A stretch of 64,000 nucleotides of DNA. Source: Crocinitomicaceae bacterium. Lineage in GTDB: Bacteria > Bacteroidota > Bacteroidia > Flavobacteriales_D > Crocinitomicaceae. Positions 1 through 64,000 of this stretch are shown here, piece after piece. Position 1 is the first letter of the stretch; every line of letters starts with the position of its first letter. The notes under the pieces were generated by a model. It was not told the origin of the DNA, ran no database searches, and saw only the letters and a program-made list of their open reading frames with translations. The position numbers and the translations under genes are program-made. The stretch spans positions 186,001 to 250,000 of the forward strand of contig PAQM01000006.1 of assembly GCA_002709305.1 (NCBI GenBank), written 5' to 3'.

Positions 1-1
1 A

Positions 2-358
2 ACTGAAGGATACCAAATTATTGGCACATCACCACATTCGAAAAAAAATATTACCGAATTAAACATACAAAAACCTACTGCATTAATTTTTGGAACAGAA
101 AAAACCGGTGTTTCTAAATCAGTTATAAATTACTCAGATGAACTAGTTAAAATACCAATGTATGGATTTACTGAAAGTTTTAACATAAGTGTATCAGCTG
201 CTATAGCTCTAAACATACTACGAACAAAATTAAATAACAGTAATATTAACTGGAGATTATCTGAAGAAGAACAAACATTATTAAAAATAAAATGGTGTAA
301 AAAAATATTAAAAGAAGGAGACAAAATTGAGAAAGAAATTAGATCTCGCATAAAATAA
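2..358 (+). CDS. SpoU/TrmH-family RNA 2'-O-methyltransferase, C-terminal part (5' truncated by window edge)
   Basis: Frame open from base 2: TEGYQIIGTSPHSKKNI...PTALIFGTEKTGVS...VKIPMYGFTESFNISVSAAIALNILR; typical SpoU motifs 2 and 3 (IPM.G..ES.NVSVAAAI). Confidence 0.9.
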   Translation, partial: TEGYQIIGTSPHSKKNITELNIQKPTALIFGTEKTGVSKSVINYSDELVKIPMYGFTESFNISVSAAIALNILRTKLNNSNINWRLSEEEQTLLKIKWCKKILKEGDKIEKEIRSRIK

Positions 359-407
359 AATGGAATAATATTATATTTGTGATAGATAACTATTTAACAA
401 TAAACCT

Positions 408-584
408 ATGGGTAGAGGAGATAAAAAAACAAAAAAAGGAAAAAGGGCTATGGGATCTTTCGGTGTTACTCGAAAGAAAAAAAAGAGCCCTAGTACCACA
501 AGCAAAAAAAGCACTCTAAAAAAATCAACAACAAAAAAGAAAGCTGCAACAAAAAAGAAAGATTCTAAAAAAACAGAGAAATAA
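408..584 (+). CDS. 30S ribosomal protein THX-like small basic protein (58 aa)
   Basis: ATG at 408: MGRGDKKTKKGKRAMGSFGVTRKKKKSPSTTSKKSTLKKSTTKKKAATKKKDSKKTEK; MG+GDKK+KKGK..GS+G.TR.KK is the bacteroidetal THX signature. Absent from the supplied ORF track because of its size. Confidence 0.82.
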   Translation: MGRGDKKTKKGKRAMGSFGVTRKKKKSPSTTSKKSTLKKSTTKKKAATKKKDSKKTEK

Positions 585-590
585 ATATAC

Positions 591-615
591 AGCTGCCTTT
601 GGGCAGCTTTTTTTT
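591..615 (+). terminator. Intrinsic terminator downstream of THX-like gene
   Basis: AGCTGCC-TTTG-GGCAGCT followed by a run of T. Confidence 0.88.
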
Positions 616-632
616 CACATAATGATATAATC

Positions 633-1706
633 ATGAAGCATAACTTTGGAGCTGGCCCCTGTATACTTCCTAAAAGTGTATTTGAAGAAGCATCTAAATC
701 CGTAATTAATTTTAACGGATTATCAATTTTAGAGATATCACATAGAAGTCAAGACTTTGTTGATATTATGGATGAGGCTCAATCTCTAGTAAAAAAAACA
801 CTAAATGTACCTGAAGGATACTCTATATTATTTATTCAAGGTGGAGCTTCACTTGGATTTACAATATCAGCATTAAATATGATTAGTAGCTCAAAACCAA
901 CAGCAGGATACATAAATACTGGTACTTGGTCACAAGGAGCAATAAATGAGGCTAAAAATATAGGTATTAAAGTAAGTACAATAGCTAGCTCTGAAGATAA
1001 AAATTTCAATTATATACCTAAAAACATAAATATTACTGAAAATTTTGATTTTATTCATTATACATCAAACAATACAATATTTGGAACTCAATTTCAAGAT
1101 ATAGTAAATACCAATTTACCACTTGTTTGTGATATGTCTTCAGATATTTTTTCAAAAAAAATTGACATAAGTAAATTCGATATTATTTATGCTGGAGCAC
1201 AAAAGAACCTAGGCCCAGCAGGCGCAACATTATTTATTGTAAAAAACAACATATTTGATAATTCTGTTGGTGGAGAATTTATGCCTAAATATTTAAATTT
1301 AAAAAATCATATAGATAAGAAATCAATGTTAAATACCCCACCTGTTTTTTCAATCTATACTTCAATGCTAAACCTTAGATATATGAATAAAATTGGAGGC
1401 ATCGATACTATTGAATCTAATAACAATCTAAAAGCTTTAAAACTATACGAAGAAATTGATTCAAATCCATTATTCAACTCAACTGTTAAAGGCATCGACA
1501 GATCCAAAATGAATGTAACATTTCTCCTAACCAATGAATCTTTAAAAGAAACTTTTGATAAGATGTGGAATGAAGCAGGAATAATAGGTCTAAAAGGACA
1601 TAGGTCAGTTGGAGGATATAGAGCATCAATGTATAATGCTTTACCACTTGAAAGTGTTAAAATATTAATAGAAGTAATGAAAGAATTCAGCAAAAAAAAC
1701 GGATAA
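633..1706 (+). CDS. serC: 3-phosphoserine/phosphohydroxythreonine transaminase
   Basis: HNFGAGPCILPKSVFEEAS..., FIQGGASLGF, YAGAQKNLGPAG PLP-lysine motif, GHRSVGGYRASMYNA C-terminus. Confidence 0.96.
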   Translation: MKHNFGAGPCILPKSVFEEASKSVINFNGLSILEISHRSQDFVDIMDEAQSLVKKTLNVPEGYSILFIQGGASLGFTISALNMISSSKPTAGYINTGTWSQGAINEAKNIGIKVSTIASSEDKNFNYIPKNINITENFDFIHYTSNNTIFGTQFQDIVNTNLPLVCDMSSDIFSKKIDISKFDIIYAGAQKNLGPAGATLFIVKNNIFDNSVGGEFMPKYLNLKNHIDKKSMLNTPPVFSIYTSMLNLRYMNKIGGIDTIESNNNLKALKLYEEIDSNPLFNSTVKGIDRSKMNVTFLLTNESLKETFDKMWNEAGIIGLKGHRSVGGYRASMYNALPLESVKILIEVMKEFSKKNG

Positions 1707-1707
1707 A

Positions 1708-2664
1708 ATGAATGTACTAGCAAACGATGGAATTTCAAAAACTGGAATAGATAAATTACAAAATGCTGGATATAATGTAATTACTTCAAAAGTTAATCAA
1801 GAAAACTTAATTACATATATAAATACTAATGAAATTGAAATTTTACTAGTAAGATCAGCAACAACTGTTAGAAAAGAACTAATAGATGCTTGCCCAAAAT
1901 TAAAAATAATAGGTCGCGGAGGTGTTGGAATGGATAATATTGATGTAGAATATGCACGCTCTAACAATAGAATTGTATTAAACACTCCATCGGCTTCATC
2001 ACAATCTGTAGCAGAGCTTGTAATCGGTCATATGTTTGCTATCTCTAGATCACTAAACCATTCATATAAAGAAATGGAGTCAGGTGATTTTAAGTCACTT
2101 AAAAAAAAATACTCCAAGGGAGTTGAGTTAAGAGGAAAAAATTTATTAATAATCGGATTTGGTAGAATTGGAAAGAGCTTAGCTTCATATGCTATTGGAA
2201 TTGGAATGAATGTTTCTGCGGTTGATATGTTATCAGAACCTGTCGAAATAAAAATAAATATTGGTAATAATATAAATACTAAAACAACAATATTACCTTC
2301 ACCTAACATGATGGAAAAAATTAAAGATGCTGATTTTATTTCATTACATATTCCAAAACAAGCAGATGGCTCGGCTGTTTTTAATGAAAAAGAATTCAAT
2401 CAAATGAAAGATGGAGTATTTATTATTAATGCTGCACGTGGTGGTGTAATTAATGAAAATGACTTAATCAAATTTTTAGATAATGGTAAAATTGCTGGAG
2501 TTGCTTTAGATGTTTTCGAAAATGAGCCGAATCCAAACAAAAAATTACTGTCACATCCATTAATTGCATGTTCACCTCACATTGGTGCTGCAACAAAAGA
2601 AGCACAAGACAGAATTGGCACTGAATTAGCTGAAAAAATAATTTCTGAATTAGGTCAGAAATAA
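1708..2664 (+). CDS. serA: D-2-hydroxyacid dehydrogenase / D-3-phosphoglycerate dehydrogenase
   Basis: GRGGVGMDNIDVEYA, NAD-binding GFGRIGKSLA, FIINAARGGVINENDL, SPHIGAATKEAQDRI; starts 2 nt after serC. Confidence 0.92.
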   Translation: MNVLANDGISKTGIDKLQNAGYNVITSKVNQENLITYINTNEIEILLVRSATTVRKELIDACPKLKIIGRGGVGMDNIDVEYARSNNRIVLNTPSASSQSVAELVIGHMFAISRSLNHSYKEMESGDFKSLKKKYSKGVELRGKNLLIIGFGRIGKSLASYAIGIGMNVSAVDMLSEPVEIKINIGNNINTKTTILPSPNMMEKIKDADFISLHIPKQADGSAVFNEKEFNQMKDGVFIINAARGGVINENDLIKFLDNGKIAGVALDVFENEPNPNKKLLSHPLIACSPHIGAATKEAQDRIGTELAEKIISELGQK

Positions 2665-2679
2665 TTACTTAAAACTAAT

Positions 2680-3915
2680 ATGACTAAAATTAGTCCCTTT
2701 AAAGCTATTAGACCTAAAAGAGATAAAGCTCACTTAGTTGCTACTCGTCCTTATTATGATTATAACAAAAAGGTTTTAAAAGCAAAACTAAAACACAATC
2801 CATATACATTCCTACACATTCTCAATCCCAAAATTGATAAAAAGGAAAAAATTAATATCACTCCAGAAGAACGTTTTAAATTGATTTCAAAAAACTATGA
2901 TGATTTTATAGATAAAGGAATCTTAATTCAAGATAATGAACCACACTTTTATATATATAAACAAACAAATGAAAAAGAGGAATTCATAGGAATTATAGGA
3001 GGAGCTAGTTTAGAAGATTATCAAAATAATATCATCAAAAAACACGAAGCTACAATAATTAAACGCGAAGAAATATTTAAAAATTACTTAAATATAGTTG
3101 GTTATAATGCAGAACCTGTTTTACTATGTTATCAAGATTCAAAATATGAAATAGAAAGCCTACTTAAAAATAAAACTAAAAATAGACCAGAATATGAGTT
3201 TATAACTACAGACAAATTAAAACATGAACTTTGGCTTTTTAATACTTCTGAATCTAAAAAGCTAATTAAATTGTTTAAATCTATTAATTCTTGCTACATT
3301 TCTGATGGACACCATAGAATTGCATCATCATTGAAATTAAAAGAGTTTAGAAAAAAATCAAAACATAATTACCCTAATGAAGATTTTTTTCTAGCATTTT
3401 TCATTAATGAAAATAGACTGAAAATAAGCGAGTTTAACCGTTTTATTAAAAAATTAAATGGCCTTTCTAAAATGAATATCCTATCAGGACTAAAAACAAA
3501 TTTTATTGTAAAAAAAATATCTAAAGCACAAAAGCCAACTAAAGAACATGAATTTACTATGTTTATTGATAATGAATGGTTTAAAATAAAATGCAAAGAA
3601 AATGTAGTAGATGAAAATCACCCTGTCAATGGACTTGATACCGAAATTCTAACTCAATATATTTTAAAACCTATTTTTGGAATTTCTAACCTTAAAACAG
3701 ATACAAATATTGAATTTTTGAGTGGAAATGAAGATATATTAATAACAGAAAATAAAATAAAGAACAACAAATATGAGGTTGGTTTTTTTATGTTTCCTTT
3801 AAACATTAATCAAGTGAAAAATGTCGCAGATAAAAATATGACAATGCCACCCAAATCTACTTGGGTAGAGCCAAAATTAAGAAGCGGTCTTACTATTTAT
3901 AATATTAACGAATGA
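2680..3915 (+). CDS. DUF1015 family protein (SerC/SerA-linked, ParB/SerK-like DGHHR motif)
   Basis: FKAIRPKRDKAHLVATRPYYDY..., CYISDGHHRIASSLKL; adjacent to serC-serA. Confidence 0.85.
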   Translation: MTKISPFKAIRPKRDKAHLVATRPYYDYNKKVLKAKLKHNPYTFLHILNPKIDKKEKINITPEERFKLISKNYDDFIDKGILIQDNEPHFYIYKQTNEKEEFIGIIGGASLEDYQNNIIKKHEATIIKREEIFKNYLNIVGYNAEPVLLCYQDSKYEIESLLKNKTKNRPEYEFITTDKLKHELWLFNTSESKKLIKLFKSINSCYISDGHHRIASSLKLKEFRKKSKHNYPNEDFFLAFFINENRLKISEFNRFIKKLNGLSKMNILSGLKTNFIVKKISKAQKPTKEHEFTMFIDNEWFKIKCKENVVDENHPVNGLDTEILTQYILKPIFGISNLKTDTNIEFLSGNEDILITENKIKNNKYEVGFFMFPLNINQVKNVADKNMTMPPKSTWVEPKLRSGLTIYNINE

Positions 3916-4571
3916 TCAATAATCAAATATTAAAAATAAAAAATAGTATTGGTGAAAAAGTCAAATTAGTAGCTGTATCGAAGACTAAACCTATTAGTGA
4001 CATTAAAAATATATATGATAAAGGACAATTAATTTTTGGTGAAAATAGAGTTAATGAACTAGTTCAAAAACACGAAGCATTACCCAAAGACATTAACTGG
4101 CATTTCATTGGTCATTTACAAACTAATAAGGTTAAATATATTGCTCCTTTTATTAAGTTAATTCATTCTTTAGATTCTCTTAAATTAATGAAAGAAATAA
4201 ACAAACAAGCCAAAAAAAATAATCGGATAATTGAATGTTTACTTCAATTCCATATAGCTAAAGAAAACTCAAAATTTGGACTGAATCTTCCAATAGCACA
4301 AAAAATACTAGAATCAATTGAATTTTCTGAAATGAAAAATATTTCAATATGCGGTGTGATGGGAATGGCATCTTTTACAGATAATAAAGAAGAAGTTAAA
4401 AATGAATTTAAAACACTGAAAAATTATTTTGAAATTTTAAAAGACAATTATTTTAATAATCAAAGTCATTTTGAGCATATTTCAATGGGAATGAGTGGGG
4501 ATTATGAAATAGCGATTAATGAAGGAAGTACAATGATTAGAATTGGTAGTTTAATATTTGGGGAAAGATGA
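3912..4571 (+). CDS. YggS/PLPBP family pyridoxal phosphate-dependent protein
   Basis: KLVAVSKTKPISDI, FGENRVNELVQKHEAL, WHFIGHLQTNKVKYI, SMGMSGDYEIAINEGSTMIRIGSLIFGER. Confidence 0.94.
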   Translation: MINNQILKIKNSIGEKVKLVAVSKTKPISDIKNIYDKGQLIFGENRVNELVQKHEALPKDINWHFIGHLQTNKVKYIAPFIKLIHSLDSLKLMKEINKQAKKNNRIIECLLQFHIAKENSKFGLNLPIAQKILESIEFSEMKNISICGVMGMASFTDNKEEVKNEFKTLKNYFEILKDNYFNNQSHFEHISMGMSGDYEIAINEGSTMIRIGSLIFGER

Positions 4572-5167
4572 AGTTAAGATTCTTATTAATATTTATTCTG
4601 ATAAGTAAAATTGGTTTTAATCAAAAAACAACTGATGAAATTCTTATCGACAGAAAAAATCACCTTAATAAATTAAACGATATTAATAGTGGTGTTCTAA
4701 CTGCAGAAGAAATAGAAAAATTTAGAGGATTAGATTATTATGATTTTGATTCTAAATTTCAAATAAAAGCTGTTTTTAAAAAACAAAAAGGTCCGAAATT
4801 TGAAATGGCGACTTCAACAGAGAGAAAACCGATATATAGAAAGTACGGGATAATAGCTTTTAATCTAGATGGTAAAAAATTAACACTGGAAGTATATCAA
4901 AATATTAAATTAATTAAGTCTAAAGAATATAAAAACTATCTATTTGTACCATTTAGGGATAAAACCTCTGGAAATGATTCTTATGGAGGTGGTCGCTATC
5001 TAGACTTAAAAAAACAAAAGGGAAATATTTGGTTAATTGATTTCAACCTTTCATATAATCCCTATTGTGCTTATTCATATAGATATTCGTGCCCCATACC
5101 ACCTAAGGCAAATACATTAGATGTATCAATTAAAGCTGGTGAAAAAAATACATTAAACTATAAATAA
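4568..5167 (+). CDS. DUF1684 domain-containing protein
   Basis: FRGLDYYDFDSKFQIKAVFKK, VPFRDKTSGNDSYGGGRYLDL, YNPYCAYSYRYSCPIPPKANTLDVSIKAGEK. Confidence 0.88.
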   Translation: MKLRFLLIFILISKIGFNQKTTDEILIDRKNHLNKLNDINSGVLTAEEIEKFRGLDYYDFDSKFQIKAVFKKQKGPKFEMATSTERKPIYRKYGIIAFNLDGKKLTLEVYQNIKLIKSKEYKNYLFVPFRDKTSGNDSYGGGRYLDLKKQKGNIWLIDFNLSYNPYCAYSYRYSCPIPPKANTLDVSIKAGEKNTLNYK

Positions 5168-6133
5168 TCAGTATATCAAAATCTTACTAGAAATTGATTT
5201 TGAATCAGATTTAAAATTAATTGAATATATGCCTGGTTTATATTTTTCCATATTTAATTTACAAATTCCATTGACAAGACCTGATATAAGTTTTCTTCCT
5301 TGGAAATCATAAATAGTAAAGAATAATTCTTGACCAGATTGAATAACAAAATCACCTTGAGAGGGATTGGGAAAAAATCTTACATCTATATCTTTTAATT
5401 GATTTAAATTTTGTGTTTCAGAATGAATGACAGCAATTGCATCAAGATCGAAACCTCCAGTTTCAAACTCAGTTGGAAATGGATCATTTATGATGTTACC
5501 CTGACTATCAAATGAACCGTAAGTAGGGTCTATACTTCCTATCACATCAATTATTTTGACATGAGTTATATGATTAATATCTAAACCTATCAAACCGTCT
5601 AATTCTTCTAAATCAAATGGAGTACCATAATTATATCTGTATTTACCTGCTAGATTATGAATATATCTACAATCTGTATAAGTGAAATTTGTTGACTGGA
5701 TAACACTTGGTGTTTCACTAATCGAATTGAATCGAAAAAAATTAATTCCGTCTGAACTAACTTCTACAAAAGCTAACTCAATATAATTATCTGTAAAACC
5801 ATTTTCAAAAATTGCAAAATCAGGACCTATTCCATTAATTATGGGATTATTAAATGTTGCTATAGCCTCTCCTCCATCACCTAAAGAAATAACCTGCAAT
5901 CCAGTAGCAACTCCAATAGCGTGATTTTCTGAACCATGACTAGCTAATCCAGAACTTGGATTTAAAATATTCATAGGTCCTCTATTTACAATAACTTGTG
6001 AAGCCCAATCGATGATAATAGAAGAATCATAATGTATTGCTGTTGAACCAGGATTACCAGGAGCTGGAGCAAAAGATTGAGATTTTGAAAAAAATGATAC
6101 TAAAATTATAATACAGAATAAAAGTTTACTCAT
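5168..6133 (-). CDS. T9SS type A sorting domain-containing cell-surface protein of the B12 operon
   Basis: Signal peptide; SLGDGGEAIATFNNPIINGIGPDFAIFENGF; C-terminal FFPNPSQGDFVI...YKPGIYSINF...KILIY sorting domain; start overlaps the stop of the upstream gene. Confidence 0.82.
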   Translation of the reverse strand: MSKLLFCIIILVSFFSKSQSFAPAPGNPGSTAIHYDSSIIIDWASQVIVNRGPMNILNPSSGLASHGSENHAIGVATGLQVISLGDGGEAIATFNNPIINGIGPDFAIFENGFTDNYIELAFVEVSSDGINFFRFNSISETPSVIQSTNFTYTDCRYIHNLAGKYRYNYGTPFDLEELDGLIGLDINHITHVKIIDVIGSIDPTYGSFDSQGNIINDPFPTEFETGGFDLDAIAVIHSETQNLNQLKDIDVRFFPNPSQGDFVIQSGQELFFTIYDFQGRKLISGLVNGICKLNMEKYKPGIYSINFKSDSKSISSKILIY

Positions 6134-7181
6134 AAAAATGGAATTTAGATGGATTTAAACCAACATTATAACTTGAAATTAAAGAACCATTTGATGTATA
6201 TTCATATACATACCCTGAATTAACAAAATTCATTGCATCACTTATAAAAATAGTATTAGTAAATGAATTATAAGCAACTCCATAAAGAGTTGTAATATTT
6301 GATAAATCTATAGATAGATTATTGGTTACTTCATCCAGAAATGTATCAAATACTGATAAGCTGGAATAACCTGAAACATAATCATAATAAGTAATTAAAA
6401 ACATATCATTCATTTTAGAAATTCCGGTAATATCTAAATTAAAAACTGAGTCAACAATATTAGTATTTGAATTTACCTTTACTAAACATGAAGAGATATT
6501 TGAATAATCACCCCTAGAAATAACATACACATCCCCTTCACTATCTGTGACACATCTTCCAGGGTTTAATCCAACAGTTAATTTTTTAATTTCAGTATTA
6601 GTATTTAAGTCAATTATAGAGATTGTTGAATCCATTGATGGTAGACTAAGTCCACCCGAATTAGATACATATAATTTATCTCCTGAAATAGATAGATCTT
6701 CGGGATTTAATCCAACAGGTATCCTCTGAATTACTGATAAAGATGAGGTATCTATAACATCAACAAAACCATCAAAACAGGTTACATATGCATTTCCTTC
6801 AAAAAACTCAATATTTCTGGGTTGTTTAGAAAGACCTGAATTTTGCATTAATATTTGTTTTATTGGAGAAAATGTTTTCGCATCAACGACTTCAATTGTA
6901 CTAGAGAAATTTACAACAATATATATTTTAGAACCATATTTTTTTATGTCATTACCTGTATCTCCAAGATTTCTTCCACTTTTTTGCACAAATAAATTAT
7001 TATTGACACTCATAGAATTATTATCTATCCACGATAAAGATGAATTATTTTGTTGAAATAAACCTTCACATAGAACAACAGTGCCATTTGAAAGAAAATC
7101 AGGCAAAGAATTTTGTGAAACATCCTCTTTCTTACAAGAAAACAAAATAATTATTATACTCAAGATATTAATTAAACGCAT
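6126..7181 (-). CDS. YncE/DUF5074-like beta-propeller lipoprotein, BtuG-like candidate B12-binding surface protein
   Basis: Lipobox ILFSCKKED; repeated propeller blades (VDAKTFSPIKQI, IDTSSLSVIQRIPVGLNPEDLSI, IIDLNTNTEIKKLTVGLNPGRCV); overlaps the TonB receptor gene by 14 nt. Confidence 0.78.
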   Translation of the reverse strand: MRLINILSIIIILFSCKKEDVSQNSLPDFLSNGTVVLCEGLFQQNNSSLSWIDNNSMSVNNNLFVQKSGRNLGDTGNDIKKYGSKIYIVVNFSSTIEVVDAKTFSPIKQILMQNSGLSKQPRNIEFFEGNAYVTCFDGFVDVIDTSSLSVIQRIPVGLNPEDLSISGDKLYVSNSGGLSLPSMDSTISIIDLNTNTEIKKLTVGLNPGRCVTDSEGDVYVISRGDYSNISSCLVKVNSNTNIVDSVFNLDITGISKMNDMFLITYYDYVSGYSSLSVFDTFLDEVTNNLSIDLSNITTLYGVAYNSFTNTIFISDAMNFVNSGYVYEYTSNGSLISSYNVGLNPSKFHFYE

Positions 7182-9114
7182 AGCTTATATTTATAGAAAA
7201 ATTGATTCCAGGCATTGTATACGATCGAATATAGGCATATGAAGTATTTAATATATTTTTAACATTGAAAATAAATCTTAAATTCTGAGATTTTCTTATG
7301 TTAAGTTTTTTAAATACACTTAAATCCATTAAGAAAATTGGATTTAGATAATTAGATATTATGTTTTCATTTAAAGAATATCTTTTAGAAATAAAATAAT
7401 TAGATATTCGAAGTCCATTTTCCTTGTAATTTAAGGTTAAGTCAAAATTAAACATATGTTCTGGAGTATAAGCTATTTGATTTAAATAAGTTGGTGAATC
7501 TGAATTAGTAACATCAATCGATTTTTGATAAGTATAATTTGACATTAAAGTAATATTAAAATTATTAGAAAAATAATAATTTGTGTTAATTTGAATTTCG
7601 CCACCAAAAACATTTACACGACCAATATTTTGAAATGACCAAATAAATAAATTCTTAGTAGGAATTGCTAAAATCTTATTTTTAATTTGATTAAAATAAA
7701 TAGCAGTTTTGAAATCAAAAGAAATATTTTTCATTTCATCTACAAATAAAAAATCTAAATTAGTTTGATTAGCATTTTCAGGTAATAAATCGACATTCCC
7801 TATATTATTATAATATAACTCATTAAAACTAGGCATTCTAAAGGAATTACGATACCATAAATCCAATTGAGATTTTTTAGAAATCTTTCTAGTTTTCAAA
7901 CTTATAAAAGGATTAACTCTAAATATATTATTTGCTGCTACACCATTTTGATTAAGCTCGTTTATGTATTGTCCTGAAAGTTGAGTTGTAAAAGAAAAAA
8001 AATGATTATTAAATTTAACTCCAAACATAGAAGATGAAAAATTTCTAATTGGTTTAGCAAATGTTATATCATTTACTAACAAATCAGAAAATGTATAATC
8101 TAACCCACCATAAAGAAACCAATCATCAAAATAATTTATAAAAGAAATACCTGAATTTAAAGATCTATTTTTATAATGGTAATCTATAAATCCAATATTA
8201 TTTAAATATGTTGGATCATAATATCTTTGATTTTCTATAGATCCATTTATAAATGATCGAATAAAAAGTTTACCTATTTCATATTTAAAATCAGTAAATA
8301 ATCGATCAGACACAGTTTGCAAAGTTTCATCAGCAGTTTCATTGTATAAAATAACTGCACCAGGTAACTCTTGGTCAATTGATTTATGTTGATACCCTAT
8401 TTTCCATGTCCCATTAAAAATCTTAAGTCCTGAAGATATTCCAAAATTAAAATCAGAATATTTATTGTTTTTTCTTATTCTACTATTTTGATTTATTCCA
8501 TTTACAATTGAATATCTATAATTACCAACGGAATTTTGTTTTGAAAAAAAAGAACTAATGAAAAATTTGTTTGGATTATACTTAACCCCTAAATAACCTT
8601 TGTATTGCTCAAATGAACCATAATTAATATTCGAACGAATTGTAAGAGTGTCAATAGAAAAAGAATTTTCCATAGTATTTATAATGAAATTATTTCCTGC
8701 AATTTGTGTTGAAATTGGAAGTAAAAAGTTTGAGTTTAATCCTACAGTACTATTAACAGATTGAACATTATCAACAATTAATTGACCTAAATTAATTTGA
8801 CCAGTTTGTGAGTTATGTAATTGAAAACCATCCACAACTATTGAAGAGTGATTAGAACCCAAACCTCTCATTGAAACTGTTTTCAACCCACCTAAACCAC
8901 CATATGATCTTAAATAAGTTCCAGGAAATTTTCTTAATAGATCACCTATGTCAGTTGGTTGAATAATATTTATTTCATTTCTTTCTAAGAGGTTGTGCTT
9001 TGAAAGCGTTATTCTTGAAAGAATATTAATCTCATCAATGTTTTGAATTGAATCAATTTGCCCAAATAATCTTGAGGTAATAAAAAAAAGTAATATATAG
9101 TGATATTTAACCAT
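7168..9114 (-). CDS. TonB-dependent receptor, BtuB-like (vitamin B12 uptake)
   Basis: IGDLLRKFPGTYLRSYGGLGGLKTVSMRGLGSNHSSIVVDGFQLHNSQTGQINLGQL plug domain; C-terminal beta-barrel; operon context with cobalamin riboswitch. Confidence 0.88.
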   Translation of the reverse strand: MVKYHYILLFFITSRLFGQIDSIQNIDEINILSRITLSKHNLLERNEINIIQPTDIGDLLRKFPGTYLRSYGGLGGLKTVSMRGLGSNHSSIVVDGFQLHNSQTGQINLGQLIVDNVQSVNSTVGLNSNFLLPISTQIAGNNFIINTMENSFSIDTLTIRSNINYGSFEQYKGYLGVKYNPNKFFISSFFSKQNSVGNYRYSIVNGINQNSRIRKNNKYSDFNFGISSGLKIFNGTWKIGYQHKSIDQELPGAVILYNETADETLQTVSDRLFTDFKYEIGKLFIRSFINGSIENQRYYDPTYLNNIGFIDYHYKNRSLNSGISFINYFDDWFLYGGLDYTFSDLLVNDITFAKPIRNFSSSMFGVKFNNHFFSFTTQLSGQYINELNQNGVAANNIFRVNPFISLKTRKISKKSQLDLWYRNSFRMPSFNELYYNNIGNVDLLPENANQTNLDFLFVDEMKNISFDFKTAIYFNQIKNKILAIPTKNLFIWSFQNIGRVNVFGGEIQINTNYYFSNNFNITLMSNYTYQKSIDVTNSDSPTYLNQIAYTPEHMFNFDLTLNYKENGLRISNYFISKRYSLNENIISNYLNPIFLMDLSVFKKLNIRKSQNLRFIFNVKNILNTSYAYIRSYTMPGINFSINISYAFN

Positions 9115-9115
9115 T

Positions 9116-9141
9116 AAAAAAGGGGGGAAATAATGCCCCCC
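9116..9141 (-). terminator. Terminator-like / attenuator hairpin between the DUF4465 gene and the BtuB-like gene
   Basis: - strand GGGGGG-CATTATTT-CCCCCC-TTTTTT, directly upstream of the ATG at 9114. Confidence 0.7.
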
Positions 9142-9147
9142 AATTTG

Positions 9148-10134
9148 TTATTTTATAATTTTTCTGGAAAAATTACCCTTATCATTAATAATACTTATGA
9201 TATATACACCTTTATCTAAAAATGACATATCAATAGTAGAAAGAAAATCATGATTTTGTTTTAAAATAACATTTCCATTTAAATTAGTTAATATAAGTAA
9301 TCCTTCTTCACCTTTAACATTTAAAATATCATTAAAAGGGTTTGGATAAAAAGATACTTGATTTAGAGTATTTTCGTTTCCAGTGGTTGATAAGTTAAAA
9401 TCAGACATAATATTATCTATAACATAATACGCTGGTGTATTCATTCCCCATTCACCATTATCGCTAGATTCTTGAGTAAAAGTAATTTTACTGACAGGAA
9501 AACTAATTTGTTGATTAATATCTACAGTGATCCAATCTTTAACAATATAATCTTGTGAGTTATCATTAAATCGATAATCAGCCAAAAGCACTTCAATACT
9601 ATCTAAATATGTGCCTGAAAAATCTTCACAATAAAGCCAAATACGATAAAAATCTTCACCATTTGTCCCATCCACCATTCCGCTTGCATCTAAAGGAGAT
9701 CCAAACTGTTTAGCAAACTGATCACCATCTCTCATTGATATTGCAGTATATGTAGCGTTCGTTATTTTAAGACTTACAATTGATTCAAACTGGTTAGAAC
9801 AAGAAATCGAACCTGTTTTATAACCAACAGCATAGTTTGATGAACCACCAAACCCTTCACCTGCAAATGAACTATATTGATTACTATATCCTGGAGTGGT
9901 TGTATCAGTCATGTTTGATATAGAATAGCCAGACCAACTTTGCCATGTAGTATCATAGGAGTTTGAAAGACTAATTTCATTCGATTGAGAACCAAAAATA
10001 AAATCACCATTCCCGGATGATCCATTGTCATAAGATTCAACATTTAAATTAAAAGATTCAAAATCAATTAATTGTTGAGATTGTAATGCTAGTGATAGCA
10101 TTAAAAAAATTAATGATAAGTAGTTTTTTTTCAT
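9148..10134 (-). CDS. DUF4465 domain-containing, T9SS type A sorting domain protein (first gene after the cobalamin riboswitch)
   Basis: WQSWSGYSISNMTDTTTPGYSNQYSSFAGEGFGGSSNYAVGY..., C-terminal VSFYPNPFNDILNV...LDKGVYIISI sorting domain. Confidence 0.83.
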   Translation of the reverse strand: MKKNYLSLIFLMLSLALQSQQLIDFESFNLNVESYDNGSSGNGDFIFGSQSNEISLSNSYDTTWQSWSGYSISNMTDTTTPGYSNQYSSFAGEGFGGSSNYAVGYKTGSISCSNQFESIVSLKITNATYTAISMRDGDQFAKQFGSPLDASGMVDGTNGEDFYRIWLYCEDFSGTYLDSIEVLLADYRFNDNSQDYIVKDWITVDINQQISFPVSKITFTQESSDNGEWGMNTPAYYVIDNIMSDFNLSTTGNENTLNQVSFYPNPFNDILNVKGEEGLLILTNLNGNVILKQNHDFLSTIDMSFLDKGVYIISIINDKGNFSRKIIK

Positions 10135-10149
10135 TTTAAAAAATTTTTA

Positions 10150-10170
10150 ATAAATAAATAAATAAATAAT
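10150..10170. repeat. Tetranucleotide simple repeat (TAAA)n
   Basis: ataaataaataaataaataat just upstream of the ATG at 10134. Confidence 0.7.
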
Positions 10171-10269
10171 CAAAAAGAAAACAAATAGATTATGTACCTT
10201 TTTTTTAAAGGTTAATTTTAATTAGTCACAAAAATAAATTCAACTTTAATCTGAAGCTTTCTTTATATT

Positions 10270-10424
10270 AAACTTTGGCAAGTATTCTGACTTACATCTT
10301 ATCAATCCTCCTTCCCATTTGCGAAAACAGTGGATAAATGAATTGACTTTTAATGTTTACAGCTGCAGATACAGTTTTGGAGTTACACCAAATTCCTTAT
10401 TAATCATTAAATGAACCAAAATTC
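10270..10424 (-). promoter_or_regulatory. Cobalamin riboswitch
   Basis: - strand: ATTTTGGTTC...AAGGAATTTGGTGTAACTCCAAAACTGTATCTGCAGCTGTAAA...CCACTGTTTTCGCAAATGGGAAGGAGGATTGATAAGATGTAAGTCAGAATACTTGCCAAAG; conserved GGTG-AA-TCC, CCACTG, GGGAAGG and the B12-box-like AGTCAGAATACTTGCC, with closing P1 (ATTTTGG/CCAAAGT). Confidence 0.93.
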
Positions 10425-10445
10425 AATACGAAAATAAACAAAAAA

Positions 10446-12863
10446 TTAATTTCTATCTAATTTATAAGTGTATTGTAACATTATCGTTCTTGGTTGCTCA
10501 ATTTTTAAAGGGCGAAGTGAATATGTTCGATTTGCAACATTTGCACTTATAAAAGCAAGTTTATGCATTGGATTTATACTATATGATAATCGTATATCAA
10601 AAATCCAATTACCGTTTCTACGAGAATTATAAAAATCCATATATTCAATATTTTGAATATATGATAAATCTTGAGTTAATTCTTCAAAATCTTGTATTAC
10701 AAGATCCATATTTTCTATTTTACTAAAGTATTTTACACTAACTCCAAGTGAAATTTTATTTGCTAAATTAAATTCAATATCTCCTTTTAAATTATGAAGA
10801 AATCTATATTTTAAAATTTGTCTTGAAGGATTTAATGAAGTAGTATTGTAACTGTATTCTTTATCATAATAAACAGTGTCTTCAGCATATACGTAATCTG
10901 GAGATAATGATTTAGGAATGATATAATTATATCCTGTTATAAAAGTAATATCTAGCTTTTTTCCAATTTTTGCCTTTCCAGTAAATGACGCATCTATACC
11001 CAAAACCCTCGATTCTCCAGTATTCATAAATCTGAAACCTGCAAAATTTGAAGGATTTGATCCATCACCCCAAAAACCAAAAGTATATTCAATTGTATTT
11101 TGGTATTCCTGCCAGAAACCAGCCAAATCTATATATCCATATATTTTACCTAGCTTAATACCTTGTTTAATACCAATTTCAGCATTCCAACTAGTTTCGG
11201 GTTTTAAATATGGGTTGGGAAAAACTCCAAAATTACCAACACCTGTTCTTATGAAACGTTCTGTGATGGTTGGAAACCTATAACCTTGACCATAAGAAGC
11301 CCTTAAATATGTTTCTTGGTATATTTTAATACTAGTACCTGCTCTAAAAATTGGCTTTAAAGCAGTTATGGAATCATTCAATTGAAAATACTCTAACCTA
11401 CCACCTAAAGATAAATTAATAGTGTTTTTTACTTTTTTTTCCAACTGAGTATAAGCTGATATATTTAGTAATTGATTATTTGGGCTACCTGAACCAACAT
11501 ACATATTAGCATATGAATTAGTAAAAGTACCTGTAATACCTCCAAAAAAATCTAAATCAGATAAATTTTTATATCTCTTTTTAAACATATAATCTCCATA
11601 ATAAGTAATAGCCTTATTAGATTGATTAGCTGTCATTTGATTATTAGAATATAATAAACGAGACTTGAAAGAATGTTTTCCATTAGATTGAGTGAAAAAA
11701 TTAATATATGGGTCGATATTAAATATAAGTTGATCTTGAAGAAATACAGCACCTGGATAGGCTCTAAATAAGTCAGATGAATCACCTAACCATGCAAATG
11801 TCATATTAGCACTTGACAACATAATATTACCATTAACTCCACTACTAAGACCTTTATATTTCTTAGATCTATGGCGTATATTAAAATTAATTCTAGCTCT
11901 TTTAGATGACATTTGACTTTCATTAAAATTTGATACAGTATCTGGCGAAAGACCATTTGCAACAATGGAATCTTCAATAGGTGGTCCTATATAACCATGA
12001 TCATAATTAAAATTTCCACCAATAACTAAATCTAAATTTTTTATCATTCTCGAATGCAAAAAATTAACACCAGAAATTAAAGGTAAATTATCCCACCACA
12101 AAGCATCTTTCTCACTAGGATTAGAATATAAACCCGAATAAAAATTAACTTTAGTTTTAGGTTTTAATTTTGGATAAGCTGTTCTAATATGAATTGATCC
12201 CGAAAGAGCTGAGCTACCTGACAAAACAGAAGCAGCACCCTTAATAACTTCAATCTGATGAATATTTTCTACAGGGATAAAACCCCATTCGGGCCTACCT
12301 GCATCTCCTGACAACATAGGCATATCATCAACAATTACAGCAACCTTAGACCCCACTCCAAATGTAAAGCCTGAACCACCTCTTATTTGAGGTTCACCAT
12401 CTAATATATTTAAACCTGGTGTTTGATCTAATGCTGTTTCAATACTTCTAGTATTCTTATTTTCAATTAACTCTGGCTTAATAATTTCCATAGAAACAGT
12501 TTGATCCTCCAAAGATTTATCAAACTTACCTACTTTAACATCTATAACTTCGATTTCCTGAACATAAGATTTTAAAACAAAATTATGAGTAACTATACTA
12601 TTTTCAATGACTGTAACATATATAGTATCAGTTATCATACCAGAGTAACGACATATAATCATTGATCTATTAGCAGGGATATCTAACTCATAATTACCTA
12701 ATTCGTTAGTGTGTGCACCTATAGTTATGTCTTTTTTAAAAATTACAGAAGCACCCATTATAGGCTCACCTTTACTATCTATTACTTTTCCTATAACTTT
12801 TCCATTTTGAGCAAAAGAAATAAAAGAAACAAGAGATAAAAAAATATAAATGCAATACTTCAT
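10446..12863 (-). CDS. TonB-dependent receptor with N-terminal carboxypeptidase-regulatory-like domain
   Basis: GKVIGKVIDSKGEPIMGASVIFKKDITIGAHTNELGNYELDIP; plug QIRGGSGFTFGVGSKVAVIVDDMPMLSGD...EVIKGAASVLSGSSALSGSIHI; barrel C-terminus. Confidence 0.92.
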   Translation of the reverse strand: MKYCIYIFLSLVSFISFAQNGKVIGKVIDSKGEPIMGASVIFKKDITIGAHTNELGNYELDIPANRSMIICRYSGMITDTIYVTVIENSIVTHNFVLKSYVQEIEVIDVKVGKFDKSLEDQTVSMEIIKPELIENKNTRSIETALDQTPGLNILDGEPQIRGGSGFTFGVGSKVAVIVDDMPMLSGDAGRPEWGFIPVENIHQIEVIKGAASVLSGSSALSGSIHIRTAYPKLKPKTKVNFYSGLYSNPSEKDALWWDNLPLISGVNFLHSRMIKNLDLVIGGNFNYDHGYIGPPIEDSIVANGLSPDTVSNFNESQMSSKRARINFNIRHRSKKYKGLSSGVNGNIMLSSANMTFAWLGDSSDLFRAYPGAVFLQDQLIFNIDPYINFFTQSNGKHSFKSRLLYSNNQMTANQSNKAITYYGDYMFKKRYKNLSDLDFFGGITGTFTNSYANMYVGSGSPNNQLLNISAYTQLEKKVKNTINLSLGGRLEYFQLNDSITALKPIFRAGTSIKIYQETYLRASYGQGYRFPTITERFIRTGVGNFGVFPNPYLKPETSWNAEIGIKQGIKLGKIYGYIDLAGFWQEYQNTIEYTFGFWGDGSNPSNFAGFRFMNTGESRVLGIDASFTGKAKIGKKLDITFITGYNYIIPKSLSPDYVYAEDTVYYDKEYSYNTTSLNPSRQILKYRFLHNLKGDIEFNLANKISLGVSVKYFSKIENMDLVIQDFEELTQDLSYIQNIEYMDFYNSRRNGNWIFDIRLSYSINPMHKLAFISANVANRTYSLRPLKIEQPRTIMLQYTYKLDRN

Positions 12864-12869
12864 ACAGAC

Positions 12870-12896
12870 AAAAGGGTCGTACTAAAAATACGACCC
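12870..12896 (-). terminator. Terminator-like hairpin between a T9SS-protein gene and the TonB receptor gene
   Basis: - strand GGGTCGTA-TTTTTAG-TACGACCC-TTTT, perfect 8-bp stem, 10 nt upstream of the ATG at 12863. Confidence 0.65.
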
Positions 12897-12923
12897 AAAC
12901 AATAATTTTAATTATTAATAATT

Positions 12924-13865
12924 TTAATTTTTGAAAATTTCAAATGAATATACTTTATTATTAGCATTTAAATGCACAAAATAAATACCCGGTTCTTTTT
13001 CAAAACAGACTGTATTAGAGATTTCTCCAGATTGAACAATCTGTCCAACAGAATTATAAACTTTGTATACCCCATTTAAATCAATTTTTGAATTGAAATA
13101 TATTTGATTTGTAAAATTATCTATTGAAACATTAATATCATCTGAAGATATAAGATTTTCTATATTATTTGAGTTGTATATTAATTCAATATCATCTATT
13201 AATACCTCATCATTATCATTTCCTTGTCCACCAACCTCATTAGTAGTAAATGTAACTAAAATATAAGCATTATCTGTTGCTGGTCCAGAATAATTAAAGG
13301 CAATAGAGTGACGCTCCCAATTACCTTGAGTAGAAGGATAATTATCAACTGCTGTTGCTACAACCGCTGAAGAAGAAGATGCATCTTCAGGATCTCTATA
13401 ATCATAATCTGTATGAAGTGTTGCTTTCATTCTAGCATTTCCATTACCACCATTTGGAGTAAATTTAACCCAATAAACAATTGAATCTGGTTTATCAGTT
13501 AAAGCTTGAGAAAAATTTGAATTTCCAGTTACTGTTTTATTATAATTATCAGAGCTAGTAGGATTTGTACTTCCCATATGAATTCTACCTAATGTAACAT
13601 TACCATTTGCAACAGTTCCTAGGACAGCGTTAGAAAATATACGACAACTTTTTGTACCATTTGAACCTGGTCTAGTTTCAGAGGATGGTTCACATTGATC
13701 GCCGGCAAAAGCGGACCAAGTTCCATTTGCAGATAAAAAACTATTCCAGTTATCAGGTTCATCATTAGATGACCAAGATTCCATATCACCATTATCAATT
13801 TGTCCCTGAGATAAAGATGCAAAAACAATTATAAGTGAAAATGTAAAAAGTAAAATTTTTTTCAT
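12924..13865 (-). CDS. T9SS type A sorting domain-containing secreted protein
   Basis: Signal peptide; GQIDNGDMESWSSNDEPDNWNSF...; VLIDDIELIYN; C-terminal GVYKVYNSVGQIVQSGEIS...EPGIYFVHLNANNKVYSFEIFKN. Confidence 0.8.
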   Translation of the reverse strand: MKKILLFTFSLIIVFASLSQGQIDNGDMESWSSNDEPDNWNSFLSANGTWSAFAGDQCEPSSETRPGSNGTKSCRIFSNAVLGTVANGNVTLGRIHMGSTNPTSSDNYNKTVTGNSNFSQALTDKPDSIVYWVKFTPNGGNGNARMKATLHTDYDYRDPEDASSSSAVVATAVDNYPSTQGNWERHSIAFNYSGPATDNAYILVTFTTNEVGGQGNDNDEVLIDDIELIYNSNNIENLISSDDINVSIDNFTNQIYFNSKIDLNGVYKVYNSVGQIVQSGEISNTVCFEKEPGIYFVHLNANNKVYSFEIFKN

Positions 13866-13909
13866 GTGTATATTTTTTTAGTTAGACTATAAATATATGG
13901 ATTAATACT

Positions 13910-13917
13910 TACTTTTG
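13910..13917 (+). promoter_or_regulatory. Candidate Bacteroidetes -7 promoter element (TAnnTTTG)
   Basis: TACTTTTG ending 7 nt before the queE ATG. Confidence 0.35.
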
Positions 13918-13924
13918 AACTACG

Positions 13925-14548
13925 ATGGATATAAATCAAATAGATACCTCACTAGAAATTCCTATAATGGAAGATTTTTACACCATTCAGGGTGAAGGAT
14001 TTCATTCAGGAAGAGCTGCATATTTCGTTCGTACTGCTGGCTGTGATATAGGTTGTGTATGGTGTGATGTAAAAGAAAGTTGGGATGCTAAGAAGCATCA
14101 ATTATTATCATTAGATAAAATTGTAACAAACATAGTCGAAAGTCAAGCAGGTTTTTGTGTAATAACAGGAGGTGAACCATGTATATATGATTTGACATCA
14201 TTAACAAAAAAAATTAAAGCAAAAAATATTTATATTGCAATTGAGACCTCAGGATGTTATGAATTAAAAGGAGATATTGATTGGTATTGCTTTTCACCTA
14301 AAAAGTTTTCTCCACCAAAAGAAGAAGCATACAAAAAAGCTAATGAACTCAAAATAGTTATTAGTCACCCATCAGATTTTAAATGGGCTGAAATACATGC
14401 ATCGAAAGTATCAAAAAATTGCAAATTATATCTTCAAACAGAGTGGTCTAAAAAGGAACGATTCTTGCCATTGATAATTGATTACATTAAAAATAATACT
14501 AAATGGAAAATTTCGTTACAAACTCATAAAATAATGAATATACCATGA
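13925..14548 (+). CDS. queE: 7-carboxy-7-deazaguanine synthase (radical SAM)
   Basis: EDFYTIQGEGFHSGRAAYFVRTAGCDIGCVWCDVKESW (CxxxCxxC), VITGGEPCIYDL, CFSPKKF. Confidence 0.94.
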   Translation: MDINQIDTSLEIPIMEDFYTIQGEGFHSGRAAYFVRTAGCDIGCVWCDVKESWDAKKHQLLSLDKIVTNIVESQAGFCVITGGEPCIYDLTSLTKKIKAKNIYIAIETSGCYELKGDIDWYCFSPKKFSPPKEEAYKKANELKIVISHPSDFKWAEIHASKVSKNCKLYLQTEWSKKERFLPLIIDYIKNNTKWKISLQTHKIMNIP

Positions 14549-16563
14549 TTATAAAATTTTTTCTGATCAATCTTTGTTTAAGTATTTTTATTTCATGTTC
14601 AATATCTCAACATTACTCAACAAAAAATAAAAAAGCAATTAAACTTTTTGAAAAAGGTAAAATAGCGCCTTCACAATCTATCGATATAAATAGTAATATG
14701 CCTAATTATCAAAAAGGAATATATTTAATGGAAAAAGCCATTGATAAGGACCCGAATTTTTGGGAAGCTCACATGTTTGCTGCAGAAATGAATGAATTAA
14801 TCTACAATTATAAAGATGCTATTTACCATTATCAAAAGGGATTAGAAATTAATCCACAACTAAATTCAACAGGTAGTACTTACTTTTATTTATCGAACTT
14901 ACAAAAATTAACCGGAGATTATCAAAATGCTATTAAAAACATTGAATTATTCAACACCTTTAAAAATGCAAATCCTATACTAATCCAAGAAGGAAAAAAA
15001 ATAAAAGAAAATTGTTTATTTGCAATAAATGCTATAAATAACCCCGTAGACTTTAATCCTATCAATATTGGACCAGGAATAAACACAGAGTCCGCAGAAT
15101 ATTTCCCTACAATTACTCTTGACGGAAAAACACTATTATTTACTAGAAGAGTTCAAGATAGTAGATTAACAAACCAAATAAAAAAACAAGAAGATTTTTA
15201 CATTTCTCATCTAAATGAAAATAATATCTGGCAAAAATCAATACCAATGCCTTTAAATATAAATACAATTAAAAATGAAGGTGCACCAAGTATTTCAGGA
15301 GATGGTCGTTCACTAGTTTTTGTCGCATGCCCTGATATTAGCGGAAAATATTATGGGGCTAATAGAACTGGTAAGGGTAGTTGTGATCTATTTTTTTCAA
15401 AAAAAATTGGAAATAAATGGAGTGACCCTATAAACCTTCCTGGGTCTGTTAATACGCCCTCATGGGAAACTCAACCATCACTATCTTCAGATGGTAAGAC
15501 AATGTACTTTATTCGTAGAATTGGAAAGGACAAAAAAAATTCCGATATATTCGTATCTCATCTAAATGAAAATGAAGAGTGGTCAAAACCAGAACATCTC
15601 CCTAACTATATAAATACTCCTGAAAAGGAAGAATCAGTCTTGATACATCCTGATGGTAAAACCTTATATTTTGCATCACGAGGACATGTAGGTATGGGTG
15701 GTTCAGACTTATTTGTTTGTAGACTAGACGATGATAATAAATGGTCAAAACCAGAAAATTTAGGTTATCCTATCAATACAAAATTTGATGAAAATTCAAT
15801 CTTAGTTTCAGCAGATGGAAATATTGCATTTTTTGCTTCAAATAGAGAAGGTGGATATGGAGATTTAGATATATATTATTTCAAAACACCCCAAAATTCA
15901 AAACCAACGAAAACATTATATTTTAAAGGTTTTGTATATGACATTAATACTAATAAACCTATTGCTGGAAAATTTGAATTAATAGATCTTAAGACAGAAA
16001 AAGTTGTGTTTTCCTCTGAAGCTGATAGTCTAACTGGACAATTTATAATTTCTCTCCCAGTTAACCATGAATATGCACTAAGTGTTTCTTATGATGGATA
16101 TGCATTATTCTCTCAAAATTTCAATATGAATCAATCTTTAAATTTACAATCTATTCATATGAATATACCACTAACACCGATAAAATCATCAGACTCAAAA
16201 CCTATTGTTTTAACAAATGTTTTCTTTGATATCAATGAATCAACTTTAAGAAAGGAATCTTACATTGAGCTTGATAAATTAATATTATTTTTAGATAAAA
16301 ATAGATCTATCAAAATTCAAATTAGCGGGCACACAGATTCAAGAGGAGATAAGAATAAAAACATAATTCTATCACAAAATAGAGCTATAGCAGTAAAAGA
16401 TTATTTGGTTATGAATGGAATAGATCAAAATAGGTTAATAGCTAAAGGATTTGGCTCTTTAAAGCCAGTATATAATGATGATGAAATTGAAAAAATGAAA
16501 TTTGAAAATAGAGAAAAAGCACACCAAGCTAATAGAAGAACAGAATACAAAATAATAAAATGA
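14545..16563 (+). CDS. OmpA-family lipoprotein with TPR, PD40/WD40-like propeller, CRD-like domain and OmpA C-terminus (PorE-like architecture)
   Basis: Lipobox FISCSISQ; TPR region; repeated PTITLDGKTLLFTRR / PSLSSDGKTMYFIRR / SVLIHPDGKTLYFASRG; FVYDINTNKPIAGKFELIDL; OmpA IQISGHTDSRGDKNKNIILSQNRA. Confidence 0.88.
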   Translation: MIIKFFLINLCLSIFISCSISQHYSTKNKKAIKLFEKGKIAPSQSIDINSNMPNYQKGIYLMEKAIDKDPNFWEAHMFAAEMNELIYNYKDAIYHYQKGLEINPQLNSTGSTYFYLSNLQKLTGDYQNAIKNIELFNTFKNANPILIQEGKKIKENCLFAINAINNPVDFNPINIGPGINTESAEYFPTITLDGKTLLFTRRVQDSRLTNQIKKQEDFYISHLNENNIWQKSIPMPLNINTIKNEGAPSISGDGRSLVFVACPDISGKYYGANRTGKGSCDLFFSKKIGNKWSDPINLPGSVNTPSWETQPSLSSDGKTMYFIRRIGKDKKNSDIFVSHLNENEEWSKPEHLPNYINTPEKEESVLIHPDGKTLYFASRGHVGMGGSDLFVCRLDDDNKWSKPENLGYPINTKFDENSILVSADGNIAFFASNREGGYGDLDIYYFKTPQNSKPTKTLYFKGFVYDINTNKPIAGKFELIDLKTEKVVFSSEADSLTGQFIISLPVNHEYALSVSYDGYALFSQNFNMNQSLNLQSIHMNIPLTPIKSSDSKPIVLTNVFFDINESTLRKESYIELDKLILFLDKNRSIKIQISGHTDSRGDKNKNIILSQNRAIAVKDYLVMNGIDQNRLIAKGFGSLKPVYNDDEIEKMKFENREKAHQANRRTEYKIIK

Positions 16564-17516
16564 TCAATTTCATTAAACTTATAAGACCTAAAAATCTATT
16601 TCTAATTATCCTTACAATGTATGGTTTTGGATGGTTTTTAGAAGAGTTTTCTTTTTGTTTAAGTTGTAGTATAAAATCCTTAGAATTTAATCTTATTGTC
16701 TTGTCAACTATTTTTATTGCGGCTGCCGGAAATATTATTAACGACTACTTTGATGTTAAGGCTGATAGAATTAACAAACCTGAACGTTTAATTATAGGAA
16801 AATATATAAAACGAAGAGTTGCAATTTTGACTCATTGGATACTCAACTTAATTGCTTTTATTATTGCCATTTATCTCAGTTGGTATCTAAACACATTCTT
16901 TTATTTATTCATTCATTTATTATCAATCAATTGTCTTTGGTATTATTCAGTATACTTAAAAAGAAAAATTCTAATCGGAAATATCATATTCGCGCTTTTA
17001 ACAGGTTTGGTTCCTATACTTGTCGGATTTTACTTCTACACAGAAGAAACAAACCATATAATTTATAATTATGACTTTGTTCAACCTTTTGAACTAAATA
17101 CAAAAATAAATTTTATACTCTTCATTTCACTTATACTTTCTGTATTTGCTTTTACTTTAAATCTAGCATATGAGGTAGCTAAAGATATTCATGATATGAA
17201 TGGAGATAAAAAACTTAAATACAACACATTAGCTGTTCATTTTGGTTGTAAAAAAACAAAAATAATATTAATGACAATTTTATCAATCACAATTGTTTTC
17301 AGTCTTATTTTATTTTTTTTTACAATTAAAAATATAAACATCATCACATTATTTCCTATTTTAATATCCGGATTTTTTGTTTTAATTTCTTTATATAAAT
17401 TACCTAGATCTAAATCTAAATCTGATTTCAAAAAAATCTCTTTATATATAGAATTAGCTATAATATCAGGTCTAATTAATCCAACTTACTGGAAAATATT
17501 ACTTATATATGGATAA
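16560..17516 (+). CDS. UbiA-like prenyltransferase (geranylgeranylglycerol-phosphate geranylgeranyltransferase-like)
   Basis: IRPKNLFLIILTMYGFG; NIINDYFDVKADRINKPERLIIGKYI (NDxxDxxxD); YEVAKDIHDMNGDKKLKYNTLAVHFG second Asp motif. Confidence 0.9.
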   Translation: MINFIKLIRPKNLFLIILTMYGFGWFLEEFSFCLSCSIKSLEFNLIVLSTIFIAAAGNIINDYFDVKADRINKPERLIIGKYIKRRVAILTHWILNLIAFIIAIYLSWYLNTFFYLFIHLLSINCLWYYSVYLKRKILIGNIIFALLTGLVPILVGFYFYTEETNHIIYNYDFVQPFELNTKINFILFISLILSVFAFTLNLAYEVAKDIHDMNGDKKLKYNTLAVHFGCKKTKIILMTILSITIVFSLILFFFTIKNINIITLFPILISGFFVLISLYKLPRSKSKSDFKKISLYIELAIISGLINPTYWKILLIYG

Positions 17517-18090
17517 TAAAAAAATTATACTCGCTTCAAAATCACCTAGAAGACAAGAACTGGTTAAAGAATTAAATTTTGAATTTGAAATTCGATCCAA
17601 TAAAGATGTTGAAGAAATTTATCCTGACTTATTAGACCCCTATAAGGTTCCAGAATATTTGGCAGCATTAAAATCTAGCCCAATCATTTCTTCACTCAGT
17701 GAAAACGAAATTTTATTAACCTCTGATACAATTGTACTTTTTCAAAACCAAATTCTTGGTAAGCCAAAATCTAAAGAAGAAGGAATAAAAATGTTAAAAA
17801 CACTATCAGGAAAAACTCATGAAGTTATAACTGGAGTACAGCTAAAAGATATAAATAAAACAATTTCATTTTCATCTATTACAAAAGTGTTTTTTAAACA
17901 TTTAACTGATGAAGAAATTTCCTTTTATATTGAAAAACACAACCCTCTTGACAAAGCAGGTTCATATGCCATTCAAGAATGGATTGGATACATAGGAGTA
18001 TCTAAAATCGAAGGATGTTATTACAACGTAATGGGACTTCCATTACATGATATCTATAAAAAATTAAAAAAACACTTCTACAAAGATTAA
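17509..18090 (+). CDS. maf: Maf-like nucleoside triphosphate pyrophosphatase
   Basis: IILASKSPRRQELVKEL, LTSDTIVLFQNQILGKPKSKEEGIKMLKTLSGKTHEVITGV, DKAGSYAIQEWI...VMGLPLHDIYKKL. Confidence 0.95.
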   Translation: MDNKKIILASKSPRRQELVKELNFEFEIRSNKDVEEIYPDLLDPYKVPEYLAALKSSPIISSLSENEILLTSDTIVLFQNQILGKPKSKEEGIKMLKTLSGKTHEVITGVQLKDINKTISFSSITKVFFKHLTDEEISFYIEKHNPLDKAGSYAIQEWIGYIGVSKIEGCYYNVMGLPLHDIYKKLKKHFYKD

Positions 18091-18184
18091 ATATTATAAT
18101 ATTCTAAGTTTAGTTAATTTTACCAACCAATCTAGTATTTAAATTATAGTTTAAAATAATATTGAATTGAACGATTAAATTTTA

Positions 18185-19657
18185 ATGAAAAAAAAATTCT
18201 TCACAAATCTAATTCTAGTATTAATATTAAATGTATTAGTTAAACCGTTTTATATTCTAGGTATTGATTCTGAAATATTAAGACAAGTTGAATCAAATAA
18301 TCCAGGAGAATATGGTGAATACTTTTCAATATTAGGATTCACTTTTATTTTAAACATCTTTCTAGACTTAGGAATTACAAATTACAATACTAGAAATATT
18401 GCAAGGAATAGCAACTCTATAAAAAAAGAAATTTCTGGAATAATATCATTAAGATTCCTATTATCATTGGGATATATTATATTGGTATTAATTAGCTCCT
18501 ATTTACTAGGTTACAGTCAAAATCAATTTAAACTCCTAATTTTTCTAATCATAAATCAAATCTTAGTAGCATTTATACTTTACTTTAGATCTAATTTATC
18601 AGGATTACTTTTATTCAAGGAAGATAGTATTATATCTATATTAGATAGATTTTTATTGATAATTATTTGTTCTATTTTACTGTGGGGAAAAATAACCACG
18701 AAACCTTTTCAAATTGAATGGTTTATTTGGGCCCAAACATTATCATACGCAACAACAGCTATAATAGCATGTTTTTTACTTTTAAAAAGAACCGGGAAAA
18801 TTAAATTAGAATTTAATTGGAATTTTTCAAAATCAATAATTAAGAAAAGTTTACCATACGCACTTTTAGTTCTTTTAATGACGATTTATTATAGATCAGA
18901 TAGTGTTATGCTAGAAAGAATGTTACCTAATGGTAATCGAGAAGCCGCAATATACGCTAGAGGATTCAGGTTTTTTGAGGCATTAAATATGGTTGGATAT
19001 TTATTTGCAGGACTTCTTCTTCCAATATTCTCAAAACTTTTAAAAGAGAAAAAAAATATATCCGATATACTTTATTTTTCATTAAAATTAATATTAAGTT
19101 ACTCAATAATAATGGGATTGGGAATATTTTTATATCGTGATAACATATTAATTTGGAGATTTGAAATTGATAATTTAGAACCCGAATACTATTATAAAGC
19201 ATCACAGACATTTGGACTATTAATTTTATGTTTTATTAGTTTCACATCAACCTATATTTTAGGGACACTACTGACTGCAAATGGCAATCTTAAAATTCTA
19301 AATTTATTAGCATTAAGTAGCGTTATAGTAAATTTAATATTGAATTTCATATTAATCCCTATTTTTGGTGCCGTCGGTGCAGCAATAGCAAGTTTAATCA
19401 CGCAATTAATAAATCTAATCGGTCAATTTATTATAACTTTTATAATTATTGATGTGAAAGTGAAATATATTGAATTTATAAGGATATTCCTTTTCTCTGT
19501 TCTTATCTTTACTCTTGGATATTTTTCACAGAAAACAAACTTTAATTGGTCTATTCAATTCTTGTTGATTTTATTAATAGGATTGATGATTGCATTCCTA
19601 TCTGGAATGATAAGTATAAAATCAATCATCTCCCTACTAAAAGAAAAAAATAAATAA
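18185..19657 (+). CDS. Polysaccharide/oligosaccharide flippase family protein (MOP superfamily)
   Basis: Multi-spanning protein; YGEYFSILGFTFILNIFLDLGITNYNTRNIARN; GAVGAAIASLITQLINLIGQF. Confidence 0.87.
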   Translation: MKKKFFTNLILVLILNVLVKPFYILGIDSEILRQVESNNPGEYGEYFSILGFTFILNIFLDLGITNYNTRNIARNSNSIKKEISGIISLRFLLSLGYIILVLISSYLLGYSQNQFKLLIFLIINQILVAFILYFRSNLSGLLLFKEDSIISILDRFLLIIICSILLWGKITTKPFQIEWFIWAQTLSYATTAIIACFLLLKRTGKIKLEFNWNFSKSIIKKSLPYALLVLLMTIYYRSDSVMLERMLPNGNREAAIYARGFRFFEALNMVGYLFAGLLLPIFSKLLKEKKNISDILYFSLKLILSYSIIMGLGIFLYRDNILIWRFEIDNLEPEYYYKASQTFGLLILCFISFTSTYILGTLLTANGNLKILNLLALSSVIVNLILNFILIPIFGAVGAAIASLITQLINLIGQFIITFIIIDVKVKYIEFIRIFLFSVLIFTLGYFSQKTNFNWSIQFLLILLIGLMIAFLSGMISIKSIISLLKEKNK

Positions 19658-19671
19658 TCTATTTTTTCATT

Positions 19672-21567
19672 TTACATTCTCTCAGGAACTTGAACACCAA
19701 GTAATCTCATAGCCAAATAGATTACCTTAGCAACATTCTTACTTAAAACCAAACGCATATTCTTTATTTCTAAATTTTTTTCAATTAAAATAGGAATTGC
19801 CTGGTAAAAGGAATTATATGACTTAACAAGCTCATATGTATAATTGGCTATTAATGCTGGTGAATAATTCTCTCCGGCTTCTTTTATTACTGAAGGAAAT
19901 TTCAACAATTGTTTTATAATCTCTTTTTCCTCAGACAAAATAGAAACATATTTTATTTGATCAAAATGATTTACTTTTCTCAACATAGATTTTATGCGTG
20001 CATGAGTATATTGTATAAATGGACCTGTGTTTCCATTTAATTCAATTGAATCCTCAGGATTAAACATCATTCTTTTCTTTGGATCCACTTTAAGTAAATA
20101 GTATTTTAATCCACCCATTCCTATCAAATGAAATAATTCATTTTTCTCATCGTCATTCATATCACCAATGTGCCCTCTTTCTTGAGTAATTTCTTTGGCA
20201 TTATTAATAACATCTTCTATTAATTCATCAGCGTCAACAATAGTTCCTTCACGAGATTTCATTTTACCAGTAGGCAAATCAACCATACCATATGATAAAT
20301 GAAAACATTTTTTAGCCCAAGTATATCCTAATTTTTCTAATATTAAAAACAACACCTTGAAGTGATAATCTTGTTCATTTCCAACAGTATAAACAATCCT
20401 ATCTAAATCTATATAGTCTCTATAACGATCAACAGCTGTTCCAACATCTTGAGTAACATATACAGCTGTTCCATCTGAACGTAAAACTAATTTTTGATCT
20501 AATCCATATTCTGACAAATCAATCCAAACAGATCCGTCATTTTTTTTGTAAAAAACACCGTTTTTAAGACCTTCAAATACTAAATCTTTACCCAATATAA
20601 ATGTATCCGATTCATAATATATCTTATCAAAATCAACACCCATTGATTTATATGTTATATCAAACCCTGCATACACCCATCCATTCATCTTACTCCAGAG
20701 CAAATAAACCTCCGGGTCTTTATTCTCCCACTTACGCAACATCTCCTTAGCTTCAAACATAAGAGAGCTATTACTTCTTGCCAAATCTTCAATCTTACTA
20801 TCAATTTTAGAAATAGATTTACCATCTTCCTTATTTATAGATTTAATTAATCTAGTATACTCTGTAATAATTTCCTTATTAAAGCCTTGAAAATCGCCAG
20901 ATTTCCATGAACTAATAATAGAGTCAATTTCTACATTAAGATGTTTTTCAAATTCAACATAATATTTTCCAACCAATTTATCACCTTTAACACCTGTATT
21001 TTCAGGGGTCTCTTTTTCCCCTTTTTCGTTTAAAGGAGAAAAATTATTCCAAGCAACCATGCTTTTACATATGTGGATTCCCCTATCGTTAACTATTTGA
21101 GTTTTAATGACTTTATATCCATTTGCCTTAAGTATCTCTGAAACCGAATACCCTAAGAAATTGTTCCGTAAATGACCTAGATGCAAAGGCTTATTAGTAT
21201 TAGGAGAAGAGTATTCAACCATAATAGTTGATTTTGAATCTTGATCAACATAACCATAACTTACATTGCGCTCAATTTCATTTAAACTATCAATCCAATA
21301 ATTTTCCGATAAAACAATATTTAAAAAACCACTAACCACATTAAAATCTCGAATGGATGAAATATTATTCTTAAGAAAATCACCTATTTTTTGACCAACT
21401 TCAATAGGTGAAGTTCTTAATAATTTTATTAAAGGAAAAAGAACTAAAGTTAAATCTCCTTGAAATTCTTTTTTTGTTTCTTGAAATTGTATTAAATCAT
21501 CCTGAATTTCAAGTCCAAAAATGGACTTAAAATTAACCACAATAATTTCTTTTATCTGCTTTTCCAT
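19672..21567 (-). CDS. argS: Arginyl-tRNA synthetase
   Basis: VEYSSPNTNKPLHLGHLRNNFLG (HIGH), GMVDLPTGKMKSREGTIVDADEL, NGNTGPFIQYTHARIKSML, C-terminal LLGVQVPERM. Confidence 0.97.
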   Translation of the reverse strand: MEKQIKEIIVVNFKSIFGLEIQDDLIQFQETKKEFQGDLTLVLFPLIKLLRTSPIEVGQKIGDFLKNNISSIRDFNVVSGFLNIVLSENYWIDSLNEIERNVSYGYVDQDSKSTIMVEYSSPNTNKPLHLGHLRNNFLGYSVSEILKANGYKVIKTQIVNDRGIHICKSMVAWNNFSPLNEKGEKETPENTGVKGDKLVGKYYVEFEKHLNVEIDSIISSWKSGDFQGFNKEIITEYTRLIKSINKEDGKSISKIDSKIEDLARSNSSLMFEAKEMLRKWENKDPEVYLLWSKMNGWVYAGFDITYKSMGVDFDKIYYESDTFILGKDLVFEGLKNGVFYKKNDGSVWIDLSEYGLDQKLVLRSDGTAVYVTQDVGTAVDRYRDYIDLDRIVYTVGNEQDYHFKVLFLILEKLGYTWAKKCFHLSYGMVDLPTGKMKSREGTIVDADELIEDVINNAKEITQERGHIGDMNDDEKNELFHLIGMGGLKYYLLKVDPKKRMMFNPEDSIELNGNTGPFIQYTHARIKSMLRKVNHFDQIKYVSILSEEKEIIKQLLKFPSVIKEAGENYSPALIANYTYELVKSYNSFYQAIPILIEKNLEIKNMRLVLSKNVAKVIYLAMRLLGVQVPERM

Positions 21568-21568
21568 A

Positions 21569-22525
21569 TTAATCTTCAGATAATTTTAATGTCGTTTGTT
21601 TTAATAAATCGAATGTAACCTCTGCCATTTTGTTTTTTTTGTTATCCAAACAAGGATTCACTTCAACAAACTCAATACAAACTACTTTTTCATTTTTTAC
21701 CAACCCAGACAAAATAAACTCTGCCTCCTCTACTCTTAACCCACCACTAACGGGAGTTCCGGTACCATATGAGACTTGTTCAGGATCCATTGAATCAACA
21801 TCAAACGATACATAAATCATATCACATTCATTCAATTGATTATTTATCTCATTTAAAATAAAATCAATCCCTTTTTCTCTGATATTAAAAACAGAATGGT
21901 TCTTAATATTTAAGCGATTGATTAATGCATCTTCTTGTTTCTCAGTATCACGAACACCAACAAAAACAAGATCTTCAGGTTTAATTTTCACCCCATCATA
22001 ACCAACAGATTTTAATTCATCCCAAACACATTTAGCTTTATCAGATAATGAGTTAATACTTTCTTCTTTATTATCTTCATTTAATGCTATTGCTAAAGGC
22101 ATTCCATGCATATTACCAGACGGAGTAGTATAAGGTGTATGCAAATCCGCATGAGCATCAATCCAAACAACACCTAATCTTTTATCTGGATTTGATGATT
22201 TTATACCCGCTATAGTTCCAGCAGCTGATCCATGATCAGCAGAAATTACTATTGGAAAGCCACCTTCCAAAACAATATCCCTAACCTTCCCCGAAACAGA
22301 TTCAATAACTTTAAAAAAGGTATCAATACGTTTGCAGTATGGATTAATAACCTCATGATCTAACATAAAATTGAATTCATCAACATAACTTATTGAATAC
22401 TTACTAAAATAATCATTAGATGATTTTCTTGCAGCAGCCATAATAGCTTCAGGACCTAAAGAAGATCCTCTTGTACCAGCAGTGATTTCAGATTTATTAA
22501 TTAATATAGAAATTTCTCGTTTCAT
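21569..22525 (-). CDS. Arginase/agmatinase/formiminoglutamase family protein
   Basis: TAGTRGSSLGPEAIM, ISADHGSAAGTIAG, VVWIDAHADLHTP, SFDVDSMDPEQVSYGTGTPVSGGL. Confidence 0.94.
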   Translation of the reverse strand: MKREISILINKSEITAGTRGSSLGPEAIMAAARKSSNDYFSKYSISYVDEFNFMLDHEVINPYCKRIDTFFKVIESVSGKVRDIVLEGGFPIVISADHGSAAGTIAGIKSSNPDKRLGVVWIDAHADLHTPYTTPSGNMHGMPLAIALNEDNKEESINSLSDKAKCVWDELKSVGYDGVKIKPEDLVFVGVRDTEKQEDALINRLNIKNHSVFNIREKGIDFILNEINNQLNECDMIYVSFDVDSMDPEQVSYGTGTPVSGGLRVEEAEFILSGLVKNEKVVCIEFVEVNPCLDNKKNKMAEVTFDLLKQTTLKLSED

Positions 22526-22650
22526 AAAGTGATTTAATTATAAACAAATATAATATGAAAAGACATCAATGAATAATCAAGACTATATTTTATCATTTTA
22601 GTTTATTTTAGTAAAAAATATTGACAAACAAACTTTATATTATTCATTCG

Positions 22651-23307
22651 ATGTATTATTCTAATTTTTTTCAAATAATAGTATTATCAACTACTCTTCT
22701 ATTATTGTCAAAAGCAAACATTAGTTTTTCTCAAACACAAAAGGCATTTACCGGCATGTTAGAATTTAGTATTATTGAAATAAATGCAACAAACAACACA
22801 GACACAAATAAAATGACAATCTATACAAATGATACCATTACAAGAATAGAAAATTTCACAAAAAAAATAGGTAAACAAGTTACTATAAGACATATTAAAA
22901 AAAACAAGTCATATCAATTGATAACGAATAGTAAAGGCAAATTTGCTATTCAAAACAATCACAATAAAAAAGATAGTATAAAAAAAGAAACACCTTATTC
23001 ATTCAAAAAAAAATTGTTTAAAAAAAATATAGCAGGAAAAAAAGCGAATCGCATATTAGTCTCTCACCCAAATTTTCAACAACCTGTTGAATTCTTATAT
23101 CTAAAAAAGGGATACAAAAACTACTTAAATATATTCCCAGAAATACCAGGTTTATTAGTCAAATACAGTATTATAAAACAAGATTGCATACTAAACTACG
23201 AACTAAGAAAAATTATTGAATATATACCAAACAAAAACCTATTTGGAATACCTTCTGATTTTCAAAAAGTATCAATTAAAAAATTCTTAGAACAAATAAC
23301 AAAATAA
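22651..23307 (+). CDS. Secreted hypothetical protein
   Basis: ORF track starts at a TTG (22621); the in-frame ATG at 22651 gives a signal peptide MYYSNFFQIIVLSTTLLLLSKANISFSQ; no family recognised. Confidence 0.65.
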   Translation: MYYSNFFQIIVLSTTLLLLSKANISFSQTQKAFTGMLEFSIIEINATNNTDTNKMTIYTNDTITRIENFTKKIGKQVTIRHIKKNKSYQLITNSKGKFAIQNNHNKKDSIKKETPYSFKKKLFKKNIAGKKANRILVSHPNFQQPVEFLYLKKGYKNYLNIFPEIPGLLVKYSIIKQDCILNYELRKIIEYIPNKNLFGIPSDFQKVSIKKFLEQITK

Positions 23308-23396
23308 GTACTAACAAACTAATGTTTAAACTTCCAATATAATTTCATTCATACAGTCAACTTATCTATCTATCTTCGTTAGAATAGAGTAAAAAA

Positions 23397-25943
23397 ATGG
23401 AAGAGAACGAATTCATAGCTAAAGGAGGAAATATAGATAAGTCAAAAAAAAAGAAATCTAAAGCTAAAAAAAGGGAATTATTAACCTCACCGTTAAATTC
23501 ATTAAAAAATCGATTGAACACAAAAAAACTAAAATCTACTATAGGGATTTTATTAATCTTACTTTCATTCTACCTTCTTATTGCTAATTTCTCTTATATA
23601 TTCACATGGAAAATTGATCAAAATCATGTTTTAGACAAAAGTCTTTTCAAACTTCTATTTGATGGAAATGAGGAACCATTAGCAAACTGGTTTGGTAAAT
23701 TTGGCGCATGGAGCTCTCACCTACTTATTTATAGATGGTTTGGAATATCGTCTTTTATAATCCCGTTTATTATATTTATCATTGGTTTTAGAACATTATT
23801 TAATGTTAACATACTTCCCTTTTTAAAAACAATAACAGCAAGCACTCTATACTTAATATGGTTTAGTTTATTTTTGGGCTTCTTTTCAGAATCAATTAAT
23901 TTTCTTGGCGGGACATTTGGATATCAATTAAATGAATGGTTAAAATTAACACTTGGCAAATTTGGCTCATTAGTATTAATCCTGACCTTAGGATATTTAT
24001 TACTAATATTAATTTTTAATATTGGTTTTAAGAAAATATTATTTTTTATCAAAAATAAATTATCAAAAAATAATACTGAAAAACCATCAAAAACTCAACA
24101 AAACAAAGATTTTAATAATCCCGAAGAAATAAAAGAAAATAATTTTGAAGAAATAGACGATTCAGAAGAATCTGAAGAAGAAAAAAAAGCCAAAGATCAC
24201 ATAGAAGAATTTGATATTTCTACGACAACAGACAATTTAACTTTTAAAGACTCTGATGAAAATATATCATTCACATCAAATAATGAAAATAAAGAACCAG
24301 AATCAACTCCTCAAGAAAACCAAATTGTTGATTCTGAAAATGATAATTTCTCAATTGAAGTTGCTGAGGAATCTGAAGAAGACAAATCGCTATCTGAAGA
24401 TGAAGTAGACAAAAATCGCTCAGAGTATGGAGATTATGACCCAACTCTGGATTTATCCCAATATATCCTACCACCTATTGAATTACTAAAAGATTACGGA
24501 GGAAATACAGATACATCTGTAACAAAAAATGAACTTGAAGAAAATAAAAACAAAATTGTAACTACCCTACAAAATTATAAAATTGAAATCTCTAAAATTC
24601 GAGCAACAGTTGGACCTACAGTTACATTGTATGAAATAGTTCCTGCGCCTGGTGTTCGTATTTCAAAAATAAAAAATTTAGAAGATGATATAGCATTGAG
24701 TTTAGCTGCATTAGGAATTAGAATTATTGCTCCAATACCAGGTAAAGGAACTATTGGAATTGAAGTTCCTAATAGTAAACCTCAAATGGTAAGTATGAGG
24801 TCTTTAATAGCTTCAAAAAGATTTCAAGAATCAAATGCCGAACTACCAATAGTAATGGGAAAAACAATAACTAATGAAACATTCACATTTGATTTAGCAA
24901 AATTACCTCACCTACTAGTTGCAGGAGCTACAGGTCAAGGAAAATCTGTTGGGTTAAATGCTATAATAATCTCTCTTCTATACAAAAAACATCCCTCACA
25001 AATAAAATTTGTTCTTGTTGACCCTAAAAAAGTTGAGCTTACATTATATAACAGAATTGAAAGACACTTTTTAGCAAAACTTCCTGAAGAGGAAGATGCT
25101 ATAATAACTGATACTTCTAAAGTTGTATCAACATTAAATTCTCTTTGTATTGAAATGGACGAACGTTACGAACTATTAAAAAATGCTCACTGTAGAAATA
25201 TAATTGAATATAATGAAAAATTTGTAGCTCGAAAATTAAATCCTGAAAATAAACATCGTTTTTTACCATACATAGTTGTATTAATTGATGAGTTTGCTGA
25301 TTTAATAATGACAGCTGGTAAAGAAATAGAACAACCAATTGCACGTATAGCTCAATTAGCAAGAGCTATTGGAATTCATTTAATTGTTGCAACACAACGA
25401 CCTTCAGTAAACGTTATTACAGGAATGATTAAAGCTAATTTCCCAGCACGTATAGCTTTTAGAGTATTATCTAAAATAGATTCAAGAACAATTTTAGATA
25501 CATCTGGAGCGGACCAATTAATTGGCCGAGGTGATATGTTAATTACTACAGGTCAAGATATCATTCGTCTCCAATGTGGTTTTGTTGATACACCAGAAGT
25601 AGATGAAATATGTACATTCATTGGAGAGCAAAGAGGATATCCCGAAGCATTTATACTTCCAGAATATATAAATGAAGAAGCCAGTGGAAAAGGAGATATT
25701 GAAGATGACGATTTAGATGATTTGTTTGCAGATGCTGCACGTATTGTCATTATTCATCAACAAGGCTCTGCAAGTCTATTACAACGCAAACTAAAACTTG
25801 GCTATAATAGAGCCGGAAGAATTGTAGATCAATTAGAAGCGCATGGAATTATAGGTCCATTTAGAGGAAGCAAAGCTAGAGAAGTCCTATATGCTGATGA
25901 AATAAGATTAGAAGAATATCTATCTAGTAAAGGAATACTATAA
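23397..25943 (+). CDS. ftsK: DNA translocase FtsK/SpoIIIE
   Basis: N-terminal TM segments, acidic linker, PHLLVAGATGQGKSVGLNAII Walker A, LIDEFADLIM Walker B, RPSVNVITGMIKANFPARIAF, C-terminal gamma winged-helix SASLLQRKLKLGYNRAGRIVDQLEAHGIIGPF. Confidence 0.97.
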   Translation: MEENEFIAKGGNIDKSKKKKSKAKKRELLTSPLNSLKNRLNTKKLKSTIGILLILLSFYLLIANFSYIFTWKIDQNHVLDKSLFKLLFDGNEEPLANWFGKFGAWSSHLLIYRWFGISSFIIPFIIFIIGFRTLFNVNILPFLKTITASTLYLIWFSLFLGFFSESINFLGGTFGYQLNEWLKLTLGKFGSLVLILTLGYLLLILIFNIGFKKILFFIKNKLSKNNTEKPSKTQQNKDFNNPEEIKENNFEEIDDSEESEEEKKAKDHIEEFDISTTTDNLTFKDSDENISFTSNNENKEPESTPQENQIVDSENDNFSIEVAEESEEDKSLSEDEVDKNRSEYGDYDPTLDLSQYILPPIELLKDYGGNTDTSVTKNELEENKNKIVTTLQNYKIEISKIRATVGPTVTLYEIVPAPGVRISKIKNLEDDIALSLAALGIRIIAPIPGKGTIGIEVPNSKPQMVSMRSLIASKRFQESNAELPIVMGKTITNETFTFDLAKLPHLLVAGATGQGKSVGLNAIIISLLYKKHPSQIKFVLVDPKKVELTLYNRIERHFLAKLPEEEDAIITDTSKVVSTLNSLCIEMDERYELLKNAHCRNIIEYNEKFVARKLNPENKHRFLPYIVVLIDEFADLIMTAGKEIEQPIARIAQLARAIGIHLIVATQRPSVNVITGMIKANFPARIAFRVLSKIDSRTILDTSGADQLIGRGDMLITTGQDIIRLQCGFVDTPEVDEICTFIGEQRGYPEAFILPEYINEEASGKGDIEDDDLDDLFADAARIVIIHQQGSASLLQRKLKLGYNRAGRIVDQLEAHGIIGPFRGSKAREVLYADEIRLEEYLSSKGIL

Positions 25944-25947
25944 TAAT

Positions 25948-26760
25948 TTAATCCGAAAACTTAGAAATAACCTCTTTAGTTACACCCGTATTAGAAAAAC
26001 CTCCATCATGAAAAAGATTTTGCATTGTAACATATCTAGTTAGATCAGAAAATAATGAAATACAATAATCAGCACAAGCTAAAGCCGGTGCATTACCAAG
26101 AGGAGACATTGCCTCAGAATAATTAATAAACTCATGAAAACCTTTAACTCCACTACCCGCTGTTGTTAATGTTGGAGACTGAGATATTGTATTTACACGA
26201 ACTTTTTTTGCCATACCATAATGGTAACCAAAACTTCTTGCTACTGATTCTAAATAAGATTTATTATCGGCCATATCATTGTAATCTGGAAATACTCTTT
26301 GCGCCGCTATATATGTCAAAGCAACAATAGAACCCCATTCATTTATAGCATCATGTTTCATAGCTGATTGCATGACTTTATGAAAGGATAATGCAGAAAC
26401 ATCTAGACCTTTCATAGTAAAGTCATAATTCTCATCCGTATAATCTCTTCCTTTACGAACATTAATTGACATTCCTATTGAGTGGAGGATAAAATCAAAC
26501 TTCCCACCAAGAACATCTAATGATTTAAGCATTAAATTATCTATATCTTCAAGATTTGTTGCGTCCGCAGGTATAACAGTGCTATTAGTCGACTCAGCCA
26601 ATTTATTAATCTCCCCCATTCTCATTGCAATAGGTGCATTTGTTAATACAAAATGAGCACCTTCTTCATAAGCTCTTTCTGCAACTTTCCATGCAATAGA
26701 TTGATCATTTAAAGCCCCAAAAATAATTCCTCTTTTTCCTTTAAGTATTTTATTTGACAT
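25948..26760 (-). CDS. fabI: Enoyl-ACP reductase (NADH)
   Basis: LKGKRGIIFGALNDQSIAWKVAERAYEEGA; DFILHSIGMS; YHYGMAKKVRVNTISQSPTLTTAGSGVKGF. Confidence 0.95.
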   Translation of the reverse strand: MSNKILKGKRGIIFGALNDQSIAWKVAERAYEEGAHFVLTNAPIAMRMGEINKLAESTNSTVIPADATNLEDIDNLMLKSLDVLGGKFDFILHSIGMSINVRKGRDYTDENYDFTMKGLDVSALSFHKVMQSAMKHDAINEWGSIVALTYIAAQRVFPDYNDMADNKSYLESVARSFGYHYGMAKKVRVNTISQSPTLTTAGSGVKGFHEFINYSEAMSPLGNAPALACADYCISLFSDLTRYVTMQNLFHDGGFSNTGVTKEVISKFSD

Positions 26761-26799
26761 AATTATCTAGTTTATATAATTCAAATTTAAAATAAAAAA

Positions 26800-27573
26800 T
26801 TAAAAATCAAGTTCAAATGAAAAACCATCATAAACAACAAAAACATTCTCAGGAAGCATATCACTAATTTCACTATGAGTTCCAAATAAATGAGAAATAT
26901 GAGTAATATAAGCTATTTCAGGGTTTATATCTTCTATAAAAGATAAAGCTTCTCGTAAATTAAAATGAGAAATGTGATCATTCTTGTGAAGAGCATTAAT
27001 TATTAAAACTTTAGTACCTCTAACCTTCAATCTTTCTTCTATAGATACAGTTTTAGCATCTGTTATATAAGTAAAATCTCCTATACGAAAACCTAAAACA
27101 GGTAAACGATAGTGCATAACCTCTATAGGAATTATATTTAATCCACCATCCAAATCTATACTTGACTCTTTTGAAATTATATTTACATTGATTGATGGAA
27201 TACCAGGATATCTATTTTTAGAAAAAATGTACTCATATTCTCTTCTTAAAGCTTCTTCTACACGCAAAGTACAATAAACATCTATATCCTTTTTTTGTAT
27301 AAAATTAAACGCTCTAACATCATCTAAACCAGAAAAATGATCTTTATGTTCATGTGTAAAAAGCACCCCTGATAATTTTTTGACTTTTGCACGTAACATT
27401 TGCTGTCTAAAATCAGGACCTGTATCAATCACATAATTATTACCATTATGAGAAATTAATATTGAACAACGCAAACGATTGTCTTTATAATCATTAGATG
27501 AACATACTTTACAATCACAACCAATAACAGGAACACCCTGAGATGTGCCAGAACCTAAAATTGTAATTTTCAT
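26800..27573 (-). CDS. MBL-fold metallo-hydrolase (PhnP-like)
   Basis: ILGSGTSQGVPVIGCDCKVCSS; VIDTGPDFRQQ; LFTHEHKDHFSGLDDVR; ITHISHLFGTH. Confidence 0.93.
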   Translation of the reverse strand: MKITILGSGTSQGVPVIGCDCKVCSSNDYKDNRLRCSILISHNGNNYVIDTGPDFRQQMLRAKVKKLSGVLFTHEHKDHFSGLDDVRAFNFIQKKDIDVYCTLRVEEALRREYEYIFSKNRYPGIPSINVNIISKESSIDLDGGLNIIPIEVMHYRLPVLGFRIGDFTYITDAKTVSIEERLKVRGTKVLIINALHKNDHISHFNLREALSFIEDINPEIAYITHISHLFGTHSEISDMLPENVFVVYDGFSFELDF

Positions 27574-27598
27574 ATTTTAATCATTAATATAAATTGAA

Positions 27599-28867
27599 CT
27601 ATTTATGATTTAAATTCAATGTATAATCAAGTACAGAATACCACCCTTTCCATTTACCATAATTCCCTATTGTTTCATTATGCCAAATAAATATAAATTC
27701 CCCACCATACTCTAAAACCTCATTATATATACTATATATCTTCTTCTTGCTCTCATCTGGAGACAAAAGCATGTATTCATTCAAAGTACCATCCATATAT
27801 AAAAAAGGATGAATAATTAATTTAGTCTCACTATTTTGAGATAAATCGAACCAAAAATGAGGTCTTGATGTCCCAGATCTAAATCCAATATGCTCTGCAA
27901 ATCCCATTGAATAATCATCTAAAAAACCTGATTCAATTAAAGATTTGTAATTTAATGGTAACTTAAACTTTAAGAAATGTTGTCTTGATTTTGTTACTTT
28001 TTTCAAAATTATTGATTCTAATTTATCTTTCTCTTTTTTTATAATTTCAACATTTCCATCCGAAGCATAACTTGGATGAAGATTAACTTCAGATGACTGA
28101 CTAATATACTTTATTAACTTTTGGTGTTCAATATTTTCAATCGGAATATTTCTGTCCATTTTATCATAATCACCTACTAACCAAAAAAGTAGTGTCTTAG
28201 GAAAAGAACTAGCAATTTTTAATATTTCACTATAAGTATCGTAGGGATCTTTATTTCCTTTGTATGTTAAAAACCTTTCTTTTAATCTTTTTATTTTAAA
28301 GAATAAAACATCTCGGAAAAGAGATAAATACATTCGTTTTCCTGTTTTTAATTTATATGCAAATGTATTATCAATATCAAATGTAGGAATTATACTAACC
28401 TTATTCTTTTCTTTCTTATAACTATTGTCTACAAAATAGTTGATTTTAACAGCCCATCGATCACAGTGAGCTTTTTCTACTTGATTTTTAACTGAAAGAA
28501 TACTTTTACTGTATGGAAACCTTCCATATATATCATATTCATCACATATATATTCCTCATATCTGGATAAAATATAAAATATTGAAGCTACTGGGTCGCA
28601 TTTACCATTAAACGAAAGACATTCCCAAGTATTTACTTGACCCCATTTAACATTGTTATCTAATATTTTGGAAGAAAAACAAATATTAGAAGGGTCAATC
28701 TGAGGAGAATTAAGCTTCAGTGAAGAATAATTTAACTTATTACCTATATAATTAATGAATTTTTCTGAATTTTTGGTTAATTCAAACTTAACACCACGAA
28801 CTTTAAAAATAAAATCAAATGTATACTTAATTCTAGGTGTAATTTCTGAGACAAATATCAAAATCAT
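27599..28867 (-). CDS. Polysaccharide deacetylase family protein
   Basis: IPTFDIDNTFAYKLKTG; EVNLHPSYASDG; GFAEHIGFRSGTSRPHFWFDL; FIWHNETIGNYGKWKGW. Confidence 0.85.
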   Translation of the reverse strand: MILIFVSEITPRIKYTFDFIFKVRGVKFELTKNSEKFINYIGNKLNYSSLKLNSPQIDPSNICFSSKILDNNVKWGQVNTWECLSFNGKCDPVASIFYILSRYEEYICDEYDIYGRFPYSKSILSVKNQVEKAHCDRWAVKINYFVDNSYKKEKNKVSIIPTFDIDNTFAYKLKTGKRMYLSLFRDVLFFKIKRLKERFLTYKGNKDPYDTYSEILKIASSFPKTLLFWLVGDYDKMDRNIPIENIEHQKLIKYISQSSEVNLHPSYASDGNVEIIKKEKDKLESIILKKVTKSRQHFLKFKLPLNYKSLIESGFLDDYSMGFAEHIGFRSGTSRPHFWFDLSQNSETKLIIHPFLYMDGTLNEYMLLSPDESKKKIYSIYNEVLEYGGEFIFIWHNETIGNYGKWKGWYSVLDYTLNLNHK

Positions 28868-30012
28868 AAATAAGTAACTATCTTATTACAAATAAACTCA
28901 GACGCCTTACCATCACCGTAAAAATTAGGGTATGTATAATCGCTTTGGCTCAATAATAAATTAAATGATTTAATTATTGTATCATAATTAGAATCAGTTA
29001 AAACAGCATTACCATTATTCACAATCTCAACCCATTCAGTTTCAGGTCTAAGAATCACACATGGCTTTTTAAAAAAAAATGACTCCTTTTGAACCCCACC
29101 ACTATCTGTAACAATAATTTTTGCATTTTTTTCTAGAGCAATCATATCTAAAAATCCTACGGGTTCTATCAAAAAAATCTTTTTACTTTGGTTAATCTTA
29201 TTATAAAGATTTTTACTTAACTGATATTCCATTCTATCTCTAGTTCTTGGATGTAGAGGCAAAACTATTTTCAACCCTGTATTATCTACTATTTCTAAAA
29301 GAGCTTTGAAAATAGACTCCATTTTACGTTTAACATCTGTATTTAGATCACGATGTATAGTACATAAGATGAAATTGTTAATCTCAAGATTTAAATCTGA
29401 AACAATAGAAGAACTATTTTCTGAAATTTTAGAAAAATAAATGCTATTATCAAACATTATATCTCCACAATAATATACATGAGGTTTATCAATTGATGCT
29501 AGTCCTTTTTGTCTAGATTTAAAGCCTTCAGCAATTAAGTTATCATATCCTTTCTGAGTAGGTGTAAATAACATTGAAGACATATGATCACAAGAAATTC
29601 TGTTAATTTCTTCAGGCATATATTTATTAAAACTTCTAAGACCTGCTTCTACATGAATTACTGGTATATGAATCTTTACAGCAGCTAAAGAAGCAGCAAG
29701 TGTAGAATTAGTATCGCCATAAACTAAAACGGCTGTTGGTTTTTCTTTTATAAAAATTTCCTCTAGACCTTTTAACATAGATGCAGTTTGAATTGCATGA
29801 GAACCACTCCCTACATTTAAATTAAAACTAGGTAAGGGTATCATCATCTCATCAAAAAAAACTTTAGACATATTCTCATCATAATGTTGTCCAGTATGAA
29901 TTATTAGTTCTTCAATATCTTTATTATAGTATTTGGAAATGGCCCTACTTATAGCAGAAGATTTTATAATCTGAGGTCTAGCACCTACAACAGTAAGAAT
30001 TTTCTTTTTCAA
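28864..30012 (-). CDS. wecB: UDP-N-acetylglucosamine 2-epimerase (non-hydrolysing)
   Basis: TVVGARPQIIKSSAISRAI; HTGQHYDENMSKVFFDEM; VYGDTNSTLAASLAA; HVEAGLRSFNKYMPEEINR; TDSGGVQKESFFFKKPCVILRPETEW. Confidence 0.95.
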   Translation of the reverse strand: MKKKILTVVGARPQIIKSSAISRAISKYYNKDIEELIIHTGQHYDENMSKVFFDEMMIPLPSFNLNVGSGSHAIQTASMLKGLEEIFIKEKPTAVLVYGDTNSTLAASLAAVKIHIPVIHVEAGLRSFNKYMPEEINRISCDHMSSMLFTPTQKGYDNLIAEGFKSRQKGLASIDKPHVYYCGDIMFDNSIYFSKISENSSSIVSDLNLEINNFILCTIHRDLNTDVKRKMESIFKALLEIVDNTGLKIVLPLHPRTRDRMEYQLSKNLYNKINQSKKIFLIEPVGFLDMIALEKNAKIIVTDSGGVQKESFFFKKPCVILRPETEWVEIVNNGNAVLTDSNYDTIIKSFNLLLSQSDYTYPNFYGDGKASEFICNKIVTYL

Positions 30013-30153
30013 ATTAAAAAAATTACTTATTAATTATCAAGCTAAGTTAAGCATTATCATAATAATATATTTTGATAATTAAACTTATCGTTATTGACAT
30101 ATATATTGTTAACAAAACAATAAGGAAATATTTAAATGAAAATTAAATGAAAT

Positions 30154-30161
30154 TATTTTTG
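30154..30161 (+). promoter_or_regulatory. Candidate -7 promoter element (TAnnTTTG)
   Basis: TATTTTTG ending 11 nt before the ATG at 30173. Confidence 0.3.
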
Positions 30162-30172
30162 ATAAAAAAAAT

Positions 30173-31267
30173 ATGAAATTTTTAATATTAGGAATATTTA
30201 CTTCATTTTTCTCTTTTTATATTTTACCCCAAAAAAAATCTAACTATAATCTAGAATCTTATTTAACACAAGATAAGTCTTTAGATAAAAAAGTAGAAGA
30301 AATCTTTGAATCATTGAATCTAAACTCTTTAATTGGACAATTAATTATGCCAGCATGTGGTAGATTAGGTCAAAAAATTGATACAATAAAAGCATTATTA
30401 AACGATCAAATAATTGGAGGTGTCTTATTATTAAATGGAACAAAAAATGAATTTTACAAATGGATAGAGGAATACAACAAAATAAATAAAGAAAAAAATA
30501 ACTTACCATTATTATATTCAGCTGATGCTGAACCAAGTTTAGTTAATAGAAAAATAATTGGATCAACACCAGTTTCAAAAGCAAATGCAATATCAAACTT
30601 ATCACAAGTAAAAGAAGTAGCCGAAATTATTTCTAGCGATTTAAATAACATTGGTATTAACTATAACTTTGCACCAGTAGTAGATGTAGCTAAAAATAAA
30701 ACTGTTGGATATCGTGGATTTGGTTCTAATCCTGAAAATATAATTCCTTTTAGTAATGCATTTATCAAACAAACACAGTCTCAAAATATAATAGCAACAG
30801 CAAAGCATTTCCCAGGTCATGGATTAGTATCTGGTGACACACATAAATCTCTACAAATTATAAATGGAGAATTAAAAGAATTAAAAAATTATCCCCCACT
30901 AATTAATAAAGGAGTTTTATCAATCATGGTTGCTCATATAGCAGTAAAAAACAATAAAGAATTCAATACTAATGGTGCTCCAGCAACTACATCTAGTATC
31001 ATTGTACAGGATCTATTAAGAGACAGCCTAGGTTTTAAAGGACTAATAGTAACTGATGCTATGAATATGGGGGGTGTTGCAAATTATCCAAATGCTATAG
31101 TGAAAGCTATTTATGCCGGATGTGATATTATACTCATGCCTAAAGATACACGTAAGGCTCATTATCAAATAAAAGCAGAATACATAAAGAACAAAACATT
31201 CAAAACTAAAGTAAATAAATCTGTAAGAAGAATAATACGAATGAAAATATGTTTAGGAATAATATAA
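30173..31267 (+). CDS. Glycoside hydrolase family 3 protein (beta-N-acetylhexosaminidase / NagZ-like)
   Basis: LIGQLIMPACGRLGQ; PLLYSADAEPS; NFAPVVDVAKN; TAKHFPGHGLVSGDTHKSL; GLIVTDAMNMGGV. Confidence 0.92.
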   Translation: MKFLILGIFTSFFSFYILPQKKSNYNLESYLTQDKSLDKKVEEIFESLNLNSLIGQLIMPACGRLGQKIDTIKALLNDQIIGGVLLLNGTKNEFYKWIEEYNKINKEKNNLPLLYSADAEPSLVNRKIIGSTPVSKANAISNLSQVKEVAEIISSDLNNIGINYNFAPVVDVAKNKTVGYRGFGSNPENIIPFSNAFIKQTQSQNIIATAKHFPGHGLVSGDTHKSLQIINGELKELKNYPPLINKGVLSIMVAHIAVKNNKEFNTNGAPATTSSIIVQDLLRDSLGFKGLIVTDAMNMGGVANYPNAIVKAIYAGCDIILMPKDTRKAHYQIKAEYIKNKTFKTKVNKSVRRIIRMKICLGII

Positions 31268-31341
31268 TTCCCCCTATAACATCATAATATTGAAAAACAT
31301 AAATAAATAACGGATATATTATTTTTATTGAAACATTCTGT

Positions 31342-31349
31342 TAATTTTG
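31342..31349 (+). promoter_or_regulatory. Candidate -7 promoter element (TAnnTTTG)
   Basis: TAATTTTG ending 6 nt before the ATG at 31356. Confidence 0.3.
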
Positions 31350-31355
31350 ATTACA

Positions 31356-32117
31356 ATGTCAAAAAAACAAATCGACTCTACTATTAATTTATTTAATCCA
31401 ATCAGCTTAAGCGATATGGATAAGGTTAAGTTTATGAATCGTGTTGATACTAAATTTGTTTTGACGTACAATAAGCTTTTGGATATTCTTTCCATACTTA
31501 CTAAAGATTACTTCATACTAAAGGTTAAAAACTCCTTAATTTCCCGTTATGAAAGCTTATATTACGATTGTAATCTAAATCATTACAATGATCATCATAG
31601 AAAAAAAAATAATCGATATAAAATTCGTTATAGAACATATAAAGATTCTAAGCTGACTTTTCTTGAAGTAAAGCATAAGAAAAAGGGACGTACAATAAAA
31701 AGCAGAATCCCTGTAGATGAAATAAAATTTGATCTTCCTGATGAACATTTTAATTTTATTAAAAATATCAACCCTAATTTTTCTAAACCCGAACCATCTT
31801 TAATGAATAACTTCAATAGAATCACTTTAGTCAATAAAAAATTTAATGAAAGGCTAACTATAGACATAGAATTAAGTTATAAATGGAAAAATAGAACAGA
31901 AGAAATAGAGAATATTGTTATTGCTGAATTAAAACAAAACAATACAAACAGAAACTCTCCATTTTATAAACTCATGAAAGATAACTACATTCGTCCTTTA
32001 AAAATTAGTAAATACTGTATAGGAATTATAGATATGTACGGTAAAAATAAAGTTAAATACAATCGATTTAAGAAAAAAATCTTAAAATTAAATAAACTAC
32101 AAGCCAATGCTTCCTAA
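31356..32117 (+). CDS. Polyphosphate polymerase (VTC) domain-containing protein
   Basis: FMNRVDTKFVLTYNKLLDIL; SRYESLYYDCNLNHYNDHHRKKNNRYKIRYRTYKDSKLTFLEVKHKKKGRTIKSRI; SKYCIGI. Likely ATG start at 31356 rather than the TTG at 31347. Confidence 0.87.
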   Translation: MSKKQIDSTINLFNPISLSDMDKVKFMNRVDTKFVLTYNKLLDILSILTKDYFILKVKNSLISRYESLYYDCNLNHYNDHHRKKNNRYKIRYRTYKDSKLTFLEVKHKKKGRTIKSRIPVDEIKFDLPDEHFNFIKNINPNFSKPEPSLMNNFNRITLVNKKFNERLTIDIELSYKWKNRTEEIENIVIAELKQNNTNRNSPFYKLMKDNYIRPLKISKYCIGIIDMYGKNKVKYNRFKKKILKLNKLQANAS

Positions 32118-32769
32118 TATTATAATTCTAGAATCTGTAAGCGAATTAATAGACCTACAATTTTTTAGCAACGACTTTTACACATTGTTATTAAGGCTCT
32201 CTGTTAATCTTATTTTTATGACAATAATAATAAGATATCTATACTACCCTATAACAAAAAGAAAAGATTATTTATTCACTTATTATCTAATAGGATTAAT
32301 AACTTTTTTTCTATGCTTTGCATTAAAAAAGCTAGACATTGATACTGGGATGGGATTAGGATTATTTGCAATTTTTGGAATAATTAGATACAGAACAGAT
32401 GCAATTGAAATTAAGGAAATGACTTATCTATTTCTTATTATTGGAATAAGTGTAGTTAATTCACTAGCATCTAGACAAATTAGTATAGCAGAAATGGCTT
32501 TAATAAATATTGCTATTGTATCAATCACATATGGACTTGAATATATTTGGTTAGTTAAACACTTAACTCGAAAAACAATTACATATGAACGTATAGATTT
32601 AATCTTACCTGATCGATACGAGGAGATGAAGAGTGACCTTGAATCAAGAACAGGATTAAATATTCACAGGATTGAAGTTGGAAAAATCAATTTTTTAGAT
32701 GATACTGCTACAGTTAGAATATATTATTATGCCGATGACCAAGAATTTTCAGATTACAATAACAAATAG
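32107..32769 (+). CDS. DUF4956 domain-containing membrane protein
   Basis: N-terminal TM helices; GMGLGLFAIFGIIRYRTDAIEIKEMTYLFLIIGISVVNSL is a DUF4956-type core; overlaps the VTC gene. Confidence 0.88.
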   Translation: MLPNIIILESVSELIDLQFFSNDFYTLLLRLSVNLIFMTIIIRYLYYPITKRKDYLFTYYLIGLITFFLCFALKKLDIDTGMGLGLFAIFGIIRYRTDAIEIKEMTYLFLIIGISVVNSLASRQISIAEMALINIAIVSITYGLEYIWLVKHLTRKTITYERIDLILPDRYEEMKSDLESRTGLNIHRIEVGKINFLDDTATVRIYYYADDQEFSDYNNK

Positions 32770-32786
32770 CAGATAAATCGTTTTAA

Positions 32787-33809
32787 ATGGAAAAATTACG
32801 ATTTCTATTATTTCCATTAAGTTTGATGTTTTGGATTATTGTATCGTTCCGGAATTGGTTGTTCAATAATAATATCAAAAAATCTTCCGAGATAAAGAAA
32901 AAATCTATTTGTATTGGTAACCTTTCTATAGGTGGTACTGGAAAAACACCTCATGTTGATTTGCTTATTGAGTATTTCATTAATCAAAACATAAAAGTAT
33001 GCACATTAAGTCGAGGATACGGGAGATCTAATAAAGGTATCAAAGAAGTAAAAAAATCAGACACCGCTAAAGATGTTGGAGATGAACCATTAATGTACAA
33101 GGATAAATATGGAGAAAAAATCAATGTAATTGTATCTGAAAACAGAAAAAAAGGAGTAGAATATATATATAAAGAATTCGATGAAAATCAAATAATTATA
33201 CTTGATGATGCTTTTCAACATCGAAGAATTAAAGCAGGATTAAATATTATTATAACAGATTACAATAATCGTTTTACAAAAGATTTCATTTTACCAGTAG
33301 GTAATTTAAGAGAAAGCAAGAAAAATATAAAAAGAGCTGATGTTATTATTATCAGTAAATCACCAAAAATAGGAAAATTAGAAGAAGAAGAAATCAAAAG
33401 AGAATTTAATTTCAATCCAAATAAAATTTTCTTTTCAAGAATAAAGTATACTGAATTAAAAGCAATTGAAAAGACTAAAAATGAAACTATTAAAAATATA
33501 CTATTAGTTACAGGTATTCATTACCCAACTCCACTTTTAAATCATTTAAAACAAAAATATTCCGTAACTCATATGAAATATAAAGACCATCATACTTTCA
33601 CAAAAAATGATATAAAAAAAATTCATAAAAAATTTGATACATTTGCTTTAGATAATAAAATTATTGTTACAACTGAAAAAGACTATATGAGATTGAAACA
33701 ATTTGATTCATTAATTAATAGTAATTGGTATTATCAACCTATAAAAATTGAAATAAGCGAACAAGAAAAATTTAATCTAATGATTAATAATTATGTTAAC
33801 CAAGTTTAA
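32787..33809 (+). CDS. lpxK: Tetraacyldisaccharide 4'-kinase
   Basis: ICIGNLSIGGTGKTPHVDLLIEYF; LSRGYGRSNKG; VGDEPLMYKDKYG; IILDDAFQHRRIKAGLNIIITDY; LPVGNLRES. Confidence 0.95.
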   Translation: MEKLRFLLFPLSLMFWIIVSFRNWLFNNNIKKSSEIKKKSICIGNLSIGGTGKTPHVDLLIEYFINQNIKVCTLSRGYGRSNKGIKEVKKSDTAKDVGDEPLMYKDKYGEKINVIVSENRKKGVEYIYKEFDENQIIILDDAFQHRRIKAGLNIIITDYNNRFTKDFILPVGNLRESKKNIKRADVIIISKSPKIGKLEEEEIKREFNFNPNKIFFSRIKYTELKAIEKTKNETIKNILLVTGIHYPTPLLNHLKQKYSVTHMKYKDHHTFTKNDIKKIHKKFDTFALDNKIIVTTEKDYMRLKQFDSLINSNWYYQPIKIEISEQEKFNLMINNYVNQV

Positions 33810-34605
33810 AGAATCAACAAAATATATAGAATCAATAACTAATGTAAAACCAAGTATCGGTATAATTTTAGGAACTGGTCTTGGTGGCTTAGTTAAAGAA
33901 ATAGAAATAATATCTGAGATTTCATACGAAGATATTCCTAATTTTCCTATTTCAACTGTTCAAAGTCACTCAGGAAAATTAATTTTCGGGAAACTTGGGG
34001 GTAAAAATGTAGTTGCTATGCAAGGACGCTTTCATTTCTATGAAGGTTATTCAATGAAAGAATGTACTTTTCCTGTTAGAGTAATGAAACTTTTGGGTAT
34101 TAAACGCTTATTTGTTAGTAACGCATCTGGAGGAGTAAATCCAAATTTTAAAATTGGAGAACTTATGATTATTAATGATCACATAAACTTATTCCCTTCC
34201 CACCCATTAATTGGAAAGAATATTGATGAATTAGGACCTAGATTCCCAGATATGATGAATACATATGATGAAAAAATGATTAAGCTTGCTCAAATTATTG
34301 CATCAGAAAAAAACATTCCTGTTAGTACTGGAGTATATGCTGGATTAACTGGACCAACGCTAGAAACACCAGCGGAATATAAATATATTAGAACAATTGG
34401 TGCTGACACAGTTGGCATGTCGACAGTTCCTGAAATAATTGTCGCAAGACATATGAATATACCTTGCTTTGCAATGTCTATAATAACTGACCTTGGAGTA
34501 CCTGGTAAAATACAAGAAACAAGCGTAGAAGATGTAATAGCTGTTGCAAATAAAACAGAACCCAAAATGACAGCTATAATGAAAGAACTTATCTCAAGAA
34601 TTTAA
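33793..34605 (+). CDS. Purine-nucleoside phosphorylase
   Basis: GIILGTGLGGLVKEIE; FPISTVQSHSGKLIFG; MQGRFHFYEGYSM; NASGGVNPNFKIGELMIINDHINL; TLETPAEYKYIRTIGADTVGMSTVPEIIVARHM. Confidence 0.95.
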   Translation: MLTKFKESTKYIESITNVKPSIGIILGTGLGGLVKEIEIISEISYEDIPNFPISTVQSHSGKLIFGKLGGKNVVAMQGRFHFYEGYSMKECTFPVRVMKLLGIKRLFVSNASGGVNPNFKIGELMIINDHINLFPSHPLIGKNIDELGPRFPDMMNTYDEKMIKLAQIIASEKNIPVSTGVYAGLTGPTLETPAEYKYIRTIGADTVGMSTVPEIIVARHMNIPCFAMSIITDLGVPGKIQETSVEDVIAVANKTEPKMTAIMKELISRI

Positions 34606-34610
34606 TATTC

Positions 34611-36071
34611 ATGTCTCCAGAAATTAGAAATAAATATCAGGCAATAATTGGTCTTGAAGTTCATGCTCAAATGTTAACAAAAAGTAAAGCATACTCTTCA
34701 GATATAAATCAATTCGGCGATAAACCTAACAATAATGTAAGTATAGTAACTATGGCTCATCCAGGCAGCCTTCCTAAAATGAATAATAAAACAATTGAGT
34801 TTGCAATTAAATTAGGATTAGCATGCAATGCTAAAATTACACAACAACAAAATTTTTCCCGAAAAAATTATTTTTATCCTGATCTACCAAAAGGATATCA
34901 AATAACACAAGATTTAACTCCTATATGTACTGATGGGGAAATATATATTAAAGATGATAACGGAAACGAAAAACCTATCAAATTGACAAGAATTCATATG
35001 GAGGAAGATGCTGGAAAAAGTATACATGATATTGATATTTATGATACACTAGTTGACTTAAATCGTGCTGGTGTTCCACTAATAGAAATTGTTTCTGAAC
35101 CAGACTTAAGAACATCGAAAGAAGCATATAACTATTTAACTGAAATAAGGAAACTTGTTCGCTATTTAGATATTTGTGATGGTAATATGGAAGAGGGATC
35201 TCTTAGATGTGATGCTAATGTATCTGTAATGCTTATAGATTCAAAAGAGTTTGGACGTAAAGTTGAGGTGAAGAATATGAATTCTATTAGGAATGTTCAG
35301 AAAGCTATTGAATATGAAATAAATAGACAGATTGAAAAAATAGAAAATGGTGAAATAATAAGGCAAGAAACTAGATCTTATGATGCCTTAAAGAATATAA
35401 CTATATCCATGCGCTCTAAGGAAGATGCTAATGATTATAGGTATTTTCCTGAACCAGATTTACAACCATTATTTATTAATGAATCTCAAATTAATAAAAT
35501 CAAAGCAGACATGCCAATGCTTCCTAGAGATTTATTTATAAAATACACAAAAGAATATCAACTATCTGAATATGATGCATATAATCTTACAGATTCTAAA
35601 GATATAGCACTCTATTATGAAGAAATAATTAAACATACAAAAAATTACAAATCAGCTGCAAATTTGATGATGGGTGATGTTAAATCATACTTAAATCAAT
35701 ATGGAATTGAAATTATTAATTTCCCTATTTATCCTAAGACATTAGCCGATTTAATAACACTAATTGATAATGGAAAAATATCTTCTACCATTGCGTCTCA
35801 AAAAATATTCCCTACATTATTGGAAAATCCAAATAAAGACCCTTTAAAAATTGCAGAAGAAATGAATCTTATTCAAGATTCAGATGAAAATGAAATTTTA
35901 TCAATGATTACTGACATCATAAGAAATAACAATATTGAAGCTGAGAGATATAAAAATGGGGAAAAACAATTAATAGGTTTTTTTATGGGACAATTAATGA
36001 AAATATCAAAGGGAAAAGCAAATCCTAAAAGCGCAAATAAACTAATTCGTGAAACTCTAGATAAATTATGA
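34611..36071 (+). CDS. gatB: Asp-tRNA(Asn)/Glu-tRNA(Gln) amidotransferase subunit B
   Basis: YQAIIGLEVHAQMLTKSKAYSSD; FSRKNYFYPDLPKGYQITQ; IHMEEDAGKSIHD; EGSLRCDANVSV; DYRYFPEPDLQPL. Confidence 0.97.
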   Translation: MSPEIRNKYQAIIGLEVHAQMLTKSKAYSSDINQFGDKPNNNVSIVTMAHPGSLPKMNNKTIEFAIKLGLACNAKITQQQNFSRKNYFYPDLPKGYQITQDLTPICTDGEIYIKDDNGNEKPIKLTRIHMEEDAGKSIHDIDIYDTLVDLNRAGVPLIEIVSEPDLRTSKEAYNYLTEIRKLVRYLDICDGNMEEGSLRCDANVSVMLIDSKEFGRKVEVKNMNSIRNVQKAIEYEINRQIEKIENGEIIRQETRSYDALKNITISMRSKEDANDYRYFPEPDLQPLFINESQINKIKADMPMLPRDLFIKYTKEYQLSEYDAYNLTDSKDIALYYEEIIKHTKNYKSAANLMMGDVKSYLNQYGIEIINFPIYPKTLADLITLIDNGKISSTIASQKIFPTLLENPNKDPLKIAEEMNLIQDSDENEILSMITDIIRNNNIEAERYKNGEKQLIGFFMGQLMKISKGKANPKSANKLIRETLDKL

Positions 36072-37249
36072 TAAAATATTTTACAGCATTAATCTTATTT
36101 TTTTTCTTGATATCATGTAGCGATAATAGTAAAGAAAATCATACTGAACATAATGATAATAATTTAATAAATAATTTTTCAATTTCAGGTGATATCAAAG
36201 GTTCAAACGATTCATCGTTTTACTTAGAAGCTCTAAGTCAAAATGGAAAAATTGAAATAAGTCAATCTAAAGCTAATAAAGATGGTAAATTTATAATGAA
36301 AGGTAATATCCCTGGCTTTGGAATTTACCAACTAAGAATGGGAAAATCCTCTGATAAAATAATTCCATTAACACTTGAACCAAATGATAAAATTGAAATT
36401 ATAAGTAATTATGACGACTATACAATTAACCCAAAGTTATTTGGTTCTGAATGGGCCCAAATTATGACTAAATACATGAACTTATTTTATGATTTTCAAA
36501 AAAATCAAAAAGAATTAATTAAAATGAGTAAACAAATGGAAAATCACGAATTACAAAAACGATATATCAATATTAAAAAAGAATTAGATGATTTTGCTCT
36601 TTTCAACATGAATAATAATCCTTCAAATCCATTTAATATAATCTTATCTTCATTTGCTATGCCAACAATGGGATTTGAAAATTGGAATATAAAGAATCTA
36701 GAAGTATTAAAAAAAGTATCCAATGCATATAGCTCAAAATACAAAGGTTCACCTATTGTATCAGAATTTGAAAAACAAATTAATGAAATAGAGCTTGCTT
36801 ACAATAATTTTAAAATAAATAACGACAAGAAAAAAAGAGGTTATGCACCAGAAATTAAATTAAACAAACCTGATGGTTCAATTATAATGCTTTCTGAATT
36901 GAAAGGAAATTATGTGTTAATTGATTTTTGGGCGTCTTGGTGTGGCCCCTGTAGAAGAGAGAATCCTAATTTAGTTAAACTTTACAACAAGTATAAAAAT
37001 AAAGGGTTCACAATATTCTCTATATCTTTAGATAAAGATTTAGAAGCGTGGAAAAATGCAATTGAAAAAGATGGTTTAATTTGGGCAAACCATGGAAGTG
37101 ATCTAAAAATGTGGAATACACCACTAGTATCTTTATACAATTTTAGTTCAATACCATACACTGTTTTAGTTGATAAAAATGGAATGATTTTAGCTACAGG
37201 ATTAAGAGGTCAAAAATTAGAAGAAAAATTAAACGAAATTTTTAATTAA
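36068..37249 (+). CDS. TlpA-like thioredoxin-fold lipoprotein with DUF4369-like N-terminus
   Basis: Lipobox FFLISCSDNSK; LIDFWASWCGPCRRENPNLVKLYNKYKNKGFTIFSISLDKDLEAWKNAI. Confidence 0.9.
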   Translation: MIKYFTALILFFFLISCSDNSKENHTEHNDNNLINNFSISGDIKGSNDSSFYLEALSQNGKIEISQSKANKDGKFIMKGNIPGFGIYQLRMGKSSDKIIPLTLEPNDKIEIISNYDDYTINPKLFGSEWAQIMTKYMNLFYDFQKNQKELIKMSKQMENHELQKRYINIKKELDDFALFNMNNNPSNPFNIILSSFAMPTMGFENWNIKNLEVLKKVSNAYSSKYKGSPIVSEFEKQINEIELAYNNFKINNDKKKRGYAPEIKLNKPDGSIIMLSELKGNYVLIDFWASWCGPCRRENPNLVKLYNKYKNKGFTIFSISLDKDLEAWKNAIEKDGLIWANHGSDLKMWNTPLVSLYNFSSIPYTVLVDKNGMILATGLRGQKLEEKLNEIFN

Positions 37250-37254
37250 ATAAT

Positions 37255-38367
37255 ATGAAAAAACTATCATTGATTACACTTATGGCAATTTCCTTTATAG
37301 GATTTAATCAAATTGACATTAAAGTATCTGGAAATATTTTTAATTCTGGTGCAGATTCTATATATATCAGTAATTTTCAAGGAAAACCATATTACCTTGG
37401 AAGTAAAATAAATGACGATGGAACATTTTTGATCGAAGGAAAAATTGATCAACCAGATTATTATAAATTAAAACTAAATCATCCCAATTCAAAAAAAGAA
37501 ATTGATTTGATCATTCGAAATAATTCACAGATCGAAGTATATGGAGATGGAAATAATTTGGAAAACTTTGTAAATATTGTTAACTCAGATGAATCAAATA
37601 ATATGTATAAACATATGATAAAACTAAGAGAATTTATGAATAAAGTAGATTCTGCTAGATTGATTATCAAATCTGATACATCAAAAATTAAAGAAACAAA
37701 AAAATGGTATGATCAAGAATATTCAAAATTTAAAGCTATAACTAAGACATTTATTGCTAGAAATCGTAATTCTGCAGCTCTTTATGCAGCATATTTTTGT
37801 GTAAACCCGCAAGAAGATTTTTCTACATACGAGTCTGTTATAAAACAGTTAGAAAATAGTTTTATTGAATCTCCTACAGTAATTAAAATCTTAAAAGATT
37901 ATGAACAACAAAAAGCAAAACAAATTGCTAATGATAAATTAGCACCAGGTAAAATTGCCCCAGATTTTGAGGAACTCAAAACTGACCGTAAAACTATGAT
38001 GAAGTTATCTGATTTAAGAGGCAAAATAGTTTTATTAGATTTTTGGGCGTCTTGGTGTGGTCCTTGTAGAAGAGAAAACCCTACAGTTGTTAATTTATAT
38101 AACAAGTACAAAGACAAAGGATTTACTGTAATGAGTGTTTCACTTGATAAAGACTTAACAAAATGGCTGCAAGCAATTGAAAAAGATAATTTATCGTGGT
38201 CAAACCATGTTAGTGACTTGAAGGGATGGGCATCAAAAGCAGGAAAAGAATATGGGGTTTCTGGTATTCCATTTACAGTTTTAATTGATCGCGAAGGAAA
38301 AATTATTGCTAAAAACTTAAGAGGGGAAGAATTAAAAAATAAACTAGACCTCATATTCAATAAATAA
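37255..38367 (+). CDS. TlpA-like thioredoxin-fold protein with DUF4369-like N-terminus (tandem paralogue)
   Basis: Signal peptide without lipobox; LLDFWASWCGPCRRENPTVVNLYNKYKDKGFTVMSVSLDKDLTKWLQAI. Confidence 0.9.
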   Translation: MKKLSLITLMAISFIGFNQIDIKVSGNIFNSGADSIYISNFQGKPYYLGSKINDDGTFLIEGKIDQPDYYKLKLNHPNSKKEIDLIIRNNSQIEVYGDGNNLENFVNIVNSDESNNMYKHMIKLREFMNKVDSARLIIKSDTSKIKETKKWYDQEYSKFKAITKTFIARNRNSAALYAAYFCVNPQEDFSTYESVIKQLENSFIESPTVIKILKDYEQQKAKQIANDKLAPGKIAPDFEELKTDRKTMMKLSDLRGKIVLLDFWASWCGPCRRENPTVVNLYNKYKDKGFTVMSVSLDKDLTKWLQAIEKDNLSWSNHVSDLKGWASKAGKEYGVSGIPFTVLIDREGKIIAKNLRGEELKNKLDLIFNK

Positions 38368-38369
38368 TA

Positions 38370-39122
38370 ATGTCTAATCAAAATAAAAAAATCTATTTTG
38401 CTTCGGATTTTCACTTAGGCGCTCCTAATTATAATTCTAGTCTCATTCGTGAGAAAAAAATTGTAGATTGGTTGAACTATATTGAATCAAGCGCAGAAGA
38501 AATATTTCTTGTTGGGGATATTTTTGACTTTTGGTTTGAATATAAGCATGTAATTCCTAAAGGTTTTGTTAGACTTCAAGGTAAAATTGCTAATCTAACA
38601 GATAAGGGAATTAAAGTACATGTTTTTACTGGAAATCATGACATGTGGATTTTTGATTACTTACCAAAAGAACTTGGTGTTCAATTATATAGAAAAAATA
38701 TTAGACGTGTTTTTTTTGGTAAATCATACTTAGTAGGACATGGTGATGGATTAGGGCCAAAAGACAAAGGATACAAATTATTAAAAAAAATTTTTAGTAA
38801 TAAGTTTTGTCAATGGTGTTTTGCTAGACTTCATCCAAATTTTGGAATATGGTTAGCAAATAAATTAAGTCAAAAAAGTCGATCAATGACAGGGAAATCT
38901 AATGAGAAATTTCTTGGCGAAGAAAATGAATGGCTTGTGAAATACTGTAAATATGAATTAGAAAAAAATCACACTGATTATTTTATATTTGGACATAGAC
39001 ACCTACCATTAGAAATTAATTTAAATAAAAATTCTAAATATATAAATCTCGGAGAGTGGATCAATTACTTCACATATGTTGAGGTAGACAATCAAAACAC
39101 AGTATTAAAGACCTGGAAATAA
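38370..39122 (+). CDS. lpxH: UDP-2,3-diacylglucosamine diphosphatase
   Basis: IYFASDFHLGAPNYNSS; FLVGDIFDFWFEY; VHVFTGNHDMWIFDYL; YLVGHGDGLGPKDKGYK; YFIFGHRHLPLEI. Confidence 0.92.
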   Translation: MSNQNKKIYFASDFHLGAPNYNSSLIREKKIVDWLNYIESSAEEIFLVGDIFDFWFEYKHVIPKGFVRLQGKIANLTDKGIKVHVFTGNHDMWIFDYLPKELGVQLYRKNIRRVFFGKSYLVGHGDGLGPKDKGYKLLKKIFSNKFCQWCFARLHPNFGIWLANKLSQKSRSMTGKSNEKFLGEENEWLVKYCKYELEKNHTDYFIFGHRHLPLEINLNKNSKYINLGEWINYFTYVEVDNQNTVLKTWK

Positions 39123-39138
39123 AATATAGTAAGACCCT

Positions 39139-40488
39139 TTAAATCCCTGGCATACCTCCCCCCATTCCTTTCATTTGCTTCATCATTTGGCGCATATTCG
39201 CAGGATTACTCATCATTTTCATCATTTTCTTGGTATCACCAAATTGTTTCATAAGTTTATTAACTTCCTGAATATTAGTCCCACTACCTTTAGCAATTCT
39301 ATCTTTACGAGATCCATTGATAATTTCAGGGGTTTCTCTTTCTTTTGCAGTCATAGAATAAATAATTGCTTCAATGTGCTTTATAGCATCTTCTTTAATT
39401 TCTGTGTCTTTTAAAGCCTTACCCATTCCTGGTATCATTCCCATAAGATCCTTTACGTTACCCATTTTTTTGACCTGCTGAAGCTGTCCTAAAAAATCAT
39501 TAAAATCAAATTGATTTTTCTTAATTTTCTTTTGTAATTTTCTTGCTTCTTCCTCATTAAAATGCTCCTGAGCTTTTTCTACTAGAGAGACAATGTCACC
39601 TTTTCCTAAAATTCGATCTGCCATTCTTTTTGGATAAAAAATATCCAAGGCATCCATCTTTTCACCAGTACCAATAAATTTTATAGGTTTATTGACAATT
39701 GATTTTATTGATAAAGCAGCACCACCACGAGTATCACCATCTAATTTTGTTAAAATGACACCATCAAAATTTATTCTATCGTTAAAAGCACTTGCTGTAT
39801 TTACAGCATCCTGACCCGTCATAGAATCAACAACAAATAAAGTTTCAGTAGGTTTGATTGAATCTTTAATTTCAGCTATTTCATTCATCATCTTCTCGTC
39901 TACTGCTAAACGTCCAGCAGTATCAATAATAACAACATTATGACCATTACTTTTTGCAAACTGAATAGCAGATAGCGCAATAGAAACAGGATTTTTTTCT
40001 TCTTTATTTGAGTATACAGGAATACCTAATTGATCTCCTAATACATGAATTTGGTCGATAGCAGCAGGTCGATATACATCACAAGCAACAAGTAAAGGAT
40101 TCTTACCTTTTTTATTTTTTAAAAAATTAGCTAATTTACCTGAAAATGTTGTTTTACCTGAACCCTGAAGACCAGACATTAAAACTATACCTGGATTTCC
40201 TTTCACATTAATTTCAACTTCATTACCTCCCATTAATTCGACCAACTCTTCATGACAAATTTTTATCATCAATTGTCCTGGAGAAATAGATGTCAAAACA
40301 TTTTCACCGATAGCCTTATCTTTGACTGTTTTAGTGAAATTTTTAGCTGTTTTAAAGTCAACATCAGCATCTAATAGAGCACGTCTAACTTCTTTTAAAG
40401 TCTCAGCTACATTGATTTCCGAAATTTGACCTTGTCCTTTTAAGACCTTAAAGGCTCTTTCAAACTTTTCTGTTAAATTTTCAAACAT
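39139..40488 (-). CDS. ffh: Signal recognition particle protein
   Basis: VLMSGLQGSGKTTFSGKLANFL; VACDVYRPAAIDQ; VIIDTAGRLAVDEKMM; TKLDGDTRGGAALS; Met-rich M domain and GMGGGMPGI tail. Confidence 0.97.
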   Translation of the reverse strand: MFENLTEKFERAFKVLKGQGQISEINVAETLKEVRRALLDADVDFKTAKNFTKTVKDKAIGENVLTSISPGQLMIKICHEELVELMGGNEVEINVKGNPGIVLMSGLQGSGKTTFSGKLANFLKNKKGKNPLLVACDVYRPAAIDQIHVLGDQLGIPVYSNKEEKNPVSIALSAIQFAKSNGHNVVIIDTAGRLAVDEKMMNEIAEIKDSIKPTETLFVVDSMTGQDAVNTASAFNDRINFDGVILTKLDGDTRGGAALSIKSIVNKPIKFIGTGEKMDALDIFYPKRMADRILGKGDIVSLVEKAQEHFNEEEARKLQKKIKKNQFDFNDFLGQLQQVKKMGNVKDLMGMIPGMGKALKDTEIKEDAIKHIEAIIYSMTAKERETPEIINGSRKDRIAKGSGTNIQEVNKLMKQFGDTKKMMKMMSNPANMRQMMKQMKGMGGGMPGI

Positions 40489-40565
40489 AATTTCTTAGTT
40501 ACAAACACAAAAATAACAAAAACAAACTATCTATTAGGAAGTAAAAATGAGTATATAAATAAGCT

Positions 40566-42002
40566 TTATTTAAGCTTTTTTATTTTTATATTTAAAAAAC
40601 CATAAATCACTGTAATGAATGGACTAATCAAATTAAAAAAACAATAAATCCAATATTCACCAGTAGCCACATTCAAAATTGTAGACTGAGCCGCACCACA
40701 AGTATTCCAGGGAAATAAAACAGAAGTAACTGTTCCAGAGTCTTCTAATGTTCGACTTAAATTTTCAGGTGCTAAATCTCTTTCTTTATATGTATCAGCA
40801 AACATTTTACCGGGAACTACAATGGCTAAATACTGATCTGAAGCAGTGGCATTAAAAAACACACATGTACTAGCAGTAGTTGCAATTAAAGAGCCAGTAG
40901 ATTTAGCCATAGAAACAATAGATTTAGTTATTTTTTGCAATAATCCACATGATTCCATAACACCACCAAATGCCATTGCACAAATAATCAACCAAATTGT
41001 ATTCATCATTCCTTCCATCCCTCTTGTAGTGAGGAGACTTTTCATTAAGTTACCTTCTTCCAGTATTGATGTCTCACCAAACATAGAACTAATAGAAGCC
41101 TTATATGATGCAACGATATAAGAGTTTGTTTTTCCAGCAATATCAATAATTATATCTGGTTGAAAGAATATCGCTACAATTGAACCAAGCAATGTACCAA
41201 TAAATAAAGCAGGAACAGCACTTACTTTTTTCACAATTAACAAAACAACAATTAATGGAGCAAAAAGCAATAAAGGAGAAACATAAAACTTGCTATCTAT
41301 AGTATTCATTATCTCTATAACATGAGGGAAATTAGTATTTGTATCAATTGAAAAACCTAAAATTAAAAATATGATTAAAGTCAAAATAATAGAAGGAAAA
41401 GTAGTGAGAGTCATATAACGAATATGTGAAAATAAATCTGTACCTGCCATAGCTGGAGCTAAATTAGTTGTATCAGATAATGGACTCATTTTATCACCAA
41501 AATAAGCACCTGAAATAATAGCACCAGCTACCATTGGTAAATGAAAACCTAACGCTTCTCCAACACCAATTAATGCAAGACCCACTGTAGCAATTGTACT
41601 CCATGAACTCCCGGTAGCTAAAGCAACAATAGCACTTACAACACATGCCGCAACTAAAAAAACTGATGGATTAATAATTTTCAAACCATAATAAATCATT
41701 GTGGGAACGATACCAGATATCATCCAAGTTCCAGCCAATGCTCCTATTAACAATAATATTAAAATCGCAGGTAAACTTGACTTAATACTATTAACAATAC
41801 CTTTTTGGATTTCATTCCAACTAAAACCTATACTTAAACCTATAATAACAGATACAGCTGTTGAAATAATTAATGCTATTTGATTAGATCCATAAGTTGC
41901 ATCTTCTCCATAAATATTTACATTTAAAACAAGTAAAACAATTAATATTAATATAGGTAATATTGAAATAAAAAAAGTAGGTGATTTAATTTTTGATGTC
42001 AT
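40566..42002 (-). CDS. nhaC: NhaC-family Na+/H+ antiporter
   Basis: ATGSSWSTIATVGLALIGVGEALGFHLPMVAGAIISGAYFGDKMSPLSDTTNLAPAMAGTDLFSHIRYM; FFNATASDQYLAIVVPGKMF. Confidence 0.93.
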   Translation of the reverse strand: MTSKIKSPTFFISILPILILIVLLVLNVNIYGEDATYGSNQIALIISTAVSVIIGLSIGFSWNEIQKGIVNSIKSSLPAILILLLIGALAGTWMISGIVPTMIYYGLKIINPSVFLVAACVVSAIVALATGSSWSTIATVGLALIGVGEALGFHLPMVAGAIISGAYFGDKMSPLSDTTNLAPAMAGTDLFSHIRYMTLTTFPSIILTLIIFLILGFSIDTNTNFPHVIEIMNTIDSKFYVSPLLLFAPLIVVLLIVKKVSAVPALFIGTLLGSIVAIFFQPDIIIDIAGKTNSYIVASYKASISSMFGETSILEEGNLMKSLLTTRGMEGMMNTIWLIICAMAFGGVMESCGLLQKITKSIVSMAKSTGSLIATTASTCVFFNATASDQYLAIVVPGKMFADTYKERDLAPENLSRTLEDSGTVTSVLFPWNTCGAAQSTILNVATGEYWIYCFFNLISPFITVIYGFLNIKIKKLK

Positions 42003-42038
42003 AAATAATTTTCAAATTTTAACAGTTAAAAATAAATA

Positions 42039-44309
42039 TTATTTACGCATTAATTTGGGTTTATACAAAACAAGTAATAAAATAGGTAAAATAGTCAAAT
42101 CAGCAATTAAAGCAACAAATAAAGTTATACAAAGTAATAAACCCAAATAAAAAGTACCTAAGAAACTCGAAAAAATTAATAAAAGAAATCCTGAACATAA
42201 TATCAAAGTAGTTAAAATCATGGCTTTACCAGTGGTAAGATAAGTTCTTTTTAGTGCATATATCTTATCTTTTCCTTTGAGAAGCTCATACTTAAATTTA
42301 CCCAAAAAATGAATAGTATCATCTACTGCAATTCCAAAAGCTATAGTAAAAATAATGGATGTACTAGTTTTTAACTCTATACCAACAAACCCCATAATAC
42401 CTGCAATAAATATAAGTGGAATTAAATTTGTAATTATACTTATCAACAAAATCATATATGATCTATAAATAAAACCTATTATTAAAGCAACAATTAAAAT
42501 AGATATACCCAATCCTTTAACTAAGCTTATGGATAAATATTTTAAATTTTTATCAACTAGATGTGACGAACCTGTCAACTTAAAATCTAAAATATCATCT
42601 AAATTATTAGCATTGATAAATTGAAATAATTCCCGATTCTTTTCAGAAATAATTTTATTCCCTAAATCAGGTATTGTTCCCATTATCCTTGCAATATTCT
42701 CTGATGAATCTATAATTGAATTAACAAAATCTCCACCATCTACAAGACGAATAGAACGTCTATATTTTCTTATTTTTCTTTGAGATTTTGGTAATAAATA
42801 ATAATCACTATTCCCAGAATGATGTGATCTATTAGCTATTTTTAATGTTTTAACTAAAGAATTTTTTATGCTAACACCATAATATTTTGTTAAATACATT
42901 TCAATACTATCCATTTTATTCAAAACTTCATTACTCCATACAGAATAAGAAGTATCCTTAATACTTACAGCTATTTCAAAAGGACGAACACCACCATAAT
43001 ATTGATCAAAAAATTGAAAATCTAACTTAATTGGTTCATTATCTTTTAAATCATCCATTAAAAAATTATTTGTATTAATTTTTGATAAGCCTATTACACT
43101 GATTAATAAAACTATTCCTGTAACAATGGAAATAATTCTTTTATTATTAATTATTTTAATAAAAAACAGAGATAAATATTTAGTCCAAAAATGATTTTCT
43201 TTTTTTTCAATAATATATTTTGGTCCTGGAAAAATATTGAATAAAATAGGTAAAATAAGAAAAGTTAAAAAAAAGGCAATTAAAACCCCTATTCCCATTA
43301 CTATACCAAAAGTTTTAATTGGTTGAATATTAACAAAATAAAGTGAAAAAAAACCAATAGAAGTAGTTATAGAAGTCAAAAACGTTGCCATACCAACTTC
43401 TTTTACTGATATTAATATTGCTTTAAAAATATTTTCTTCAACGCGTAATGCATCTAAATATCTAGACACTAAATGAATAACATCAGACATAGCTACAATA
43501 AACATAATTAACGGTAAAACTGTCAGAACAATATTAATTGATTGATCAAAAACTCCCATTCCACCTACAATCCATATAATAGAAGATAGAATAATAACTT
43601 GAGGAATTAATATTCCCCATAAAGATTTGAAAGCTATAAACAAAAATAAAATCATTAAAAAGGCACTTAAACCAATAAACAATGACATGTCAAAAGTCAT
43701 CTTATCGATATAATATTTTTGTCCAATAATTCTTCCGGCCATTCGAAAATTATGAAATGAATATTTTTTAAGAGAATTATTTAAATCAACAATCAATTTA
43801 TCACTCTCATATTTAGATATATAATCTTTGTGTTTAATGAATAAGCAAATAGATTTTGCATTTTTTGAAACTAATGAATTTATTAATTCTTCATTTTTAT
43901 ATATTCTAGCTGAATCTCGTTTAGGAGAAAAATCAGTAAAATCAATATAAGGTTTAGATACTGTAAAAAATGAAGAAACAAAAAATTCTTCTTGATTTGT
44001 TATTGAATTAACAAATGAAATGTTTTTTATTTTTTGAATTTCTTTTGTTAAAGAGTCTATTCTATTTAGAAATGGTTCATTGAATATCCCATTATTAGAT
44101 TCTACAGAAATAAGAATGAAATCATTATCTGAACTAAATTTCTCTCTGTAAGAAAGAAAAAAATCAGTTTCTTTATCATCTTTCGGGAAAAATTTTTCTA
44201 AGTCATAATCAAAGCTTACCACACTGATTTTATAACCCAAATATAAAGTAGCAACTATAAAAAGTAATAAAACAACTCTGCCATACTTTTTAAACTTTAT
44301 TTCACCCAT
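42039..44309 (-). CDS. MMPL/RND-superfamily transporter
   Basis: Two repeats of TM clusters with SSD/MMPL motifs (VVSFDYDLEKFFPKDDKETDFF; IVFTIAFGIAVDDTIHFLGKFKYEL). The ORF track begins at a TTG (44351); the ATG at 44309 (MGEIKFKKYGRVVLLLFIVATLYLGYK) is a more plausible start. Confidence 0.88.
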   Translation of the reverse strand: MGEIKFKKYGRVVLLLFIVATLYLGYKISVVSFDYDLEKFFPKDDKETDFFLSYREKFSSDNDFILISVESNNGIFNEPFLNRIDSLTKEIQKIKNISFVNSITNQEEFFVSSFFTVSKPYIDFTDFSPKRDSARIYKNEELINSLVSKNAKSICLFIKHKDYISKYESDKLIVDLNNSLKKYSFHNFRMAGRIIGQKYYIDKMTFDMSLFIGLSAFLMILFLFIAFKSLWGILIPQVIILSSIIWIVGGMGVFDQSINIVLTVLPLIMFIVAMSDVIHLVSRYLDALRVEENIFKAILISVKEVGMATFLTSITTSIGFFSLYFVNIQPIKTFGIVMGIGVLIAFFLTFLILPILFNIFPGPKYIIEKKENHFWTKYLSLFFIKIINNKRIISIVTGIVLLISVIGLSKINTNNFLMDDLKDNEPIKLDFQFFDQYYGGVRPFEIAVSIKDTSYSVWSNEVLNKMDSIEMYLTKYYGVSIKNSLVKTLKIANRSHHSGNSDYYLLPKSQRKIRKYRRSIRLVDGGDFVNSIIDSSENIARIMGTIPDLGNKIISEKNRELFQFINANNLDDILDFKLTGSSHLVDKNLKYLSISLVKGLGISILIVALIIGFIYRSYMILLISIITNLIPLIFIAGIMGFVGIELKTSTSIIFTIAFGIAVDDTIHFLGKFKYELLKGKDKIYALKRTYLTTGKAMILTTLILCSGFLLLIFSSFLGTFYLGLLLCITLFVALIADLTILPILLLVLYKPKLMRK

Positions 44310-44484
44310 ATTTTGAAGACTTTCTTTAAAGATTTCAAAGATAATTCTCAATTAAATAATAATCAACCAAAATTTAATAGTTCTTTTAAAGTTTAATTTT
44401 ATTTTGAAAATAAAACAATTCTGACAACAAGTAAAATCTAAAAAATTGTAGTTTTGTTTAAATTATTATGCTAAAAACAAAATT

Positions 44485-45393
44485 ATGACTAACAATATTT
44501 CAACACTATTAAAAAAATATTCTGTACCAGCCCTATTTTTTATAATTGGACTAGTCGTATTTATTATAGGTATAACAAACAATCAAAGTGGAATGTTTAT
44601 GATTTCTTCCATACTACTATTCCTTGCAGGTGGGTTAAGTGTTGTTTTTAGTTCTGGAAACCTACAGAATAAAATGTTGTATGTTTTTGGTGCTCTTTCT
44701 GGTATCGCAGGAATTACAACTATAATAATTTCATATATAAGTGTTAACGACACATTAACATACGAAAAAAACTATAAAGCTTGCAAAGACTTGGCTAAAC
44801 AAAATCTACAAGATATTCGATATATTCAAAAGGAGTATAAAAATAAAACTGGAAGATATTTAAGTGATTGGGAATCTTTTGAAGATTTTATTAAAAATGG
44901 TACAGTTCCATTTGTTGAAAGTCAAGGAATTGTTCCTGACAGAAGAATAAATTCTAAGGAAAATAAATATTTATATACTGGAAATCCTCCGATTGACAAC
45001 AATATGACAGAAAATGAGGCTTACCGATTATCCAAATGGATTGAGGGTCCAAATTACATGTCAGATTTTTATAATTTCAAAAGAGACACAATTCAAGTTA
45101 GTTTAATGGAGCACAAATTTGGTGGGAAAAGCTATAAAGAAAGTAGAATTAAGGCAGGATTCCATTCATTTCATCCAGATTCCTTAAAATATATTCCTTT
45201 CACTGCAATGTCAAAAGAATGGAATCTTCAGACTGTCGATTCAATAAAAATAGGAGATAATTATTTTCCAGCAATAAAAGTATCTGGTGAAATACCATTT
45301 GCAAATGTTAAAGGTAAAAATGGAAATCGAGAAGAGATGTATTTTGGATCATTAACTACTAACGATACAGAAGGCTCTTGGGAAGTTGAATAA
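44485..45393 (+). CDS. Hypothetical membrane-anchored protein (two N-terminal TM hairpins, periplasmic C-terminal domain)
   Basis: ORF with two hydrophobic helical hairpins then a soluble domain; preceded by TAnnTTTG-type sequence TAGTTTTG at 44449-44456. Confidence 0.6.
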   Translation: MTNNISTLLKKYSVPALFFIIGLVVFIIGITNNQSGMFMISSILLFLAGGLSVVFSSGNLQNKMLYVFGALSGIAGITTIIISYISVNDTLTYEKNYKACKDLAKQNLQDIRYIQKEYKNKTGRYLSDWESFEDFIKNGTVPFVESQGIVPDRRINSKENKYLYTGNPPIDNNMTENEAYRLSKWIEGPNYMSDFYNFKRDTIQVSLMEHKFGGKSYKESRIKAGFHSFHPDSLKYIPFTAMSKEWNLQTVDSIKIGDNYFPAIKVSGEIPFANVKGKNGNREEMYFGSLTTNDTEGSWEVE

Positions 45394-45396
45394 ATA

Positions 45397-46161
45397 ATGA
45401 AGTCAAATCAACTCACGATACAATTATCTGAATGTAAAAGCAATTTTGTATCATTAGCAAAAGACAGTGTTATAAATGAATCTTCTGTTTCATTTCAAGA
45501 CGAACCTAACTCAAGAAAATCAGAAATATTAAAGAAACATTTTTTGCTAAACGATTATCTAAATCAAGATTTTGATGAAATAACTCTTTCATGGTCTAAT
45601 AAAAGATCTACATTAGTTCCTAATTCTATTTTTTCTGAGACAAAACCAAACGAAATATTTAATTTATGTTTTGGGGAAAAATCTACTAAATATGATATTG
45701 ACTATAATCGTATATATCAATTAAACTTAGTAAACATATATGAAATACCTAGTTGGATAAAACATTTTTTTATTATGAAATTTCCTAAAATAATAATCCA
45801 GCATGAAGGTTCTCATATTATCCGTCAAAATATATTTGAAAATATTTTAGATATAAAAGTAAATATCATAATCCATGACAAATATTTTCAATTAATTATT
45901 ATAGCAAATAATAATTTAGAATTCTATTCATCATTTGAATATCAAAATCACCAAGATATAATTTACTACCTTATGTTTACATTAAAACAAAAACAAATGA
46001 TGAGTAAAAATGGACAATTATATTTAATTGACAGCTCAAGTAATTCCCACAACAAAATAATAGAAAACTTCAAAAAGGAAATAAGAAAAATTAAAGATGT
46101 AAAATTATTAGTTAACATTCCTAATTATTATATAGCTAAATCACAAATTTTGTGCGTATAA
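45397..46161 (+). CDS. DUF3822 family protein
   Basis: ATP-nuclease-like/actin-like DUF3822 features (LTIQLSE...; LVPNSIF; NLVNIYEIPSWIKHFF) and classical synteny upstream of rsmD. Confidence 0.75.
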   Translation: MKSNQLTIQLSECKSNFVSLAKDSVINESSVSFQDEPNSRKSEILKKHFLLNDYLNQDFDEITLSWSNKRSTLVPNSIFSETKPNEIFNLCFGEKSTKYDIDYNRIYQLNLVNIYEIPSWIKHFFIMKFPKIIIQHEGSHIIRQNIFENILDIKVNIIIHDKYFQLIIIANNNLEFYSSFEYQNHQDIIYYLMFTLKQKQMMSKNGQLYLIDSSSNSHNKIIENFKKEIRKIKDVKLLVNIPNYYIAKSQILCV

Positions 46162-46685
46162 TAAGAGGAAAATATAAAACTAGGAAATATAAGTTCCCTA
46201 AAGGCTTCCCTTCTAGACCAACAACAGATTTTGCTAAGGAAGGATTATTTAATATATTAGAACATAACTACAAAAACTCAAATCTAAATATTTTAGATTT
46301 ATGTGTTGGTACAGGAAGTATTTCAATTGAATTTTTATCTCGAGAGATAGGAAAAGTTGTAGCAGTAGATAATAACCAAAAAGTTATTAAACACTTAAAA
46401 TCAGTTATAAAAAAATTGAATTGTGAAGATGAAATTACAGTTTACAAAAGTAATTTAATTACATTCTTAGAAAATACGGAATTACAGTTCGACCTCATTT
46501 TTGCTGACCCTCCCTACTCTTTTAAAGATTATGATTCAATAATTAAATTGATATACAATCGAAACATATTAAATGAAAATGGAGTATTAATTATTGAACA
46601 TTGGAAAAACATAGAATTAGAAAATCTAAAACAATTTAAATTCTCTCGTATCTATGGAAATGTTAAATTCAGCTTTTTTGAATAA
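46152..46685 (+). CDS. rsmD: 16S rRNA (guanine(966)-N(2))-methyltransferase, GTG start
   Basis: RIIRGKYKTRKYKFPKGFPSRPTTDFAKEGLFNIL; LDLCVGTGSISIEFLSR; DLIFADPPYSFKDY. Confidence 0.93.
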   Translation: MRIIRGKYKTRKYKFPKGFPSRPTTDFAKEGLFNILEHNYKNSNLNILDLCVGTGSISIEFLSREIGKVVAVDNNQKVIKHLKSVIKKLNCEDEITVYKSNLITFLENTELQFDLIFADPPYSFKDYDSIIKLIYNRNILNENGVLIIEHWKNIELENLKQFKFSRIYGNVKFSFFE

Positions 46686-46715
46686 ATTTAATATTGTAAA
46701 TATTTTTTGTTAGAA

Positions 46716-47174
46716 ATGAAAAAAATAGGCCTATTTCCCGGTTCGTTTGATCCTTTTACAAAAGGGCATGAATTAATCGTTAAAAAAAGTATAAAAATTT
46801 TTGATGAAATTATTATTGGTATAGGTATAAATAATTCTAAAGAATATCTATTTGATTTACAAAAAAGAATTAAACATATAAATTCTTTATTTGAAGATCA
46901 ATCTAATGTAAAAATATCAGAATTTAATTCATTAACTGTTAATTTTTGCAAAAAAATTGATGCCACACATATTATACGAGGACTTAGAAATTGTAATGAC
47001 TTTGAGTACGAAAAAACAATAGCACAAATGAATAAAAATATTTCTGGAATTGAAACATTGTTTTTTCTTACAGATGAAAAATATGAATCAATAAACTCAT
47101 CATTAATTCGAGAAATTTATAAACATAATGGTCCAATTGAAAAATTTGTAACTAATGCACATCATCTCGTTTAA
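46716..47174 (+). CDS. coaD: Pantetheine-phosphate adenylyltransferase
   Basis: MKKIGLFPGSFDPFTKGHELIVKKS; IIRGLRNCNDFEYEKTIAQMN; FFLTDEKYESINSSLIREI; ATG at 46716 preferred over TTG at 46707. Confidence 0.96.
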   Translation: MKKIGLFPGSFDPFTKGHELIVKKSIKIFDEIIIGIGINNSKEYLFDLQKRIKHINSLFEDQSNVKISEFNSLTVNFCKKIDATHIIRGLRNCNDFEYEKTIAQMNKNISGIETLFFLTDEKYESINSSLIREIYKHNGPIEKFVTNAHHLV

Positions 47175-47225
47175 TTAATAAAGAATTAAATTAGATATAT
47201 TTTAAAATAATATTTACTATTGATT

Positions 47226-48644
47226 ATGTACAAATTTTTATCTTATATATCTATTAATTTATTTATATTTTTTTCATTCTCCCAATCTGTAAGTATAAAA
47301 GGAATTGCTCCTTCATATGTTGGATCAACAATTAAAGTCTATAGTATATCAGATTACTTAAGTCAATTTGAGAATCTAATAACATCTTCTAAAATAAAAC
47401 GAGATAGTACATTTTCTCTCACATTTGACATAAAAGAAACACAAAAAATCATTATACAATGTAAAAACAATAAGGGTTTTATTTATGTTCAAAAAGGAGG
47501 GTTATATAATATATTTTTACCTCGAAAAGATAAATATGATCCATACAGAAAAACAGGAAATAACATTGAAATTTCTTTTATAGAATTAGACAGCTCCGAT
47601 ATAAATTATAAAATATTGGGATTTCAAAGGTGGATAGACCATTTCATAGGCAACAACTTTTATATAAAAAATGTTGAACCAGAAAAATTTGCAAAAAATT
47701 TAGATAGATTTAAATTAAATGTTGAAAGAGCATACCAGAATGATAATAGTAATTATTTTAAAACACATGTTAAATTCTCTATTGCCAGCTTAGATAATAT
47801 TCAAACATTATCTGAAAGAAGTAGATATGAAAAACATGATTTTTACATTAAGCATTCACCAATTGAATATAATAATGAAGCTTATATGTGTTATATATCT
47901 GATTTCTATCAAAACATGACACCTATCCTTTCTGAGAACGTGTATAAAAAATTAGATGCAGGGATTATGAAAGGTAGCCCAACATTAATAATGAAAGCAC
48001 TTGGTGGAGATTATACATTAATTAACTTAAGAATTAGAGAACTAATTATGATAAACTTACTTTCTGAAGAATACAATAAGAATAATTTCCCAAAAAAAAA
48101 CATTGAAACTATTCTGGATAGCTTATCTAATAAATGTTTATTTAAAGCACATGAAAAAATAGCGAAAAACATCAAAAACCGTATCACTCAATTATTACCT
48201 GGAAGCAAAGCTAAAGAGATAATATTTAAAGAGCTAGGTAAGACATCAGAAGTAAAAATTCAAACCTCTCAGGGTAAATACATGTATATTCACTTTTTTA
48301 ATCCTGAAAATGAAGAAAATAAAAAAGAAATACTAATATTAAATGATCTATTTTTAAAATATAAGGATTACGTGAAATTTATTTCAATATATAACAGAGA
48401 TAATTCTATTTCAAAAAATAGTCAAGAGATAATACAAAAAATACCTTGGAATGTATATGGTATATCTGAGTCTAACACAATTTGGAAAGATTACCAAATT
48501 AAAAATTATCCTCAGTACACATTAATTGATGAAACTGGACACATTGTAGCAAGCCCGGCATTGTCTCCTAAACCAAATGGTAATTACGAAACCATTGAAA
48601 AAACATTCTTTTATATACAACGATTGTTGAATATGCGGCAATAG
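47226..48644 (+). CDS. Secreted thioredoxin-fold-like protein with a degenerate active site
   Basis: Signal peptide; C-terminal part (YMYIHFFNPENEENKKEILILNDLFLKYKDYVKFISIYNRDN...YQIKNYPQYTLIDETGHIVASPA) follows the TlpA fold order but has no CxxC. Confidence 0.62.
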   Translation: MYKFLSYISINLFIFFSFSQSVSIKGIAPSYVGSTIKVYSISDYLSQFENLITSSKIKRDSTFSLTFDIKETQKIIIQCKNNKGFIYVQKGGLYNIFLPRKDKYDPYRKTGNNIEISFIELDSSDINYKILGFQRWIDHFIGNNFYIKNVEPEKFAKNLDRFKLNVERAYQNDNSNYFKTHVKFSIASLDNIQTLSERSRYEKHDFYIKHSPIEYNNEAYMCYISDFYQNMTPILSENVYKKLDAGIMKGSPTLIMKALGGDYTLINLRIRELIMINLLSEEYNKNNFPKKNIETILDSLSNKCLFKAHEKIAKNIKNRITQLLPGSKAKEIIFKELGKTSEVKIQTSQGKYMYIHFFNPENEENKKEILILNDLFLKYKDYVKFISIYNRDNSISKNSQEIIQKIPWNVYGISESNTIWKDYQIKNYPQYTLIDETGHIVASPALSPKPNGNYETIEKTFFYIQRLLNMRQ

Positions 48645-48719
48645 ATGATAAATCAATTTTAATCTCAATTATGTTTTAAAATCGGTTAAAGTTTTTAGTA
48701 ATTTTAAAAAAAATATTCA

Positions 48720-49307
48720 ATGAAATTTAATTTATCAGAAGTAAACGAGCTTATAAAAGAACGCAGAACAATATATCCTGAACAATACAATAATCGACAA
48801 GTACATAAAGAACAAATTGAAATAATTCTGAATAATGCGCGATGGGCACCTACTCATGGTAATACACAACCATGGCGATTCAAAATATTTTCAGATAACG
48901 CTAGAAAATATTTAGGTGAATTTTTAGCAAAAACATACATAAATAAAACACCTAAAGAACAACAAAAAGAAACAACAATATCTAAGTTAATAAATCGACC
49001 AAAAATGGCTTCTGTAGTTATTGCTGTATGTATGAAAAGACAAGTTGAAGAGAAAATTCCTGAGATAGAAGAAATAGAAGCCGTTGCATGTGCGATTCAA
49101 AATATGTATTTAACATGTACTGCATATGGATTAGGTGGTTTTTGGTCAACACCAAAAATAATATATACAGAAGAGATGAATAATTTTCTTAATTTGAAAA
49201 AAAAAGACAAGTGTCTAGGTCTTTTCTATATTGGTTACCCCAAAATTGAATGGCCTAAAGGACACCGTAAACCAATTGAATATTCTACAGAATGGATAAT
49301 CCAGTAG
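48720..49307 (+). CDS. Nitroreductase family protein
   Basis: IKERRTIYPEQYNNRQVHKEQIEIILNNARWAPTHGNTQPWRFKIF; YLTCTAYGLGGFWSTP; YIGYPKIEWPKGHRKPIE. Confidence 0.92.
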   Translation: MKFNLSEVNELIKERRTIYPEQYNNRQVHKEQIEIILNNARWAPTHGNTQPWRFKIFSDNARKYLGEFLAKTYINKTPKEQQKETTISKLINRPKMASVVIAVCMKRQVEEKIPEIEEIEAVACAIQNMYLTCTAYGLGGFWSTPKIIYTEEMNNFLNLKKKDKCLGLFYIGYPKIEWPKGHRKPIEYSTEWIIQ

Positions 49308-49678
49308 ATCACAGTTTAGATTTAGGGTTAGTAAACTATACTCAGCACCCAAGTAACACAAATTATATTGTATATCGTTTTTCTGATAAAAATCGTGCCT
49401 CGTCTTTTGAACAAGAATTAAATAATCATAATATTTGGTTTGAAAAAGGAAAAAGTAAAACACAAAATAATATATATACTCTGTATGCTATTCATAAAAA
49501 AAATTATAAAAAAACAGAAAAAATTAATTTTTTAATTGAAGCTAAATATAAAAAACCATTGATTCCATTTAAAATATTACGTTATTTCATTCTATTCTTT
49601 GGATTATCAATATTAACTTTAGCTTCAATAGGATACTGTAAAAGCAAAGAAAAAATTAAAATAAATCAAGTGCTTTGA
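49292..49678 (+). CDS. Hypothetical protein with one C-terminal TM helix
   Basis: ORF overlapping the nitroreductase by 16 nt; FKILRYFILFFGLSILTLASIGYC. Confidence 0.6.
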   Translation: MDNPVDHSLDLGLVNYTQHPSNTNYIVYRFSDKNRASSFEQELNNHNIWFEKGKSKTQNNIYTLYAIHKKNYKKTEKINFLIEAKYKKPLIPFKILRYFILFFGLSILTLASIGYCKSKEKIKINQVL

Positions 49679-49720
49679 AAAAAATATTTGATTGGTATAA
49701 AACTGAATTTTACATTGATT

Positions 49721-50488
49721 ATGAAGATAACTTTAATGATATCATTTCTTATAATTACTTTCGTTTCTCTTTCACAATTAGGTAGAAAAAATATTCAATC
49801 ATTCTTTGGGATTCAAATAAAACCAATATTCCCTGCAAAATATATTGGTCAAAAAAACTATACATTTTCAACTAATAATTCAGATTCTATTCAATACTCT
49901 TCTTCAATAAATCAAAAAACTGGTTATTCATTTGGCGGAACAGTTAGGGCTGGAATATCAAAACTTATAGCAATAGAAACTGGAATTAATTTTTATCAAA
50001 GAAATTTTAATCTCAATGTTGATGTTCCTGATTCTAACATATTTGTACAAAATGATATAAGTTTTATTAACTATGATATTCCTATCAATGCACTGTTTTA
50101 CATTCCTTTATCTGAAAAAATTTATATGAATGCTTCTCTTGGAGCATCATTAACAATGAAACCTACACGTGTAGGAGTTACAACAAAATCAACAGGTTCT
50201 AATGAATTTTACCATACAGGTATTGTTAATAATAAATTTGGAATAGCTCTTAATGGAAATATGGGATTTGAATATCGAATTAAAAAAATTGGTATATTTT
50301 ATTTAGGAGGCTCTGCTCAAGTTCCAATAGATCCAATTTTCAATCTTCAAACTCTATACAAACATGAGGGATATAAAAGCTACCTTTATGGAGATGTTAA
50401 TGGTTCTTATTTTGCTATAGATATAAAATATTTTTTTCCTATAATAAATAATAAGGGTAAACAATTTCTAGAAGGTCCAATAGAATAA
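49721..50488 (+). CDS. Outer-membrane beta-barrel protein (porin-family-like)
   Basis: Signal peptide from the ATG at 49721; FGGTVRAGISKLIAIETGINFYQRNF; INYDIPINALFYIPLSEKIYMNASLGAS; alternating beta-strands. Confidence 0.75.
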   Translation: MKITLMISFLIITFVSLSQLGRKNIQSFFGIQIKPIFPAKYIGQKNYTFSTNNSDSIQYSSSINQKTGYSFGGTVRAGISKLIAIETGINFYQRNFNLNVDVPDSNIFVQNDISFINYDIPINALFYIPLSEKIYMNASLGASLTMKPTRVGVTTKSTGSNEFYHTGIVNNKFGIALNGNMGFEYRIKKIGIFYLGGSAQVPIDPIFNLQTLYKHEGYKSYLYGDVNGSYFAIDIKYFFPIINNKGKQFLEGPIE

Positions 50489-50492
50489 ATTT

Positions 50493-51740
50493 ATGTCAAT
50501 AAGAAAAAAAATACCCCTTCTTGGAGCCGACAAATTTATAATGGCACTGGAATATCATGATAAATATATTGGTTCTACAGGTAATATATGTCAATATATA
50601 ATGGAAATTGAACCTAATTTTAATGAGGAAAATTTCATAAAAGAACTTAAAGAAAATTCTATTATTCAATGGTTATCCAAATTATTTTTAATATCTAAAA
50701 ATTCAAATTATTGGAAAGTATTAAAAACAAATAAATCATTAGTTAATGTGAAAATACATAAACATCTATACTACAGTGATTTAAAAAGAAAAAATATAAA
50801 TATTTATGAACCTCCATTATTTCATTTTGAAATTTTTAAAAAAGAGAAAAACAAAACAACAATTGTATTAAGTTGGCATCATATATTAATGGACGAATAT
50901 GGTGCAAACCTACTAATTAATAATCTTGTTAACCCAATAAAAATAAAAAGTATAAATCGTCAAAAATCTAAATTAAATTTCAAAACAATTATAAAATCAA
51001 TAAAAGCAAAAAATTTTTTAAATGAAACTTCAAAAGGAGAAATTGCTTTGATGGCTTCAAGCAAGTCTAATAGTTTAACACAAAACACTTCTATTACATT
51101 ATTTACAGAAGAGGAAACAAAAAAAATAACTAAAAATGCAAAGTTAAACGGGGATATATTTGGGACCTCAAGTTATCTTCTAGCAGCAACTAGTATAGCA
51201 TTAAACAAATATCGAGTACGTGAAAATTTACCAATAAAAGATTTTTGGGTACCTATACCAAAAAACAACAGAAAGAAAGGAGAAAACTGGCCAATTTTAG
51301 GAAATCATATCTCTTTTCTTTTTTATAGATTAAAAAAAGAAGAATTCTTATGTATCAAAAATTTAACAAAATCTATTGTAAAACAAATGACACATCAAAT
51401 ACAAAAAGATAATACTACTAATTTTAATCATCTAATGAATTTTTTAAGAAATATTAGTCCAAAAACATACTCAAAATTAATAAAGGGACCAAATGGAGAA
51501 GATTTATCAAGCTTTCTTTTTACAGTAGCATCAATAGATAATAAAGAGGTAGACACTTTTTTTGATGGCAAAATAATAAATCAATATAGTATACCGCCTA
51601 ATCCTTATCCTCCTGGATTAACTTTTTCATTTAATTTTTTTAAAAAGCAATTAAATCTTACAGTTCAAAGTTATAGAGAAGTTATAGATGACAAAAAAAT
51701 AAAAAAATTAGAAACAGACTTAAAAGAAATTCTAATATAA
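50493..51740 (+). CDS. Free-standing condensation-domain / CAT-like-fold acyltransferase
   Basis: VLSWHHILMDEYGANLLI matches HHxxxDxxG; LLAATSIALNKYRVRENLPIKDFWVPIPKNNRKKGENWPILGNHISFLFYRL resembles condensation/WES-type second half. Confidence 0.75.
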   Translation: MSIRKKIPLLGADKFIMALEYHDKYIGSTGNICQYIMEIEPNFNEENFIKELKENSIIQWLSKLFLISKNSNYWKVLKTNKSLVNVKIHKHLYYSDLKRKNINIYEPPLFHFEIFKKEKNKTTIVLSWHHILMDEYGANLLINNLVNPIKIKSINRQKSKLNFKTIIKSIKAKNFLNETSKGEIALMASSKSNSLTQNTSITLFTEEETKKITKNAKLNGDIFGTSSYLLAATSIALNKYRVRENLPIKDFWVPIPKNNRKKGENWPILGNHISFLFYRLKKEEFLCIKNLTKSIVKQMTHQIQKDNTTNFNHLMNFLRNISPKTYSKLIKGPNGEDLSSFLFTVASIDNKEVDTFFDGKIINQYSIPPNPYPPGLTFSFNFFKKQLNLTVQSYREVIDDKKIKKLETDLKEILI

Positions 51741-51744
51741 ATAA

Positions 51745-52851
51745 TCATAACTCTAACCCTATTTTCTCAGCTACACCTCCCCATTCTTTTTGAATTTTCT
51801 TCTTTATTAGACTACCTAAAGGTTTATATTTATTCTTTTTATATTTAGATATTTCTTTTATTTCTTTTTTCAAGTTAAGTTCTAAAGAATCAATTCCTTT
51901 AATATCAAGTTCTTTATAAATCTTTTTTATTACTAATAACGGCTCTTGTTCAAGATCATCAAATGATATTTGAACTAATTGATTACTTTTTAAGAATTTA
52001 ATATCATTTATATATTTTTCATAAATCAACCGGTAAGATTTTAAAATATAATTAGAAATATAATTTACATCTACATTCTGAAAAGAGGTAATAGGAATTA
52101 TTTTCTCATATAAACGAATAGTAGAAGAATATACATCATATGGATGACGAGTAATATGAATAAACTTTGCATCTGGATATAAATCTAATATTTCCTTAAC
52201 TCTCGCTGTGTTTGCAGGGCTTTTTAATACTATTCTTTTTCCATTACTTTTCATAGTTAACTTTTTAATAAAAAAATCAAGCTTATCCTTCCAATAACTA
52301 GCCCCCCCACCATCAAATAGAACGCAATTAGAAAGTACATTGTAGGCATTTTTAGGGAAATAAAATGAAAACATATATGAATATTGACTCATATTTGCCA
52401 TGGCAAACTCTTCTTCTTTTGGAGAATTTATAGAAATTTCAACATTATCTTGCGGTCTTTTTGATGGAAGAGATAAAGCAATTAAATATTTTAATAACCT
52501 GCCACCAATTAAAGATATATTGGGCAGTAAAGCGTCATATACTGAACAATACGTAAACTGCTTGTCCTTAGTCAATAAATAATGTAAAAGTGTTGTTCCA
52601 CTTCGAAAATGACCAAGAATGAAAATAGGAGACTTAACTACTTGTCTTTTTATCTTTTTTGAATAGAATAAAAATTCAAAAAAATGAAAAGGAACATTTA
52701 ATAAGCTTATTATAGTTATGAAAATAATTTTTGGAATAAATAAAATATTAAACTTAAATCTCACATTATATAAAACTTTAAACCAGTTAAAAAAAGAAAT
52801 ACCCAATAATGGATGTTTAAAGAAATTAAAATATTTTATTTTTATTTTCAT
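51745..52851 (-). CDS. Sulfotransferase family protein
   Basis: PIFILGHFRSGTTLLHYLL (5'-PSB); KRIVLKSPANTARVKEILDLYPDAKFIHITRHPYDVYSSTIRLYEK (3'-PB). Confidence 0.9.
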   Translation of the reverse strand: MKIKIKYFNFFKHPLLGISFFNWFKVLYNVRFKFNILFIPKIIFITIISLLNVPFHFFEFLFYSKKIKRQVVKSPIFILGHFRSGTTLLHYLLTKDKQFTYCSVYDALLPNISLIGGRLLKYLIALSLPSKRPQDNVEISINSPKEEEFAMANMSQYSYMFSFYFPKNAYNVLSNCVLFDGGGASYWKDKLDFFIKKLTMKSNGKRIVLKSPANTARVKEILDLYPDAKFIHITRHPYDVYSSTIRLYEKIIPITSFQNVDVNYISNYILKSYRLIYEKYINDIKFLKSNQLVQISFDDLEQEPLLVIKKIYKELDIKGIDSLELNLKKEIKEISKYKKNKYKPLGSLIKKKIQKEWGGVAEKIGLEL

Positions 52852-52954
52852 AAAAAGATAAATAAGAACTTATATTTTCAAAGTAAGTGTTTTTAAACAA
52901 ATTAAATTCAGTGCAAAACTAAATTATATTAGAAAAAATTCAATAATGAATTAT

Positions 52955-52962
52955 TATGTTTG
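52955..52962 (+). promoter_or_regulatory. Candidate -7 promoter element (TAnnTTTG)
   Basis: TATGTTTG ending 7 nt before the ATG at 52970. Confidence 0.35.
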
Positions 52963-52969
52963 TGACTAA

Positions 52970-55456
52970 ATGAAAGTAATTTGTAAATATCGATTTCTAC
53001 TAATATTTCTGTTTTCATTAAATACGTTTCAAAATTTAGCTCAAAAAACAACTATATATGGAAATATAAAAGAAGATTCAACATTTTTTAACATAATGTA
53101 TGCAAAAGTACATTTTAAGGGAACACAAGTTGGAACAACGAGTGACTCATTAGGTATGTTTAAACTAAGCATTCCTAATGAAAAATTGATGTTTGATTCA
53201 TTAATTATTTCATATTTAGGTTTTAAAACAAAAAAAATTCCAATAAAGCGTGGTGAAAAACAAGAAATTAACATTTTACTTTCTTCTACTTTTTTTAAAA
53301 CATTTGACGAAGTAAGGGTAATTGCTGGCGAAAATCCTGCATGGAAATATTTAAGGAAAATTATTAAAAACAAAACACTAAACAATCCTCAAAACCATGA
53401 AAATTATTCAAACATTGAGTATTCTAAAACCCGATTTGACCTTAACAATTTTACTGACAAAATAAAAACAAATATCTTATTAAAACCCTTTGATTACATA
53501 TGGGAAAATACTAAAATAACTAAAGATGGTATAAATTATCTTCCAGTATTGTTATCAGAAAGAATTATTGAACACTATTATCAAAAATCACCAAAAGATA
53601 AAAAAGATATTATTATAGGAGATAAAACAACTGGCCTAGCTGGACCAAAATTAAAAGAATTTACTAATGATTTATATATAACACCAAATATATATAACAA
53701 CTATATTACTATTCTTGGAAAATCATTTCCAAGTCCATTAAATAATAACTATAAAAATCATTATAAATTTTATTTAATGGATAGCATCAAAAATGAAGCT
53801 GAACAAACTTATATAATAAAATTTCTACCAAAATATAAACGTCAACTAGCTTTTACTGGAGAAATGGAAATTGACTCTTCAACATTAGCTGTTAAAAAAA
53901 TTCAATTGCGTTTTGATATTAAAGCCAATGTTAATTTTGTGAGAAGCTATTACATAAGTCAATCTTATAAAAAGATAAATGATTATTGGACACTATCAGA
54001 ATCTAATGTTATCGGAGATTTTACTGTTTTAGAAAATTCCTCTGACTTAACTGGTTTTTTTGGAAGAAAAAAATCAACATTTACAAATAATAAAATCAAT
54101 TCAAAACTTAAAAAAAACATATTTAAGGGTATAGAAAGAATTGAATACACTGATAGCTCTAGTATACAAAATGATTTTTTTTGGGAAAATTATAGAACTG
54201 AATCACTATCAGAGGAAGAAATAAAATTATTAAAAATCACGAAAAAGATAGAAAATGACCCTTCGTTTAAAATACGTAAGAATATTTTTAAAGCTATTGG
54301 AAATGGTTATATTCCTTTTAAAACAATAGAAATTGGCAATCTCTACAAACTTTATAGTTTTAATAATATAGAAAATAATCGATTTAATTTTAGTATAAGA
54401 ACAAAGCCAAATAAAATAAACCGATTTATTTTTTCAGGTAATATAGGATATGGGACAAAAGACAAAAAATGGAAATACAACCTAATTAGCACAATAAATG
54501 TAAATAAAAATAACCAAACTCGATTTGGAATTAAGTATAACTATGATATAAAACAAATTGGCCGAAGTTTTAACCAAATTGAATTAGATCATATATTAAG
54601 TTCTTTAATTCAGATTGGAAATACAGAATCAAGAAATTATGTGGGACAAATTAATTTCTATTTTGAACAAATTCTTTGGACTGGAACAATTCTTCGCCTT
54701 GGATACTTTAGAAAAACATATTCCCCAACTAATAATGACACTTATAAAAGCATAAATGAGCAAGGTAATATAGAGGACATTGATTATTACAACTCTAATG
54801 GAATTGATGCAACATTTAAATTCAATTACTTATTCAAAAAAATTACAGGAGAATTTTATGATAAAAATGATTTTCCTGAAAAATATCCTAGTTTTACACT
54901 TAACTTTAAGCTAGCCGACCAATCTATTTTTAAATCATCATATAGTTATCAAAAAATAACTGCATCAATAAAACAAAAAGTAAATACAAAAAAAATCGGT
55001 TATTTTAATTACAACATTGAAAGTGGAAAAACATATGGAGTTGTACCTCATTTGGATTTAGACATACCTTTTGGAAACCAATTAATATTGACAGATGATT
55101 ATGCTTTCAATCTTATGAACTTTATGGAATTTGCTTCTGATCAGTATATATCCATTTATTTTTCTCATCATTTCGAAGGTTTAATATTAGACAAAATACC
55201 ATTAATAAATCGTTTAAAATGGAGGACTTTTATGTTTGGAAGAACCTTCATCGGTGGTTTATCTGAAAAAAACAACCAAATGAGATATCTATTCCCAGAA
55301 AACTTAATCGCTATTAATAAACCTTATTATGAAGTCGGATTTGGATTAGAAAACATATTTAAATTTGCAAAAATTGATTTTACATGGAGATTATCAGAAG
55401 GACAAGGGGAATATTATCGTTTCTTAATAAAACCTGGATTTAAGTTCAGTTTTTAA
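52970..55456 (+). CDS. DUF5686 and carboxypeptidase-regulatory-like domain outer-membrane protein
   Basis: KTTIYGNIKEDSTFFNIMYAKVHFKGTQVGTTSDSLGMFKL CarboxypepD_reg-like; ENPAWKYLRKIIKNKTLNNPQNHENYSNIEYSKTRFDL DUF5686 signature. Confidence 0.9.
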   Translation: MKVICKYRFLLIFLFSLNTFQNLAQKTTIYGNIKEDSTFFNIMYAKVHFKGTQVGTTSDSLGMFKLSIPNEKLMFDSLIISYLGFKTKKIPIKRGEKQEINILLSSTFFKTFDEVRVIAGENPAWKYLRKIIKNKTLNNPQNHENYSNIEYSKTRFDLNNFTDKIKTNILLKPFDYIWENTKITKDGINYLPVLLSERIIEHYYQKSPKDKKDIIIGDKTTGLAGPKLKEFTNDLYITPNIYNNYITILGKSFPSPLNNNYKNHYKFYLMDSIKNEAEQTYIIKFLPKYKRQLAFTGEMEIDSSTLAVKKIQLRFDIKANVNFVRSYYISQSYKKINDYWTLSESNVIGDFTVLENSSDLTGFFGRKKSTFTNNKINSKLKKNIFKGIERIEYTDSSSIQNDFFWENYRTESLSEEEIKLLKITKKIENDPSFKIRKNIFKAIGNGYIPFKTIEIGNLYKLYSFNNIENNRFNFSIRTKPNKINRFIFSGNIGYGTKDKKWKYNLISTINVNKNNQTRFGIKYNYDIKQIGRSFNQIELDHILSSLIQIGNTESRNYVGQINFYFEQILWTGTILRLGYFRKTYSPTNNDTYKSINEQGNIEDIDYYNSNGIDATFKFNYLFKKITGEFYDKNDFPEKYPSFTLNFKLADQSIFKSSYSYQKITASIKQKVNTKKIGYFNYNIESGKTYGVVPHLDLDIPFGNQLILTDDYAFNLMNFMEFASDQYISIYFSHHFEGLILDKIPLINRLKWRTFMFGRTFIGGLSEKNNQMRYLFPENLIAINKPYYEVGFGLENIFKFAKIDFTWRLSEGQGEYYRFLIKPGFKFSF

Positions 55457-56895
55457 AATCTCTTTAATTTTCCAGTTTTAGTAATAGGAAAATCATCTAC
55501 AACTATTATTTTTTGGGGAATTTTAAATGTAGACAAATTTTCTCTACAATGATTCAACACTTTTTCAATATCTATTTTTTCTTTAGTAACTAATTTTATT
55601 TCAGCTTGAATAATTTGTCCCATAAATGGATGATGAGTACCGCTTACGCGAGCCATTTCAATATAACTTAATTCTTCTAAAACTTTTTCCACCTCTTCTG
55701 CAAAAACTTTATTGCCAGCAACATTAATCATAGATTTCTTTCGACCTTTAATTTTAATCATACCATTTTTAGAAATTATTGCAAAATCAGCAGTTTGAAA
55801 ATAACCATCTTTTAATACTTTTTCTCTTGTCAAAGGAGGATTTAAATATGCATCAAACATTCCAGGCCCTTTTATACCTAATAAACCTAATTTTCCAGAA
55901 GGAAGAATTTTATTTTCAGAATCAAAAACCTCAACGTCAAAGTCAGGTAAAGGATAACCAACTGACTCTAAAAATTGGTCTGAAATCTCTGTATTTACAA
56001 TAGGTAAACCAATTTCTATTATTCCAAAAGCTTGGTTTACAACTATATTATATCTTTTCATAAATAATTTTGATACGGTTTGACTAATACCAGAAGAAGT
56101 CGATATAACTTTCTTTAAACTAGGCATCATAACTCTAGAATTATCTGAAGCCAATAACCGAATTTGTAAAGGAGATGCATATAAGAGTGTTCCTTCATAA
56201 GAATTAGTCATTTCAATTACATTTTTTGCAAGAAAAGAATTTACAACAGTAATTGAAGCACCATATTTAATATACAAAACTATAGAAACTATAAAATGAT
56301 AAGCCATAGGTAAAACCCAAACAACATTACTATTAGTATTAATATTTAAACTTTTATTTGCAGCTTCAATTCTTTCTAAAACAGATTTATTTGAAATTAT
56401 AACACCTTTTGACAATCCTGTTGTACCGCTTGTATATCTAATGAATGCAGGATTATTAACATGACTAGCAAAAATATGGGATTCTTCTACTTCTGTTTTC
56501 AGATATATTAATTTATCAACATTTAATTTAATTTTTTCGATAATATTCAACGATAATTCAAACCCACTACAATCATCTAAAATTGCATGAAGCTTTGTTT
56601 TATCTATAATTTCTGTTATTTCTCTCTTTTTTAATTGATGCGAAATAGGCATAACTGCTGCCCCACATCCCAATACTGCAAAAACAGCAATAATAAAATT
56701 ACGACTGTTTTTTCCTCTAACTCCAACACACATTCCAGACTTAATACCTAAAGCAATTAACTTCACTTTCAAAATATCAACCTCTACATCTAATTCTTTA
56801 TATGAAATAGTTCCATATTCATCGTGAATTGCAGGATTATCTGGCCACAAAAAAGATGCATTTTTTAATAAATTATATACTGATTTATTATTCAT
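55453..56895 (-). CDS. AMP-binding class I adenylate-forming enzyme (acyl/aryl/aminoacyl ligase)
   Basis: AFIRYTSGTTGLSKGVIISN; VNQAFGIIEIGLP; YFQTADFAIISKNGMIKIKGRKKSMINVAGNKVF; catalytic-Lys tail PITKTGKLKRF. Confidence 0.92.
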   Translation of the reverse strand: MNNKSVYNLLKNASFLWPDNPAIHDEYGTISYKELDVEVDILKVKLIALGIKSGMCVGVRGKNSRNFIIAVFAVLGCGAAVMPISHQLKKREITEIIDKTKLHAILDDCSGFELSLNIIEKIKLNVDKLIYLKTEVEESHIFASHVNNPAFIRYTSGTTGLSKGVIISNKSVLERIEAANKSLNINTNSNVVWVLPMAYHFIVSIVLYIKYGASITVVNSFLAKNVIEMTNSYEGTLLYASPLQIRLLASDNSRVMMPSLKKVISTSSGISQTVSKLFMKRYNIVVNQAFGIIEIGLPIVNTEISDQFLESVGYPLPDFDVEVFDSENKILPSGKLGLLGIKGPGMFDAYLNPPLTREKVLKDGYFQTADFAIISKNGMIKIKGRKKSMINVAGNKVFAEEVEKVLEELSYIEMARVSGTHHPFMGQIIQAEIKLVTKEKIDIEKVLNHCRENLSTFKIPQKIIVVDDFPITKTGKLKRF

Positions 56896-56910
56896 TTAGC
56901 TAATTAAGAT

Positions 56911-58143
56911 CTAAAATTGTTCTTTTTGAATATTTGAAATTGTTTTTAATATTTTGTCATCATTTAATTTTCCTACCGCAAGTTTTCCACTAGCATAACC
57001 AGTTTGCAAACATGTACCTATGACACGAGCACTAGCAATCGCTGTATCGGTTGCTGAAATATTTCTTCCTGCAAAGAACAAATTATTGACACTATTAGAG
57101 ATAAGAGATTTAGCAGAAATACCGTAATAATCATTTTCTCTAAATCTTCTGATTTCAACCCGACGTTTTTGAGACCAAATTTCTATTGGCCAGTTTCCAT
57201 AAGCAATAAAATCTTTCGGTTTATAACAACTAAGTACATCTTTACTTGCTAATATATATTTACCAACTGGCCTATCGTCAACTCTTACACCAACTTTAGG
57301 GGCAATTGATTTTAACTTAGAATCTAAAAAACCGTCTACATTACTTCTTAAAAAAGTAAAAATATTATGTACAGCAAACAAAGCAGAGGATTGTAATGCA
57401 TCTGTATCTTGATTTATTTCCTGTGGAACAGTAATTTTAGATGAACCCTCACCCATTTTGAATGATCCTGGAACAGGGTACAACTTACTACAATCTTCTT
57501 TTAATTCTCCATCTAAAACTCCTCTTTTGATAGCTCTCATTATTACTAATCGTAAATTCAACTCAGATTTAAATTTAAGATTAGATAATGTGAAAATTTG
57601 AGAAGCTGACTGTTTAAATAATGTTGGTATTAATTGTAATTTTAAAAATCTACTAACTAATGATTTACCAGTAGAATCAATAACAGCAAGACATTTTAAA
57701 TCTAAAAAAACACCTTTTTTTTCAAAAGTAATTTTATTAATAGAATTATTAATAATTGAAACATTGGATAATTTAGAATTTAAAAAAATATTGACTTTAT
57801 TTTTTTTTAATCTTAATGTACATTGACTAGCTAATAATTTAGGCACATAGGGTAGGAATTTTAAACCAGACTCTCCTTTTATTGGTGAAGATTTTGATAA
57901 TGATTTTAATTCTTCAGTAAAAGACTCCGCATATAGACCAACATTATATTCAAAGTTACTATTCATTGAATATTTGTAAACACCACATATGGTTCCCACT
58001 TCAGCAAAAACAGCTAAACCACCGAGATTAGATTCTTTTTCAATTATAGCCACATTACAACCTTCTCTAGCAGCAGAAATTGCAGCAGAAACACCTGCCG
58101 TACCCCCACCAACTACGATAATATCAAAAAAACTATTTCTCAA
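56911..58143 (-). CDS. FAD-dependent oxidoreductase (PF12831-like)
   Basis: DIIVVGGGTAGVSAAISAAREGCNVAIIEKESNLGGLAVFAEVG; C-terminal NLFFAGRNISATDTAIASARVIGTCLQTGYASGKLA. Confidence 0.88.
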   Translation of the reverse strand: MRNSFFDIIVVGGGTAGVSAAISAAREGCNVAIIEKESNLGGLAVFAEVGTICGVYKYSMNSNFEYNVGLYAESFTEELKSLSKSSPIKGESGLKFLPYVPKLLASQCTLRLKKNKVNIFLNSKLSNVSIINNSINKITFEKKGVFLDLKCLAVIDSTGKSLVSRFLKLQLIPTLFKQSASQIFTLSNLKFKSELNLRLVIMRAIKRGVLDGELKEDCSKLYPVPGSFKMGEGSSKITVPQEINQDTDALQSSALFAVHNIFTFLRSNVDGFLDSKLKSIAPKVGVRVDDRPVGKYILASKDVLSCYKPKDFIAYGNWPIEIWSQKRRVEIRRFRENDYYGISAKSLISNSVNNLFFAGRNISATDTAIASARVIGTCLQTGYASGKLAVGKLNDDKILKTISNIQKEQF

Positions 58144-58151
58144 TTTAAAAA

Positions 58152-58385
58152 TTATATTTTTTCTATAACTGTTGTTATAGAATGAACAGAAATAAATGTA
58201 TCGGGAACCATTAAATGATCTGGTATCAATTTACCATATTTCCTTTCGATAAATAAAACAATTTCAACAATTGAAAATGAATCAAGACCTACTTCTTTTA
58301 ATATTGAATTAGGTTCTAATTCAACCTCATCATCTAATAGATTGGATTTAATAAAATTGACTAGTGTATCTGTAATTTCAGACAT
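58152..58385 (-). CDS. Acyl/peptidyl carrier protein
   Basis: 77 aa; ILKEVGLDSFSIVEIVLFIERKYGKLIPD: DS phosphopantetheine attachment motif and acidic helix II. Confidence 0.88.
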   Translation of the reverse strand: MSEITDTLVNFIKSNLLDDEVELEPNSILKEVGLDSFSIVEIVLFIERKYGKLIPDHLMVPDTFISVHSITTVIEKI

Positions 58386-59665
58386 TAAATATTTTGTTTT
58401 GATTTATTGATAAATTTAGCAAGCGACAAGCATAAAATAAAAAATCCTACCAACAAACCAGTTTGTGGTAAAATATCAATTAAATCTTCTCCTCTCAAAA
58501 ATAATCCATAAAATCCATCTAAAGACCAATTAAGTGGAGAAAATTTACTTATAATACGCATAGTGTCGGGCATAATATAAGTTGGAACCCATATTCCACC
58601 TATAGCTGATAAAACTAATATCGATAATGAACCTAAAATTGAACCTTGTTGTTGTGTTTTAGCTAATGAACCTATAAGAACTGCATATGCTGTAGCTGAC
58701 ATTGAAGTGGTTAAAGCAATAATAAATAAACTAAAATAACTATCACCTAAAATTAATCTATCCATCCCTAATAAGGGCATTAAAAACAACCCTATTACCA
58801 ACATTAAAACAAATTGTAACATACAAACACTTATATAAACCATTACCTTTGCATTTATCTGTAATAAATATGATACAGGAATAATATGAAATCTAAAAAC
58901 ACTTCCTTCTGTTTTTTCTCTCATAATACTTCCAACTAAAGGAATAACAATAAAGAATAAAGAAAAAATTGTCCAAGCAGGTAAATTATGCTGAACAGAA
59001 CTTGGTGCAGACTCATTCAGAAGATTTGATGCATATTCTTGATTGTAAGATATAATTTTTTGATTTAAATACTTACTGTCATATATAGGCTTTTCAGGTA
59101 AAAGTGATGATATTTCATCTTTAAAAGTTTCAAACATCATACGTGTCTTAACAGATGAAATGTATTCTCTTAAGATTGAGGAAATTGATAACACAAAAGA
59201 TTTAGAAGCTATAGGATCAATAATAATCTTTACCTCTACATCTCTTTGTTTTACGACTAAAGAATCGTTATAATTCCCAATTGATTCAGCTACAATATTA
59301 AAAACATTTTCTTTAACTGTTTCTGTAGCACCCTTTGGAATATAAACGCCGATTAAAAACTCTCCCTTTTTGATAGCTTCTTTAGCAGAATTATAAGTTG
59401 CTTTTTCCCCATTTATATGATCAAAGTAATCAATCATTTGAGTATTTCTTAAACCTTCTTCAACTCTATTCCCTAGAGTATCATTATCATTATTGATGAA
59501 AATTATAGGAAATCCTTCTTCATTGATATTTGAAAATACTGCATCCTGAATCAATGTCATAACTATTATCAATAAAATTGGCATTATAAATAAGATTGAT
59601 AAACCTATTTTATCTCTAATTAAAAGAAGCAGCTCTTTTTTCATTGCTGCTAATAATTGCCTCAT
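58385..59665 (-). CDS. ABC-2 type transporter permease
   Basis: LLLIRDKIGLSILFIMPILLIIVMTLIQDAVF; large extracytoplasmic loop; SILVLSAIGGIWVPTYIMPDTMRIISKFSPLNWSLDGF. Confidence 0.93.
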   Translation of the reverse strand: MRQLLAAMKKELLLLIRDKIGLSILFIMPILLIIVMTLIQDAVFSNINEEGFPIIFINNDNDTLGNRVEEGLRNTQMIDYFDHINGEKATYNSAKEAIKKGEFLIGVYIPKGATETVKENVFNIVAESIGNYNDSLVVKQRDVEVKIIIDPIASKSFVLSISSILREYISSVKTRMMFETFKDEISSLLPEKPIYDSKYLNQKIISYNQEYASNLLNESAPSSVQHNLPAWTIFSLFFIVIPLVGSIMREKTEGSVFRFHIIPVSYLLQINAKVMVYISVCMLQFVLMLVIGLFLMPLLGMDRLILGDSYFSLFIIALTTSMSATAYAVLIGSLAKTQQQGSILGSLSILVLSAIGGIWVPTYIMPDTMRIISKFSPLNWSLDGFYGLFLRGEDLIDILPQTGLLVGFFILCLSLAKFINKSKQNI

Positions 59666-59669
59666 AGTT

Positions 59670-60404
59670 TTACTTTTTTGTTAATAGAAAGAATAGATCC
59701 TCTAAATTTTCACAACTATCATATGTATCAATCAAATCTTTAGGTGCTCCTCTTGCTATTATTTGACCTGCATTAATAATAGCCAAATCAGAACAAAATT
59801 TTTCTGCTTCTTCTAAATGATGAGAAGTATATATAATAGTCATTCCAATATCACTTAATTTATTTAAATGAAACATTATTGAAGATCGAGACTTAACATC
59901 TATTCCAACCGTTGGTTCATCTAAAAATAAAATATCTGGTTTATGTAAAATACCGGCTATTAAATTAATTCTACGTTTCATACCACCAGAATATTTATAG
60001 ACTGGTTTATCTGCACTTGAACTCATTTCGAATTTATTCAACCAATTATCAATTTCCATTTTCAACTCTAATTTAGGAATACCATACATAGCACCATAAA
60101 ACTCTAAATTCTCTCTACCTGTTAATGTAGGATATAAAGCTATATCTTGAGGTACTATACCAATTTGATGTTTCACCTTGCTTAAATCTGAAAACAAATC
60201 AAATCCATTTATTTTAACAGTACCTTTTGTTGGATTATACAAACCACAAAGGATTGAAATAATTGTTGTTTTTCCAGCGCCATTAGGTCCTATAAGACCA
60301 AATATTTCATTTTTATTAATATTAAATGAAACATTTTTAACAGCAGGAGATTCATTACCCTTAAAATATTTTGAAATAGATTGAACTTCTATTATTTCAC
60401 ACAT
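59670..60404 (-). CDS. ABC transporter ATP-binding protein
   Basis: FGLIGPNGAGKTTIISIL Walker A; YSGGMKRRINLIAGILHKPDILFLDEPTVGID. Confidence 0.96.
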   Translation of the reverse strand: MCEIIEVQSISKYFKGNESPAVKNVSFNINKNEIFGLIGPNGAGKTTIISILCGLYNPTKGTVKINGFDLFSDLSKVKHQIGIVPQDIALYPTLTGRENLEFYGAMYGIPKLELKMEIDNWLNKFEMSSSADKPVYKYSGGMKRRINLIAGILHKPDILFLDEPTVGIDVKSRSSIMFHLNKLSDIGMTIIYTSHHLEEAEKFCSDLAIINAGQIIARGAPKDLIDTYDSCENLEDLFFLLTKK

Positions 60405-60443
60405 AATTAATTAATATTCTAAAATTTAACATGAACTTTTTAA

Positions 60444-61748
60444 TTAATGTATATTCAATAAATCCTTTTCTTCAATCAATGCAATCCACAATGATATATG
60501 ACCTTCATCAACACGTGTCCAAATTGGACGAATAACACCAGAAACAGCATCAATATTTATGTAATCTCCAAAAAACAAATTTGAATCAGGTAGAAATGAT
60601 TTTTTTGATATACGTGTATCAAAAAATGTATTTCCGCCATCACGAGAAACACTTAAATATACATCTGTTTCTAAATTGCTATAATTTCTTCTATCGTAAT
60701 ATACAAAATAAAGATATCCTGAACTTTGATCTATAGTAAACCAACTAAAGAATTGATGTTTACCTGAATTATCTTGATTTACCTTTAATCTTTTACTCCA
60801 AGTTTGACCTCCATCTTTTGATTTTATCAACCATGAATCAGTATCCTCTACACCATTTTTTTGGTCACAAAAATTTATATAAATTGTCCCTCTATTAGGT
60901 CCATGACTTAAATCACACTTAACAATTGGGAATCCATTTGACCTAAAAATACCAGGAATGGTCAAATCCCATCCACCATATTGTTTTATAATTTGCAATT
61001 CTTCATTTAACCATGTATTACCTCCATCTATGGATTTTTGAAATACTAATCCTTTAGGACCTGTCCAAACAACGTAAATTTCGCCATTTGGACCAACTGC
61101 AGGTATAGCTCCTTCAACTGTATTGTCACTATCCAAACAATCACCTCCAAATCTTGAAATTCGAATAGGTTGAGACCATGATTTGCCTTGATTACATGAT
61201 TTTGAAAATAAAATAATAGAGCTATCTTCTATATCATTTGATTTATATGCATCAAATTGCGTCCATGTCATATAAATCTCGTTATTTTCGCGATTTAAAA
61301 CAGTCCAATGCTTATCTTGAACCTTTAATCCATTAGGTGAAGGAGAAGTTCCATTATTAAATCTCTTTGACAATTTTCTAGCAGATTGACATACTATTCT
61401 ATCTAACATAGAACTTTTTGAATAATTAGCTAAATGAAAGTAATACAAACGACTTTTGTTATCAAACATCAACACAGGATCTCCAAAGACACCAAATTTA
61501 CTTTTTAAGGTTTTACTTTTCCATTTTTCACCACCATTAAGAGAATAATAATAATCTGAAAGAACTGATCCAGCAGCAATATGATTTGTATTATTTGGAT
61601 CAATAGCAATTGAAGGCTCAACCTGCGAAAATTTATAATTTGCTTTTTTAGGTAATGGTAATCTAACTGTTTCAAAATTAGATTGTCCAAATGAAAAGAC
61701 TAAAGCAGAGAAAAATATTCCAAATAAAAAAAATCTCATCTTAACCAA
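60444..61748 (-). CDS. Secreted BNR/Asp-box (sialidase-fold) beta-propeller protein
   Basis: Signal peptide; multiple Asp-boxes: SLNGGEKWKS, SCNQGKSWSQ, SIDGGNTWLN, SKDGGQTWSK, SRDGGNTFFD. Confidence 0.85.
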   Translation of the reverse strand: MVKMRFFLFGIFFSALVFSFGQSNFETVRLPLPKKANYKFSQVEPSIAIDPNNTNHIAAGSVLSDYYYSLNGGEKWKSKTLKSKFGVFGDPVLMFDNKSRLYYFHLANYSKSSMLDRIVCQSARKLSKRFNNGTSPSPNGLKVQDKHWTVLNRENNEIYMTWTQFDAYKSNDIEDSSIILFSKSCNQGKSWSQPIRISRFGGDCLDSDNTVEGAIPAVGPNGEIYVVWTGPKGLVFQKSIDGGNTWLNEELQIIKQYGGWDLTIPGIFRSNGFPIVKCDLSHGPNRGTIYINFCDQKNGVEDTDSWLIKSKDGGQTWSKRLKVNQDNSGKHQFFSWFTIDQSSGYLYFVYYDRRNYSNLETDVYLSVSRDGGNTFFDTRISKKSFLPDSNLFFGDYINIDAVSGVIRPIWTRVDEGHISLWIALIEEKDLLNIH

Positions 61749-63517
61749 TAATTAGATAATTTATTAGTCTTCATATTATCTTCAATTATATATTGAAATT
61801 TAGGTTTTTCATACGTACCTACAATAACAGTTGTCGAAAAAATCTGTTCATCTCTAGCAAATAAAATGTCTATTTCATCTCCCAATTCAACAGTACTAAA
61901 ATAAATATCCAAAGATTTTTTGTTAGCACGAATTCCATTACAACCGATAATTTCATCATTAACACTAATTCCAGCTTGCTCTGCAGATGAATGATTACGA
62001 ATTGTTTTAACAATAGTTTTGCCTTGAGAATAAGATAAAGTCATACCAACACTTGGTTTAGATTTACCAATGTATTCTATTTTTAGTCCTAAAGGGAAAA
62101 ATATTTCACTATAATTTGGGATTTTTGTACCATCAATATAGTCTGCATAAAATTGTTCAATACCCCCACCTAATATTTTTTTCAATTCTTGTTTGAATTC
62201 TTTTTCAGAAAAACCTCGTTTTTTCTTCATATAATAATTACTATAAAGATCTTGCATGAAATTATCTAAAGATTTTTTTCCATTGTACTTCTTAATAATT
62301 TCAACATCAAAAATCATCGCGATTATTGAACCTCTTGAATAATATGACATTGTAGTATTATGACTGTTTTCATTAGGTCTATATGCTTTAATCCAAGCAT
62401 CAAAACTTGCGTGAGAAACAGGTTGAACTCTTGAACCTAAAGAACCTTCTACATAATTTAAAGTACTAAACATACTGTTTAAAAAATCAATCTTAGAGTA
62501 ATAACCAGCACGATATAAAATCAATTTTTCATAATATGAAGTAAATCCTTCCATAACCCAAAGAAGTGAAGTGAAGTTTTCTTGATCATAATTAAAGGGA
62601 CCTAATTCTATTGGACGAATTCGTTTTACATTCCATAAATGAAAATATTCATGAGCTACTAATTTTAAAAACTTTAAATATTCTTCACCTTCATATGTCC
62701 AACGATTAACACTTAACACAGTTGAATTCTTATGTTCCAAACCACCCTGCGCATTTACAACATTATGAATAATAAATGTATATTCTTTATTTGGATTATA
62801 CCCAAAAACAGCTGTAGCAGATTCAACAATATTTGCCATATCCTTTTGTAGTTTACCAATACTATAATTTCCAAAACCATACATTGCGACTTTATGATTA
62901 ACACCCGCTGCTTCAAAGGAAAATAAAAGTTGATTACCAATTTCAATTGGACAGTCAACTAGATGATCATAATTATTAAATTTATAACATCTTGATCCAT
63001 CTATAGCTTTCCAAAGTGTTTCTTCATTAAGCGCTGTTGTAATTTCTTTAAAGGATTTATGAGGAATAATTTCAAGTAGACCCGACTTATTCTTTAAACC
63101 TTCAACATACATAAACACCCCAGAACCGCTAACAAAACCATGAGTCAAATCAAGAAAGCTAGTTCTTACAGAGAGTTCAAAAGCATATACCTCATATTTA
63201 ATAACAACTCTATCTCCTTTAAAACCATTTATTTTCCAAGTATTTTTATCAATTTTTTTTACGCTAACATTATTGCCTTCAAAATCAAAAGCTTTCACTA
63301 AATTCACATTTTTAGCAAACTCTCTTGCCAAATAAGAACCCGGTGCCCAAATAGGCATTTTTAAATTAAATTCAGACTTTTTTAAATCAGAAAGTTCTAT
63401 TTCAACCTGATAATAATGATTTTGAGGTTGATTCATACCCAATTTATACTTAATATTCTGACCAAAAGAAAAAATAACAATGAACAAAAAAAGTATAGAT
63501 AATAATTGTTTAATCAT
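61736..63517 (-). CDS. M61 family metallopeptidase with PDZ domain
   Basis: LVAHEYFHLWNVKRIRPIELGPFNYD (HExxH); VMEGFTSYYEKL; PDZ-like NHSSAEQAGISVNDEIIGCNGIRA. Confidence 0.93.
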   Translation of the reverse strand: MIKQLLSILFLFIVIFSFGQNIKYKLGMNQPQNHYYQVEIELSDLKKSEFNLKMPIWAPGSYLAREFAKNVNLVKAFDFEGNNVSVKKIDKNTWKINGFKGDRVVIKYEVYAFELSVRTSFLDLTHGFVSGSGVFMYVEGLKNKSGLLEIIPHKSFKEITTALNEETLWKAIDGSRCYKFNNYDHLVDCPIEIGNQLLFSFEAAGVNHKVAMYGFGNYSIGKLQKDMANIVESATAVFGYNPNKEYTFIIHNVVNAQGGLEHKNSTVLSVNRWTYEGEEYLKFLKLVAHEYFHLWNVKRIRPIELGPFNYDQENFTSLLWVMEGFTSYYEKLILYRAGYYSKIDFLNSMFSTLNYVEGSLGSRVQPVSHASFDAWIKAYRPNENSHNTTMSYYSRGSIIAMIFDVEIIKKYNGKKSLDNFMQDLYSNYYMKKKRGFSEKEFKQELKKILGGGIEQFYADYIDGTKIPNYSEIFFPLGLKIEYIGKSKPSVGMTLSYSQGKTIVKTIRNHSSAEQAGISVNDEIIGCNGIRANKKSLDIYFSTVELGDEIDILFARDEQIFSTTVIVGTYEKPKFQYIIEDNMKTNKLSNYWLR

Positions 63518-63658
63518 AATAATATTTTTATCAAATTTAATAATTACAAAATAGATTTACTCTAGTATTTTTTTCTCTTTTTATTTTACGAAAAAAGAAA
63601 TTAATTTAGTGATATTATATTTAATAATAATTAGCCTATTAAATATACTTAATCATTT

Positions 63659-64000
63659 ATGAAAGAATTAAATCCAAATAAATTTCAAAGCCCAATACCA
63701 ATAATTTTCAAATTAAAAAATATTCTTTTGGGAAAGTCAAAGCCTGATATTTATACACAAATAAATTTTACAATAAACCTTGTAATTTGTATGATATTTA
63801 TGTTTTGGAATATTATGAGTTACTTCATAATTAAACTACGTACATTAATTTTTGAATATAAAGGAATACAGATAGAAAAAATCATTAAAAAAAGAGGTTT
63901 AGAATTAGGGTTTGAATCAATTGATTTCTTACCAAGGTTAATAACATTTCATTCAATTGGAATTATTTGCTGGACATTAGTTTTTTTCGGGCTAATAATA
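63659..64000 (+). CDS. Hypothetical membrane protein, truncated by window end
   Basis: ATG at 63659 open to the window end: MKELNPNKFQSPIPIIFKLKNILLGKSKPDIYTQINFTINLVICMIFMFWNIMSYFIIKL...; two hydrophobic segments. Confidence 0.6.
   Translation, partial: MKELNPNKFQSPIPIIFKLKNILLGKSKPDIYTQINFTINLVICMIFMFWNIMSYFIIKLRTLIFEYKGIQIEKIIKKRGLELGFESIDFLPRLITFHSIGIICWTLVFFGLII

Follow-up and report, generated by a model that had tools for sequence, protein, structure and literature searches.

Partial intercistronic terminators or hairpins lie between the genes of binding proteins and transporters, malE-malF being one example. Capture proteins such as BtuH and HmuY are believed to be required in larger amounts than their outer-membrane receptors, and the operon means by which this is achieved are known in few species. 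In the haem operon of Porphyromonas gingivalis the monocistronic hmuY mRNA exceeds the hmuY-hmuR bicistronic transcript (as reported in PMC9331221), and a stem-loop in the hmu operon was proposed to modulate hmuS (PMC3764172). In F. psychrophilum, hfpY mRNA exceeds that of hfpR within one operon, as a result of RNA maturation and not of a second promoter (PMC9331221). For vitamin B12, the DUF4465 domain has been established by experiment as a B12-binding domain (PMC13398666), BtuH being a B12 binder of this kind (PMC8941943), and in Bacteroides BtuB and BtuG form a stable complex, with BtuH acting as a separate binder with slow release (PMC10404256).

We analysed a window of 64,000 nt (the whole stretch of DNA under study) from a member of the Crocinitomicaceae, in which two adjacent operons each carry a hairpin between a gene for a T9SS-type cargo and a gene for a TonB-dependent receptor (TBDT). 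The arrangement resembles hmuY-hmuR in that a surface ligand-capture gene is followed by its TBDT, although HmuY of P. gingivalis is a lipoprotein, unlike the T9SS cargo here. The principle is already known from hmuY-hmuR, and the conserved cis-architecture is the new part: in the literature searched we found neither a conserved covarying hairpin described at the hmuY-hmuR junction nor a direct description of such hairpin junctions in TBDT operons. As with hfpR-hfpY, capture-protein mRNA would exceed receptor mRNA in the window's operons, but the gene order in F. psychrophilum is reversed and the excess there has its source in RNA maturation. The malE-malF type shares the single operon and a ligand-binding protein in excess (predicted for the window), but the proteins encoded on either side of the window's junctions are T9SS-type cargo and TBDT and act at the outer membrane, and in many species a promoter box is fused to the stem at junction A.

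Two hairpin junctions and their operons

The features of the two operons are listed below in the direction of transcription, with the evidence for each in brackets.

12924..13865, minus strand: cargo A, 313 aa, with a signal peptide, a CBM/PCMD-like jelly-roll and a putative C-terminal T9SS sorting domain (profiles and model)
12896..12904, minus strand: degenerate -7-like box TATTGTTTG, adjoining stem A (motif comparison with orthologues)
12874..12896, minus strand: hairpin A, terminator-like, stem GGGTCGTA/TACGACCC (conservation and covariation)
12870..12873, minus strand: U-tract of hairpin A, TTTT, then GTCTGT (sequence)
10446..12863, minus strand: TonB-dependent receptor A, 805 aa (PF00593, PF07715, PF13715)
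10260..10435, minus strand: cobalamin riboswitch upstream of cargo B (RF00174, 96.9 bits)
9148..10134, minus strand: cargo B, DUF4465 plus T9SS CTD, BtuH-like (PF14717 4.6e-43, PF18962 6.2e-11)
9122..9141, minus strand: hairpin B, terminator-like, stem GGGGGG/CCCCCC (conservation among genus orthologues)
9116..9121, minus strand: U-tract of hairpin B (T6), 1 nt ahead of the receptor ATG (sequence)
7168..9114, minus strand: BtuB-like TonB-dependent receptor, 648 aa (PF07715; TIGR01779)
6126..7181, minus strand: DUF5074/YVTN beta-propeller, putatively BtuG-like (PF16819 9.6e-11, TIGR02276)
5168..6133, minus strand: T9SS-CTD protein, final gene of the B12 operon (PF18962 2.1e-9)

At junction A, read along the minus strand, GGGTCGTA-loop-TACGACCC (12896-12874) is followed by TTTTGTCTGT and then by the receptor ATG at 12863. 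The stem comprises 8 Watson-Crick pairs, or 10 if the inner T-G and T-A are counted, and the ATG lies 10 nt past it, exactly where an earlier note on this DNA had described an 8-bp hairpin between a T9SS-cargo gene and a TonB receptor. The hairpin of unrelated sequence reported by the same note at the matching spot of the neighbouring operon (9116-9141) is present as well: at junction B, GGGGGG-CATTATTT-CCCCCC (9141-9122) is followed by TTTTTT and an A, then by the ATG at 9114, which places the receptor start 7 nt past a 6-pair G/C stem. Stems A and B are unrelated in sequence, and both hairpins have the textbook shape of intrinsic terminators, a stem followed by a U-tract.

Operon B serves the uptake of vitamin B12 and is under a cobalamin riboswitch, with the order riboswitch, DUF4465-CTD protein, hairpin, BtuB-like TBDT, propeller and a last T9SS-CTD protein. 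Cargo B matches DUF4465 (PF14717) at 148 bits (cut-off 25), and the type A sorting domain (PF18962) at 42.9 bits. For receptor B the top match is TIGR01779 (TonB-B12), at 86.5 bits where the curated cut-off is 599.7. The propeller exceeds the cut-off of PF16819 and contains YVTN repeats, and the start of its gene overlaps the end of btuB by 14 nt. The cobalamin riboswitch is kept in those scanned relatives that possess cargo B. As in the B12 loci of Bacteroides, a DUF4465 protein, a BtuB-type receptor (BtuB-like in the window), a beta-propeller and a riboswitch are found together (PMC8941943; PMC10404256); in the window, however, the DUF4465 protein has a T9SS domain and comes first, and a hairpin separates btuB from it.

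The genes of operon A are less readily assigned to families. Cargo A matched none in Pfam, its orthologue L122 matched PCMD (PF13201) below the cut-off of that family, and the match of cargo A to TIGR04183 was marginal (22.2 bits, cut-off 23), while a profile of the cargo A family matches gingipain CTD chains at 4e-4. An AlphaFold model built with 32 orthologues (pLDDT 84) finds its best PDB match in 3hbz (Bacteroides BT_2081, a putative glycoside hydrolase), followed by CBMs, and the CTD structure 5ag8 is among the matches of the fold search. Matches of receptor A to TBDT subfamily profiles were weak and mixed. Because of the DUF4465 identity of cargo B and the model and CTD matches of cargo A, both cargos look like secreted jelly-roll ligand binders.

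Genomic background, conservation and covariation

Background rates were taken from ~411 kb of the same genome, comprising the window and 20 stretches picked, non-randomly, for their CTD/TBDT loci. Among the codirectional gaps of 25-99 nt in this sample, 8/74 hold a hairpin with U-tract. All four CTD-to-TBDT junctions fall into this size class, and three of them carry such a hairpin, against 5/70 of the others (p = 0.003); a hairpin at most 20 nt from the ATG is present at 3/4 CTD-to-TBDT junctions and at 1/70 other junctions (p = 0.0002). Of the ten sampled CTD genes that precede a codirectional gap of at least 50 nt, nine end in a hairpin and U-tract, so what is special here is not the presence of a terminator but its location just 5' of a receptor ATG. 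The third case in this genome is a hairpin between the genes for an HmuY-like CTD protein and a TBDT. It was rejected as a conserved case: in relatives the terminator is 78-91 nt off or missing, or several hundred nt separate the two genes.

Orthologous junctions were collected from ~60 loci of the family first, which the relatives Fluviicola, Brumimicrobium and Lishizhenia place as Crocinitomicaceae, and afterwards from the whole genus (GTDB UBA4466-like), of which one member bears the name UBA4466; many of these genomes are metagenome-assembled, and the start codons are predictions. Counted over related, hence non-independent, species and with a U-tract criterion of our own definition, hairpin and U-tract are present at junction A in 29/31 genus orthologues, the exceptions being L226, in which the hairpin is intact and the tail interrupted, and L230, in which the element is degenerate. 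At junction B they are present in 18/29, and the orthologues without a hairpin mostly have genes that overlap or lie only a few nt apart. As about one third of the genus and most other genera have lost the B hairpin or have overlapping genes in its place, the uptake system functions without it. Family-wide, hairpin and U-tract were found at 28/41 A junctions against 2.3 expected from dinucleotide shuffles of the same junctions, and at 16/41 B junctions against 1.2 expected. Additional members of the genus gave 12/13 for A (1.0 expected) and 6/11 for B (0.4 expected), and the window's own two junctions, when shuffled in this way, produced a hairpin with U-tract at a frequency of ~0.03-0.07. This shuffle test is independent of any alignment. 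Beyond the genus, A hairpins recur in 2 or 3 genera, whereas the gaps of many genera are short and hairpin-free. The arrangement of DUF4465 gene, hairpin and TBDT was also sought in other families of the order and discarded there, as the DUF4465 gene is not directly 5' of a TBDT.

The stems themselves are often completely different from species to species. In the two lineages of stems that can be aligned, pairing is seen in 56/56 and 80/80 cells, compared with 30-53% of cells in a control with the partners slid by 1-3 columns. Both sides of a pair have changed at 2/8 pairs in one lineage and at 5/10 in the other; for example, pair 4 of the GGGTCGTA lineage runs through the series T-A, T-G, C-G. 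The observed covariation score was matched by 0/500 shuffles in the second lineage, whose alignment used the arms as anchors and masked the loop, a procedure that favours structure, and by 25/500 in the first, which has low variation. The hairpins are therefore a position-conserved, sequence-divergent and covarying feature, with U-tract, position and compensatory conservation all observed directly. A copied repeat is ruled out, given that stems A and B are unrelated and that stems are replaced between species. The earlier note had favoured a functional architecture over a copied repeat and had proposed a search for conserved or covarying hairpins at orthologous junctions; the search found both, and its reading is borne out by pairing that is maintained while the stem sequences turn over.

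Stop-codon spacing and the promoter motif

The geometry of the two junctions had been described as identical. This holds for the hairpin, which lies just 5' of the receptor ATG in both operons and ends 4-17 nt ahead of it in most cases (median stem-to-ATG distance 13 nt for A and 6 nt for B), but not for the distance from stop codon to stem. In the window the latter is 27 nt at A and 6 nt at B; in the genus it is 15-30 nt (median 23) at A and mostly 3-13 nt (median 7) at B. Measurements in E. coli show that the ribosome represses termination almost completely when only a few bp separate stop codon and terminator, and that termination is maximal at distances of more than 27-30 nt (PMC4824070). 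When the distances are set against this rule, terminator B should be leaky and terminator A tight, provided that transcription-translation coupling holds in Bacteroidota.

The junctions also differ in a promoter motif. In Bacteroidota the -7 box for sigma-A reads TAnnTTTG (PMC6847099; PMC9723704), and a perfect copy adjoins stem A in 13/29 genus orthologues, across several unrelated stems, whereas permuted or altered motifs do so in at most 1/29. The exact motif is absent from the window's own junction A, which has the degenerate TATTGTTTG in its place. A -33 element was looked for at junction A and none was visible; in F. johnsoniae this element is likewise weak (PMC6847099). The motif was rejected as a general terminator feature, as it adjoins 0/34 other terminators of the same genome; upstream of genes in that genome it is enriched, with 50 occurrences against 10-34 for altered motifs. 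A promoter at junction B was rejected too, as 0/22 B stems have TAnnTTTG at a distance of 60 nt or less. A box at -12 to -5 predicts a start at stem nt 5-7 and a leader of 30-46 nt, a normal 5' UTR length for the phylum (PMC9723704).

Expression of capture protein and receptor

Our favoured explanation, which we consider probable, is that the hairpins are intrinsic terminators that end the capture gene, so that capture protein is made in excess over receptor; termination in the cell and the cargo-to-receptor ratio are what we infer from the sequences. Most transcripts would end at the hairpin and yield abundant capture-protein mRNA, and a minority would run on and supply the receptor. At B, because the junction has no promoter box and the operon is under a riboswitch, the receptor and the overlapping propeller would depend on read-through of the riboswitch-controlled transcript. 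Because stem B starts ~6 nt past the stop codon, its folding would be hindered in part by ribosomes completing the cargo, and the terminator would be leaky. The BtuH-like protein would then be in excess, with BtuB and the propeller, encoded by overlapping genes, kept together. At A, the stem would be clear of the ribosome at the stop codon, giving better termination, and the receptor may be fed by read-through and also, in the many relatives where a perfect TAnnTTTG adjoins the stem, by its own start within the stem. The earlier note had suggested a shared strategy of differential expression for cargo and receptor. Cargo over receptor is the best explanation at both junctions, but A and B are not the same device, differing in box, spacing and riboswitch. 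A conserved covarying intercistronic terminator offers a cis-element that sequence searches can detect and mutations can probe. A, with its promoter box and its distance from the stop codon, contrasts with B, which lies close to the stop codon and has the riboswitch only, and this leads to two separable predictions.

Junction A could instead consist of a complete terminator overlapped by an independent receptor promoter, in which case the two genes would be tightly packed separate transcription units with no ratio set by read-through. The counts of the box beside stem A, beside other terminators and for altered motifs agree with this, as do the predicted 5' UTRs of normal length and the usual terminator behind CTD genes with gaps of at least 50 nt. 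Against it, the window's box is imperfect with no -33 element visible, and separate units are impossible for B, which lacks a box and belongs to a riboswitch operon; we regard this reading as rather unlikely. A 3' stabiliser or processing product, where the full operon is transcribed and an RNase cuts or trims it to leave a protected cargo mRNA, would need only a hairpin of equal position and stability, and the RNA maturation behind hfpY abundance in F. psychrophilum offers a precedent. At junction A, however, 29/31 cases retain a U-tract immediately 3' of the stem despite changes of stem, a feature that termination needs and protection does not, which makes a stabiliser improbable.

It is still harder to see the hairpin as part of the receptor mRNA leader, limiting ribosome access to the ATG. 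Its end does lie close to the ATG, and in F. johnsoniae initiation is less efficient when the start codon has structure nearby (PMC6847099), but the ATG is not covered and the conserved parts are stem and U-tract, not pairing of the start region; we deem this very improbable. Terminators are usual behind CTD genes, and default gene ends, squeezed by compaction of a small genome (2.3 Mb) and with no role in expression, may therefore explain part of the pattern. As a full account this is highly unlikely: with a complete terminator at B the B12 receptor would not be expressed, hairpins close to an ATG cluster at CTD-to-TBDT junctions (3/4, compared with 1/70 elsewhere), and the hairpin is conserved in ~30 species with pairing maintained.

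If the hairpins are terminators of the capture gene, junction A might further be a composite promoter-terminator, a tentative idea that we hold to be possible, though not probable, whereby RNA started from the box escapes and capture-gene RNA with the whole stem stops. The -7 box would end at stem base 1, with RNA starting ~5 nt into the 5' arm; box-started RNA, without the outer pairs beside the U-tract, would not terminate. If true, one element of 25-40 nt would insulate the receptor from the capture gene and start the receptor independently, and this composite element would outlast complete replacement of its stem sequence. The hairpin left after an internal start has a predicted stability of -3 to -12 kcal/mol, compared with -14 to -21 kcal/mol for the whole hairpin, and its contact with the U-tract is lost.

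The riboswitch and the B12 operon

A cobalamin riboswitch identifies operon B, which carries the DUF4465 cargo and BtuB-like receptor genes, as a B12 uptake operon. The features concerned are:

10260-10435, minus strand, cobalamin riboswitch between the two operons
5168-6133, minus strand, T9SS-CTD protein, last gene of the B12 operon, with no known domain other than the CTD

The protein encoded by this last gene is a candidate additional B12 surface protein. Most members of the genus keep synteny across the entire block 6126-13865 (cargo A, TBDT A, riboswitch, DUF4465, BtuB and propeller). This shared gene order suggests that system A (cargo A and its TonB-dependent receptor), like its neighbour, may be linked to B12 or another cobamide.

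A third junction in the same genome

The cargo-hairpin-TBDT junction has a third instance in the same genome, at the following locus on contig C24:

L182:8515-12071, minus strand, HmuY-like protein with a T9SS CTD, then a hairpin, then a TBDT

Here the hairpin following the HmuY-like gene is AAAAACAACAAAATC...GATTTTGTTGTTTTT, with the TBDT 15 nt further on; the tight form of this junction is not preserved among relatives.

Junction variants in relatives

In the L113 assembly, the DUF4465 gene is broken into two open frames, and junction B has no hairpin. Within genus g18, cargo A orthologues at L120, L123, L126-L129 and L142 are enlarged to about 520-634 aa and retain the hairpin; other members have a short cargo A gene and a 7-nt junction without a hairpin. 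The one enlarged orthologue checked (L128) contains Ig/cadherin-like repeats.
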